Source: a virus. From it: 38,035 nt of DNA. Location of the stretch: the IMG/VR virus record IMGVR_UViG_3300042474_000294, positions 1 to 38,035 of that record; one strand, written 5' to 3'. Under the pieces are notes generated by a model. It saw nothing but the letters and a program-made list of their open reading frames with translations. It was not told the origin of the DNA and did not search any database. The position numbers were made by a program, and so were the translations under genes. Shown here piece by piece: positions 1 through 38,035 of the stretch (position 1 is the stretch's first letter; each line of letters opens with the position of its first letter).

Positions 1-127
1 GATAGCTTAGACCGTGACTATTTCGCGCTGATCCATAGCATAGCCGCAAACTATTGGTTTACAGTTTATGATGTAAATAATTATTGTACATAAGCTTGCG
101 AACTGTAAAACATTAGTTTACACTGCA
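1..127. repeat. 127-bp direct repeat, left copy (contig overlap)
   Basis: Bases 1-127 are identical to 37909-38035. A repeat of exactly 127 bp at contig ends is what a de Bruijn assembler leaves when a circular graph is opened at k=127, so the best reading is a circular assembly (circularly permuted or concatemeric DNA) rather than a biological terminal repeat. The repeat contains no gene but does hold part of the upstream control region of the first operon. Confidence 0.95.
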
Positions 128-143
128 GTTGTTAGTTAACTAA
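58..143 (+). promoter_or_regulatory. Operator-like half-sites upstream of the early operon
   Basis: Four TTTACA half-sites form two inverted pairs: TTTACA (58-63) with TGTAAA (72-77), and TGTAAA (104-109) with TTTACA (117-122). A perfect 12-bp palindrome TTAGTTAACTAA follows at 132-143, just ahead of the GGAG ribosome binding site (146-149) of the gene at 158. The region is AT-rich and is the only upstream space for the rightward early operon, so promoter and operator function is inferred. No clean -35/-10 pair could be fixed. Confidence 0.45.
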
Positions 144-157
144 TTGGAGCTCAAAAA

Positions 158-346
158 ATGCTAAACAAACAGCAATTCAAGATTGTAGCAGTAGCCCTCA
201 AACACGCTAACAGCGGCAACAACGACAGCGCCGCGCGTGTGATTTCCGGCCTGTACCGCGCCGCGCGCAAACCCTCGCAACAAGAGGTGCTAGTCAGATT
301 AGCGCTCGCGTATGAGCTGACTTCCAACCCTCACTTCATTATCTAA
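158..346 (+). CDS. Small hypothetical early protein (62 aa)
   Basis: First gene of the rightward early operon. The ATG sits 8 bases after GGAG (146-149), within the motif TTGGAGCTCA that recurs in front of other genes of this phage. The protein is basic and probably helical, without Cys clusters, signal peptide or membrane segment, and I do not recognise a family. It is followed by a GGCCGC/GCGGCC hairpin (355-370) before the next gene. Its position right after the control region suggests an early takeover or regulatory protein, which is inference only. Confidence 0.7.
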   Translation: MLNKQQFKIVAVALKHANSGNNDSAARVISGLYRAARKPSQQEVLVRLALAYELTSNPHFII

Positions 347-349
347 ACC

Positions 350-374
350 TAAAAGGCCGCGCGAGCGGCCATTA
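350..374 (+). promoter_or_regulatory. GC-rich intergenic hairpin
   Basis: TAAAAGGCCG (350-359) and CGGCCATTA (366-374) flank a 6-base loop; GGCCGC pairs with GCGGCC. There is no long T-tract, so it is at most a weak terminator. It may instead protect the transcript end or expose the following ribosome binding site. The same flanks recur inside the gene at 667 (1335-1356). Confidence 0.4.
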
Positions 375-387
375 CTTGGAGCCCAAA

Positions 388-585
388 ATGACTGAGATTT
401 TAATTTACGGTTTACCGGCCGGCGAAACCCGCGCTTACTGCGAGGACTTACTTAGCACGCAGTGCAAAACACTAGCTGATATTGAAGCGGTTAAAACGGC
501 CGCTAGCGCGGCCGGATTTCACTCGTTTCGCATTGCATACTATAACGGCGAAAAGCCGGACTTTGAAAATGCTATTTCATTATGA
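388..585 (+). CDS. Small hypothetical early protein (65 aa)
   Basis: ATG at 388 is chosen over an upstream in-frame TTG (376) because GGAG at 378-381 lies at the right distance from the ATG and overlaps the TTG itself. The protein begins MTEILIYGLPAGETRAYCEDL, which resembles the start of a small alpha/beta fold, and ends KPDFENAISL. No catalytic motif is visible and the family is not recognised. Its stop overlaps the next start as ATGA (582-585), so it is probably translationally coupled to the micropeptide behind it. Confidence 0.7.
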   Translation: MTEILIYGLPAGETRAYCEDLLSTQCKTLADIEAVKTAASAAGFHSFRIAYYNGEKPDFENAISL

Positions 586-647
586 TCGACGAAATTATCG
601 CGATAGTACTTTTCGGCGCGGCCATTGTCGCCGCTTGTTTCCTCTAA
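582..647 (+). CDS. 21-aa membrane micropeptide
   Basis: The ATG overlaps the previous stop as ATGA and the frame runs 21 codons to TAA: MIDEIIAIVLFGAAIVAACFL. After an acidic start (D3, E4), the rest is one hydrophobic helix long enough to cross a membrane. The coupling, together with a similar 19-aa peptide at 2632, argues for a real gene, though it is far below normal calling cutoffs. Possible roles are inner-membrane modulation or superinfection interference; none is shown by the sequence. Confidence 0.45.
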   Translation: MIDEIIAIVLFGAAIVAACFL

Positions 648-666
648 ATTAAACTTAAGGTAAATT

Positions 667-1434
667 ATGCTCAAATATTCTTGCGTTAATCAATACCAAG
701 TCCATCTCACGCCTAAAAGCACTAACGCCAAAACGGGACCAATCCCCGTTAGCACGACGTCTCGCAAAACGTGTCCCGACGTGTGCCCGTTTAAAAAGGC
801 CGGCTGCTATGCTGAAAATTACGGCCTGAATTTTTTGTGGAACCGCGTAGACAATGGCACGGCCGGAACCGATTGGCCCACGTTTTGCAATGCGATTGAA
901 GCGTTACCGGCCGGCACACTATGGCGGTACGGCCAAGCTGGCGATTTACCTAATCAGGCCGGCCATATAGACGGCGAAGCGCTTGGGCACTTGGTCCAAG
1001 CCAATATTGGCAAGCGCGTTATTGCATATACCCACTGCGAGCCCACACTAGGCGACAATGCGAAATATATCAAGGGTTGTAATGACTGGGGTTTTACTGT
1101 CAATTTAAGCGCTAACACGCTAGAGCACGCCGACACGCTTGCAGATCTCGAAATAGGTCCTGTAGTAGTGGTGCTAGATTCTACGCAAACCGAAAACACG
1201 ACGACGCCGGCCGGCCGACGTGTGGTTATTTGCCCGGCCACTATCCGAGACGATGTGACGTGCAAAACGTGCGGTTTGTGCGCTATTGAGGACCGCAAGG
1301 CCGTTATCGGTTTTCCCGCGCACGGTACGGGCACTAAAAGGCCGAAGCGGCCATTAAATTCTATCGGAGCAAAATGTAATGAGAATGAATGCAAAATATG
1401 CCGGCGTATGCTCGGCCACGGGCCGGCCGTTTAG
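667..1434 (+). CDS. Cysteine-rich phage protein, DUF7227-like
   Basis: 255 aa. I recognise the family by its pattern: an N-terminal PVST...CPDVCPFKKAGCYAE block (C36, C40, C47), a central WRYGQAGDLP segment near residues 86-95, a SANxLEHAD/GPVVVVL segment (about 148-170), and a C-terminal cysteine cluster C189, C199, C202, C205 followed by GFPAHGT. These match phage and plasmid proteins I know as DUF7227, distantly reminiscent of mycobacteriophage gp88. A metal or Fe-S site is likely; the function is unknown. The start is supported by AAGG at 656-660. The C-terminus adds a further cysteine cluster (C237, C242, C245) that overlaps the next gene by 56 bases. Confidence 0.75.
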   Translation: MLKYSCVNQYQVHLTPKSTNAKTGPIPVSTTSRKTCPDVCPFKKAGCYAENYGLNFLWNRVDNGTAGTDWPTFCNAIEALPAGTLWRYGQAGDLPNQAGHIDGEALGHLVQANIGKRVIAYTHCEPTLGDNAKYIKGCNDWGFTVNLSANTLEHADTLADLEIGPVVVVLDSTQTENTTTPAGRRVVICPATIRDDVTCKTCGLCAIEDRKAVIGFPAHGTGTKRPKRPLNSIGAKCNENECKICRRMLGHGPAV

Positions 1435-1603
1435 CGCCGGCGACTTGATCGACTATAGCAAAGCAAAAAAGCGCGCCGTGCTAGTGGCCGAGAATCGATC
1501 GGAAAGCATAACGCTATTTGACGGCGACAAGGCCAGTACGTTTTACCGTAACGCGCGCGGCCGGTGCATCGATGCGCCATGCTGTGGTTGTTGCACTATT
1601 TAA
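1379..1603 (+). CDS. Small cysteine-cluster protein (74 aa), putative metal-binding
   Basis: Overlaps the DUF7227-like gene by 56 bases in another frame. GGAG (1366-1369) lies 9 bases before the ATG. The N-terminus (KYAGVCSATGRPFSAGDLI) resembles half of a zinc ribbon, as in phage proteins with a KYxGxCxxCGxxIxxG start, but here the second cysteine is replaced. The C-terminus carries a dense cluster RCIDAPCCGCCTI (C63, C68, C69, C71, C72). I have the impression that such tails occur next to DUF7227-type genes in other phages. A metal-binding partner of the preceding protein is the simplest guess. Confidence 0.65.
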   Translation: MRMNAKYAGVCSATGRPFSAGDLIDYSKAKKRAVLVAENRSESITLFDGDKASTFYRNARGRCIDAPCCGCCTI

Positions 1604-1619
1604 CTTTAGGGGATACGAC

Positions 1620-1775
1620 ATGCTATGTATTGAGATTGAATCGAGGGACGACGGCTATGCCGTTGTCAGGGTTTCGGACCGCTACGGGTTTATAAAAGCA
1701 TATGCCGGATGGAACGGGTTTGCCGCCTATGAGTTATTAAATGAAGAGAATTTAGACATTAGGGGCCGGACATGA
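1620..1775 (+). CDS. Small hypothetical protein (51 aa)
   Basis: Starts at the ATG at 1620, preceded by AGGGGAT (1608-1614). A longer frame from 1518 is open, but its extension lies inside the previous gene and has no ribosome binding site. The protein (MLCIEIESRDDGYAVVRVSD...) looks like a small beta-rich domain, with WNGFAAYELLNEENL near the end. Family not recognised. It ends in an ATGA overlap with the next gene at 1772. Confidence 0.6.
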   Translation: MLCIEIESRDDGYAVVRVSDRYGFIKAYAGWNGFAAYELLNEENLDIRGRT

Positions 1776-1927
1776 CTAATCATCAATTGGAATTACTTGC
1801 ACAATACGCGGCCTTTCGCTTAGGCTGCGAGCGCGCGCTAGCGCTGTTAGAAAACCCTGACGCGTCCGATTTTGACGCGGATAAAGTTATTCAATTCCTA
1901 AAAATCGTATTGAAGCCTAAAGCATGA
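1772..1927 (+). CDS. Small hypothetical helical protein (51 aa)
   Basis: Runs from the ATGA overlap at 1772-1775 to TGA at 1925-1927, where it overlaps the next start by ATGA. The translation (MTNHQLELLAQYAAFRLGCE..., ending KIVLKPKA) is predicted to be mostly helical. Two-sided ATGA coupling in an operon built this way is the main evidence that it is real. No family recognised. Confidence 0.55.
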   Translation: MTNHQLELLAQYAAFRLGCERALALLENPDASDFDADKVIQFLKIVLKPKA

Positions 1928-2214
1928 ATACTTCTGAGATAAAACAGGCCATCGCCAGGCGCCAGGGCCGGCGCGATGCGTTACAGGGTAAACCTTTAAT
2001 GAATATATTCGGCGCCACTGCGCGCGAAGCTTACGCGCAGGGCTATGCATCAATAAAAGAAAACCCTCCGCCTAAAAGCGATATAGCGGCCATAAGCGCC
2101 GCGCTGCGCGTAATTGACGAATACCGCCTGTCGCAAGGGTTAGACGACGACAGCGACGCCTATAACGCGCTAATTTGCGATATTGAATTACAACTATTGG
2201 AGCTCACAAAATGA
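1924..2214 (+). CDS. Hypothetical protein (96 aa)
   Basis: Helical, charged protein. Residues 1-45 contain RRQGRRDALQGKP and AREAYAQGYAS; the second half (DIAAISAALRVIDEYRLSQG) suggests a two-helix unit. The arrangement resembles small phage proteins that begin with a YxxGxxA repeat, but no named family can be assigned. It is coupled at both ends by ATGA overlaps (1924-1927 and 2211-2214). Confidence 0.65.
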   Translation: MNTSEIKQAIARRQGRRDALQGKPLMNIFGATAREAYAQGYASIKENPPPKSDIAAISAALRVIDEYRLSQGLDDDSDAYNALICDIELQLLELTK

Positions 2215-2423
2215 TTAAGTATGTAATTGAAACCGATACGTTCGTGACCGGTTGGGTGAATTGCTCGACCGATGAGGACGGGTACCCGCTCGCATTTAAC
2301 ACTCTTGAAGAGGCGCAGGAAGAGCTCGACCTTTATTTATCCGAGTTAAAACAAGCGTATAAAGAAAAGCATATTGACAGTTATAACCCCGAAGATTATC
2401 GCATAGCTGAGGTGACAGAATGA
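2211..2423 (+). CDS. Small acidic hypothetical protein (70 aa)
   Basis: The ATG overlaps the previous stop and is also preceded by TTGGAGCTCA, the recurrent ribosome binding motif of this operon. The protein is acidic: MIKYVIETDTFVTGWVNC, then a helix LEEAQEELDLYLSELKQAY, then a short strand. The TGW...DG...TLEEAxxEL pattern resembles small phage proteins that report no function. Coupled to the next gene by ATGA at 2420-2423. Confidence 0.65.
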   Translation: MIKYVIETDTFVTGWVNCSTDEDGYPLAFNTLEEAQEELDLYLSELKQAYKEKHIDSYNPEDYRIAEVTE

Positions 2424-2644
2424 TTAAATACACTAATGGCAAACCCGTACAGCATGGGGACGTTGTGCACGTTAAAAACCGGCCGTATACCGTCGACTCA
2501 TACGACCAGAAAAGCGGGTACGTCTACGCGCGCTCAATGGATGAATCCCGCACACTGCGCCCGCTATACCCGCGCGATATAGGCGCCTATTGGGATAACG
2601 TGCATCCAATTTTCGCGGAGGCGCTAAGCGCATGGCGTCCCTAA
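2420..2644 (+). CDS. Small hypothetical protein (74 aa)
   Basis: Starts MIKYTNGKPVQHGDVVHVKN, typical of a small SH3-like beta barrel (a GDxVxV turn followed by short strands), but the fold is inferred only from pattern. No catalytic residues are visible. GAGGTGAC precedes the start. Its 3' end overlaps the micropeptide gene at 2632 by 13 bases. Confidence 0.65.
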   Translation: MIKYTNGKPVQHGDVVHVKNRPYTVDSYDQKSGYVYARSMDESRTLRPLYPRDIGAYWDNVHPIFAEALSAWRP

Positions 2645-2691
2645 TAATCGCGGCCGTCGTGCTGCTAATGATTCTAACCTTCGACCTGTAA
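2632..2691 (+). CDS. 19-aa membrane micropeptide
   Basis: ATG at 2632, 20 codons to TAA at 2689-2691, product MASLIIAAVVLLMILTFDL. It is a single hydrophobic helix with an acidic residue near the end. GCGGAGG (2615-2621) lies upstream at a usable distance. It is the last frame of the early operon, immediately before the terminator. A second micropeptide of the same kind lies at 582. Confidence 0.4.
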   Translation: MASLIIAAVVLLMILTFDL

Positions 2692-2692
2692 T

Positions 2693-2716
2693 AAAACGGC
2701 CTTCTAGGCCGTTTTT
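2693..2716. terminator. Bidirectional terminator between convergent operons
   Basis: AAAACGGCCT (2693-2702) pairs perfectly with AGGCCGTTTT (2706-2715) around a 3-base loop, with A-runs and T-runs on both sides, so it can stop transcription from either strand. It lies 2 bases after the plus-strand micropeptide and covers the last codons of the minus-strand primase-helicase, whose TAG stop is at 2704-2706. Confidence 0.85.
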
Positions 2717-5001
2717 ACTATCTTGGGCGGCGCAGGTGTCTCTACCATGCGCCGCAAATCGGACTTAGTGTACTGTCGCGCCATATCGGGCGCCGCGAAT
2801 ATATGCTTTTTCGTTGTCAATTCCGTTGACATTACCCGTCCGCAGTCTACCCACTCGGCCTCTTGTAACGCGTGCATAAGCGCGGCCGGCGGCGTTTTGA
2901 CACCTAAAGGGGCGGAGCCCGCCAAACGCGCGCAAAGCGCTTGGAAGGGCCCTGCTATCACGCCGCGGGCAAATTCGCCCTGACGCTCGCATATCTGCGA
3001 GTATAGCCACGCCTCGGCGCTACTCATACCCTGTTCGATCATGCTGCGCTTAAAGTCCGTCACGGGAGGGGAGGCGGCCGGATTAAAAGCGCTTACGTCC
3101 CGCGCATAAAGCCACGCAGTGCACGCGGCCAACCCGCCGGCGCCATACCACGCCCATAGACGCGCGCTTTCCTCGGGCTCCATCTTGGGGGCGTTAGACC
3201 ACACGCAAAACCAGCGGCGGTCGTCCGAGTCTAGGGTAATGCTTACCCTGTCGTTCGAAAAGGCCAGTACAAACAAGCGGTTTGGCATATCGAAAGGGTG
3301 CAAACCCTTGCGATTGACCGTCAGGGTGTCGGGGGGTGCTGCAATTATGGGCTTAAGCATATTGGCAAGCGCTCGGCGTTCGCGCGCCTCGGGCTCGCGT
3401 AATTCGTTTAAGACTAAGATTTCGGTTTCAAGCTGATAATGGAATTGACTAAACAACTGCGCGGCCGTCATAATTCGCACGTTCTCATCATTAACGCCAC
3501 GGATACCCCAAAACAAGGGCGCCCACATCGAATCCTTACCCGAGCCCTGATGCCCGCCATGTAGGACGGCGTGATTAAGCTTGATTTTAGGGTTGCGTAG
3601 GGTAAACGCCATTACATCGAATATATGCTTGAGCTCGGCAGGGTCGGGCACCAAGCGCTTACAGTGTTCGAGCCACGGGGTGACATCGGCCGCCGCGGCC
3701 GCAGGGCGCAAATCACGCCACCGGTTACCGTAGGTTAGGCCGTTGCGCTCGACGATCACGTTATCGCCGGCAGCGAAGGTCACGCCCACAAGGGAGGGGG
3801 CGCCGCACTGGTTTCGGTTTTCGTCAAATGATACGGAAGCTTCAATACGGCGCTTGGCGTTATTGATACTCTTGCAGTCTATATGGCGAAAAATCGCGTT
3901 AAAGCTTGAGCGTGACACTTCGCGGCGCTCGACCATATCAAAATAACTGTCGTCGTTCTGGATGTAAGCAAAACGAGTAAACCACTCGGCCTTTTCGATG
4001 CGTCCGAGTTGTTTGCGCTCGACTTGCGCGACAATCTCAGCGGCACGGTCGGGGAAGGCCTCGGTAGGCTGCAATTTGGATAGCGCGCCCGTCATCATAG
4101 AAGCGAGTAATTCGTCTCTGAGGCCTGGGGTGTGTTGCGGGCCGCCTTGATCGCCCACCCATTGTAGGAAGGTCTGCGAGTCGAAGTCTAGGCAATGCGA
4201 ATGCAGACAGCAGTAGGCGCGCATCGAGGGGTTGTAACGACCCTCGGGGTTACCGTCGGTATGCTCGGCGTTGTTGGGGCAGACTACCCCCATCCAACCC
4301 TCGGGGTTGGGGCGTGAGAGCACAAGCTTATTCGAGCTTAGCCAGATCACGACATCATCATTACCATCGTCTGCGACGCGTATGGGTGTAAAGCGTGCGT
4401 TCTCGATCGGGGCGGGGGTGACAGCTAACGCCTCGCATATCTGGGCGAGACTGAATTCACGCGTCGGGTGAAACTCGGTTAAGCGTGCGGCGAAGTTCTC
4501 ACGCCCAGGCTTTAGGTTGACTGACTCGGGGAGCCGAAAATTACGCACGGCGTTCGTAGCCCCTGGGTCGGTGTAACCGGCCTCTGCAATTGCCTTGATG
4601 GCGGCGGTAAACTCATCAACGGTCGGGTGATCGTCCAACGCAAAAGTGTAGCCCCATTGGTAGTTGTCGGGAGAGGTTTCGATCTTCCAAGTGGGCTCAA
4701 TCGGGGGCAGCTTGGACTTGGTGCCGACGTCGTCTAGCACTAGGAAACCGACACGCTCGCAGTTAGCGATAGACGCAGACGGGTGCCCGTCTTTAAAACG
4801 GCTCACGATAAACATAGCCGTATTGGCGTACCACGCACCTTGACCGTTGTATTTTTCAGGCAAGTAAGCCGGCCAAGTGCACTTGATCGCACCATCGGCG
4901 TGAAACTGGTACTCGCCATTCTTTAACTGTGGCTTTTGACGCACAAAAAGTACGGTTTCGCCCTCTGGGGCTAAGTTTGTTATATACTCAAAAAAGTTCA
5001 T
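2704..5001 (-). CDS. Primase-helicase with DUF5906 (NrS-1 type) SF3-like helicase domain
   Basis: 765 aa, replication initiator and helicase. Residues about 50-200 resemble a plasmid RepB-like primase domain. CPNNAEHTDG (241-250) and CCLHSHC (264-270) suggest a zinc-binding segment. Residues about 440-650 form the helicase: Walker A GGHQGSGKDS (482-491), acidic strand ETEILVLNELREPE (Walker B, about 525-538), FVLAFSND sensor (about 577-584) and an arginine-finger candidate DDRRWF (593-598). This matches the DUF5906/NrS-1 polymerase-associated helicase family known from phages. AAGGAG sits ahead of the ATG. It follows the polymerase gene and should form the replication fork pair with it. Confidence 0.9.
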   Translation of the reverse strand: MNFFEYITNLAPEGETVLFVRQKPQLKNGEYQFHADGAIKCTWPAYLPEKYNGQGAWYANTAMFIVSRFKDGHPSASIANCERVGFLVLDDVGTKSKLPPIEPTWKIETSPDNYQWGYTFALDDHPTVDEFTAAIKAIAEAGYTDPGATNAVRNFRLPESVNLKPGRENFAARLTEFHPTREFSLAQICEALAVTPAPIENARFTPIRVADDGNDDVVIWLSSNKLVLSRPNPEGWMGVVCPNNAEHTDGNPEGRYNPSMRAYCCLHSHCLDFDSQTFLQWVGDQGGPQHTPGLRDELLASMMTGALSKLQPTEAFPDRAAEIVAQVERKQLGRIEKAEWFTRFAYIQNDDSYFDMVERREVSRSSFNAIFRHIDCKSINNAKRRIEASVSFDENRNQCGAPSLVGVTFAAGDNVIVERNGLTYGNRWRDLRPAAAAADVTPWLEHCKRLVPDPAELKHIFDVMAFTLRNPKIKLNHAVLHGGHQGSGKDSMWAPLFWGIRGVNDENVRIMTAAQLFSQFHYQLETEILVLNELREPEARERRALANMLKPIIAAPPDTLTVNRKGLHPFDMPNRLFVLAFSNDRVSITLDSDDRRWFCVWSNAPKMEPEESARLWAWYGAGGLAACTAWLYARDVSAFNPAASPPVTDFKRSMIEQGMSSAEAWLYSQICERQGEFARGVIAGPFQALCARLAGSAPLGVKTPPAALMHALQEAEWVDCGRVMSTELTTKKHIFAAPDMARQYTKSDLRRMVETPAPPKIVKTA

Positions 5002-5016
5002 GTAATACTCCTTGTT

Positions 5017-5046
5017 AGCCCGCCCTAGTCCGGCGGGCTTTTTTTT
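5017..5046 (+). terminator. Plus-strand intrinsic terminator antisense to the replication operon
   Basis: Perfect 8-bp GC-rich stem AGCCCGCC (5017-5024) / GGCGGGCT (5032-5039), 7-base loop, then eight T residues (5039-5046) on the plus strand. In the direction of the flanking minus-strand genes there is no U-tract after the stem, only the AAGGAG of the primase-helicase gene. It should therefore stop antisense transcription moving rightward. Confidence 0.75.
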
Positions 5047-6955
5047 ACTTACCGTATCTGGTCATAATCTGCGCTTCAACGCCCAACGGAAGATCAGGGC
5101 ACCAAGCGGGAGGCGTGCACATCACACGCTCCAATTCAAGCATAGCTGTTTCGGGATCTTCGACTTCGAGTACGATTTCGTCATGTACATGAAGTACTGC
5201 GTCTGGTAGCTCACGCAGTGCGTAGCGTAGTACGTCGTTGGCTGCGGCTTGGGTGATATTCTCGCAAGCGAGTCCTTTCCAGAGCCTAGCGCGTGGCCAC
5301 TCTGTGGCGTCGGCGGCAGGCTTCCAAGCGGCTTTGGCATAAGTAACACCGTCATTATCAAGTTTGGCGAACGGGTAACACAGAACGCGTCCCGAAGGTA
5401 AAGCGTACCATAAGTGCGTGCCATCAAACAGGTACGTCACGCGTCCTGCGCTAAATTCATAACCTTTATTTCGCATAGCACGGGTGTACGCTTCTTCAAG
5501 CTTTTGCCAGTAGGGCACCGACCACTGATTGGCACGACGCCAAGCGTCTACCATGCGCCGCGCGTCCGACTCGGGTAAGTGAATACCGTAGGCGCGACCC
5601 ATTGCAGCAAAGGCACCCACGCCACCGGCGAACCCACAAGCGAGCTCTTGAACCTTACCAATCTGGCGTTGATCTTTGCTGATCTCTTGGGTGTGAAAGG
5701 TTGCGCGTGCGTTAGCGACATACACATCCTCGCCACGGCGAAACAAGTCAAGTTTAGCGTTGCCCGCTACGCAGTTGGACAGCCACGGATTCATGCGCGC
5801 TTCAATAGACGACCAGTCAGCAACAACTAATGCTTTACCTTTGGCTGGAATGATTGAAGGTCGAAGCATTCCCTTGAGTACGTCTGTAATTCGTTTGCCG
5901 TACTTGGGGACGATGTCATGTCCTCTGACCATTGCTTGTCGTACCGCATCTGGGTCGTCTGCGCATCGACGAGTGAAATTATGGACTTGGGCGCCATAGC
6001 TTGATGCTCGGCCTGTTGCGCTACCGCCCGCAAAAACGAACGCTCCGCGGACGCGGTGGTCTTCAATGTCCGCCAAGTCTTTAAGGCGGCTGAACTTCGC
6101 AACCGACGACGCCCAAAGGTCATCGGCGCACTGTATGACTTCGGCCACGTCGGGCGGTACTTGCTCGGGGTCGTCCATTGCGAGTAGGTTCGCACGAACC
6201 GTTTTGTCGATGCTGTACTTACCATCTTCAACCTCCATAAGTTTTAACGCGTCTTGGCCGACCCTTTCTTTGACCCACTCGCGCATTTTCGGCGACCGGA
6301 CTGACGTGATCGCGCCATCGGTGACGGATCGGACAATGGACTGTATATCTTCGAGCTCTTGTGCCGCATATCCAACGGCTGCTGTGGCAAGATGCACGTC
6401 CACCAAGACGCCACGGTCGTTGATTCGTTCGTTGACATGATAATCTCCTAGCTCATCCGGTGAGAGGGGGCGCATACCTAAGCTAATCGCACGCATGGCA
6501 CGCACGTCCTGCTCACAGTATTGCACGAGTTCGGTCATAAGTGCAGGGTCGTTCTTAAACGGCGGCACGCACAGCGCACGGATAAGTTGCGCGCCGCGGT
6601 GATCTTTCTTCATGCTTGCCCCTGCAAAGCGACCCACGTCCTCAAGTGAGCCTGGGGCACAGTTGGCACGGGCTTGTGCTGCGGTGCAGTAGAATTGCTC
6701 TAAGTCGAACTGTACATTGAGTACATACCAGAAGATCAGGCGCTCAAAGGTTGCGTTATGCGCGCGTATCTCGCCCGTGTGGTGCCGGACATCTTCGGGG
6801 AATGGTTGATCGGGCGTCCAAGTACGCACGTCTTCATCGTCAAACGCATACGACATACAAAGCACGTCTGTTGTGCCGTCCTGCGCGTAATTGTAGACGC
6901 CGTGCTTCTTTAGGTCGCAATGGCTACGGGTTTCAAAGTCGCACCAAAGGATCAT
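5045..6955 (-). CDS. polA: DNA polymerase, family A, with 3'-5' exonuclease and Leu at the 762 position
   Basis: 636 aa. Exonuclease motifs: CDFETRS (D6, E8), AHNATFER (N67, E71) and YCEQD (Y146, D150). Polymerase motif A is VVADWSSIEAR (D380, E385, R387), motif B runs from R430 through K434 to F442, and motif C is HVHDE (H591, D592, E593). No 5'-3' exonuclease domain is present. In motif B the residue four after the conserved lysine, equivalent to E. coli Phe762, is leucine (L438), and the Tyr766 position is Phe. The start overlaps the preceding small gene as ATGA (6952-6955). It replicates the phage genome together with the primase-helicase. Confidence 0.95.
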   Translation of the reverse strand: MILWCDFETRSHCDLKKHGVYNYAQDGTTDVLCMSYAFDDEDVRTWTPDQPFPEDVRHHTGEIRAHNATFERLIFWYVLNVQFDLEQFYCTAAQARANCAPGSLEDVGRFAGASMKKDHRGAQLIRALCVPPFKNDPALMTELVQYCEQDVRAMRAISLGMRPLSPDELGDYHVNERINDRGVLVDVHLATAAVGYAAQELEDIQSIVRSVTDGAITSVRSPKMREWVKERVGQDALKLMEVEDGKYSIDKTVRANLLAMDDPEQVPPDVAEVIQCADDLWASSVAKFSRLKDLADIEDHRVRGAFVFAGGSATGRASSYGAQVHNFTRRCADDPDAVRQAMVRGHDIVPKYGKRITDVLKGMLRPSIIPAKGKALVVADWSSIEARMNPWLSNCVAGNAKLDLFRRGEDVYVANARATFHTQEISKDQRQIGKVQELACGFAGGVGAFAAMGRAYGIHLPESDARRMVDAWRRANQWSVPYWQKLEEAYTRAMRNKGYEFSAGRVTYLFDGTHLWYALPSGRVLCYPFAKLDNDGVTYAKAAWKPAADATEWPRARLWKGLACENITQAAANDVLRYALRELPDAVLHVHDEIVLEVEDPETAMLELERVMCTPPAWCPDLPLGVEAQIMTRYGK

Positions 6956-7077
6956 TCTTGGCTCATTCTAAAATACATATACGCGCACCAAGCAAACGCG
7001 ATATTAAATCCGACAGGCGCAAAAATTGCACAAATGGCACTAACTATGGCCGCGGCAAAGAAAATTGGATTTATCAT
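6952..7077 (-). CDS. Small membrane protein (41 aa)
   Basis: From ATG at 7077 to TGA overlapping the polymerase start (ATGA). The protein is nearly all hydrophobic (MINPIFFAAAIVSAICAIFA...), with two possible short membrane helices and a WCAYMYFRMSQE tail. A GTG start at 7140 would give 62 aa but has no better ribosome binding site; neither start has a strong one. No family recognised. Coupling to the polymerase is the best support. Confidence 0.5.
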   Translation of the reverse strand: MINPIFFAAAIVSAICAIFAPVGFNIAFAWCAYMYFRMSQE

Positions 7078-7184
7078 AGTGTGTAGGCGGGGCGTCAATT
7101 TGGTCGTTACTAGCTGTGCGCGGGAAGGCAAAAAAAACACGCACTTACGACATCCTTGAATGCTTGCCTAACCGCCCCTGAACC

Positions 7185-7325
7185 TTACTCTTCTGTCTTT
7201 GGCAATTGTGGGATAGCTTGAGCGCGAATCTCAGCGATCAGGCCTTCGACCTGTTCGTAAGGTTGGCGGCCAAGCATACCCATAATTACATTGACTTGCT
7301 CAATTGAAAGGGTCAAGTCAATCAT
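7185..7325 (-). CDS. Small hypothetical protein (46 aa)
   Basis: Starts in an ATGA overlap (7322-7325) with the preceding SSB-like gene and ends with TAA at 7185-7187. Translation MIDLTLSIEQVNVIMGMLGR..., ending AIPQLPKTEE. The pattern IEQVNxIMGMLGRQPYEQVxGLI is one I associate with small unknown phage proteins in replication regions; it looks like a two-helix unit. Function unknown. The 107 bases between this gene and the next start (7078-7184) show nothing I can interpret. Confidence 0.65.
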   Translation of the reverse strand: MIDLTLSIEQVNVIMGMLGRQPYEQVEGLIAEIRAQAIPQLPKTEE

Positions 7326-7960
7326 GCGGCACCTCTACGACGACGTGCGGGTGCTGCTTCAGCTTCCGCTACTGCGGGCTCTGTTACTTCGCCGTCCATG
7401 CCAACCCACTCGACAATCTCAAAGACTGGCGTGTAGATGCGACCATAGCTCTTGTGCTGATAATGTTCCTTTTTGAGCAACACAACAGGCACAGGCTTGC
7501 TTTGGTCAACATCGACTTGGTTTGCGATGGCGACCGCCAACGCTTGCACCGAACGCTTACCGCCGACGGAAGTCACGGTGTAACGCGCTTCCATCCCTTC
7601 GTCTTCGCCGGAGACACACTTAAGCGACATACCGACTTGCGTTTCCCAACCGCGTTTGGCACCAGGAGGCGGTGAGTCAAGCTCAGGCAACGGCTCGGAC
7701 ACCGACACCATTTTTTCGCCGAGAACTTCACCCTCGCCCCAAGCAATAAAGCCGTGAACAAATGAGAAAGGATTGATCGCCCAACGAGCGTCGTCTTCGG
7801 CTTCGGTCTGGTCTGCACCAAATACCCAATGGCCTGTCTTGTCCATCTTAATGATGACCGAGCCAGGCGTGCCCACGTCTTGCTCAAGCGCGCGAAGCGA
7901 CTGAGAGAGTGACGAAACAGCGGGGAGGTTTGCGGATTTAAAAGTTGCGATATTAGACAT
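7322..7960 (-). CDS. Replication-associated protein, candidate single-stranded DNA-binding protein
   Basis: 212 aa, between a PD-(D/E)XK nuclease and the polymerase. It is rich in beta-strand-like segments and aromatic residues (GHWVFGADQ, ARWAINPFSFVHGFIAWGEGE, RGWETQVGMSLKC), then has a flexible acidic Ala-rich tail ending in RRRRGAA. Such proteins near DUF2800 and polymerase genes often serve as ssDNA-binding or annealing proteins, and the length fits. No OB-fold signature can be proven by eye, so the role comes from context. Its stop overlaps the next gene by ATGA. Confidence 0.6.
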   Translation of the reverse strand: MSNIATFKSANLPAVSSLSQSLRALEQDVGTPGSVIIKMDKTGHWVFGADQTEAEDDARWAINPFSFVHGFIAWGEGEVLGEKMVSVSEPLPELDSPPPGAKRGWETQVGMSLKCVSGEDEGMEARYTVTSVGGKRSVQALAVAIANQVDVDQSKPVPVVLLKKEHYQHKSYGRIYTPVFEIVEWVGMDGEVTEPAVAEAEAAPARRRRGAA

Positions 7961-7961
7961 T

Positions 7962-9053
7962 TTAGATTACCTTAAGTTTAGATAGAACCTTTGAGAGGTT
8001 CAAGATTGCTGGGCGAGGATCATCCTCGTTTGCCAGCGTATTGCCCGATGAAACCGATACAGCTAGTTCCTGCGGGAAATTCTTTTTGCCGACCAACTTC
8101 TCGGCCTGAGCGACAGATATTAGCTTACTTTCAAAAGCTTTGTCACCTAAAAATTTTATTGCGTCGTCTTCGTTAGCCCATTGACGTGTGCCACGCTTGG
8201 CAACCAACTTGTAGCCAGACACTGGGACATCGTTCTCAAGCATGGTAAACGCCATCTCACGCACAGACTTAATAAAGTCTTCAATCTGATCGGCTTGTTG
8301 CAAGTAATGACCAATCTGTGTTGCGTCAATGGTCTGCAAGCTTGTCTTCATAAAACGATCAACTTCGCCTGTCATCTTGGGGCACACGGGCTTGGCCGCA
8401 CACCACCGGCAGTGGTCGCCCGCGTTAAAGTCTGCCTCGGGGCGCTGCGATGCTTTGACAGCTAATACCAGATCACGCTCAAATTTCGCAATGCGCTCGG
8501 GTGTTGTGATCCAACGGCGCATCATAGGGGGTTGCACAATGATGATTTCGATTTCTGTTGCGCCGTTAAACACCCATTGCGTATCAGGCGTACGCATGGC
8601 GGCGGCTGAGTAGAACATCCCTTGGGCGTTCTCTACTGCATCAACCACCACACCATCACCAAACTTCCAATCCAAAACAATGGCCCGACTACCAATCCGA
8701 CCAAGCAGATCAGCAGAACCAAACACCCCAGGCAGGAGATCGCCAAAACCCACGCGGCTCTCCACAGCAAACTCCATACGCTTGTCAGGATCAATCTCGT
8801 CAAGTGCAGCAAGTGCAACGGCAATCTTGTCATCGTAAAGCTCCTGCGTGAGTATGATTCCATTGTATTCCATGCCGATTACGCGCTCGACTTTACCATC
8901 TAAGAGCATAGCAATTGCGTCATGCAGTAGCGTGCCACGGTCAGCGTGTACGCTAGATGGTCTAGGCGGCATCTTGGCGCATAAGTTAACGGAAGCGGGG
9001 CACGCCATGACGCGCTTGGCGGTCGAGCCGCCTACGATTGAACTATGCAGCAT
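7962..9053 (-). CDS. DUF2800-family PD-(D/E)XK nuclease, Cas4/RecB-like
   Basis: 363 aa, predicted metal-dependent exonuclease for replication or recombination. Nuclease core: E/D positions around GSADLLG (D115) and VLDWKFG (D128, K130). Cysteines C18 in RVMACPASVNL and C215, C218, C224 in HCRWCAAKPVCPK give the one-plus-three arrangement of an Fe-S cluster seen in Cas4/AddB-type nucleases. The N-terminal CPASVxL motif is characteristic of DUF2800. It overlaps the upstream small gene by 11 bases and is followed after one base by the SSB-like gene. It is not part of a CRISPR locus. Confidence 0.85.
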   Translation of the reverse strand: MLHSSIVGGSTAKRVMACPASVNLCAKMPPRPSSVHADRGTLLHDAIAMLLDGKVERVIGMEYNGIILTQELYDDKIAVALAALDEIDPDKRMEFAVESRVGFGDLLPGVFGSADLLGRIGSRAIVLDWKFGDGVVVDAVENAQGMFYSAAAMRTPDTQWVFNGATEIEIIIVQPPMMRRWITTPERIAKFERDLVLAVKASQRPEADFNAGDHCRWCAAKPVCPKMTGEVDRFMKTSLQTIDATQIGHYLQQADQIEDFIKSVREMAFTMLENDVPVSGYKLVAKRGTRQWANEDDAIKFLGDKAFESKLISVAQAEKLVGKKNFPQELAVSVSSGNTLANEDDPRPAILNLSKVLSKLKVI

Positions 9054-9231
9054 CGCGGCGCTCCATCATCAAGTCGGCGTACTCATACGCGGCGTCAACA
9101 ACATTTTTAGGGGCAAGAGGCGGGTTCACTGCAAGAAGGCCTTGCAAGGCGGCTGTGGCAAAGAAATCGCGTAATGTCATGCCTTGGACGACATCCTTAG
9201 CAGACCAAGTGGGGAAAGCGGGTGTGTTCAT
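9043..9231 (-). CDS. Small phage protein with MTLRDFFA motif (62 aa)
   Basis: First gene of the leftward replication operon. The central segment GMTLRDFFATAALQGLLA, then a helix AAYEYADLMMERRDA, is a pattern I know from many small phage proteins of unknown function. It overlaps the nuclease gene by 11 bases. AGGAG upstream of the ATG (plus-strand CTCCT at 9239-9243) is the ribosome binding site. The start faces the inverted repeat at 9256-9290, which probably controls it. Confidence 0.7.
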   Translation of the reverse strand: MNTPAFPTWSAKDVVQGMTLRDFFATAALQGLLAVNPPLAPKNVVDAAYEYADLMMERRDAA

Positions 9232-9255
9232 AGTGTAGTCTCCTGTTGTGAATTT

Positions 9256-9290
9256 GTATTTGACATCATTTTGTTTTTGTTGTCAAATAC
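9256..9290. promoter_or_regulatory. Inverted repeat with divergent TTGACA boxes
   Basis: GTATTTGACA (9256-9265) and TGTCAAATAC (9281-9290) are perfect 10-bp inverted arms separated by 15 AT-rich bases. Each arm contains a consensus -35 box TTGACA, one per strand (9260-9265 and 9286-9281), and TCAAAT lies 17 bases from each as a weak -10. The element sits exactly between the divergent operons starting at 9231 (minus) and 9296 (plus). Either paired promoters, a dimeric operator, or both. Confidence 0.6.
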
Positions 9291-9295
9291 TTTTT

Positions 9296-9583
9296 ATGCG
9301 TGAATCAGAAATCGAGGCGTACTTCAAATGGTCGGTCGAAATGGTCGGTGGCATCACTTACAAGTTTACATCGCCATCGCATCGGGGCGTCGCCGATCGT
9401 ATAGCGTGCCTGCCCGATGGGCAGACGTGGTTCGTGGAGTTGAAGACCAAGGGTGGCAGGCTTTCACCACTCCAAAAGTTATTCGCCGCGGAAATGGTAA
9501 GACTTAAACAAAACTACAGTTGTCTATGGACTAAGGAACAGATTGATGATTTCATTAAGGCCCTATCAGAACGAAGCCGCTGA
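9296..9583 (+). CDS. VRR-NUC domain nuclease (95 aa)
   Basis: Stand-alone VRR-NUC nuclease. MRESEIEAYF at the start, then HRGVADRIACLPDGQTWFVELKTKGG holds the catalytic D and ExK (VELK) of the PD-(D/E)XK fold. The usual GxPDR motif reads GVADR here, with the proline lost. The ATG at 9296 is chosen because it matches the family start; a longer frame from a GTG at 9248 crosses the inverted repeat. No ribosome binding site is visible, so it may be leaderless. It overlaps the helicase gene by 38 bases, and nuclease and helicase probably work together in DNA processing. Confidence 0.85.
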   Translation: MRESEIEAYFKWSVEMVGGITYKFTSPSHRGVADRIACLPDGQTWFVELKTKGGRLSPLQKLFAAEMVRLKQNYSCLWTKEQIDDFIKALSERSR

Positions 9584-10877
9584 CTTCCTGTACGCGCATG
9601 ATCGTGCAATGGTGTTAGCGCCCGTGGGCGCAGGTAAGACGGCGATTACGTTGACGGCCATGCAAGACGCGCTTGACAAGGGCTTCGTGCACCGGTGGCT
9701 GGTGTTGGCGCCTAAGCGTGTGGCGACCGACGTCTGGCCAGTCGAAGCGCCTAAGTGGGCGCCTAAGCTTAACATTGCGGTGGCGGTCGGCACACCTAAG
9801 CAACGGTTAGCAGCACTTACGGCCGATGTGGTTGTCACCAACTACGACAATCTGCAATGGTTAGCCAAGCAAGAATTGGACTTTGATGGCGTGGTGTTTG
9901 ACGAACTGACAAGGCTTAAGAACCCGTCAGGCGCACGATTCAAGGCGCTCTTTAAGATCATCGACAAGATGCGTATTCGTTGGGGCCTGACTGGATCGTT
10001 TACCTCGAACGGCCTAGAAGACGTGTTCGGCCAGTGCAAGATTGTCGATCAATCGTTACTCGGGCGCAGCAAAGGCGCGTTCATGCAGAAGTATTTTGTG
10101 CTGATGAATCCCGAGTATGGCGAGTGGGCACCACGGCCTGGGTCGCTTAAGATGGTCATGGACGTCATTCGCCCAGCGACCTACTTGCTTGAGCCTGGTG
10201 AGTACGCAGACAAGCTGCCCCCTTGTCACATGGTCGAGTTGCGCTGCGATATGCCGATGACCGAATACAACCAAATGAAAAAAGATTTTGTGTTGCAGTA
10301 TGGCGACACGCAAATCGAGGCTGTGAACGCCGCAGTCGTGACAGGCAAGCTGCAACAAATGGCGTCGGGGTTTGTGTACGACACGTCAGTCAAACCCAAC
10401 CCGTTAGCACCAGGCAAGTTTGTGACAACGCAGACGCCTATCTGGTTTAGCCGCCACAAGTTTGAACTACTCGACGATCTAATACAGGAGAACCAACATG
10501 CCAACACAATCATCGCGTACACGTACAAGGAAGAGCTCGCCGAGCTCAAGCGCCGCTATAAGCACGCCCTTACCCTTGACGATGACCGCGCTATCGAGCG
10601 CTGGAATAAGGGAGAGGTGGAGTTGCTTCTTGTCCACCCCAAGTCAGCCGGACATGGGCTTAACTTGCAACACGGCGGTTGCCGGATGGTCTTTCTGTCA
10701 CTGCCTTGGAGTCTTGAATTGTTCGAACAAACCGTAGGGCGTCTGCACCGCTCGGGCCAGAAGCATGACGTGTGGGTGTACGTGTTGCTCACCAACAAAA
10801 CCGTTGATGAGAAAATTTGGGCGGCGCTACACAACAAGCGCGCCGTGTCTGATATTGCTATGGAGGCGTTGAAATGA
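9546..10877 (+). CDS. SNF2/SF2-type DNA helicase
   Basis: 443 aa from the ATG at 9546, with AAGGA at 9534-9538. Motifs: Q-like LRPYQ (4-8), Walker A GAGKT (28-32), motif II DELT (119-122), motif III GLTGSF, motif V SAGHGLNLQ and motif VI QTVGRLHRSGQ. This is the compact phage SNF2 family, shorter than cellular remodellers. It probably unwinds or remodels DNA during replication or recombination, alongside the VRR-NUC nuclease encoded directly upstream; this pairing is common in phages. It ends in an ATGA overlap with the next gene. Confidence 0.92.
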   Translation: MISLRPYQNEAADFLYAHDRAMVLAPVGAGKTAITLTAMQDALDKGFVHRWLVLAPKRVATDVWPVEAPKWAPKLNIAVAVGTPKQRLAALTADVVVTNYDNLQWLAKQELDFDGVVFDELTRLKNPSGARFKALFKIIDKMRIRWGLTGSFTSNGLEDVFGQCKIVDQSLLGRSKGAFMQKYFVLMNPEYGEWAPRPGSLKMVMDVIRPATYLLEPGEYADKLPPCHMVELRCDMPMTEYNQMKKDFVLQYGDTQIEAVNAAVVTGKLQQMASGFVYDTSVKPNPLAPGKFVTTQTPIWFSRHKFELLDDLIQENQHANTIIAYTYKEELAELKRRYKHALTLDDDRAIERWNKGEVELLLVHPKSAGHGLNLQHGGCRMVFLSLPWSLELFEQTVGRLHRSGQKHDVWVYVLLTNKTVDEKIWAALHNKRAVSDIAMEALK

Positions 10878-11014
10878 CACTAGAAAGAGCAATTGAGATA
10901 TTAAACACCGGATTGATTACCCAGCAAGAACAACTTGAAATTGCACAAATGATTAAGGAATATGATGAAACGATTAGAACTCTACAAAGCCAAACTGAAA
11001 GCCGCGAAGGTTGA
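10874..11014 (+). CDS. Small hypothetical protein (46 aa)
   Basis: ATGA overlap with the helicase stop, TGA at 11012-11014. Translation MTLERAIEILNTGLITQQEQ..., ending QSQTESREG. The MTLExAIEILN start is common to small helical phage proteins. The last 50 bases overlap the next gene in another frame. No function can be given. Confidence 0.6.
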   Translation: MTLERAIEILNTGLITQQEQLEIAQMIKEYDETIRTLQSQTESREG

Positions 11015-11126
11015 GCTAACCATTCGGCAGCGCCAAGCTAACGCCGTTCAACGCGCGCTATTTAACGTCACCAACCGCATTAACGACTTGGAGCAAAAAA
11101 TTGAGAACCTGGCGCAGCCTAAATAA
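10965..11126 (+). CDS. Small basic helical protein (53 aa)
   Basis: ATG at 10965, AAGGA at 10955-10959, TAA at 11124-11126; an in-frame ATG at 10962 is also possible. The protein (MKRLELYKAKLKAAKVELTI...LFNVTNRINDLEQKIENLAQPK) is strongly basic with heptad-like leucine spacing, so a short coiled coil is likely. It overlaps both neighbours (50 and 26 bases), which is unusual even for this compact genome. No family recognised. Confidence 0.55.
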   Translation: MKRLELYKAKLKAAKVELTIRQRQANAVQRALFNVTNRINDLEQKIENLAQPK

Positions 11127-11289
11127 CGAACTACACAGCCTAAGCGAGCAAACCGTTTTAGAGCTACTGAACGAAGAACGCGCAACAGCACGGCGCTCAT
11201 CTATACTAAAGCGGTTGCACCAGCGCTACACGGCGCTACGCGCAGACCGCGAACGTATCGAGATTATGAATGAGGCACGACAGCCATGA
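11101..11289 (+). CDS. Small helical protein, TTG start (62 aa)
   Basis: Begins at TTG (11101) with GGAG at 11091-11094, in the recurrent motif TTGGAGCA. The protein starts MRTWRSLNNELHSLSEQTVL and is rich in Arg, Glu and Leu: two or three helices, possibly a coiled coil (ALRADRERIEIMNEARQ). Function unknown. It overlaps the preceding gene by 26 bases and the DUF6378 gene by ATGA. Confidence 0.6.
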   Translation: MRTWRSLNNELHSLSEQTVLELLNEERATARRSSILKRLHQRYTALRADRERIEIMNEARQP

Positions 11290-11621
11290 AGAACATTGAA
11301 ACGCTTGCCGACATCGTAGCGCGCGATTACGCCCAAGGCTACGCGCACCCAATTAAAGGCGTAGACACCATACTAGAGGAGCGCGGCCGCCGTTATGGTC
11401 TATTTAAAGACTTAGCCAGTATGTCGCAAACGATAAAAGACATGATGAAACAAGAAGAAGGTTGGGCAAGACTCGCCCCCGATCAAAAGGAAGCGCTTGA
11501 GGTAATTGCGCAGAAAATTGCACGCATCCTGAATGGCGATCCTAACTACGCCGATTCTTGGGTTGACATTGCGGGCTATGCTAAATTGGTCGCAGATCGA
11601 CTAGAGGGAGTTGTCCGATGA
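11286..11621 (+). CDS. DUF6378 family protein
   Basis: 111 aa. The C-terminal block ILNGDPNYADSWVDIAGYAK plus LVADRLEG is the hallmark of DUF6378, a small all-helical phage family that resembles MazG-like nucleotide pyrophosphohydrolase folds. The central part (ERGRRYGLFKDLASMSQTIK) fits as well. A nucleotide-metabolism role is a family-level guess, since the full EExxE metal site of MazG is not obvious. Coupled at both ends by ATGA. Confidence 0.85.
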   Translation: MKNIETLADIVARDYAQGYAHPIKGVDTILEERGRRYGLFKDLASMSQTIKDMMKQEEGWARLAPDQKEALEVIAQKIARILNGDPNYADSWVDIAGYAKLVADRLEGVVR

Positions 11622-11794
11622 TCCTGATTAAGATTTTTGTCCAAGAGTCGGACAAAATTTGTAGGTGCGAGCACATACCCTTGTGCAATCTTTATGACCG
11701 ATGTATGAAGGAGACTAAAAATGAAACTACGCTGCCCCCTGATCGACGACCCAACTTGGGTGTATGTACCGTCAGCCGCAACAGACGTCGCTAA
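11618..11794 (+). CDS. Small cysteine-rich hypothetical protein (58 aa)
   Basis: ATGA overlap with DUF6378 (11618-11621), TAA at 11792-11794. It begins MILIKIFVQESDKICRCEHI and has five cysteines (C15, C17, C23, C29, C50), then a basic tail ending in RRR. The second half overlaps the next gene in another frame, so only the first 34 codons may be under selection. Moderate doubt that it is real. Confidence 0.4.
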   Translation: MILIKIFVQESDKICRCEHIPLCNLYDRCMKETKNETTLPPDRRPNLGVCTVSRNRRR

Positions 11795-11855
11795 GACGTG
11801 GGCTAAGTTTGGTTGGAGTCCACCATCCCAAGCGCGGCAGTCCGCACATGCTTGA
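11721..11855 (+). CDS. Small phage protein (44 aa)
   Basis: ATG at 11721 with AAGGAG at 11708-11713. Translation MKLRCPLIDDPTWVYVPSAA, then TDVAKTWAKFGWSPPSQ. The pattern TxVAxTWxxFGWxPPS recurs in small proteins of phages infecting Burkholderiales and relatives, function unknown. It ends the rightward operon and overlaps the endolysin gene of the opposite strand tail to tail by 53 bases. Confidence 0.65.
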   Translation: MKLRCPLIDDPTWVYVPSAATDVAKTWAKFGWSPPSQARQSAHA

Positions 11856-12348
11856 CACGGTTTAACCAACCTGTTTCATAAACAGGATTGTTTAGACCCA
11901 AGTAGAAGTCCACTTTGGCGGCCGAGAACTTGTCGATCAATTCGTTTACGTCTTGTTTGGCAACGGCAGCCAAAGTAATAGGTCCGATACCACCATCAAC
12001 CGGCACGCCAACACACTCTTGCAAGAGTTTACCGGCACGGCCTGGGCCACCATTAACCGCGATGTCAAACACCAGATAGTCAATGGGTGATGGCAACTCG
12101 TCGCAACGACATATGTCCCAGAATTTCCGTTTGTAGAATGGTCTAACGTCTTCTGGCGTAAGCTTCTTCATCTGCTCATGCGTGACCTGATGGCCTGTCC
12201 ACGCTTCCCAGTTGTATTGCGTGACGCCCAACATGGTTGAGCCTGGGCGACCGTCGGGCAGTTTGTTGCCATCATCGCGGGGGTCGTCGCTAAAGCCACC
12301 CTCGCTCTTGATCATTAAATCAAACGACTTATTCCAGTTACTTTGCAT
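11803..12348 (-). CDS. Endolysin, glycosyl hydrolase 108 family
   Basis: 181 aa, peptidoglycan hydrolase for host lysis. The N-terminal KSEGGFSDDPRDDG holds the catalytic glutamate (E16) of the GH108 (N-acetylmuramidase) family. FWDICRCDELPSPIDYLVFD and IAVNGGPGRA are also family blocks, and the C-terminal part (about 105-175) matches the predicted peptidoglycan-binding PG_3 domain. No signal peptide or SAR-type anchor, so release depends on the holin encoded directly upstream, whose frame overlaps by 11 bases. Last gene of the late operon. Confidence 0.92.
   Translation of the reverse strand: MQSNWNKSFDLMIKSEGGFSDDPRDDGNKLPDGRPGSTMLGVTQYNWEAWTGHQVTHEQMKKLTPEDVRPFYKRKFWDICRCDELPSPIDYLVFDIAVNGGPGRAGKLLQECVGVPVDGGIGPITLAAVAKQDVNELIDKFSAAKVDFYLGLNNPVYETGWLNRVKHVRTAALGMVDSNQT
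11870..11886 (+). terminator. Possible terminator of the second rightward operon
   Basis: CCTGTTT (11870-11876) pairs with AAACAGG (11880-11886) around a 3-base loop, followed by ATTGTTT. It starts 15 bases after the last plus-strand stop, inside the endolysin coding region. The stem is AT-rich and the T-tract interrupted, so it is at best a weak terminator, but no other candidate exists near this convergent end. Confidence 0.35.
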
Positions 12349-12769
12349 TTTTAATCTCCGCTTCAGTGACTTTTTCTTTAGTTTTCATATCAATAATCTT
12401 TTCCAACGTCCTGCCACCAAAGTAGAAAGACATAATAAGCATACCCCATTGACCGAGCAGCTCGACATACGCTTTGTTTGTTTCCATGTCAAAGGCAGAC
12501 ATCATGGCAAATGTGAAATAGCCTGACAGAATCGCTATAAGCGTCATAGGGCGGATGTTCTTGGAGAGCCATGAGTCGGACTTCATGTCGTTCTCTTGGC
12601 GCTTGGTCAGCTCGCCTTGCTCTTGCATGTCGGCTTGCATCTTAGCAAGCTCACCGTTCTGTTGCATCTGCATTAGCTCTAGCTGAGCCTTTGCTTTTTG
12701 TTCAGGATCAGGGAAAAACTTGTCTAGCACCTTCATGCCGATGCCAAGGATATCCATTATCGGTAACAT
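12338..12769 (-). CDS. Holin, three-TM gene-transfer-agent type
   Basis: 143 aa. N-terminal amphipathic segment (MLPIMDILGIGMKVLDKFFP), a charged coiled-coil middle rich in Gln, Met and Glu (about 22-65), then membrane helices about 73-94 (IRPMTLIAILSGYFTFAMM) and about 103-120 (LLGQWGMLIMSFYFGG). The order DPEQKAKAQLEL...SWLSKNIRPMTL matches the Holin_3TM/GTA-release family (PF11351-like). It forms the inner-membrane lesion that lets the endolysin out. It overlaps the endolysin start by 11 bases, as usual for a lysis cassette. Confidence 0.85.
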   Translation of the reverse strand: MLPIMDILGIGMKVLDKFFPDPEQKAKAQLELMQMQQNGELAKMQADMQEQGELTKRQENDMKSDSWLSKNIRPMTLIAILSGYFTFAMMSAFDMETNKAYVELLGQWGMLIMSFYFGGRTLEKIIDMKTKEKVTEAEIKNAK

Positions 12770-12770
12770 A

Positions 12771-12857
12771 TTAGAACCTCACGTTTGAAAACCATGCTTT
12801 AGTTGCTGTCCACTTGGCGCTACACCAAGCCTTAAATGTTTCCCATTTTGTTTTCAT
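12771..12857 (-). CDS. 28-aa tryptophan-rich micropeptide in the lysis cassette
   Basis: ATG at 12857 overlaps the preceding stop as ATGA (12854-12857), with TAA at 12771-12773, only 1 base before the holin gene. The peptide starts MKTKWETFKAWCSAKWTATK and contains four tryptophans spaced for one face of a helix, with lysines on the other, so it is likely an amphipathic membrane-surface helix. It may tune the holin or help disrupt the membrane, which is inference from position and composition. No family recognised. Confidence 0.55.
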   Translation of the reverse strand: MKTKWETFKAWCSAKWTATKAWFSNVRF

Positions 12858-13495
12858 TTGTCCATCTCCGATGCGGCTAATATCATTCGGGTCTTAACGG
12901 ATATCAAGTCCCGTGGCTCAGACTTAAAGCCTACAGCAACATAACCAGCAAACTTACCGATTTCATTAGGTATCGAAGCCCTGCACATGTAAGTAACGCC
13001 CATCAGCTTTGCCCACTCACCGACGGGGCTAGATGACTCAAACGGCTTACACGCTACTTCGTTGTTTAACATTGAGACTACATCTGCATTGCGCTCAGGG
13101 CTGGCGGCAAACAGGCTGACCGTCAAGCCTTCAAGCTTGTGGTTGCGCTCACCGTTCGCAATAGCTAATACCGTCGTTCGGCTGTTTGTTGCAAGATTGA
13201 CCTTATTAACCACAACACCGATAGCGCTTACTTCTTTAACTAAAGCGTTTGCCAGAGGAAGCAACTGTTCATGATCTTTTAGTTGTGGCATTGAGTTGCT
13301 GGACTTGATTGCAGCCAAGATGACCTGACGGCTATCCCACGCAAAGTATCCGGTGAAGGCAATGGTAGACAGTAGGATGACCGAAACAAGCTTGAACGGG
13401 TTGTCCACCCACTTGATCAGGTCAAGAATCTTATCTGTTGTGTCGCGCGGCGCTGCTTTTCTAGCCCTTGTTGCGGGCCTTCTAGCGGTGGCCAT
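12854..13495 (-). CDS. Single-pass membrane protein of the lysis region (213 aa)
   Basis: Very basic cytoplasmic N-terminus (about 1-20, RRPATRARKAAPR), one membrane helix about 34-53 (FKLVSVILLSTIAFTGYFAW), then a roughly 155-aa domain expected in the periplasm. That domain contains two cysteines (C148, C170), which could form a disulfide. The topology resembles membrane proteins found near lysis genes of podophages, but there is no spanin-type lipoprotein partner. A role in lysis or superinfection control is conjecture. Start and stop are fused to neighbours (TAATG at 13493-13497, ATGA at 12854-12857). Confidence 0.75.
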   Translation of the reverse strand: MATARRPATRARKAAPRDTTDKILDLIKWVDNPFKLVSVILLSTIAFTGYFAWDSRQVILAAIKSSNSMPQLKDHEQLLPLANALVKEVSAIGVVVNKVNLATNSRTTVLAIANGERNHKLEGLTVSLFAASPERNADVVSMLNNEVACKPFESSSPVGEWAKLMGVTYMCRASIPNEIGKFAGYVAVGFKSEPRDLISVKTRMILAASEMDK

Positions 13496-13716
13496 TACTT
13501 GTCCATTTTATTGTCAAGCTTGTCAAAAATCTTGCCAAGCATGGTTTTAATTTCGGCGATGTCGCGATGGTACTCGTCTTTGCTAATGTAGACCATCGGC
13601 ATCTTACGCACGTCGTTATCCAAGCGATCAATCGCTTTGGTGATGTTGTTCAGCACCCAGCCACCGAAAAACGACGCCAAGCCAATCGCAATGTTAAAAA
13701 ACATTTGTGAATCCAT
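13495..13716 (-). CDS. Small membrane-anchored coiled-coil protein (73 aa)
   Basis: N-terminal membrane helix MDSQMFFNIAIGLASFFGGW (about 5-22), then NNITKAIDRLDNDVRKMP and a helical tail KDEYHRDIAEIKTMLGKIFD ending in KLDNKMDK. Small proteins with exactly this plan are common beside phage lysis genes and are usually left unnamed. It could be an i-spanin-like or holin-associated factor. The stop and start overlap neighbouring genes by single bases (TAATG). Confidence 0.75.
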   Translation of the reverse strand: MDSQMFFNIAIGLASFFGGWVLNNITKAIDRLDNDVRKMPMVYISKDEYHRDIAEIKTMLGKIFDKLDNKMDK

Positions 13717-15434
13717 TACGGCCTCGGTGCTAAGTTATTTAACTGACTAGGTACGTTTCCTGCTTGTATACCCAATAAATAATTTCGTAATTGAGGGTTC
13801 ATAATGCCCTGCGCCAAATTGTCGTATCGACCGTAATTAGGGATTGCAGCAGCTTGACCACCCGCGGACAATAAACGCTGGCGCATCCCCGCTGATACAA
13901 CCGCCGGTAACACTGGAACGGCGGCGGCTGCAATACCTGGAATAATCCCGTATTGTGAACCAACGCCGGCGCCCAACCCGCCCGACATTATCCCGCTAAG
14001 ACTGTTTTGCAACATAGTGCCCGCGCCTGGCGTGCCTATAGTGCTTGGTGATTGGCTTACGCGCGGAAACGTATTGGCAAATTTAGCGGCGATTTCTAAA
14101 TCGCCGGTCATGTATTTGCCTTTTTGTATGTCAGCGGCCAAACGCTTGGCGTCAACCGACCCGCCGCCTTCGCGAATAGCGTCTTCAATCGTATGGCTTA
14201 TGGCCATGCGTTGACGCGATGCTTTAAATTGATCTAGCATCGCCGCCGCTTCGGGCGTACCGCGCGTAGCTAATGTGCGGCCAATCTGATCTTCTAGCGC
14301 TTTAACAATATCAAGTTTGGCATGGCCAATCTCAGTATTACCTGTTTTAAAAGCTGCATTAGCTTGCTCTTTAAGAGTTTTAGCTATGTTAACGGCGTCG
14401 GCGGAGTTAAAGTCACTGACCGTGTACGTTTTAATTAACTTTTCAACTTCGGGGGGCACAGCGCCAGGAAACGATCGTTCAGCGCCAACGTATTTACCTT
14501 CGATGTTAACTAAATCTTTTAAATAGTTTTCATCCGTGGCAATCTTTCCTATACTTTTTATAGGTTCGTACCCTTTTACGTACTCTTCAGCGCGGATTGC
14601 TTTCATTGCGTCTGATGTAAGCGGCGCGGTTTCATCCATTCCAGCAGCGCGGCGGACTAACTTATCGGTAACAGCTTGGTTTTGTACAGACGTTAATTGC
14701 TCAAGGTGCGTTTTGCCCGCAACACGTTCAGCTAAAATATTGGAGCCTGTAGGCGACACGCTACCAGGCGTAATTAGATAGCCTTGTTCTTGGCCGGCGC
14801 GTAATGTTGCGTCGCGCACAGCGTTTAATTGTTCTTGCGTTTTAAGAACATCAGCACCTTTTTTAGCAATTGGCTGAATTACCGCCGCAACAGGCGCCAA
14901 AGGGTTAGTTACCGCCGCGGCTGTTTTTAGCGCGGCCCCGACCATTGGCACTTTAGCGGTAGCCATAGCGCCGCCGGTAAACAACATAGATAAATCGGAC
15001 GCAGCACCAACAGGGTCTTCTGCAAACGTGCGTTTAATTTTTTCCCAATCGCCGTAACGATCTTTGTACATGCCGCCCATGGCGTTGGCAATTTTTATGT
15101 TTTCTTCCAACAGCGCGGGGTTTACTGAAACTTCTTTCCAATAGTTTTGTGCGCTTTCGGGCAACACGTTGTATACGCCGCCAATGACAGCTTGCGTAAG
15201 CGTCTTAGCGGTGTCTACCGGATGCGTGGCCGCATGGTAAAGACCTTTAGCCATAGCGCCTGCACTGCTAGGTATGTTTTTAACAAACTCAACAGGAACT
15301 TCTGATGCGGCGTAATTGCGCCGCGAGGGCATTCCTTCGTTACTTGGCGCGGTTTGTTCTAACGTAAAACCTTTAGGCAACGTCATGCTTGGCGCTGCGG
15401 GTGCCTCAAGCGTAAAACCTTCAGGAAGTGCCAT
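13716..15434 (-). CDS. Putative internal virion / ejection protein (572 aa)
   Basis: The ATG at 15434 overlaps the previous stop as TAATG and is preceded by AGGAG, so it is preferred over an upstream start at 15458. The N-terminus carries two copies of a short motif, LPEGFTLE (3-10) and LPKGFTLE (19-26). Long helical stretches follow, with hydrophobic, glycine-rich patches (AVTNPLAPVAAVIQPI; SGIMSGGLGAGVGSQYGIIP; IAAAAVPVLPAVVSA). It sits where P22 keeps its gp7/gp20/gp16 ejection genes, so a pilot protein released into the host envelope is likely. No lytic transglycosylase motif seen. Confidence 0.65.
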   Translation of the reverse strand: MALPEGFTLEAPAAPSMTLPKGFTLEQTAPSNEGMPSRRNYAASEVPVEFVKNIPSSAGAMAKGLYHAATHPVDTAKTLTQAVIGGVYNVLPESAQNYWKEVSVNPALLEENIKIANAMGGMYKDRYGDWEKIKRTFAEDPVGAASDLSMLFTGGAMATAKVPMVGAALKTAAAVTNPLAPVAAVIQPIAKKGADVLKTQEQLNAVRDATLRAGQEQGYLITPGSVSPTGSNILAERVAGKTHLEQLTSVQNQAVTDKLVRRAAGMDETAPLTSDAMKAIRAEEYVKGYEPIKSIGKIATDENYLKDLVNIEGKYVGAERSFPGAVPPEVEKLIKTYTVSDFNSADAVNIAKTLKEQANAAFKTGNTEIGHAKLDIVKALEDQIGRTLATRGTPEAAAMLDQFKASRQRMAISHTIEDAIREGGGSVDAKRLAADIQKGKYMTGDLEIAAKFANTFPRVSQSPSTIGTPGAGTMLQNSLSGIMSGGLGAGVGSQYGIIPGIAAAAVPVLPAVVSAGMRQRLLSAGGQAAAIPNYGRYDNLAQGIMNPQLRNYLLGIQAGNVPSQLNNLAPRP

Positions 15435-16957
15435 TATTTTGCTCCTGCTGGATTCCAAGTTTTGCCGCCGTCGGTCGACATAATTCTGTCTTTGCCGTTT
15501 GTTGCGTATATGGGCGCTGCTCCGGCTGCGCCGGATGATCTTTCCGGCAATTTAATTACAGGGTTATATGGAAACTTAGTACCCCGCGCTTCAGCGTCTA
15601 TGGCTTCTTGGTTGTGTATGTCAACTTTGCCACGAACAATATCACCAAATACATCAAGCACAGAATTCATAGCGCTTGGGTCTGTTCCAAGATTACCCAA
15701 CGCTTGTTTCATGGCTGCTTGCTGTTGTTGCGAAGGCTGCGCGTCCATCTTTTTCAAATTGTCCATAATACCCATGAACAGACGTGAATTTAATTCTTCG
15801 GCGCTTTTAATACCTGCGGTGTCAATACTTGTGCCAAGTCTATTATTCATAAACTTAGCAGCTTCAAGCATAGTTTCGCCGCCCGTGCCCATAAAACCCT
15901 TGGCAGTAGCCACAAGTGCTTTGGCTTTTTCAATATTTTCTAACGTAGTAGGTGCTTGTTTTAGCTGCTCGTACGTTACGCGCATAGACTGCATAAATTG
16001 TTTTTGCGCTTCTTCGCTTGCCGTTGTTTGCGTGTTTACGTTTACGACTGAAGCTGGTGGTTTAGGCGTAGCTTGTGTGTACCCTATAGGCGCTGCGGCA
16101 GGCGGTTGCGTTCTTTGCAACATCATATTTGGTGAAGTTGTAACGGGCGCTGTTGCGCCTACTGTTGCAGGTAATGTGTTAGGCCCGCCACCCATACCAT
16201 ACGTACCTGAACCTAACCCGCCGCCTTGTATGCTTGGCGTTGCCGCAGCCGCGCCGCGTGGTTGCCAAGGCGCTTGCGTCATTGGGGTAATAACCCCCGC
16301 GTTGGGGCCAAATTGCGGATAAGTGCCCGGCCCCATACCTGTTTCAATCGGATGCAATTGTTCGCGCATACGTCTATCCGTTAAATCTTGCCCCCGCAAC
16401 GTAGCTCCAACGCCCGCCATTGATGCGCTATGCGACAAGTTTTGACCGCGCTGTGTTGTCGCATCAGACATTTTGTCTTTTGCGTTGATAGATCCGTCAA
16501 CACCGGCTTGTCCAAGTGCAGCAATTCGTTTGGGATCACCGCCCGTAGCATCTATTTTAGCCCGTAGAGTATCTGCGGCTTGCTTAGGCATTATCCCCAT
16601 TGCAACCGCGTTATCAAATATGCTGTACGCGTTTTCTATAGTAGGATTTTTAACCAGATCGCCATACGCCGCGCCTAAAAATTCAACTCTTTTAAGACCA
16701 ATTTCAGTTTGTGTTTTTTGACCAGCTAAATGTTTAGCTTCAATTTCCATTGCCAATCTAGGGTTAGCGATGCGTAGTTGCTTAACAAACGCTGGATCGT
16801 TTAAATCGCCACCGGACGCAAACGCTTCACGAAACGCTTCGTTACCTTCAAACTCTTGTTTGGCGCCTTTTAAAGCGTACAGTTGACCCATTTGCCCAAG
16901 CATGTTAATAGGCTGGGGTTGTTGTGCGCCTAAAGCAATATTTGGATTGATTGGCAT
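15434..16957 (-). CDS. Putative internal virion / ejection protein (507 aa)
   Basis: Helical first part (MLGQMGQLYALKGAKQEFEG; LRIANPRLAMEIEAKHLAGQ) followed by a low-complexity region rich in Gly, Pro, Gln and Thr (about 205-310), another helical stretch (about 315-450) and a C-terminal beta-like tail ending DRIMSTDGGKTWNPAGAK. This plan is typical of ejection-type virion proteins in P22-like podophages; no enzyme motif is visible. It lies between the DNA transfer-like protein and another ejection candidate. Confidence 0.65.
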   Translation of the reverse strand: MPINPNIALGAQQPQPINMLGQMGQLYALKGAKQEFEGNEAFREAFASGGDLNDPAFVKQLRIANPRLAMEIEAKHLAGQKTQTEIGLKRVEFLGAAYGDLVKNPTIENAYSIFDNAVAMGIMPKQAADTLRAKIDATGGDPKRIAALGQAGVDGSINAKDKMSDATTQRGQNLSHSASMAGVGATLRGQDLTDRRMREQLHPIETGMGPGTYPQFGPNAGVITPMTQAPWQPRGAAAATPSIQGGGLGSGTYGMGGGPNTLPATVGATAPVTTSPNMMLQRTQPPAAAPIGYTQATPKPPASVVNVNTQTTASEEAQKQFMQSMRVTYEQLKQAPTTLENIEKAKALVATAKGFMGTGGETMLEAAKFMNNRLGTSIDTAGIKSAEELNSRLFMGIMDNLKKMDAQPSQQQQAAMKQALGNLGTDPSAMNSVLDVFGDIVRGKVDIHNQEAIDAEARGTKFPYNPVIKLPERSSGAAGAAPIYATNGKDRIMSTDGGKTWNPAGAK

Positions 16958-16967
16958 GACTTAATCC

Positions 16968-17966
16968 TTAAGGTGCGCCACCAAAGGCTACGTTAGGGTT
17001 GTTACGGTTACCCAACATGTTTAGTAATTGGTTTTGATAATACATATTGCTCAAATTGCTAATGCCGCCGGTAATGGCGTTAGCCCCACCAATGTAACCC
17101 GATGCGCGTGCGTTAGCGCCACCCATCAACGCCTCAGACGCGCCTTGACCGTATCCGCCTAGCGCATTAAAAGTGCCAGTGCCTAACGCGCCATACGCAC
17201 CTGTAGCGCCTTGTGAGGCTGCGCCGTACGCGTTCATCGCGCCTCCGCCTGCCGCACCCATAGCTTGGCCACCAGCGCTGCCGTAATTAGCGCCCGCAGC
17301 ACCGGTCATGTTAGCAGCGTTTAAGCCCACGCCTTGCAAGTTTTGATACGGGCTTAGTGTGTTGCCGCGAATTGTTTGGTAACGGTTAAACGCGTTGCCG
17401 TACTCTTGCGACGCCATCTCTTGACCGAAGCGCTGTGACGCTTTAAGAGCCGCACCGGAGATAAGACCCCCACGCGCAGCCGCTTGTGCGTCTACTGCTT
17501 TTAAGCCTTCTTTCATACGAAAACCGTAGCCTGGGTCTTGTCCTGCGGCAAACGCTTCTGGCGTAAACTCAGCCGTGGCGTACTGACCATACCCAGGCGC
17601 GGCGGTACTGCCGCCAATGCCAAGGTATTCTAAAAGTTTGTTTTGTCCAGCTTGACCCGCTTCGCGGTAAGGCGCCAAGTCCGTGCGTTGCTGTTCATAA
17701 ATTTGTTTCTGAAACGCAAGTTGTTTTTCTAGTGTTTCATAACTAGCAGCCAATTGCTTATCAAGAAACCCACCTTGCGCGGCTAGTTGCTTATCAAGCG
17801 CTTCTTTTTGCGCTGCGATCTGATCTTGCGAAACTTTATACTGAAGATCCGCAGCTTCGCTAGCTGACTTGGCTTGCGTGCGTGATGCCTTGCCTGCGGC
17901 GTCTGCACTAATGGCTGCGCCAGCGACGCCCGCTACAGCAACTGCTCCGGCTACCCAACCTGACAT
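16968..17966 (-). CDS. DNA transfer / ejection protein (p32-like)
   Basis: 332 aa. Alanine-rich hydrophobic start (AGAVAVAGVAGAAISADAAG), then a repeat-like coiled coil (KEALDKQLAAQGGFLDKQLA, about 53-92), then the conserved block DPGYGFRMKEGLKAVDAQAA / ARGGLISGAALKASQRFGQE and EYGNAFNRY. That block is common to podophage proteins annotated as DNA transfer protein or minor tail protein. The C-terminal third is Gly/Ala/Tyr-rich. Expected in the virion interior, released at infection. The 5' end overlaps the SET gene by 16 bases. Confidence 0.75.
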   Translation of the reverse strand: MSGWVAGAVAVAGVAGAAISADAAGKASRTQAKSASEAADLQYKVSQDQIAAQKEALDKQLAAQGGFLDKQLAASYETLEKQLAFQKQIYEQQRTDLAPYREAGQAGQNKLLEYLGIGGSTAAPGYGQYATAEFTPEAFAAGQDPGYGFRMKEGLKAVDAQAAARGGLISGAALKASQRFGQEMASQEYGNAFNRYQTIRGNTLSPYQNLQGVGLNAANMTGAAGANYGSAGGQAMGAAGGGAMNAYGAASQGATGAYGALGTGTFNALGGYGQGASEALMGGANARASGYIGGANAITGGISNLSNMYYQNQLLNMLGNRNNPNVAFGGAP

Positions 17967-18811
17967 GGCAATTCCCCTTGTAATGCGATACCAAAATTAA
18001 CTCTCATTGACGCTCTATAATCTACCAACAATTCTTCGTTAGGATAGATAGCGCGCGTAGCTACTGCGTTTATGTCATCGCCAACAAGCACGGGGGTGAC
18101 ATTAGAATCGAAAGAATGGTTAATAAATCTACCTGCCGGTGTGCGTTTCCCGTTAATTCGACCAGGACAAATAACGTCACCTGCTGCAAAATGTTTAGTA
18201 GCAAACAATCCTTTGCCGTGAATCTTAGACGTTCTAAGCTCTACCGCATAGCCTTCAGGCATATCAATTAAATCACTTTCAATATTTACTATGTTTTCAA
18301 TTTGGTCATGCGTAAGACCTAACTGAGAAACAAATACATTATAGTCATTACGAGCATTTTGTGTTAATAGCGCTACTCTATTTTCGCCTAATCCACAAGC
18401 TGGCACAACGTATAGCCGTTCTTCCAAAACTTTAATATCTTTACAATCATCAGGATTGTTATAAACATCAACCCAAACAACTTCTTTATCAAATACCCGA
18501 CCGACCCGTTGTGCGCCAGCTTTGGCTTCAAATTCACATGGCGCGGTCATTATTTTAACTGTATCGCCCACGTTAACCGCAATTGTGCCTTGCTCAAGTC
18601 GAATTTTGTAATCAGTTTTATGTTCGGCACCGGTTAAGACGGTCCACGCAGGGATGCGAATTGCGCGTTCATAAATGCCAGGGCTAAACGTGTGGGTTGT
18701 AACAATGTCGGCTTGAGGCATTTTCAAAAGTTCATTTTGAAGCGCCTCAACCCGACCGCGCATGTCTACGGGCTTGGCCAACATGCCGCTATACGACACG
18801 GTTATATTCAT
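17951..18811 (-). CDS. Cupin-like domain fused to a SET-domain protein methyltransferase
   Basis: 286 aa. Residues about 45-135 look like a small cupin barrel (WTVLTGAEHKTDYKIRLEQG, AVNVGDTVKIMTAPCEFEAK). Residues about 190-270 are a SET domain: SKIHGKGLFAT (195-205, SAM loop), GRFINHSFDSN (227-237, with the N231-H232 pair) and the closing EELLVDYR (259-266, catalytic tyrosine Y265). SET proteins methylate lysines. In a phage virion operon it could modify a structural or host protein, which is inference. Coupled by ATGA to the gene before, overlapping the DNA-transfer gene after. A post-SET zinc segment is absent. Confidence 0.85.
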   Translation of the reverse strand: MNITVSYSGMLAKPVDMRGRVEALQNELLKMPQADIVTTHTFSPGIYERAIRIPAWTVLTGAEHKTDYKIRLEQGTIAVNVGDTVKIMTAPCEFEAKAGAQRVGRVFDKEVVWVDVYNNPDDCKDIKVLEERLYVVPACGLGENRVALLTQNARNDYNVFVSQLGLTHDQIENIVNIESDLIDMPEGYAVELRTSKIHGKGLFATKHFAAGDVICPGRINGKRTPAGRFINHSFDSNVTPVLVGDDINAVATRAIYPNEELLVDYRASMRVNFGIALQGELPCQVG

Positions 18812-19116
18812 GGCACTTCAACCCATAGCCAAGTGTTTGTGTCCAATACCCAGCCTGGGCCTGGGTCGGGGGCGTAGAACACGTCGTTGACCGAATCATA
18901 CGTGTAGCCCGCGCCGGCGTAATTGCCGCGCAACTTAGCTGACTGATCGGGGTTGGGCGTATTTGAGTTAGGCAGATACAAGACGTTGCCACGGGTGTTG
19001 TACGACGTTTCAAGCCAATTGAAAGGATCGCCCACCAAGCCCGTGTCAATGAAATCTTGATCGGCGCGGATTACCTCTTCGACAATACCGTTAGAGATTT
19101 TTGCAAAGTAGGTCAT
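18808..19116 (-). CDS. Tail-fibre associated protein (102 aa)
   Basis: Starts MTYFAKISNGIVEEVIRADQ, then a block SYNTRG...LRGNYAGAGYTYDSVNDVFY and ends in PDPGPGWVLDTNTWLWVEVP. I recognise the RGNYAGxGYxYD...PSW pattern from short proteins encoded beside tail fibres of marine and freshwater phages. Probably a virion adhesin accessory. Its stop overlaps the SET gene and its start overlaps the glycine-rich protein (ATGA at 19113-19116). Confidence 0.75.
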   Translation of the reverse strand: MTYFAKISNGIVEEVIRADQDFIDTGLVGDPFNWLETSYNTRGNVLYLPNSNTPNPDQSAKLRGNYAGAGYTYDSVNDVFYAPDPGPGWVLDTNTWLWVEVP

Positions 19117-19937
19117 GCTCCGTACACTCCCGAAGTTGTGAACGAATGGATCGTATAGCCGCCCGATGATGTAATCGTGCCGCCCGTTGCGCGTTGTGGC
19201 CCAAGGTAACGGATGATGTACAGACCTGAACCACCTGCACCGCCTGCTTGACCGGATGACGCGTAACCACCGCCTGCGCCGCCACCCGAGCCGGTATTGA
19301 TTGTGCCCGACGTGCCTACATCGCCCGAGCCGCCGCCGTAAGTGTCGCCGCCTTTGCCGCCGCCACCAGAGCCACCGGCAGAACCGGCCGCCGCGCCGCC
19401 AAAAGAACCGTTGTTTGATCCACCGCCGCCGCCCGCACGGGTGACGCTTGTGCCGTTAATTGAGCTTGCTAGGCCGTTGCCACCTACGCTACCAGCCGAA
19501 CCCGCTGTGCCCGCACCGCCGCCACCGCCGCCATGTTTTTCATCGTCAACAGGGTTGCCTGTACCCGCACCGCCAGCGTTGCCTTGTCCGGCTGTTGCAG
19601 CTCCACCTGGGCTACTGTAAGCTCCGCCGCCTCCGCCCGATCCACCTGCCCCGCCGTTCCCAGCACCGCCGCCAGACGAAGTTATTCCCGCGCCGGTAGT
19701 GTTGCTTCCGGTAGAAGAAGACGCGCCGCCCCCACCAATCGTAATTGTGTAAGCTTTGCCGGCGATAACTTTAAGCGTGCTAGTCAAATAACCGCCCGCG
19801 CCACCACCGCCTGACCCTGAGCCTACGCCGCCGCCGCCCCCACCTGCAATGGCTAGGTATTCAACGTCGTACGTGGGTACGGACAAAAGTCCAAAAGACC
19901 CACTAGATGCAGCACCGATGGTAGCTAGACGTGGCAT
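19113..19937 (-). CDS. Glycine-rich receptor-binding tail protein
   Basis: 274 aa. After a short N-terminal strand region (YDVEYLAIAGG), residues about 32-225 are nearly half glycine in runs such as GGGGGGVGSGSGGGGAGGYL, predicted to form a polyglycine-II lattice as in receptor-binding adhesins of T-even and other phages. The C-terminus (LYIIRYLGPQRATGGTITSS, ending FTTSGVYGA) matches the glycine-rich domain family. Its low-complexity G+C-rich DNA explains many false frames on the other strand. Confidence 0.85.
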   Translation of the reverse strand: MPRLATIGAASSGSFGLLSVPTYDVEYLAIAGGGGGGVGSGSGGGGAGGYLTSTLKVIAGKAYTITIGGGGASSSTGSNTTGAGITSSGGGAGNGGAGGSGGGGGAYSSPGGAATAGQGNAGGAGTGNPVDDEKHGGGGGGAGTAGSAGSVGGNGLASSINGTSVTRAGGGGGSNNGSFGGAAAGSAGGSGGGGKGGDTYGGGSGDVGTSGTINTGSGGGAGGGYASSGQAGGAGGSGLYIIRYLGPQRATGGTITSSGGYTIHSFTTSGVYGA

Positions 19938-19939
19938 AT

Positions 19940-20905
19940 TTATTTGAACTGAGTCTGTGAGGCAAGCACGGTAAACGTAGCGCTTGCGGTTTTAATGATA
20001 GCGTATGTGTACGTGTCAATCCCACTTGCGTTGCCAATCGTAGGGGCTGTGCCGCCTTGCCATTTAGGTGTAACGGCTGCGCCATCAATTGTGACCGCGC
20101 TGTTGTAGTACGCCGTAGCACCCTGCGTGGACAAGAAAGTAACCGATACGGTCTGTCCAACGCTCATTATGGTGTTAAGCGATGCAGTTGCCGAACCACG
20201 GAAGTTCATTGTCCAGTTAGCTGACGCGTTTGTGGTGTAGTACAAAACGGGCTGCGTCAACACGTCGTAGTTGATCGTGCCAGTAGACGCTGTGGCCGAC
20301 ACAGTAGTCGTTTCAAGAATGTAATTAAATGTTGTTTTGCCTGCGGTTAGCAATTGAAAACGTGTGCCATCGTACTCAACAATAACTAAAGCACTTGCAA
20401 TGATGTCGCCCGCAACCAACGGCGTTGTGCCAAACTTGGTTACAGCTTTAACACCCAAGCTGTCAATGTCTAGTGTGACGGCGCCGGTGTTTGTGTTTTG
20501 CGCGATAAAGCTGTACTGTGCTCCGGCCGCGTAGCCCTCCAAAGGAGGAATAGCTAAACCCGTCAGTGCGTTGGTTCCGGCAACCGTAATCAGGTTGTTG
20601 GTTGTAGTTGGATCGTTTACCGCGGGAATGTTGTCGTAACTGCCGATCTGAACAAAGGTCGAATCTTTTAACACAAACTTGTACAGCACGCCACCTTCTA
20701 GCCAAATCTCAGCCGGTGTGCGTCCTGACGAATTCAACACAATTGGGTTGGTGTTAAAGGCCACGCCTGAGCGTGACGTGTAAGTCGATACGGGCGTTGT
20801 AGTGCCGGCGTTGTACGTGTACAGCAGACCGCCGGCCAAGGGGTCGCCGTTGCTGTCAAAGAATTGAGCGCCTGCGCCAGCTAAGTAGGAAATGTTAATT
20901 GACAT
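19940..20905 (-). CDS. Tail fibre / head-binding adhesin protein (321 aa)
   Basis: The N-terminus SYLAGAGAQFFDSNGDPLAG followed by GLLYTYNAGTTTPVSTY and NPIVLNSSGRTPAEIWLE matches the tail-fibre N-terminal attachment domain seen in many podophages. The rest is beta-rich (TVAGTNALTGLAIPPLEGYA, LLTAGKTTFNYILETTTVSA). It likely links the tail to the glycine-rich adhesin. It directly follows the short protein at 20905, with a 1-base overlap. Confidence 0.8.
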   Translation of the reverse strand: MSINISYLAGAGAQFFDSNGDPLAGGLLYTYNAGTTTPVSTYTSRSGVAFNTNPIVLNSSGRTPAEIWLEGGVLYKFVLKDSTFVQIGSYDNIPAVNDPTTTNNLITVAGTNALTGLAIPPLEGYAAGAQYSFIAQNTNTGAVTLDIDSLGVKAVTKFGTTPLVAGDIIASALVIVEYDGTRFQLLTAGKTTFNYILETTTVSATASTGTINYDVLTQPVLYYTTNASANWTMNFRGSATASLNTIMSVGQTVSVTFLSTQGATAYYNSAVTIDGAAVTPKWQGGTAPTIGNASGIDTYTYAIIKTASATFTVLASQTQFK

Positions 20906-21108
20906 CAGACTATCCCTGTAATAATGCCGTTGACAACGGTCACGGTCTTAGAATCGACGGTTGTAAAGGTGCCAGAAGCGCCGCCTTCGCCGCCCCCAAG
21001 CTGTTCGTATACGGCGTTAAAAAACCTGAACCATTCGCGCGATATGAGCCCCGTTGTGGGGTCCACAATCGGCACGCGTGGTGCTGGAATTTGGGTGACG
21101 TTAGCCAT
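20905..21108 (-). CDS. Small tail-associated protein (67 aa)
   Basis: MANVTQIPAPRVPIVDPTTG followed by LISREWFRFFNAVYEQLGGG. The DPxTGLISREWxRFF block is widespread in small podophage proteins next to gp10-like and tail fibre genes. The ATG at 21108 is preferred over GTG at 21117, which would add three residues; both overlap the gp10-like gene's end. No enzymatic motif; structural role inferred from position. Confidence 0.75.
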   Translation of the reverse strand: MANVTQIPAPRVPIVDPTTGLISREWFRFFNAVYEQLGGGEGGASGTFTTVDSKTVTVVNGIITGIV

Positions 21109-22621
21109 TTGTAGCACTCATGTGTAATTCAGCACCCATGATAGCAATCTTAACCGGATCAGTGCCTGACACTTCGTAAACACGATCACGCAATTTAAGC
21201 GTCATGCCAAGGCGTCGCCAAAAGACACGGGTGCCGTACGCACCTTTAGTGCCCATTGACTGCCAATGTTCGTTAGACCACGTGTGCCCACCGTCATCGG
21301 ACCAGCGCAACATGACTTGTGGCTCGACATACAGATCAATTGAATTGACGATAACAATCTCGTCTTCAATGCCCAAGTCGCCGATAGTCAACGGGGTCAG
21401 GTAGATATGCCCAGGCACTTCAGTCACGCCCACCGCACCCACGCCTGACTCAGCGTCTAATTGCAGACTGTGCTGTGCCGTACGGTTTAGGTTGTTTGTG
21501 CCGGTAGGCAATGCACGCCACGACCGCAGCCATTTCTGTACGCGGGAGCCGTCTGCGTAGACTTCTAAATCAAACGAATACAAGTTGCCGTTTTGGTAAT
21601 CGCCTACGATAATTTCGCTGTTAAATGCCATTTGGCAATTGCTGCGATGACGGCCAAAGTCGCCATTGGTAAAGCTTGCGCGCTCATGCCACGCTTGCGT
21701 GGCCACGTCGTACACCCAAGTGCGATCAGCGGTAGGAAAGGTCAGCACATAAAACGCATGGCCGTCTTGCTGGTACGTGTACGCAATAGCGTCAGAGATG
21801 TCGCCGTATTGCTGAATCTGCCATTCAACAGCGTGGGTGCTAATACGAGTTCCGGTGTAACCGTTAGCGCGATAGACAATACCCCGCCCACGTGCGTCAG
21901 CACCTAGCCAAAACAGGCCGTTATCAAGCTTGGCAACCGAATAGGTAGCCGCGCATCCAATCTCGTTAAAAGCGCCTTGAATGCGCTGTAAAGGAAAGTC
22001 TGCACCGCCCGCGTTGTACCAAACCTCGACCGAGTTTGTGCCAAACAGCCAAATTTCAGAATGGTCGGTAATGGAGGACACCAAGCCGTCGGGGCTGCCC
22101 TCAGCACTTGCAAAATCAAGCGGGTCAATAGATGTGGGGTCAAGTAACTCTGTTACCCACACGCGTTGGCTGTCAGGCTCAATAAAGACAAAGTAGCCAC
22201 CAAGGTAAGACACGGTCAGTGCGCCTGGGAAGTCTACGTCTGTGATCTGGCCAAACGCTAGTGTTGTAGCGTTATAAACAAAGCTTGGGCCGTTACACGC
22301 CACAAACAAATGCGTGCCATCATCGGCCATTGACACGGGGCCGTCGTTAGCCAGCGTGCCAATTGTTGTAATGTTGTATTCCGTGTCTAACTTATATAGG
22401 GTATTCCCTGATGCCACATACGCGTATCCGCCAAACGTCCACAGCCCACGTACAGGACCCGTGCCCACTGCGACTTCAAGCTTTAAACCTGGCGCGCGGT
22501 TAAGAAACGCTGGGGTATGCCCACCCTCGGGAATAATCTCAGGAAAGAGATTGATCATACGGTTATCCGCAGCATTGACGCTGCGAGCCGTATAAGCTGA
22601 TCCGAGGATAGGTGACTGCAT
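21101..22621 (-). CDS. P22 gp10-like packaged-DNA stabilisation (head-tail) protein
   Basis: 506 aa against 472 in P22 gp10. It begins MQSPILGSAYTARSVNAADN and continues RMINLFPEIIPEGG, a signature start of the family (PF11134-like). Repeated short beta blades follow (GLWTFGGYAYVASGNTLYKL; SEIWLFGTNSVEVWYNAGG; HAFYVLTFPTADRTWVYD), consistent with the beta-propeller of gp10. It plugs the tail after DNA packaging. Its start overlaps the gp4-like gene by one base, matching the P22 gene order 4-10. Confidence 0.9.
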   Translation of the reverse strand: MQSPILGSAYTARSVNAADNRMINLFPEIIPEGGHTPAFLNRAPGLKLEVAVGTGPVRGLWTFGGYAYVASGNTLYKLDTEYNITTIGTLANDGPVSMADDGTHLFVACNGPSFVYNATTLAFGQITDVDFPGALTVSYLGGYFVFIEPDSQRVWVTELLDPTSIDPLDFASAEGSPDGLVSSITDHSEIWLFGTNSVEVWYNAGGADFPLQRIQGAFNEIGCAATYSVAKLDNGLFWLGADARGRGIVYRANGYTGTRISTHAVEWQIQQYGDISDAIAYTYQQDGHAFYVLTFPTADRTWVYDVATQAWHERASFTNGDFGRHRSNCQMAFNSEIIVGDYQNGNLYSFDLEVYADGSRVQKWLRSWRALPTGTNNLNRTAQHSLQLDAESGVGAVGVTEVPGHIYLTPLTIGDLGIEDEIVIVNSIDLYVEPQVMLRWSDDGGHTWSNEHWQSMGTKGAYGTRVFWRRLGMTLKLRDRVYEVSGTDPVKIAIMGAELHMSATNG

Positions 22622-23334
22622 TAGTAGTTACCCGCAAAAATGTTAAAGCGCTGACGTGTGGCCACAATCGAGTATGGCAAGGACATGATGTCGTCAGGAT
22701 TGTTGATGCGCTTCAAGTTACGTTTAGACGTCATCGCAACGCGCTGCACCGTAGGCGAGGGCTCAACACCAAACTCGGGAGCGAGCTCACACGCCAAATT
22801 GTATTTAAAAGCCCTAAGATAGCCTGGCGGGAACGCCAAAGACGTGCTCAATAACGCAGGCGATGTAAGCTCTTGAACCGACACAAAATGCCATTCCAGT
22901 ACCTTAGTTGGCACTGGATAGACGGTCATTGTGATGTTGGGGTAAGTCATATTCACAAACATGACTTGTGGATAAGTTGACGTGACCGTTTTGACCGCGA
23001 TACCGTTGTATTGTTGCTGGTTAATCAGCTTAATGCCGAATGAAATGCCAGAAGCAGGATCGCGGAAATAAGTTGAATCGTCAATAAGAATCGGGCGGTT
23101 TCCAATGAAATCTCCCGTAGGACCAAGGGTGCGGGTTATAAACCCAGGCGTCCAAGAAAAGACTTGGTCTTGCGTAGCATAAACCGACAATCGCTCAGTA
23201 TTCCATGAGTCAATCATCTGGTTAAGTGTTGCCAGCGCATCCTCAGACGTAGCGGCTGAGGGCACTTCAGCCTCAGCTAATTGGCCTATCAGGCGTAACG
23301 CCCCATTGATTTGATCGCCGGCTGTTGTACTCAT
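22621..23334 (-). CDS. P22 gp4-like tail accessory factor (head completion)
   Basis: 237 aa against 166 in P22 gp4. Helical start (AGDQINGALRLIGQLAEAEV; EDALATLNQMIDSWNTERLS), then FSWTPGFITRTLGPTGDF and a C-terminal block (FPPGYLRAFKYNLACELAPE). This pattern is the tail accessory factor that binds the portal ring and receives the gp10 plug. Position between coat-region genes and gp10-like is as expected. The extra length lies mainly in the central beta region. Confidence 0.85.
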   Translation of the reverse strand: MSTTAGDQINGALRLIGQLAEAEVPSAATSEDALATLNQMIDSWNTERLSVYATQDQVFSWTPGFITRTLGPTGDFIGNRPILIDDSTYFRDPASGISFGIKLINQQQYNGIAVKTVTSTYPQVMFVNMTYPNITMTVYPVPTKVLEWHFVSVQELTSPALLSTSLAFPPGYLRAFKYNLACELAPEFGVEPSPTVQRVAMTSKRNLKRINNPDDIMSLPYSIVATRQRFNIFAGNY

Positions 23335-23336
23335 GG

Positions 23337-23498
23337 CTACTCCGCGGTTTTACGTTTACGTTTTAGCTCGTTTACCGGCTCCGCCTCGGGCGTATCCAAA
23401 GTATAACGCACCCAACCGTTTTTTTCATCTTCTTCGGCTTCAAGTTCCATTGTGGCAACTTTTTGACCGTGCAAAGGATGTTCTAGGTATATGTTCAT
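23337..23498 (-). CDS. Small hypothetical protein (53 aa)
   Basis: ATG at 23498, TAG at 23337-23339, directly before the gp4-like gene. Translation MNIYLEHPLHGQKVATMELE... with a basic end ELKRKRKTAE. Small proteins with the HPxHGxK start and EAExDExxGW centre occur between capsid and gp4-like genes of other phages. No function is known. A GC hairpin (23507-23522) precedes it. Confidence 0.7.
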   Translation of the reverse strand: MNIYLEHPLHGQKVATMELEAEEDEKNGWVRYTLDTPEAEPVNELKRKRKTAE

Positions 23499-23506
23499 TT
23501 TGAGTT

Positions 23507-23522
23507 GGGGGCCGAGGCCCCC
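23507..23522 (-). promoter_or_regulatory. GC-rich intergenic hairpin after the 72-aa gene
   Basis: GGGGGC (23507-23512) pairs with GCCCCC (23517-23522) around a tetraloop. In the direction of transcription (minus) it is followed by AACTCAAAATG, so there is no real U-tract. It could be an mRNA stability element or weak attenuator between the capsid genes and the gp4/gp10 genes. Confidence 0.5.
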
Positions 23523-23528
23523 GCCTTA

Positions 23529-23747
23529 TTAAGCTGTGATACCCAAGTTTTTTAGTGCTGTACGCAGCGCATTGATAGCCGTTGCAAGTTCAGTACCACT
23601 AGCTGTATTTGTAACCGCAACAATAGCAGCAGGCTGGGCAATAGGAGTAACGCCAAAAAAGCCAGCGGTACCACCTGATTTACCAATAATTGCTGCATCT
23701 AGTTGTGGGTCTTCATACGCCACACCAATTGATTTATTATTTGGCAT
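23529..23747 (-). CDS. Small capsid-region structural protein (72 aa)
   Basis: MPNNKSIGVAYEDPQLDAAI, then GGTAGFFGVTP, an Ala/Thr-rich middle and a C-terminal helix ATAINALRTALKNLGITA. The NNKSIGVAYxDPxLDxA start and the ALKxLGxTA end are typical of small podophage proteins with a short virion fibre or spike-like role near coat genes. The exact role is unknown. It lies between two GC hairpins. Confidence 0.7.
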   Translation of the reverse strand: MPNNKSIGVAYEDPQLDAAIIGKSGGTAGFFGVTPIAQPAAIVAVTNTASGTELATAINALRTALKNLGITA

Positions 23748-23764
23748 AATATTTCCTTATGAAA

Positions 23765-23782
23765 CCCGCCCCGAAGGGCGGG
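23765..23782 (-). terminator. Attenuator/terminator with UUCG tetraloop after the 131-aa gene
   Basis: On the minus strand CCCGCCC pairs perfectly with GGGCGGG around TTCG, the extra-stable C(UUCG)G loop, followed by TTTCAT. The stem is strong and the U-tract short, so partial termination or 3'-end protection of the upstream capsid transcript is likely. Confidence 0.6.
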
Positions 23783-23789
23783 CACTACA

Positions 23790-24185
23790 TTAGCTAATGC
23801 GGTATGCAGTCCAAGTGCCGTCGCCAGTCTTGCGCGCGCGGAAATGGGCTGACGTTGCGGTAGTTACCGCAGCCGCTCCAACAATTGTCCAACCAGTGCC
23901 GACAGCCAAAGTGACCGAATCTGTATCATCTGTGTTGATGATAAAGAAATCAAATGCAGAATTGACTTTTTGTGCACTCAACATATCTGCTTCCAACAAA
24001 GCGACTGTTGGCAATGTTAGGTTGCCAGCAGTCCCAACAAAAGTAAACAGACCATTTTGGAGTTGTGCAGACGTTGCGGTTGCTGCGGCTGTCAATGCAA
24101 GAGGTGCGCCCTGAACAAACATAATTGCTTCGTCAGTTGCGCCCGCACCGATTTGATAACCGCCTGTGCCATTAGAAAGTGCCAT
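23790..24185 (-). CDS. Capsid-associated protein (131 aa), putative decoration protein
   Basis: MALSNGTGGYQIGAGATDEA, then a beta-rich body with TAAATATSAQLQNGLFTFVG, FDFFIINTDDTDSVTLAVGTGW and an end ARKTGDGTWTAYRIS. I recognise the TDDTxSVTLAxGTGWTxVGxAxV block from small proteins encoded directly after coat genes in environmental phages. A decoration or spike protein on the capsid is the natural reading. It is framed by hairpins on both sides. Confidence 0.75.
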   Translation of the reverse strand: MALSNGTGGYQIGAGATDEAIMFVQGAPLALTAAATATSAQLQNGLFTFVGTAGNLTLPTVALLEADMLSAQKVNSAFDFFIINTDDTDSVTLAVGTGWTIVGAAAVTTATSAHFRARKTGDGTWTAYRIS

Positions 24186-24213
24186 GATAAATATCCTTAA
24201 AAAAAGTTACAAA

Positions 24214-24231
24214 TGGGGGCCGAAACCCCCA
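24214..24231 (-). terminator. Hairpin with U-rich tail after the coat gene
   Basis: On the minus strand TGGGGG pairs with CCCCCA around a 6-base loop, followed by TTTGTAACTTTTTTT. It lies 6 bases after the coat gene stop and before the 131-aa gene. The U-runs make it a plausible partial terminator that would raise coat transcripts over those of downstream genes. Confidence 0.65.
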
Positions 24232-24236
24232 CTGGT

Positions 24237-25439
24237 TTAGCCCCACATACGAACCGCAGTGATAGGACGGATGGCAGCGTAGCCATACAGAACATCAATA
24301 CGGCAAGGCAGACGGTCGTTGTTGATGTCGTACTGACGTACGATACGCAACGAAATACCGTTGTGGACTTGGCGGCTAGCCATGTCAACGCCCTGTGGCA
24401 ACAACAAGTCAGCCGTAGCAAAGCTAATGGCATCTTTGTGGTAGACCAAGTTCTGTGGATAAGCTGTTGCAGCCGAACCCAACATCGTCACAACGGCAGA
24501 TGCCTGTGGGAACGAATTGACAGTAGCCAATGCGTTCGATGCTGTGTACAGCGCTGGGCTGATGCTCAGAGTTGCAGTCGAAGAACCAGTTGCCGCAGCA
24601 GTTACTGTGAACTGTTGGAGGCTACCGGTCGATTGACGGGTCTGTGGGTTAACAGCGAAAACACTAGCGATAGTGAAGACGTCGCCCACGTTCCATGTCT
24701 TGCTCGAACCAGTAAAGCTGATTGGCAAAGTGGATTGACCTTCAGTTGCGACAGTCGATGTCACAGTGATGGTTGTGCCCCAATCGCCGTTCGTGTGGTT
24801 GCTGATTGACTGCGACATATTGATCTCGTCCAGACCCAAAATGCCCTCGCCCATCATGCCGTTCTTAAACTGGCGGCTGATAGTACCGGTTGGGTTGAAA
24901 AGACCCTTCATGCCTTCGACCAGACCAGCGTTTGCGGCTGGGTTAACAGTCGCATAGCGTGGGCTCATAGGCGTAGCAAACTCGTTGAGCTTTTGGTTAG
25001 CTTGGAGCAGAACCAAAGAAGTCGAAGGAGTAGTACCTGGAGTGCCTACCGAGTTAGCGATGCCTTTGTACGAAGTTGCAACGTCGGCGTCAACCGAAGA
25101 GGCAAGCTGCGATACGCGAGGCTTCAACACACGCTCTGCGAAGTCGTCCAATTGCATTGTGAGTTCGGCAGACGTAAAGTTTACGCCGATATGCTTTTGG
25201 CTGGACACGGTCAGCGTTGTGAACTGTTCGTTGTCGGCCTGAACTTGCAGGGCGGCACCGTCAGTCACCAGTGCGCGATCGGGCAGGCGGATACGGAGGG
25301 TTGAACCAATTTTGGCGCCTTCAACAGCGAAGGAGTCGTCATATTGGCGGTTTACGTTACGTGTGAGCACCAGGTTGTTTTCCAAGATCTCCAAACTTTT
25401 TCTGGTGATCATGTCAATGGTGAGAAGCGAATTACTCAT
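24237..25439 (-). CDS. Major capsid protein, P22 coat (gp5) family
   Basis: 400 aa against 430 in P22 gp5. The N-terminus MSNSLLTIDMITRKSLEILE followed by NNLVLTRNVNRQYDDSFAV is the family signature (PF11651-like). GAKIGSTLRIRLPDR and FTSAELTMQLDDFAERVLKP are also conserved. The central region (about 225-330) is beta-rich and Ser/Thr-rich as in the I-domain of this family. It builds the icosahedral shell on the scaffold encoded upstream. AAAGGA precedes the ATG. Followed by a hairpin with a U-tail. Confidence 0.93.
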   Translation of the reverse strand: MSNSLLTIDMITRKSLEILENNLVLTRNVNRQYDDSFAVEGAKIGSTLRIRLPDRALVTDGAALQVQADNEQFTTLTVSSQKHIGVNFTSAELTMQLDDFAERVLKPRVSQLASSVDADVATSYKGIANSVGTPGTTPSTSLVLLQANQKLNEFATPMSPRYATVNPAANAGLVEGMKGLFNPTGTISRQFKNGMMGEGILGLDEINMSQSISNHTNGDWGTTITVTSTVATEGQSTLPISFTGSSKTWNVGDVFTIASVFAVNPQTRQSTGSLQQFTVTAAATGSSTATLSISPALYTASNALATVNSFPQASAVVTMLGSAATAYPQNLVYHKDAISFATADLLLPQGVDMASRQVHNGISLRIVRQYDINNDRLPCRIDVLYGYAAIRPITAVRMWG

Positions 25440-25454
25440 TTTATTTCCTTTATA

Positions 25455-25973
25455 TCAGAGGTAAGTTTGATGAGGACAAACGCCGCCGTTTTTATGTTTT
25501 CCTATTTGACAATTCATACATAGAACTTGATACCCAGAGGGAAACTTGTTCTTACGTAGCCATTGATAAAAAGCAGTACCGCTTCCGCTGTATAAACCTG
25601 ATTTTCGTTCAATTGCGCCGTCATTGTTAATATGATCTATCGTTAAAAACATTTGTTCAGTTTCTTCGCAGCAATTACATTTGTATCCACCATAAGCTGT
25701 AAATACTTCGTTTTTGCAAATCGCTTGTAAACGCTTGGTTTTGTCAGATTCAGCTTTGCGTATTGCAGCAACTTCTTCTGGCGTTCCGTTTGTTAACTTA
25801 CGATTGCGATATTCACGTTTATGCTCACGGTCTTTATCCCGATTTGCTTCACGCCAATCTCGCATGCGTTGATTGAATTTTTCACGGTTTCGTTCTCTAT
25901 ACCTAGCAGATGCTTCCCTGTTGCGTTTCCGTTTCAGTTCTTCAGCCGTTAAGTGTAAATTGTCACTCTCCAA
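25455..25973 (-). CDS. Free-standing HNH homing endonuclease
   Basis: 172 aa, TTG start at 25973 with AGGAG 6 bases upstream. Residues 10-60 are a basic helical DNA-binding region with repeated NREKF/NRDKD-like units. The HNH core has a CxxC knuckle (C99-C102), LTIDHINNDG (D113, H114), then LCMNCQIGKHKN (C152, C155, H160, N161). It is inserted between scaffold and coat genes and is visibly AT-richer than they are, indicating acquisition. No intron boundaries are seen, so it is an intergenic homing gene. Confidence 0.9.
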   Translation of the reverse strand: MESDNLHLTAEELKRKRNREASARYRERNREKFNQRMRDWREANRDKDREHKREYRNRKLTNGTPEEVAAIRKAESDKTKRLQAICKNEVFTAYGGYKCNCCEETEQMFLTIDHINNDGAIERKSGLYSGSGTAFYQWLRKNKFPSGYQVLCMNCQIGKHKNGGVCPHQTYL

Positions 25974-26018
25974 TTTTTTCTCCTAATTTCAGGTAATAAT
26001 TATACCCAATCTTAGGAA

Positions 26019-26792
26019 TTAGCGGTTACGTAGCGCTTCTTGCTTCTTAATCTGACGCTGCCTTTCAGCTTCGATCCAATCCGAGGTGCTCATCGACTTG
26101 ATGGAGCGTGGGTCGGTTGTATCGTACGAGGGTGACCCCGTGCTTCTTGCAGTGACCGGACTAATAGGCGTTGGCGCCGAAGAGGTCTTTTTGGTAGGAG
26201 GATCAGCGGCCAATTTGGCTTCGAGCTTCCCAATTTCTTTGGCTTGTAAGAATGGCGAAAGTCTGGAAATCCGCTCAGCTTCTTTCGGATTTGCCCCTAG
26301 GTGATAAGCCATGTCGGGGCCAATATCAGAAGCTTGAATGGTTTGAGCCATCACGTCAGTGATTGGAAGGTTGGGGTTGTAGGCGACTTGTTCAAAGTCG
26401 TCGTACTTCGTCCGTGCTTCTTCTTCCTTGTCGTGGTAGGACTCCAAGATTGCAGACTGTTGCTTTTGTGCTTCCCGTGCCGCAAGTTTTTCCGTTGCTT
26501 TGTACTCGGCTACTGCGTCGATGTACTCGTCAGTGGATGCAAAACCTTCCGGTACGGGTGGAGCACTTTGCTGTGGGGTTTGCACCGCACGTTGCGTCTG
26601 TTCTCTTTCCCACTTACGTTGCTCTCTTGCAAGTCGTTTACCAATCATCGCGTCGATTTCAGCTTGGGAGTATTTCTTTTCCTCTTGCTGATCAACTTCG
26701 ACTACTTCCGGCGCTGAAACTTCAGGTACAGGTGTTGCCGTAACGTCCTGTTCTGGCGCGGGTACTACCGCTAAGGTTACTTCTTCTGACAT
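26019..26792 (-). CDS. Scaffolding protein, P22 gp8-like
   Basis: 257 aa against 303 in P22 gp8. Disordered, acidic N-terminus (about 1-40), then a charged helical body (KKYSQAEIDAMIGKRLAREQ; VAEYKATEKLAAREAQKQQS; RTKYDDFEQVAYNP) and a basic C-terminus (STSDWIEAERQRQIKKQEAL). It directs coat assembly and leaves the shell. In P22 it sits directly before the coat gene; here the HNH endonuclease separates the two. GGAAAC upstream of the ATG is a weak ribosome binding site. Confidence 0.85.
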   Translation of the reverse strand: MSEEVTLAVVPAPEQDVTATPVPEVSAPEVVEVDQQEEKKYSQAEIDAMIGKRLAREQRKWEREQTQRAVQTPQQSAPPVPEGFASTDEYIDAVAEYKATEKLAAREAQKQQSAILESYHDKEEEARTKYDDFEQVAYNPNLPITDVMAQTIQASDIGPDMAYHLGANPKEAERISRLSPFLQAKEIGKLEAKLAADPPTKKTSSAPTPISPVTARSTGSPSYDTTDPRSIKSMSTSDWIEAERQRQIKKQEALRNR

Positions 26793-26839
26793 TTTTGTTT
26801 CCTAAGAAACCTCGGTCTAACGGGCCGATACGTTAAAAA

Positions 26840-27352
26840 TTATACTCCAGGCGGTACCCAATTAGGGTCATGCGCCCAATCAACCGGCGGCAACGCTGCT
26901 AGTTCTGCAACAGTTGTGCAAGCTGAAATAGTTTGAATTTGTGTGTCGCACTGTGTGCGGATAGTCTGGCGCCATGTATCCCAATCGGCCGGAATGGCGG
27001 ATTTGGTTTCGTAGCCTTTGACTACACGCCAATCGCTTGGGAGCAGGATTGAATACGCCTGTTGCTGAATGGCTGTCACGGCGTTGTTTTGCAACATAAA
27101 CAGGTCTTTAGGCGTTGCTGTGTAGTTAATCTCAACTACCGTGCCGGTGTAAACAGGTGCGTCTTGGCTGACCCAGTAGTATTGGTCATTTGGATATTGA
27201 CCGTAGACCACATCCACCATGCCGATAGCCGCTTTTTCTTGCGGGCTGGATAGGTTGCACCAATTGGCGGGGTATTGAACGTCATCCCATGTGAAGGCTG
27301 TGCCAGCGGGTACTAAAAGGGCTATTACGCCGTTGGAGATTATTGCAAACAT
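26840..27352 (-). CDS. Tail fibre assembly-like protein (170 aa)
   Basis: MFAIISNGVIALLVPAGTAF with WDDVQYPANWCNLSSPQEKA, then a helix-rich end: LLPSDWRVVKGYETKSAIPA, DWDTWRQTIRTQCDTQ and DPNWVPPGV. This resembles tail fibre assembly chaperones (DUF4376-like) that follow large fibre genes, which is its position here. It starts 2 bases after the end of the 1030-aa adhesin gene. Confidence 0.75.
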   Translation of the reverse strand: MFAIISNGVIALLVPAGTAFTWDDVQYPANWCNLSSPQEKAAIGMVDVVYGQYPNDQYYWVSQDAPVYTGTVVEINYTATPKDLFMLQNNAVTAIQQQAYSILLPSDWRVVKGYETKSAIPADWDTWRQTIRTQCDTQIQTISACTTVAELAALPPVDWAHDPNWVPPGV

Positions 27353-27354
27353 AA

Positions 27355-30300
27355 CTACCTCGCTAAAGCGTTCTTGAATGGGTTTTCGGCAAATGCCATG
27401 TAGATGTAAGTGTTTCCGCTTCCGTTAATGTCGTCATCAGAAGTACGGCATTTAAATCCGTTAGATAACGCATCAATTGAAACAAGGACGTTATTTGATT
27501 CAGCGCCAGAACTATTTGGCACTAGATAGTCTTGCATTTGGTTATATGTTGACCGAGCGGTATCCCAAATAATCCAATTACCAACCGCGTCAGTTTGTTT
27601 AACTAACACAAATCGCGGCCTAAACCCTGTGTAAATAAAAGCGCCGTTTGTGCTACCGTTACCGGTATACCCACCAAACGCTGAGAAGCCTGCTATGGGC
27701 GTCCAACAGTATGCAACGTTTGTGGCCGTAGATACGTTAACTTCGTTTGCGCCGCCAATTGTAAACACAGTTGATGTTGGGCTTGTATTATTCCAAAAAG
27801 CAACACCAGTTGTAAAAGCGTTTGTTCCGTTTAAATATACCCCGCCAGTATTACCTAAACTTTGGTGATAGGAAGGCCAATTGCTTGTTGAATCTCTGCG
27901 TTTAAAAATTATAAAACTAGGCGCAACGCCCAAACCATGCCCTACTGTAACGTTTGCACCGGTGCCTGTGTAAGTCACCACACTAAACCCAGCAGACGCA
28001 TTAACGCTCACAGTCGATGTGATTGTGCCGTTGGTGTTGGAGGATGATGTGCCTTGTCCTGCTTGCCATTGCCAACCGACATAAGTAGCGGCTAATCCGT
28101 TCCATCCATTATCCAACCCGCTTGGGTCTGTTCCAACAGTAAATCCGTTACTGTTAAATGCGGTAAGTGATGACGCAATAGTTCCTTCAGCTACTGTTGA
28201 GTTACTAGAAAGGTATTTTGTAGCTCCACGAATTGAATCGTAGAGTAAATTAAATGTAACTCCTGCGCTTCTTTGTTTTAACCAAACAAGGTCAGGTTTA
28301 AAAGCTGCGGTGTTTGTAACGCTTTGCCCTGTTGCATTACCCGTATACAAGGTCGCATCCATCACCGTGTTGCCCTTGACGATAGTGCTGTCCGGCAAGT
28401 TGTATGTGTTCAGGGCTACAAAGCCAGAGGGGGCGGTGTAGGTGAAGGGGCGTTGACCGAAGTTGTTTGCAAAACTAGCACCAACTAAGTTTGCATTATA
28501 AGGTCGAGCAATAGGGCAATATGTACCAGCAGTAAGCGTATACGCTGGACTTGTGCCAGCCGCAGGGTCGCTTGAATTAAACCATGTTCCGTTTTTGCCA
28601 AAGAAAATTTTATTGTTATCTAAGTCAAAAGCGCACATAAAAATATCGTTTAATACAAGCGCAGATCCATAAGCTGAAAACGAATTATTGTTACCAATTC
28701 TGGCGTTGTCTAACTCATAAGCATACGATAAAGCATCATTTGCTGGGTAAGCGTTTGTAATTTGATTTTGCCCAATGCCAGCGGCACTATTTGTACCTAC
28801 TCCGGTAAGCGTTATTTCGTAATACCATTTGCCGCTTGAAACTGCAATTGTTGAATTGCATCTTGTATTGGCGTTTCCCACCGCAGAAGCAATACTAATA
28901 TTTGCGTTTGACAACGTATTTGTTGAATTTGAAAGAGGATTTAACACACAAAAGTTAGCCGCCGTAGCACTTGTCAGCGTAGGCACATCGGTCATGGAGT
29001 CGTATGTCACACCAGCGTTTAACGAGATGTTGTTTGTAGACCAGTTGTTACCGTTTCCGCTTTGGTCATTTGCTACAGATGATCCGGTATTAAAAGGGTA
29101 TTGAATAGATGTTGTTACGCTGTTGAAATTTGTAATCGTAAATGCGTTTGTACTATTGTCAATTATAGTTGCATTTTGCAAGGTCAACAATTGCGTGTTT
29201 GTAATTGCCGTTAACGGGGATGATGGCACGGTAATTGTGCTTAAAGATGGGGTGTAAACACTTGACCCTTTAACCACACGCACATTAGATATTTGCCCAG
29301 ACCAAAAATTCCCGCCTAATAAAGCGCCAATTTGAAAAGTGCCGGAATAACTAGTTGAACTTGTGTTTGTAAAATTAGCCGTTCTTACGCCGTTAATAAA
29401 CAACGCGCAGTTGTTTGTGCCTGAACCTGAACGACAAACAGCAATGTGGTTCCATTGATTAAGCTTTAATGCAACGCTGCTTATTTGTCCTGCGGGTATT
29501 ACTGTTACTGACGTATCAAGCCTAACACAAGGATATAACCCTCTTGCGCCTGACCCAGCGGAGTCATTTAATTCAATTCCAAAATTACCTGCGCTGTTGT
29601 AGTCCCCAAGTGATACAAGCCGTGGATAATATCCGGGAGCTGTACTAGGGTCTACATTGGTTAAGGCAAAAGCTTCAACACAAAAATCTCCAGTAAAATT
29701 AAAAGCACTATTACTAGGAGCGGTCAAGTATTGGCTTGTACCATTAACAGTTGCGCTATAAGTTGCGGTGGTACTTAAATTAAACGGCAAATAAAAACCG
29801 TTTGTACCGTAGCTGCCTGTGTATGCTGCGGGTTGCCATACGCCTGTGAGAGCGTTGGTTGAGCCGAAGGATGATGGGGTTAGGGCTTGACCGTCGATGA
29901 AGTTGACTTCGGTTAAGTAACCGTCAAAATAGTTTGATGAGTTAAATTGACCAATATAGTGAGCGGCGGTACTGTTTACAGCAAGGTTTGTGTTTTGAGC
30001 CGGAACAGTAACGCCAGTTATATCAGTAACAGAAGCACCGTTTACATACAACAAAACACGATTGCCAGCGGTGGCTTGTGTTGTATCTACCGCCAATACA
30101 ATGTGATACCACGATGCAGGATCACGCCTTACCGCTGTTGATGTGTAATATAAAACCTGTGTTCCTGAATTATTGGCGTACAGCTCAATGCCATCAGTAG
30201 ACGATGCCCCGCCGCCAGAACCATTAAAATACATTTGGAATGTGGTTGTACCAGAACCAGCAGAAAATAATTGCTTTAAAACACCAAGCTGACCACGTTT

Positions 30301-30447
30301 AACCCAACCGCTCCATGTCCATTTTTGCTGATTGCTTGCACTAGCAGGAGTCCGGCTCAAATACGCAGACGCACTAGACCTAAACCGCAGCGAGCGTGTG
30401 AGGTTGTAGCCTGTGGATGCAGAGTTACCTGCAAATATCGGAAACAT
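27355..30447 (-). CDS. Large adhesin with LamG-like, SPRY-like and DUF7483 domains
   Basis: 1030 aa, the largest gene. Two concanavalin-like (LamG) domains: about 15-225 (LRFRSSASAYLSRTPASASN; WTWSGWVKRGQ) and about 230-400 (TAPSNSAFNFTGDFCVEAFA; WNHIAVCRSGSGTNNCALFI). A SPRY-like segment about 525-680 starts at SGKWYYEITLTG. The C-terminal part (about 690-1030) carries PDLVWLKQRSAGVTFNLLYD, PSFIIFKRRD, PRFVLVKQTD and MAFAENPFKNALAR, matching DUF7483 of environmental phages. Probably a receptor- or polysaccharide-binding tail fibre. The start overlaps the previous stop (TAATG). Confidence 0.85.
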   Translation of the reverse strand: MFPIFAGNSASTGYNLTRSLRFRSSASAYLSRTPASASNQQKWTWSGWVKRGQLGVLKQLFSAGSGTTTFQMYFNGSGGGASSTDGIELYANNSGTQVLYYTSTAVRRDPASWYHIVLAVDTTQATAGNRVLLYVNGASVTDITGVTVPAQNTNLAVNSTAAHYIGQFNSSNYFDGYLTEVNFIDGQALTPSSFGSTNALTGVWQPAAYTGSYGTNGFYLPFNLSTTATYSATVNGTSQYLTAPSNSAFNFTGDFCVEAFALTNVDPSTAPGYYPRLVSLGDYNSAGNFGIELNDSAGSGARGLYPCVRLDTSVTVIPAGQISSVALKLNQWNHIAVCRSGSGTNNCALFINGVRTANFTNTSSTSYSGTFQIGALLGGNFWSGQISNVRVVKGSSVYTPSLSTITVPSSPLTAITNTQLLTLQNATIIDNSTNAFTITNFNSVTTSIQYPFNTGSSVANDQSGNGNNWSTNNISLNAGVTYDSMTDVPTLTSATAANFCVLNPLSNSTNTLSNANISIASAVGNANTRCNSTIAVSSGKWYYEITLTGVGTNSAAGIGQNQITNAYPANDALSYAYELDNARIGNNNSFSAYGSALVLNDIFMCAFDLDNNKIFFGKNGTWFNSSDPAAGTSPAYTLTAGTYCPIARPYNANLVGASFANNFGQRPFTYTAPSGFVALNTYNLPDSTIVKGNTVMDATLYTGNATGQSVTNTAAFKPDLVWLKQRSAGVTFNLLYDSIRGATKYLSSNSTVAEGTIASSLTAFNSNGFTVGTDPSGLDNGWNGLAATYVGWQWQAGQGTSSSNTNGTITSTVSVNASAGFSVVTYTGTGANVTVGHGLGVAPSFIIFKRRDSTSNWPSYHQSLGNTGGVYLNGTNAFTTGVAFWNNTSPTSTVFTIGGANEVNVSTATNVAYCWTPIAGFSAFGGYTGNGSTNGAFIYTGFRPRFVLVKQTDAVGNWIIWDTARSTYNQMQDYLVPNSSGAESNNVLVSIDALSNGFKCRTSDDDINGSGNTYIYMAFAENPFKNALAR

Positions 30448-32285
30448 TAAGCCACCGCCTGTGAAATACCTTGTTGATAAAGGTTTGTGCCGTCAGAGCG
30501 GAAAGTAAAATAGTCTTTTGCCGCAGCGGCTGTTGACAATGTAGGCGCAGTGCCAGCCGCCCACTTAAACACCGAGTTCCAGGTCAGCGTGTTGCTACCG
30601 GCGTTCTGAATGACAGCTAACGCATAGAACGCACCGTTCTTTAGGTTAGTCGGTGCACCCATTGTGCGGTTGGTAGATACAAAAGTAAAAGTAGCAACTT
30701 GGTTGGTTGTATCCCAAGCAATTGTCGCAGCATCAGTCAATGTTGTGTTTGCAGCCCAACCGACTGTTACCTTAACCTCAGCAGGTGTTGTCACACCAAG
30801 CGACATATTGTTAATTGTGCTCGCCGTAGCTGGGTTAAGTGTGACTGTGCCCGTGCCTGTTGGCGCAATAGACACCGCAGCGTTAGCTGGGTTGATGTTT
30901 ATCGCCACATCAACAGACACGTTGCTGCCGCCACCACTGCCCCATTGAAGTTGTGCTACGCCGCTTGAGTTTCGTAACGCACCGCCGGCTGAGTTAGCCG
31001 CATCAAAATACGGGCCTACAAATTTTGTAGTTGCCGTAATTGTTGTGCCGGTTATCGCAGCGGCCGTTGTGCCACCAATAGCAGGAGGGGCTGACAGATC
31101 AAGTGTGCCACCAAGCGTTAAGTTGCCGCTTGATGTAACCGTACCCGTTAGCGTCAAACCGTTAACAGTACCTGTGCCACCAACAGAAGTGACTGTACCT
31201 GTAGTTGGTGTTGCCCAAGACGGTATACCCGCGGCTAAAGTCAATACTTGACCGTTAGAGCCCGCGGCCAAGAACGCTGTTGTATCGGCAGCGCTTTGGT
31301 AAGGTAACGATCCTGTCGCACCGCCCGCAATGCTTGTTGCTTTAGCGACTGCCGTTGTGCCAATTACAGCAACAACTTCCGAAGCACTGGCTGCGGTCAT
31401 AGCAGATGTGCCGTTACCGTACACAAGGCCTGTCAATGTAACCGCACCAGTACCACCGTTAGCCACACCAAGTGTGCCGCCAAGGGTCAGCGTACCAGAC
31501 GCTGTGATTGGACCGCCGGTCAAAGTCAGACCCGTTGTGCCACCTGAGCCATCAACCGAGGTGACTGTACCCACACCGGCTACAGACTGCCAAGTTGGAG
31601 CCGACGCACCGTTAGAGGTCAACACTTGACCAGCCGTGCCTGTCGCGCCGTTAGCGGACAGTGTCGAGTTAAACCGCAGAGTTGTAAACACGCCCGCGGC
31701 AGGACTGGACGCGCCAATGGTTAGCCCGTTAGCTGTGCCACCCGTAATGGCCACAGCATCTGCACCTTGCGTAGACATCGTACCCAAGCCGGTAATATCG
31801 GTGTTGGGGATGGTGGCCGATGCAGTGTAAGCAGACGTGCCATTGCCCTTAACGTAACCGGTAAGCGTTGCCGCACCAGAACCACCCGATGCAACAGGCA
31901 GTGGTGTGCCAAGACCGGAGATTGTGCCACCGGTAATAGCTACAGCACTAGCGTTTTGGGTCGACATGGTGCCCAAACCGGTAATGTCGGTATTGGGAAT
32001 AGTTGCCGAAGCGGTCATAGCCGATGTGCCTGTACCCTTGACGTAACCCGTCAAAGTTACAGCACCCGTGCCACCGTAGGGTACCGTGATGGTCGAGCCG
32101 TTCCAGGCTCCTGCAAGCACTGCACCAGTTAGTGTGATGTTACGAAAAGTCGCATCGCCTGATGAATCTTTAACAGACATCGTACCGTTTGCTGCCGGTA
32201 CAGTAATCAGAAATGTGTCAACAGAGTTGGTGGATTCTAAAGTAGTCGTGCCGCCTAATACGGCATTGAATATCAAGCGGCTCAT
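30447..32285 (-). CDS. Repeat-rich tail fibre protein (612 aa)
   Basis: Begins MSRLIFNAVLGGTTTLESTN. Two near-identical 55-residue repeats follow (71-125 and 134-188), each reading GG(T/S)GA(V/A)TLTGYVKG, then ATIPNTDITGLGTMSTQ, with further weaker VANGGTGAxTLTG units beyond. The C-terminal part (about 465-612) is a beta-rich block with SPTGTGTVTLNPATASTINN. This is the usual plan of a trimeric phage fibre shaft. It precedes the large adhesin and may share the same fibre complex. Confidence 0.85.
   Translation of the reverse strand: MSRLIFNAVLGGTTTLESTNSVDTFLITVPAANGTMSVKDSSGDATFRNITLTGAVLAGAWNGSTITVPYGGTGAVTLTGYVKGTGTSAMTASATIPNTDITGLGTMSTQNASAVAITGGTISGLGTPLPVASGGSGAATLTGYVKGNGTSAYTASATIPNTDITGLGTMSTQGADAVAITGGTANGLTIGASSPAAGVFTTLRFNSTLSANGATGTAGQVLTSNGASAPTWQSVAGVGTVTSVDGSGGTTGLTLTGGPITASGTLTLGGTLGVANGGTGAVTLTGLVYGNGTSAMTAASASEVVAVIGTTAVAKATSIAGGATGSLPYQSAADTTAFLAAGSNGQVLTLAAGIPSWATPTTGTVTSVGGTGTVNGLTLTGTVTSSGNLTLGGTLDLSAPPAIGGTTAAAITGTTITATTKFVGPYFDAANSAGGALRNSSGVAQLQWGSGGGSNVSVDVAININPANAAVSIAPTGTGTVTLNPATASTINNMSLGVTTPAEVKVTVGWAANTTLTDAATIAWDTTNQVATFTFVSTNRTMGAPTNLKNGAFYALAVIQNAGSNTLTWNSVFKWAAGTAPTLSTAAAAKDYFTFRSDGTNLYQQGISQAVA
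31722..32075 (-). repeat. Tandem 165-bp coding repeats in the tail fibre gene
   Basis: Two copies, 32075-31911 and 31886-31722, encode the 55-residue shaft repeats. They differ by some substitutions but share long identical stretches, enough for homologous recombination to change shaft length. Confidence 0.8.
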
Positions 32286-32293
32286 GGCGAATC

Positions 32294-32560
32294 CTATTCG
32301 TAAATAACAGTTGCAGTTACAGTGCCGCTAATAGCAATATTTAGACCGTTATTAAAAAACATTCCATCCGCCGGACCAAATGAATAAAAAGTTGCCGCGG
32401 CGGGAGTAAACACACCTACCATTGTGGTAGCAGTGCCTGTTTGCACGTCATAAATTGTGATGGTAGGCGTAGATGAAGCAGCGCTTACAAAAATGCCTTT
32501 TAACTTGCCCGCACCGACTTTAACTTGTCTAGTTGCGGTGATGTATGTGTAATTTGCCAT
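32294..32560 (-). CDS. Small structural protein (88 aa)
   Basis: MANYTYITATRQVKVGAGKL, then a compact beta-rich body KGIFVSAASSTPTITIYDVQ and a C-terminus FFNNGLNIAISGTVTATVIY. Similar small beta proteins lie near fibre genes in other phages and are thought to be virion decorations or fibre connectors. No catalytic residue is visible. Lies between DUF5856 and the fibre gene. Confidence 0.7.
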   Translation of the reverse strand: MANYTYITATRQVKVGAGKLKGIFVSAASSTPTITIYDVQTGTATTMVGVFTPAAATFYSFGPADGMFFNNGLNIAISGTVTATVIYE

Positions 32561-32568
32561 GATGCGCC

Positions 32569-32931
32569 TTAAGAAAGAAAGCGAAGCTTATATAATGTGG
32601 AAAGGTACAGTTCAACAATGCCGTCAATCAAATTTTGAAGCGGTGTGTCAGTCTTTTCACAGACCTCATACCGACATTTCTCAATCTCTTCAAGTTGATT
32701 CTCAAGAAACTCAACGACATTGGTTGTCTTCTTAGCAGATTGTAGTCCGATTGGACCAATTAAACCATGTCTGCCTTGATAAGCTTCAGCAAAACCATCA
32801 GCTAGATCAATGATGTTCTCATAGAACTTTTGCAACGCTTTATGCTTGGCATACGAACGCGTGTTCAAGTGAACCGAATGTGTAACATCGCGTGCTAGAA
32901 ACATCATACCTACGAATTCAGCGCATTTCAT
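32569..32931 (-). CDS. DUF5856 family helical protein (ferritin/Dps-like fold)
   Basis: 120 aa. The N-terminal FVGMMFLARDVTHSVHLNTR followed by SYAKHKALQKFYENIIDLAD is the DUF5856 signature and continues as a four-helix bundle with potential ligands (H17, H20, H29, E38, D42). The fold resembles Dps/ferritin proteins; iron binding or DNA protection is not shown. It overlaps the portal gene by ATGA, so it is likely expressed with virion proteins. Confidence 0.8.
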   Translation of the reverse strand: MKCAEFVGMMFLARDVTHSVHLNTRSYAKHKALQKFYENIIDLADGFAEAYQGRHGLIGPIGLQSAKKTTNVVEFLENQLEEIEKCRYEVCEKTDTPLQNLIDGIVELYLSTLYKLRFLS

Positions 32932-35063
32932 TGTGGTGGCATCCCTTCAGGTGGCATCATGGGTTGTTCTGGCGGAGGCTGCTCCATCGGCATTTCAAAC
33001 GATTCACGCTCAGGCGCACCGCCAATCAGATCACCAGTATCTAGTGCTGCGGCAATAGTGCCTCGCACGATGTCTTGAATCTGCTCGAAGGTCATGCCAG
33101 CTTGAACTGCCGAGATACGCTTGGTTTCAGCATCAAACGCTTTAATTTGCGCCTCGTAGTCTTTACGCTCCAAGTCCTGCACTTCAATCGACTTAGACAC
33201 GTTCTGAAGCATAGTGTGCATCTGCTCCATTTCCTGAGCCATGCCCTGCATCTGCTGTTCGGCAGCCTGCAACGCTGGGTCTTTGTCGCCGTCTTCCATA
33301 AGCTTAGGATCAATGGTCTTGGCAAACCGCTTGGCCATTTCTTGAGCACCAGGCCAATCCATGTTCTTGATAAACAAGTCACCGGCGACCGCCCAAAGCT
33401 GTGGGTTGCCTTGCAACAGTTGAGCCATAGCTTCCAAAGCTTCCTGACGCTTGGTCATGTAGCTCGGACCAGTTGTTACCATGACGTCGTACTTACCAAC
33501 GCCTGGGTTATAGATTTTCTCTATCACAATACCGGTTTGGTCAACAATTTTCTTAACCGGCTCTTGCTGCATTGGGTTAATCTTGACGGTGCTTACTTCG
33601 CCATCCTCGCCAATGATGCGCGCGATGCGCTCGGTGTCGTAAATCTTGGGGATCAGGTCCACAATCTGACGCGTAATGTAGCGCACAGCGCGGGCGTAGT
33701 TATCAACATAGTGATACGTGCCACGGTCTGTTTGACGCTCGCGAGCCAAGATGGCTTTACCCGAACGCTCGTTAGACACTTGACCTAAGCTTGAGTCATA
33801 CTGACCGGTTGTGGCTTTAATATCCTCAGAGGCGCCCATTTTGGCCTGTATAAGCCCTGTTTGAGCCATCGGAGGTAGCGCACGTTGCGGCAGTGGGAGC
33901 GGGCCGCCTTGGCCGTCTGTGACGTCTGGATTGACCTCTAAGTACGGCCAATTGGTCGTGTTAGCGGTCTTCCATTGGTTCTCGTAGCCTTCAAACTGAC
34001 CACCGTACCCGATAAACGGTGCTTTGGGCGCCAAAGCAAGCATCTCGGCTTCTTGGCTAACCCAATAGTTGTACATCCGCTGTGCATCTTTAGCGTTACG
34101 CACGATGCCCGACAGGTATAGACGCCCGTCGATCTCAAATTCGTTACCAATGACGCGCACAACGGGAATCCAATCGCCTGCCCAATCTTGCTCTTGAAGG
34201 ACCTCAAAACCGTTGATTTTGCACCATTTAACCTTCTTAATGTCCACCGCGCGCGAGCGGATCGGCTTCATACCGCGCATGGCCATCTCGGCATCTTCTG
34301 CCGAGCCCGCAAACGCTGTGATGTTGCCGTAGTACAGGTTTAGCGTGGCTTTTTCGTGCTTAATGTAGAAGTACTCCGCGATACGGACGGTGTCTTCGTT
34401 GATCCACGCGGAGAGCGACTGGTCGCCGACACCTTGCTGCTGGAGCGAGGAGTGCGGGAGCGCGTCGGGGAACTGACGCTCGTACTCTTCTTTGGTGATG
34501 TCTTCGCAGATGAAGCACCAGTTCGCGTCCGCACCGCAGGGGTCTTGGATGGTGGGGTCCATATAAACAGAAAACGAATTGCGGACCCGACCGATCTTAA
34601 TATCTTGGTTAAACGTGTCATCATCGCAGTACTCCGTCAGCAGTCGGATGTAGCCTTCGCCATAAGCGACTTGGTTTTCACACGCGGTGTCGTACGCAAC
34701 ATCAGCGTCTGACAGGTATTCGATATGGCGCACCATACCGTTGAAAATTTCCGCTACTTCAACGTCGGCCTTGTCATCCACAGGGATAACTTTACCGCTT
34801 GGGCGGTTTTGGCGCTGATCGTTGGTGATTTCACGTACGTGCTGTGGCAGCTTGTTGATCGTCAAGCAAGGACGTGCGTTAATTGTCTGCCCTTGGACCG
34901 CGCCGCGGGTCGCCAACACATCGGCTGGCCACTGATATTGGTTATCTGGACTTGCGGCAAAGAATCGTAGGTCGTCTAGCTCGTCTTCTCTAGACTCACT
35001 AAATGCCGCAATAGCCATCTTTAGGCGGCTGCGGGCGGTCGAGAGAAGATCGTCGTTTTTCAT
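32928..35063 (-). CDS. Portal protein, P22 gp1 family
   Basis: 711 aa against 725 in P22 gp1. Family blocks: RSRLKMAIAAFSESREDELD, NKLPQHVREITNDQRQNRPS and VAYGEGYIRLLTEYCDDDTF; the core RNSFSVYMDPTIQDPCGADA and WCFICEDITKEEYERQFPDA; and the crown-side helical tail (about 590-690: LQAAEQQMQGMAQEMEQMHT). It forms the dodecameric ring for packaging and ejection. Its start overlaps the GroES-like gene by ATGA (35060-35063), placing it right after the terminase cluster. Confidence 0.93.
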   Translation of the reverse strand: MKNDDLLSTARSRLKMAIAAFSESREDELDDLRFFAASPDNQYQWPADVLATRGAVQGQTINARPCLTINKLPQHVREITNDQRQNRPSGKVIPVDDKADVEVAEIFNGMVRHIEYLSDADVAYDTACENQVAYGEGYIRLLTEYCDDDTFNQDIKIGRVRNSFSVYMDPTIQDPCGADANWCFICEDITKEEYERQFPDALPHSSLQQQGVGDQSLSAWINEDTVRIAEYFYIKHEKATLNLYYGNITAFAGSAEDAEMAMRGMKPIRSRAVDIKKVKWCKINGFEVLQEQDWAGDWIPVVRVIGNEFEIDGRLYLSGIVRNAKDAQRMYNYWVSQEAEMLALAPKAPFIGYGGQFEGYENQWKTANTTNWPYLEVNPDVTDGQGGPLPLPQRALPPMAQTGLIQAKMGASEDIKATTGQYDSSLGQVSNERSGKAILARERQTDRGTYHYVDNYARAVRYITRQIVDLIPKIYDTERIARIIGEDGEVSTVKINPMQQEPVKKIVDQTGIVIEKIYNPGVGKYDVMVTTGPSYMTKRQEALEAMAQLLQGNPQLWAVAGDLFIKNMDWPGAQEMAKRFAKTIDPKLMEDGDKDPALQAAEQQMQGMAQEMEQMHTMLQNVSKSIEVQDLERKDYEAQIKAFDAETKRISAVQAGMTFEQIQDIVRGTIAAALDTGDLIGGAPERESFEMPMEQPPPEQPMMPPEGMPPQ

Positions 35064-35305
35064 ACTAGCCCTATGACATCTTTGTCTTTCATAACTACGC
35101 AGTCTTCGTAAGTCTGATCAATCGTGCCACTATACATGACGTGGTCGCCCACCGACACCATAAGCGGTCGACTTGAGCCTTTCTTGCCTGGGCCCACTGC
35201 CACAACCGTGCCGGTACGCATATCTTCTTCAGGCAAAATCAATAACCCGCTCTGGATGAACGGGTCGGGCAAAACTACGATGTTATCGTTTAGTGGCTTT
35301 AGCAT
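35060..35305 (-). CDS. GroES-like co-chaperonin (81 aa)
   Basis: MLKPLNDNIVVLPDPFIQSG, LLILPEEDMRTGTVVAVGPG, and SVGDHVMYSGTIDQTYEDCV are GroES strands in order. The mobile loop is shorter than in bacterial GroES, ending in LLIL instead of IVL. The start at 35305 is chosen because an upstream start at 35377 would add a basic stretch unlike GroES. Phage GroES-like proteins (T4 gp31 type) redirect host GroEL to fold phage capsid proteins. No GroEL gene is present, so it would use host GroEL. Confidence 0.88.
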   Translation of the reverse strand: MLKPLNDNIVVLPDPFIQSGLLILPEEDMRTGTVVAVGPGKKGSSRPLMVSVGDHVMYSGTIDQTYEDCVVMKDKDVIGLV

Positions 35306-35420
35306 TTTGTTTAACAGAGTAGGCGATGGCCACGGCTTGCTTGATAGGCTTGCCGGCTTTAACTTCCGCTTTGACATTAGCGCGGAAAGCTTCTTTTGTA
35401 GGTGACTTCTTTAGCGGCAT
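35283..35420 (-). CDS. Small basic Lys/Ala-rich protein (45 aa), DUF6496-like
   Basis: ATG at 35420 (sharing one base with the terminase stop, TAATG), TAA at 35283-35285. Translation MPLKKSPTKEAFRANVKAEV, KAGKPIKQAVAIAYSVKQNA and a KATKR tail. The KAEVKAGKPxKQAxAIAYS pattern recurs in small basic phage proteins, some grouped as DUF6496. The charge suggests DNA or RNA contact, for example within the head, but this is inference. It overlaps GroES by 23 bases. Confidence 0.7.
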   Translation of the reverse strand: MPLKKSPTKEAFRANVKAEVKAGKPIKQAVAIAYSVKQNAKATKR

Positions 35421-36943
35421 TACGACGACATCCATGAAGTTAGTACTCCGCTTGCAGAATACCCCCTGCGTGGGGTCTTGTCAACAGTTTCACGATGCGC
35501 CATTGGGAAGGCAAAAGTCACGCATATCGCGTCTGCCGCATCCGGTGAGGCCAAGCCTCTAGAGCGCATGTCCTTTTTGCTCTCTAAAAAGATCGTGCCC
35601 TTAGAGTCAGGCTTCATCATGGGCGAAATGAGGTCACTTTTGAGCATTCGGTCACTGGGAATAGAGGCGGACTTCAACCATTCACGCATTGAGCCCCACA
35701 TCTCCGCCCGTTTGTTGCCGTACATGAGCGGATTCTTAGATTTGTTACCAAAGTTCACACCCCGAATCTTGTAGCGCTGCTCTTTCAAGCGATCCACAAC
35801 CCCTCCACCCACGCCGCCCTCGTCAATCACAACCATTGCGGGTGAGTATTCTTCAATCGCCTCGATAATGTGACCGACCACCGTCATCGTGTCATCGCCC
35901 CGATAGCGCTTGATGTCAATAATGTCCCGCCCTTGCCTGACTGCGATGACCGTTGCGTCCGCCCCGAACCGTGCGGGGTCCACGCCCAACACAATGGGTG
36001 CTGACTGATCCTTATAGCGGGGGCGCTTCATGGCGTCATCTACCGTCTGCGCCGAGATGAACTGATCATCGCTTGCGTTCGGGAACTCACCATAGACTTC
36101 TACGTGCGCCTGACTTGAGTCTGGCCCATATTCATCAATAATCTGCTGATAGACCGCCTTGTCTGTGCCCTCAACCGTGCGGGCGTCGACTACCTGCGTG
36201 CGCCAAAACTCACGCTTGGCGTGAAAGCACTCATAGAAGTAGCCCGAGTTACGCCGCGGGTTAGAAAACGCCAACCAGAAGCGGTTCGGTGTGTTCTCTG
36301 TAAAGAACCCAGAGGTCACCGCCCAGATGGCGTCGTCAATACCCGAGGCTTCGTCAAAGATCACCATCACACCGTCGTAGTTGTGCACACCGGCGTACGC
36401 ATCCGGATTCTCGCTTGACCACAAGCGACCTTCCACCGACCAGTAGCGCGTGCCTTTCTTTAAGTCGCGCTCGACCAGTTCTGTTAGCCATTTGGCGGGC
36501 ATGAGACGGGTGGCTGACACCTCAAACCAATGGCTGTTAATCGCCATCGCCAACCATTTAGTAATCTCAGCCCATGTGACTGACCTAAGCTGACTCTCAG
36601 AGTTGGCCGATATGATGGTGGTCGAGCCGATCCTGGTGGACAGCATCCAGATCGTGATCCAACTAACAAGTGCCGACTTGCCAATACCGCGCCCCGAGCT
36701 CACCGATTGGCGTAGCGTGTCAAAGTCAACCTTACCCTTGTTCTGCGCGATGTGGTCCCCGATCTGCTGGAGCACCACCCGTTGCCATTTGCGTGGCCCC
36801 GAGAAGTTTTCCAAGGGCGTGCCCTTCACGCCCCACGGGAATACTAACGCAACAAACGCTAGCGGGTTATCTCTGATCGCGGGCGACCACAGCCTCGCCA
36901 TTAACTCTTGTTCGTCCTGCGCTGAGTATATTGTTGTCTGCAA
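35420..36943 (-). CDS. terL: Terminase large subunit
   Basis: 507 aa, ATP-driven packaging motor with nuclease. Walker A SSGRGIGKS (82-90), Walker B VMVIFDEAS (D197, E198), coupling motif around AFSNPRRNSG (about 225-234). Nuclease domain acidic residues: D322 in VLGVDPARFG, D374 in VVIDEGGVGGG and D468/D471 in SPDAADAI. Size and layout match P22 gp2 (499 aa). It overlaps the small subunit gene by 77 bases, a compact arrangement common in headful phages. Confidence 0.96.
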   Translation of the reverse strand: MQTTIYSAQDEQELMARLWSPAIRDNPLAFVALVFPWGVKGTPLENFSGPRKWQRVVLQQIGDHIAQNKGKVDFDTLRQSVSSGRGIGKSALVSWITIWMLSTRIGSTTIISANSESQLRSVTWAEITKWLAMAINSHWFEVSATRLMPAKWLTELVERDLKKGTRYWSVEGRLWSSENPDAYAGVHNYDGVMVIFDEASGIDDAIWAVTSGFFTENTPNRFWLAFSNPRRNSGYFYECFHAKREFWRTQVVDARTVEGTDKAVYQQIIDEYGPDSSQAHVEVYGEFPNASDDQFISAQTVDDAMKRPRYKDQSAPIVLGVDPARFGADATVIAVRQGRDIIDIKRYRGDDTMTVVGHIIEAIEEYSPAMVVIDEGGVGGGVVDRLKEQRYKIRGVNFGNKSKNPLMYGNKRAEMWGSMREWLKSASIPSDRMLKSDLISPMMKPDSKGTIFLESKKDMRSRGLASPDAADAICVTFAFPMAHRETVDKTPRRGYSASGVLTSWMSS

Positions 36944-37346
36944 GTGTGTCGTCCTGTAAGTGCGTAATGTCTATCACACGCTTCTCGCCCTGTTCAAGCG
37001 CGGCAATGACGCTGATGCGCTGTTCAACATCTACATTGATCTGTTGCTTGGCGACCCAATCGTGCTTGTGCTTCAAGATTTCAAGTGCGGCCTTAGCGTC
37101 ACCATTACGTGCGGCGTCGTGCAGCACCATCGACATCTCGCGCTCGCCGTCTGCTTTGCCCTTAACCGCGGCGTGCTCGGCCACAGGGTCAACCTGACAC
37201 AGTATCCGATACTCGGCCGGTAACATGCCAGCGGCAAGCGCCAACGAGTCGCCCGAGAGTCCTAACTTAGCGGCGTCGTAGATCGCCTTTAAGCGCGACT
37301 CTGTGGCTTTGATTTGCCGGATGGAGAGCGGGAAGGATTCGAACAT
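36867..37346 (-). CDS. terS: Terminase small subunit
   Basis: 159 aa, recognises the packaging start site and regulates TerL. N-terminal helix-turn-helix-like region (RQIKATESRLKAIYDAAKLG; GDSLALAAGMLPAEYRIL, about 10-50), central helices (KADGEREMSMVLHDAARNGD; AALEILKHKHDWV) for ring formation, and a C-terminus expected to contact the portal. No good ribosome binding site precedes the only ATG. First gene of the late operon, facing the repeat region where a pac site would be expected, since P22 pac lies inside its terS. Confidence 0.88.
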   Translation of the reverse strand: MFESFPLSIRQIKATESRLKAIYDAAKLGLSGDSLALAAGMLPAEYRILCQVDPVAEHAAVKGKADGEREMSMVLHDAARNGDAKAALEILKHKHDWVAKQQINVDVEQRISVIAALEQGEKRVIDITHLQDDTLADNNILSAGRTRVNGEAVVARDQR

Positions 37347-37482
37347 TTGCTGATTGTATATTAAAAAAAAATTGTTAGCAGACCCTGCGTAGACTAGGAC
37401 CTGTCGGCCAAGGCCCTACCCCCCCCTCTCAAATATTTTTAGCTTTTTGCTTGCAGCTCCTGGGCTAAGGTTTGCTTAGTGT

Positions 37483-37567
37483 TGCTGCACTGCACAATGC
37501 CACTAAGACTTAGTGAGTAATGCTGCACTGCACAATGTTGCACTGCACAATGCTGCGCTGCACAATG
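37483..37567 (+). repeat. TGCACTGCACAATG repeats (4 copies)
   Basis: Copies at 37483-37499, 37521-37537, 37538-37552 and 37553-37567; the last three are directly tandem with 15-17 base spacing. All end in GCACAATG. They alternate with two CTAAG palindromes. Confidence 0.8.
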
Positions 37568-37703
37568 CACTAAGACTTAGTGAGTACAGCGATCTAAGCG
37601 ATATAGTCACGGCCGCAAAGTCGACGGCCAAACCGAGCATAAAGACTAAGACTTAGTGAGCACAATACTAAGACTTAGTGAGCATAAATGCTAAGACTTA
37701 GTG
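37501..37703 (+). repeat. Palindromic iterons with core CTAAGACTTAGTGAG (5 copies)
   Basis: Copies of CACTAAGACTTAGTG or shortened forms at 37501-37515, 37568-37582, 37645-37658, 37667-37680 and 37691-37703, each followed by AG. CACTAAG and CTTAGTG are perfect inverted arms around one A. A sixth, looser copy (CTAAG-N5-CTTAG) lies at 37465-37479. Spacing is irregular (8-62 bases), typical of binding sites for a dimeric initiator or regulator. Confidence 0.85.
37591..37611 (+). repeat. GATCTAAGCGATATAGTCACG element, copy 1
   Basis: The sequence GATCTAAGCGATATAGTCAC is followed by GGCC...GGCCAAACCG. The same order recurs at 37749-37788 with substitutions, giving an imperfect direct repeat of about 45 bases. 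Confidence 0.7.
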
Positions 37704-37742
37704 AGTTTATGCTTAAAATAATACTTGCCAATTTGACAAGAT

Positions 37743-37768
37743 ATAGTCATCTAAGCGATATAGTCATG
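37743..37768 (+). repeat. ATAGTCA element, copies 2 and 3
   Basis: ATAGTCATC (37743-37751) and ATAGTCATG (37760-37768) flank CTAAGCG, preceded by a TTGACA box at 37733-37738. The downstream part repeats the flank of copy 1 (GGCCAAACCG). Inverted copies lie at 37868-37876 (CATGACTAT) and 37921-37929 (CGTGACTAT, also at 13-21). Confidence 0.65.
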
Positions 37769-37816
37769 CCGGAGAAATCGCTGGCCAAACCGCGTGTGCT
37801 CTCCTATCCTATAAAC

Positions 37817-37836
37817 TACTGTATATCCATACAGTG
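37817..37836. promoter_or_regulatory. LexA-type SOS box
   Basis: TACTGTATATCCATACAGTG contains CTGT (37819-37822), eight bases, then ACAG (37831-37834), within perfect 7-bp arms ACTGTAT/ATACAGT. This is the beta/gammaproteobacterial LexA consensus CTGT-N8-ACAG with the favoured flanking TA. It sits in the control region between the late and early operons, so host SOS status could influence phage transcription. Confidence 0.75.
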
Positions 37837-37867
37837 TAAGATTAAAATTTTTACTTTTTCTCCAAAA

Positions 37868-37889
37868 CATGACTATATGACTTAGATCG
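37868..37889 (-). repeat. Inverted copy of the CTAAG/ATAGTCA element
   Basis: On the minus strand this reads CGATCTAAGTCATATAGTCATG, closely matching the plus-strand element at 37590-37611. Together with the inverted ATAGTCACG at 37921-37929, it gives the control region a roughly symmetrical layout around the LexA box. Confidence 0.65.
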
Positions 37890-37908
37890 TTTATTCGTGC
37901 GCCTTTCC

Positions 37909-38035
37909 GATAGCTTAGACCGTGACTATTTCGCGCTGATCCATAGCATAGCCGCAAACTATTGGTTTACAGTTTATGATGTAAATAATTATTGTACATA
38001 AGCTTGCGAACTGTAAAACATTAGTTTACACTGCA
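37909..38035. repeat. 127-bp direct repeat, right copy (contig overlap)
   Basis: Exact copy of bases 1-127. When the circle is closed this copy is dropped, base 37908 joins base 1, and the non-coding region 37347-37908 becomes continuous with 1-157. Confidence 0.95.

Follow-up and report, generated by a model that had tools for sequence, protein, structure and literature searches.

A cupin-SET fusion gene in the DNA-ejection slot of P22-like podophages encodes a probable methyltransferase

The 38,035-base window, the whole stretch of viral DNA analyzed here, carries on its minus strand a 286-aa gene (17951..18811) whose product consists of a cupin, a helical linker, and a compact SET domain, as assigned from the open reading frame and its translation, Pfam SET, PHROG 34170, and an AlphaFold2 model. 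Judged from sequence, the SET half is very probably a working SAM-dependent methyltransferase. The explanation that we favor, with some confidence, is that the protein is made late and docked by its cupin, and that the active SET acts near the tail or ejection site; catalysis, virion location, and substrate are what we infer in this explanation.

By gene content (Pfam, PHROGs), the window is a P22-like podophage. Its genes are ordered terminase, portal, scaffold, P22-type coat, tail accessory factor, Hc3 head-closure, tail genes, cupin-SET, and DNA-ejection gene; beyond the ejection gene are further large genes and, past those, DNA polymerase, primase, and exonuclease. This order bears out the initial annotation, which had placed the gene in a virion operon. 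The overlap with a DNA-transfer gene that it described is also real. A P22 gp7-like DNA-ejection gene (16968..17966, minus strand; PHROG 598, E=5.7e-23) lies directly downstream and shares 16 bases with the cupin-SET gene, and its AGGGG ribosome-binding-like sequence is inside the 3' end of the cupin-SET gene. The ejection-gene family is present in 84 of the 93 loci compared. Coupling to a tail protein, claimed as well, holds only in part: an ATGA overlap does join the gene to the 102-aa gene upstream (18808..19116, minus strand), but the latter belongs to a family of unknown function, PHROG 7759, and the glycine-rich tail-like gene is one gene further upstream.

The window protein matches Pfam SET at E=5.5e-10 (40 bits versus a cut-off of 22.4), and all 80 of 80 aligned relatives match the same model at E <= 0.1. 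Together with motif conservation in 131 fusions, described below, these matches led us to reject a chance motif match. PHROG 34170 is matched over the full length (E=1.6e-39, residues 18-275 on profile positions 17-287 of 296) and by 75/75 relatives. PHROGs 12032 and 24280 match the cupin part. Searching Pfam with the window protein gave no cupin match, and the NCBIfam search returned no model matching it. Compared with solved chains, the family profile matched MLL/KMT2, KMT5A, EZH2, and the viral vSET, the best at E=2.7e-10.

The AlphaFold2 model, built with 75 related sequences, has a mean pLDDT of 88.9 and a pTM of 0.61; the domains are therefore confident, but their mutual orientation is not. 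Residues 34-130 (18422..18712, minus strand), the part to which the two cupin PHROGs also point, match cupins with Z 11.5 to 4e2g over 94 residues, a double-stranded beta-helix fold. Residues 184-280 match the SET domain of MLL1 (Z 10.3, rmsd 1.8 A over 80 residues, 36% identity), and the AdoHcy-bound MLL1 entry (7u5v) fits the SET half equally well. Taken with the Pfam match, this places the SET domain at about residues 183-275 (17987..18265, minus strand). Between the two, residues 142-175 (18287..18388, minus strand) form the helical linker, as seen in the DSSP assignment of the model and in the alignment of loci L187, L188, and L189. The fusion proposed in the initial annotation from the letters alone is thus confirmed by profile and by fold, and at the level of the overall fold the structural check that it suggested came out in its favor, with AdoHcy-bound MLL1 among the SET domains on which the model superposes. 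The classical cupin metal site, G(X)5HXH(X)3-4E(X)6G, is absent from the window cupin, which has A62, H64, and Y68; the main other clade has H62, Q64, and H68 at the metal positions. Column counts show no conservation of the classical metal ligands, and the domain appears to be a structural cupin rather than a classical metalloenzyme.

All three SET motifs quoted in that annotation are present and complete on the minus strand. Motif I, GKGLFAT, which binds SAM, covers residues 199-205 (18197..18217); motif III, GRFINHSFDSN, covers residues 227-237 (18101..18133); and motif IV, EELLVDYR, with the presumed catalytic Tyr265, covers residues 259-266 (18014..18037). Motif III of the window has Ser236 where Pro is usual (RFxNHSxxPN). 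Counted over 131 distinct full-length cupin-SET fusions, S195, G199, G201, R223, T224, G227, R228, N231, E260, and Y265 are invariant, which includes RT.GR, while H232 and N237 are each kept in 130/131 and D264 in 122/131, with Asn in the other nine. SAM-binding and catalytic positions thus stand at 130-131/131 across sequences down to about 26% identity to the window protein. Degenerate motifs in homologues, which would have spoken against the assignment, were not seen in the 131 fusions; the one decaying relative is L159 (5143-5781), where motifs I-III are deleted and DYR has become NCK, replacing the Tyr with Cys. What remains of its SET is a C-terminal piece that shares 59% identity with an intact relative over 39 residues. 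L159 is the sole SET without motifs I-III, and the Tyr is lost there too, which is what retention of the Tyr for catalysis would predict.

Among pairs of close relatives, several dS values are saturated or undefined; in the usable pairs the SET part mostly has a dN/dS of about 0.06-0.13, and the cupin range, 0.03-0.14, overlaps it. These values are well below 1, and a pseudogene or drifting domain is rejected for the window gene, although it applies to L159. It is because the catalytic residues are near-invariant, selection is purifying, and the Tyr has decayed only where the SAM site is gone that we rate enzymatic function as highly as we do.

The phage domain is also a compact SET. All 131 fusions have the same 31-residue spacing from G201 to N231, versus roughly 60 in MLL1 by alignment, which leaves little room for SET-I. 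A full-length SET-I and motif II region was not found in the fusions, although SET proteins differ in this region and membership was not taken to depend on it. SET-I contributes to the substrate cleft in known SET enzymes. Since the GxG-to-NH segment is about half the usual length, part of the SET site may have to be supplied by another surface. A short SET without the usual SET-I length, encoded within a structural operon, might instead be a structural or peptide-binding module with no catalysis. We consider this improbable, as such a module would not account for SAM-binding and catalytic positions held over so wide a range of identity, or for a Tyr that decayed in L159 only where the SAM part had gone. 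Sequence cannot determine the substrate, and methylation of a non-lysine or non-protein group is conceivable. However, the characterized SET enzymes are, to our knowledge, protein lysine methyltransferases, and with KMT2, KMT5A, EZH2, and vSET as the nearest solved relatives, we find such a specificity very improbable.

Several relatives are already in databases. PHROG 34170, function unknown, groups the cupin-linker-SET family. Two cultured phages, Rhodoferax phage P26218 (P26218_30) and Pseudoalteromonas phage PH1 (ANY29560.1), carry the same fusion in the same slot before the ejection gene. In MW202744.1 the fusion is labeled 'pbcV-1 histone H3-lys 27 methyltransferase structure', and a matching phage protein, UniProt A0A6J5PTS6, is labeled 'SET domain containing protein'. 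These four are about 28-33% identical to the window protein, and the accessible records and papers gave no described function for them. The cupin-SET gene of MW202557.1 (L014 4356-5240) is left unannotated in its GenBank record. PBCV-1 vSET (A612L; PDB 1n3j, 3kma) is likewise a small viral SET with the same motifs and no Pre-SET cysteines (profile E=3.7e-6), but in that eukaryotic virus it forms a 119-aa protein by itself, whereas the window SET belongs to a bacterial virus and has a cupin fused to it. The MLL1/KMT2 SET (PDB 6u9k, 7u5v, the latter with AdoHcy) is the best solved fold match for the SET half. It differs in its longer SET-I and Post-SET, its multi-subunit complex, and its histone H3K4 target, which bacteria do not have.

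The view that SET proteins are rare in phages, also part of the initial annotation, does not apply to this lineage. Motif and tblastn scans found this SET type in 369 IMG/VR stretches, and the fusion or its cupin in at least 494-547. The last set comprised 78 SET proteins, of which 76 are cupin-fused, one lies at a truncated contig end, and one is a separate bacterial copy. Prokaryotic genomes yielded 15 loci, several of them on contigs of assembled bins. The linker-SET profile matched one of 399 genomes of the order to which the Comamonadaceae carrier belongs, and this one was the carrier itself. From this search of one order, the SET type is chiefly phage-borne, and a bacterial chromosomal source is rejected.

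Cupin-only relatives also occupy the slot before the ejection gene. BPP-1 Bbp23 and proteins of DSL-LC05, BA3, VvAW1, and X14 have a homologous cupin and no SET; in the last four the cupin slot is the same, between the head-closure/tail genes and the ejection gene. Cupin-only homologues carry the label 'short tail fiber' (PHROGs 12032/24280, phage records), which, like the label 'structural' also met in databases, is not a measured location. That the cupin gene keeps its ejection-gene slot in SET-carrying and SET-less phages alike points to the cupin as the structural part, with the SET as an optional tool. In BPP-1 (bbp24-bbp23, L016 3501-4420) and the Manatee Spring podophage MW202722.1 (L342 2552-3462), a GNAT-type acetyltransferase gene lies immediately before the cupin gene, so the cupin neighborhood carries another possible protein-modifying enzyme. 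Alteromonas phage H4/4 (L346 2884-3357), of the Autographiviridae, has the same cupin outside a P22-like operon, between an N4-like RNA polymerase and a head-tail adaptor.

On the best cupin tree of 192 sequences, a quick tree with many weak branches, SET presence or absence changes 18 times, and at least eight of these changes are forced by well-supported branches. Cupins that are 92-96% identical occur with and without a whole SET (pairs L160/L138 and L261/L255), and some SET-less forms retain the start of the helical linker. No SET was found elsewhere in 11 SET-less phage records and one cupin-only bacterial genome, records that may be incomplete. Across 8001 pairs of fusions the distance between cupins correlates with that between SETs (r=0.89), so the two halves are mostly passed on together. 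Repeated SET loss from an old fusion is the simplest reading; some regain or swapping is possible, because in a few pairs the cupins are close but the SETs are distant. L104 and L122 have cupins similar to that of L147 (0.18-0.19 different) and distant SETs (0.47), possibly through recombination swapping the SET. Repeated loss of the SET while the cupin is kept argues that the SET is dispensable for assembly. Among the frequent neighboring families we found none gained or lost together with the SET, since they occur in both groups, and for these the idea is rejected; SET-only families are small (<= 11 rows).

The two halves can also be encoded separately. Paraburkholderia ferrariae has the cupin and the linker-SET as adjacent separate genes, and a Comamonadaceae genome encodes the linker-SET alone, with a protein that has an ejection-protein-like N-terminus encoded two genes after it. 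The latter locus (L188 5857-7501) reads stand-alone linker-SET, small gene, ejection-like gene, then a lytic transglycosylase-type virion gene, and looks like a prophage. Where the SET is a separate gene, the helical linker goes with it, as aligned in L187, L188, and L189.

In the role that we propose, the gene product would be a two-domain late protein. Its cupin barrel, without the classical metal site, would be a structural domain that docks the protein at the tail/DNA-ejection region of the virion or of an assembly intermediate. The SET, positioned there by cupin and linker, would be an active SAM-dependent protein methyltransferase, most likely for lysine, and would methylate a protein encountered by the tail during assembly or ejection, either a phage tail/ejection protein or a host cell-envelope protein. 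For the substrate itself, we would give a phage virion protein close to an even chance and a host protein rather less than that, and leave the remainder to other targets. Comparative alignment columns gave no SET-dependent lysine in neighboring virion proteins with adequate sampling, in a comparison of low power with few SET-less loci. Apparent SET-tracking lysines in one ejection family were rejected, as they rest on three SET-less rows.

The accessory pattern of the SET would also fit an advantage that depends on the host. An active SET, delivered with the ejection proteins or made late, could methylate a host protein, for instance blunting a defense or altering envelope or translation proteins, with the cupin as its carrier. 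The many changes in presence on the cupin tree, the near-identical cupins with and without SET, and the lack of a second SET in the SET-less records searched are all compatible with it, and SET proteins from intracellular bacteria are well established as acting on eukaryotic hosts (PMC3980110, PMC2904774). Yet the gene sits among late structural genes, and a changed phage target would also give SET loss and gain. We therefore hold a host target of this kind to be possible, though on the unlikely side. A still more doubtful version is that the tail- or ejection-associated cupin of environmental podophages carries a lysine methyltransferase that comes into contact with the bacterial host, or gets inside it, and acts on proteins there, and that is gained and lost with host pressure. 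If true, modification of host proteins would parallel, in a bacterial setting, the vSET strategy of the chlorella virus.

Neither SET enzymes nor cupins are new kinds of protein; PHROGs lists the family with no function assigned, and in at least one record a member is labeled SET-like. In the literature searched, which covered few subscription papers, we found no paper uniting SET domain, cupin, phage, and tail, and no description of the fusion's combination, abundance, compactness, or pattern of gain and loss. A term search of the P26218 genome paper turned up none of methyl, cupin, or tail fiber, and we found no virion proteomics of a carrier phage in the literature searched.

Most work on SET methyltransferases concerns eukaryotes and the pathogens that infect them. 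In the phages described here, a compact SET whose active site is near-invariant occurs commonly across a large, mostly uncultured group of podophages, where it is linked to the DNA-ejection slot and is often lost whole. As P26218 and PH1 are cultured carriers, protein lysine methylation by a phage, in assembly or in host takeover, is directly testable.

Follow-up and report, generated by a model that had tools for sequence, protein, structure and literature searches.

What does a gene-free, repeat-filled stretch do in a phage genome, and which protein reads it? The question is raised by the window, i.e. the whole 38,035-nt stretch of viral DNA analysed here (IMG/VR record IMGVR_UViG_3300042474_000294), in which such a stretch lies beside the gene of the small terminase subunit (terS) and between two diverging operons. 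The original prediction saw in it a candidate replication origin, packaging site and master switch, with a partner perhaps to be found among the early proteins.

The gene-free region and its repeats

An exact 127-bp repeat is common to both ends of the contig (1-127 = 37909-38035), so the genome closes as a circle at 37908 bp. Across the closure 719 bp, with a GC content of 40.5%, separate the terS start codon (37346) from the ATG of the first early gene (158, plus strand). No conserved ORF was found in this stretch (37347 to 157), as expected of a region predicted to hold no gene, and tRNA and Rfam scans gave no matches.

The stretch has 100 repeated 10-mer positions, compared with a mean of 2.6 and a maximum of 19 in 1000 first-order shuffles, and with a mean of 3.7 and a maximum of 43 in equal windows over the rest of the genome. 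It is by far the most repeat-rich part of the genome, and the repeat density originally claimed is real. The claim of at least three interleaved families also held: CTAAGACTTAG, a palindrome with five exact copies and absent elsewhere in the genome; TGCACTGCACAATG, with four copies; and TCTAAGCGATATAGTCA, of AGTCAT-type sites, with inverted counterparts at 37868-37889. The iteron unit of the window is AGTCAT/AGCGAT in steps of 8-9 bp (core AGYCAT; inverted pair ATGACTATATGACTT). The features are:

36867-37346, minus strand: terS, which does not track the iterons
37347-37908, no strand: gene-free region before the circle closure, continuing at 1-157
37362-37427, no strand: block adjacent to terS, AAAAAAAAATTGTT..CGTAGAC..GGCC..GGCCCTACCCCCCC, conserved among relatives with most of the iteron types
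37486-37567, plus strand: TGCACTGCACAATG repeats (37486, 37524, 37539, 37554)
37503-37701, no strand: five CTAAGACTTAG palindromes (37503, 37570, 37646, 37668, 37691)
37586-37610, plus strand: left-hand iteron set 1, AGCGAT-AGCGAT-AGTCAC, steps of 9 and 8 bp
37741-37768, plus strand: left-hand iteron set 2, AGTCAT-AGCGAT-AGTCAT, steps of 9 and 8 bp
37810-37868, no strand: AT-rich core, proposed melting site (50-bp minimum at 37810, 20% GC)
37818-37835: palindrome ACTGTATATCCATACAGT inside the AT-rich core
37868-37889, minus strand: right-hand inverted iteron pair CATGACTATATGACTTAGATC
1-157, no strand: gene-free region after the closure, with promoter-like sites facing the early operon

Two opposed sets of short tandem sites thus border an AT-rich palindromic core, and an iteron origin is the best reading of the region. 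It must also hold both diverging promoters; a promoter/terminator scan returned five promoter-like sites against 2.0 expected, which is not decisive, and a repressor for the divergent operons was not found. The GC-skew inflection proposed as a check on the origin did not appear: the detrended extremes lie at 11819 and 19844 and there is no turn at the region, where gene orientation may mask one.

A candidate partner and its relatives

Searches with TerL and the primase gave more than 150 related contigs, and about 130 IMG/VR relatives were compared. No early ORF is present in more than 46 of 130 relatives, and by this prevalence the early-operon proteins were ruled out as universal partners. 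The protein sought among them is most likely the primase-helicase instead.

2704-5001, minus strand: primase-SF3 helicase, 765 aa, proposed initiator
2740-3021, minus strand: its predicted C-terminal winged-helix domain, residues 661-754
2812-2835, minus strand: wing residues 723-730 (VMSTELTT), covarying with the iteron
2420-2644, plus strand: 74-aa early protein, a weak lead as partner of the CTAAGNCTTAG palindrome, found almost only in CTAAGNCTTAG genomes

The primase matches the PHROG DNA primase and, above the cut-off, Pfam DUF5906, with a weak match to RepB_primase. In an AlphaFold2 model residues 661-736 form a winged helix of topology H-b-H-H-b-wing-b (domain pLDDT about 80-90), and the covarying residues sit in its wing, between the two last strands. 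The model therefore predicts a C-terminal winged-helix domain that is putatively origin-binding. A fold search with the domain returned weak matches (best Z 6.4), mostly to winged-helix proteins.

In most relatives a repeat cluster occupies the same interval beside terS. The unit itself varies by lineage (TGACCCAAA, TGAC[CT]CACA, TGTCCACA, AGCCAACA, TGCCTACA, TTGCCCAA, TGACCAAA, ATGACAATA and others), so that a fixed pattern of paired [AG]G[TC]CA cores failed to pick up most relatives; unbiased k-mer counting located the repeats instead. The window's own type is known from three genomes only. In 56 of the 64 labelled relatives with iterons on both flanks, the iterons nearest to an AT minimum (median 20% GC) on its two sides are in opposite orientation and arranged alike, at distances of 81 bp (IQR 73-100) on one side and 28 bp (IQR 25-35) on the other. 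Conservation of the repeats had been named as a test: place and layout are kept across relatives, which favours the predicted origin, but the repeat sequences are not conserved.

Two close relatives suggest what the iterons follow. L087 has a TerS identical to that of the window and nearly identical primase residues 1-320, yet its iterons are of another type, and after about residue 320 its primase is mostly 45-75% identical in 40-residue blocks. L085, with a TerS only 92% identical, has window-type iterons, and its primase resembles the window's over the whole length. The iterons therefore follow the C-terminal half of the primase and not TerS. A sharp recombination breakpoint is seen among near relatives at about primase residue 320, near position 4044.

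In L006 and L007 the TerL is 94-96% identical to that of the window (about 95% in L007). No SF3 primase was found in these partial records (21.7 kb for L007), and AGTCAT iteron sets were absent when the sequence was read by eye. L007 carries an unrelated Prim-Pol/PriCT/AAA_25 protein and an Sf6-like TerS, located elsewhere. Both relatives retain TGCAACA-type repeats, including the GCAACATTGTGCA repeats that are kin of TGCACTGCACAATG, and the conserved block (AAAAATTGTT...GGCCCTACCCCC) beside TerL, where the usual TerS is gone or has moved. Relatives lacking the repeats, which the original prediction counted against itself, were thus seen for the iterons, in the records where such a primase was not found either. 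With neither these iterons nor an SF3 primase found there and the block kept, the region appears to separate into an origin part that travels with the primase and a late-side block independent of it.

Other arrays were observed in the same interval. Two copies of TGTTTCACGTGGAACA lie in an intergenic region of L007 (4678-4693 and 4709-4724), a relative with a different replication protein; these we take to resemble bacterial parS sites. Where the window has its TGCACAATG and CTAAG repeats, from the conserved block to the iterons, the other lineages L042, L050, L055 and L067 have different palindromic arrays (e.g. GTTAGTAAGCACTTAC).

Beyond the family, the primase-helicases of the cultured Vibrio phages 1.021 and 1.185 are only about 26% identical, and plasmids gave only weak helicase or primase matches. 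Two primase-bearing contigs, L239 and L241, are binned with a Rhodoferax metagenome-assembled genome, a hint, not proof, of a betaproteobacterial host for the phage family.

Wing residues, iterons and competing explanations

Iteron labels were set from the DNA alone, with motif classes grouped by eye on a first set of loci. Eight residues of the wing (723-730) track the iteron across relatives. In a matched-pair test, in which the pairs compared are equally divergent, column 724 was conspicuous in the first set; of the 324 primase columns scored in the larger set, the seven best were without exception within 720-730, and column 724 had a value of 0.87 (sd 0.106). The maxima for TerS and TerL were 0.13 and 0.16. 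Ten pairs that differ in their iterons are phylogenetically separate; column 729 differs in all of them and column 724 in nine, as against a mean maximum of 5.4 (highest 8) for random placement, though fast-changing columns of the C-terminal tail, e.g. 742, likewise differ in 10 of 10. In the one exception at 724 the two iterons share the ending CACA, and lysine is present in both proteins. Across 19 same-iteron pairs, 729 differs in four and 724 in one. Restricting the TGTCCACA pair test to well-supported branches left a small sample, of four agreeing, no opposing and two neutral cases (p 0.125).

A prediction rule was fixed in the notebook before new loci were examined. It gave the right iteron in 32 of 33 new non-duplicate loci, all from the same phage family as the first set; permutations gave 13.4 on average and 24 at most. 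With L241 (right) and L239 (wrong), loci added later from bacterial bins, the total is 33 of 35. Nearest-neighbour prediction, with look-alike regions excluded, was correct in 96% of cases from the wing, 78% from the helicase, 47% from the N-terminal part of the primase, 47% from TerL and 39% from TerS, at a base rate of about 38%.

The wing lies only about 2.7 kb from the origin and some co-inheritance by linkage is therefore expected. Were linkage the whole explanation, the primase C-terminus, early operon and repeats would be inherited as a block and the wing would not read the iterons; the swapped segment is indeed contiguous in near relatives. However, the association is strongest at residues 720-730 and lower at 734-765, which are closer to the origin, the differences between the near-identical backbones L147/L162 and L059/L051 include the wing in each pair, and a given wing is found paired with its iteron again in separate backbones. 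Linkage only is thus quite improbable. We consider it unlikely, too, that an early/late regulator uses the repeats as its operators, with the origin elsewhere. The site between divergent operons and the palindromic CTAAGNCTTAG repeats would suit operators, and the 74-aa early gene accompanies these palindromes (present in 23 of 24 genomes with them and 2 of 106 without), an association that rests on about three clades and few independent events. Nevertheless the iterons follow the primase wing, and the early ORFs are too narrowly distributed (none beyond 46 of 130 genomes). For the CTAAG palindromes alone the operator idea is plausible, on those few independent events. They occur in 24 of 130 intervals alongside several wing types, and for this reason are probably not sites of the primase, a role that was considered for them and judged unlikely.

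The third alternative, in which TerS binds the repeats as a packaging site (pac or cos), is very unlikely. The window TerS gave no PHROG or Pfam match at threshold and is taken to be the small subunit from its overlap with the TerL start and its position, the same as that of a gene annotated as terminase small subunit in OR003940. The repeats directly adjoin terS and terL, the neighbouring block is conserved across lineages, and in about 15 of 80 contigs from relatives the end lies no more than roughly 0.6 kb from the TerS start (positions inspected). Yet TerS predicts the iteron at the base rate (39% vs 38%) and has no associated column, L087 combines the identical TerS with different iterons, the block survives in L006/L007 without the usual TerS, and contig breaks can stem from repeats. 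The predicted pac function accordingly finds no support for the iterons, which TerS does not track, and survives for the separate block at 37362-37427, a candidate packaging (pac/cos) site or late leader.

Some further observations concern this side of the region. The contigs ending near the TerS start are L005, L011, L012, L021, L037, L039, L043, L048, L049, L053, L056, L057, L068, L070 and L079, and they may stop there at true genome termini or where assembly broke at repeats. In L004, L010, L105 and L112 TerS is farther than usual from TerL, as if by insertion. HNH/homing endonuclease genes occur near the coat and terminase genes in the window (25455-25973), MW202483 (27644-28090) and OR003940 (30285-30620), and the annotation of MW202483 includes a DnaA-like HTH protein.

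Taken together, the sequence comparisons make it probable that the region is the replication origin of this freshwater phage, read through the wing of its primase-SF3 helicase, the likely partner of the iterons. It is from the observed layout, covariation and predictive rule that we infer physical binding, melting and origin function. The enzyme would bind the tandem 8-10-bp iterons by its C-terminal winged-helix domain, the wing deciding which iteron is read, and the oppositely oriented site sets would load helicase rings to both sides of the AT-rich core. The core would melt, and the same protein would then unwind and prime. Origin and wing would change together, through recombination and substitution.

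A more tentative possibility is that the wing is a readable recognition code in an abundant freshwater phage family with many incompatible origin/initiator types, switched by few wing residues under competition between co-infecting phages or pressure from origin-targeting parasites. In such a code Lys724 with Asp729 might specify TGTCCACA, and Ala724 with Gln/Pro729 and Ser730 might specify TGACCCAA.

How initiator and origin change specificity together without loss of function is hard to study, as few systems offer many switches. This family gives about ten separate ones, some between nearly identical proteins, and the strongest association is confined to a wing of about eight residues, so that the question can be tested directly, using short probes of DNA and a domain about 120 residues long. 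The results also provide a means of finding origins in a large group of uncultured phages, and compatibility groups of these phages may have their basis here.

Comparison with known replicons

The initiator of the PLE satellite has a RepA_N DNA-binding domain that covaries with the origin, and its specificity has been swapped repeatedly in a modular replicon (PMC8263062). Covariation and repeated swaps are features that PLE and the window phages share. PLE differs in having few types, in swaps linked to a phage nuclease (PMC8263062) and in an unrelated initiator, a Pfam scan of the window primase giving no match to RepA_N.

The closest solved relative of the helicase part is the NrS-1 primase-polymerase (E 1.3e-10 by sequence, 5e-13 by fold), with which it shares a homologous helicase region. 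In the parts available of PMC7102993 and PMC8718748, NrS-1 polymerase recognises 5'-TTTGGTTA-3', with two copies in its genome, but site recognition is attributed to a helix-bundle region and iteron arrays are not mentioned; the word 'winged' is absent from PMC7102993.

In phage P4, a single protein, alpha, acts as primase and helicase and has a winged helix that binds the origin repeats (PMC4234260), the same combination as is proposed here by analogy. The P4 alpha primase is of the bacterial (TOPRIM) type, whereas the N-terminal part of the window protein looks AEP/RepB'-like (weak Pfam match; 3h20 fold match). The P4 alpha domain was not among the matches listed by either fold search; those of the winged-helix domain were weak (best Z 6.4).

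The Pri-Rep proteins of PICI/SaPI islands bind iterons, open an AT-rich core and prime (PMC6092414), and structure 7pds shows PriRep1 with dsDNA. This structure of SaPI PriRep1 with DNA is among the fold matches of the full-length primase model (E 1.5e-5). As in PICI/P4-type Pri-Rep replicons, the window has a primase fused to an SF3 helicase, with a predicted, putatively origin-binding winged-helix domain at its C-terminus, and two iteron sets border an AT-rich region. Unlike the islands, its replicon belongs to a tailed phage with its own family-A DNA polymerase, from a family with many iteron types, and its origin is 2.7 kb from the end of the initiator gene, past the early operon, rather than immediately 3' of rep. 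By analogy, the region would best be explained as a PICI- or P4-like origin; distinctive here are how many switches there are, how far the association is concentrated in the wing, and the predictive rule.
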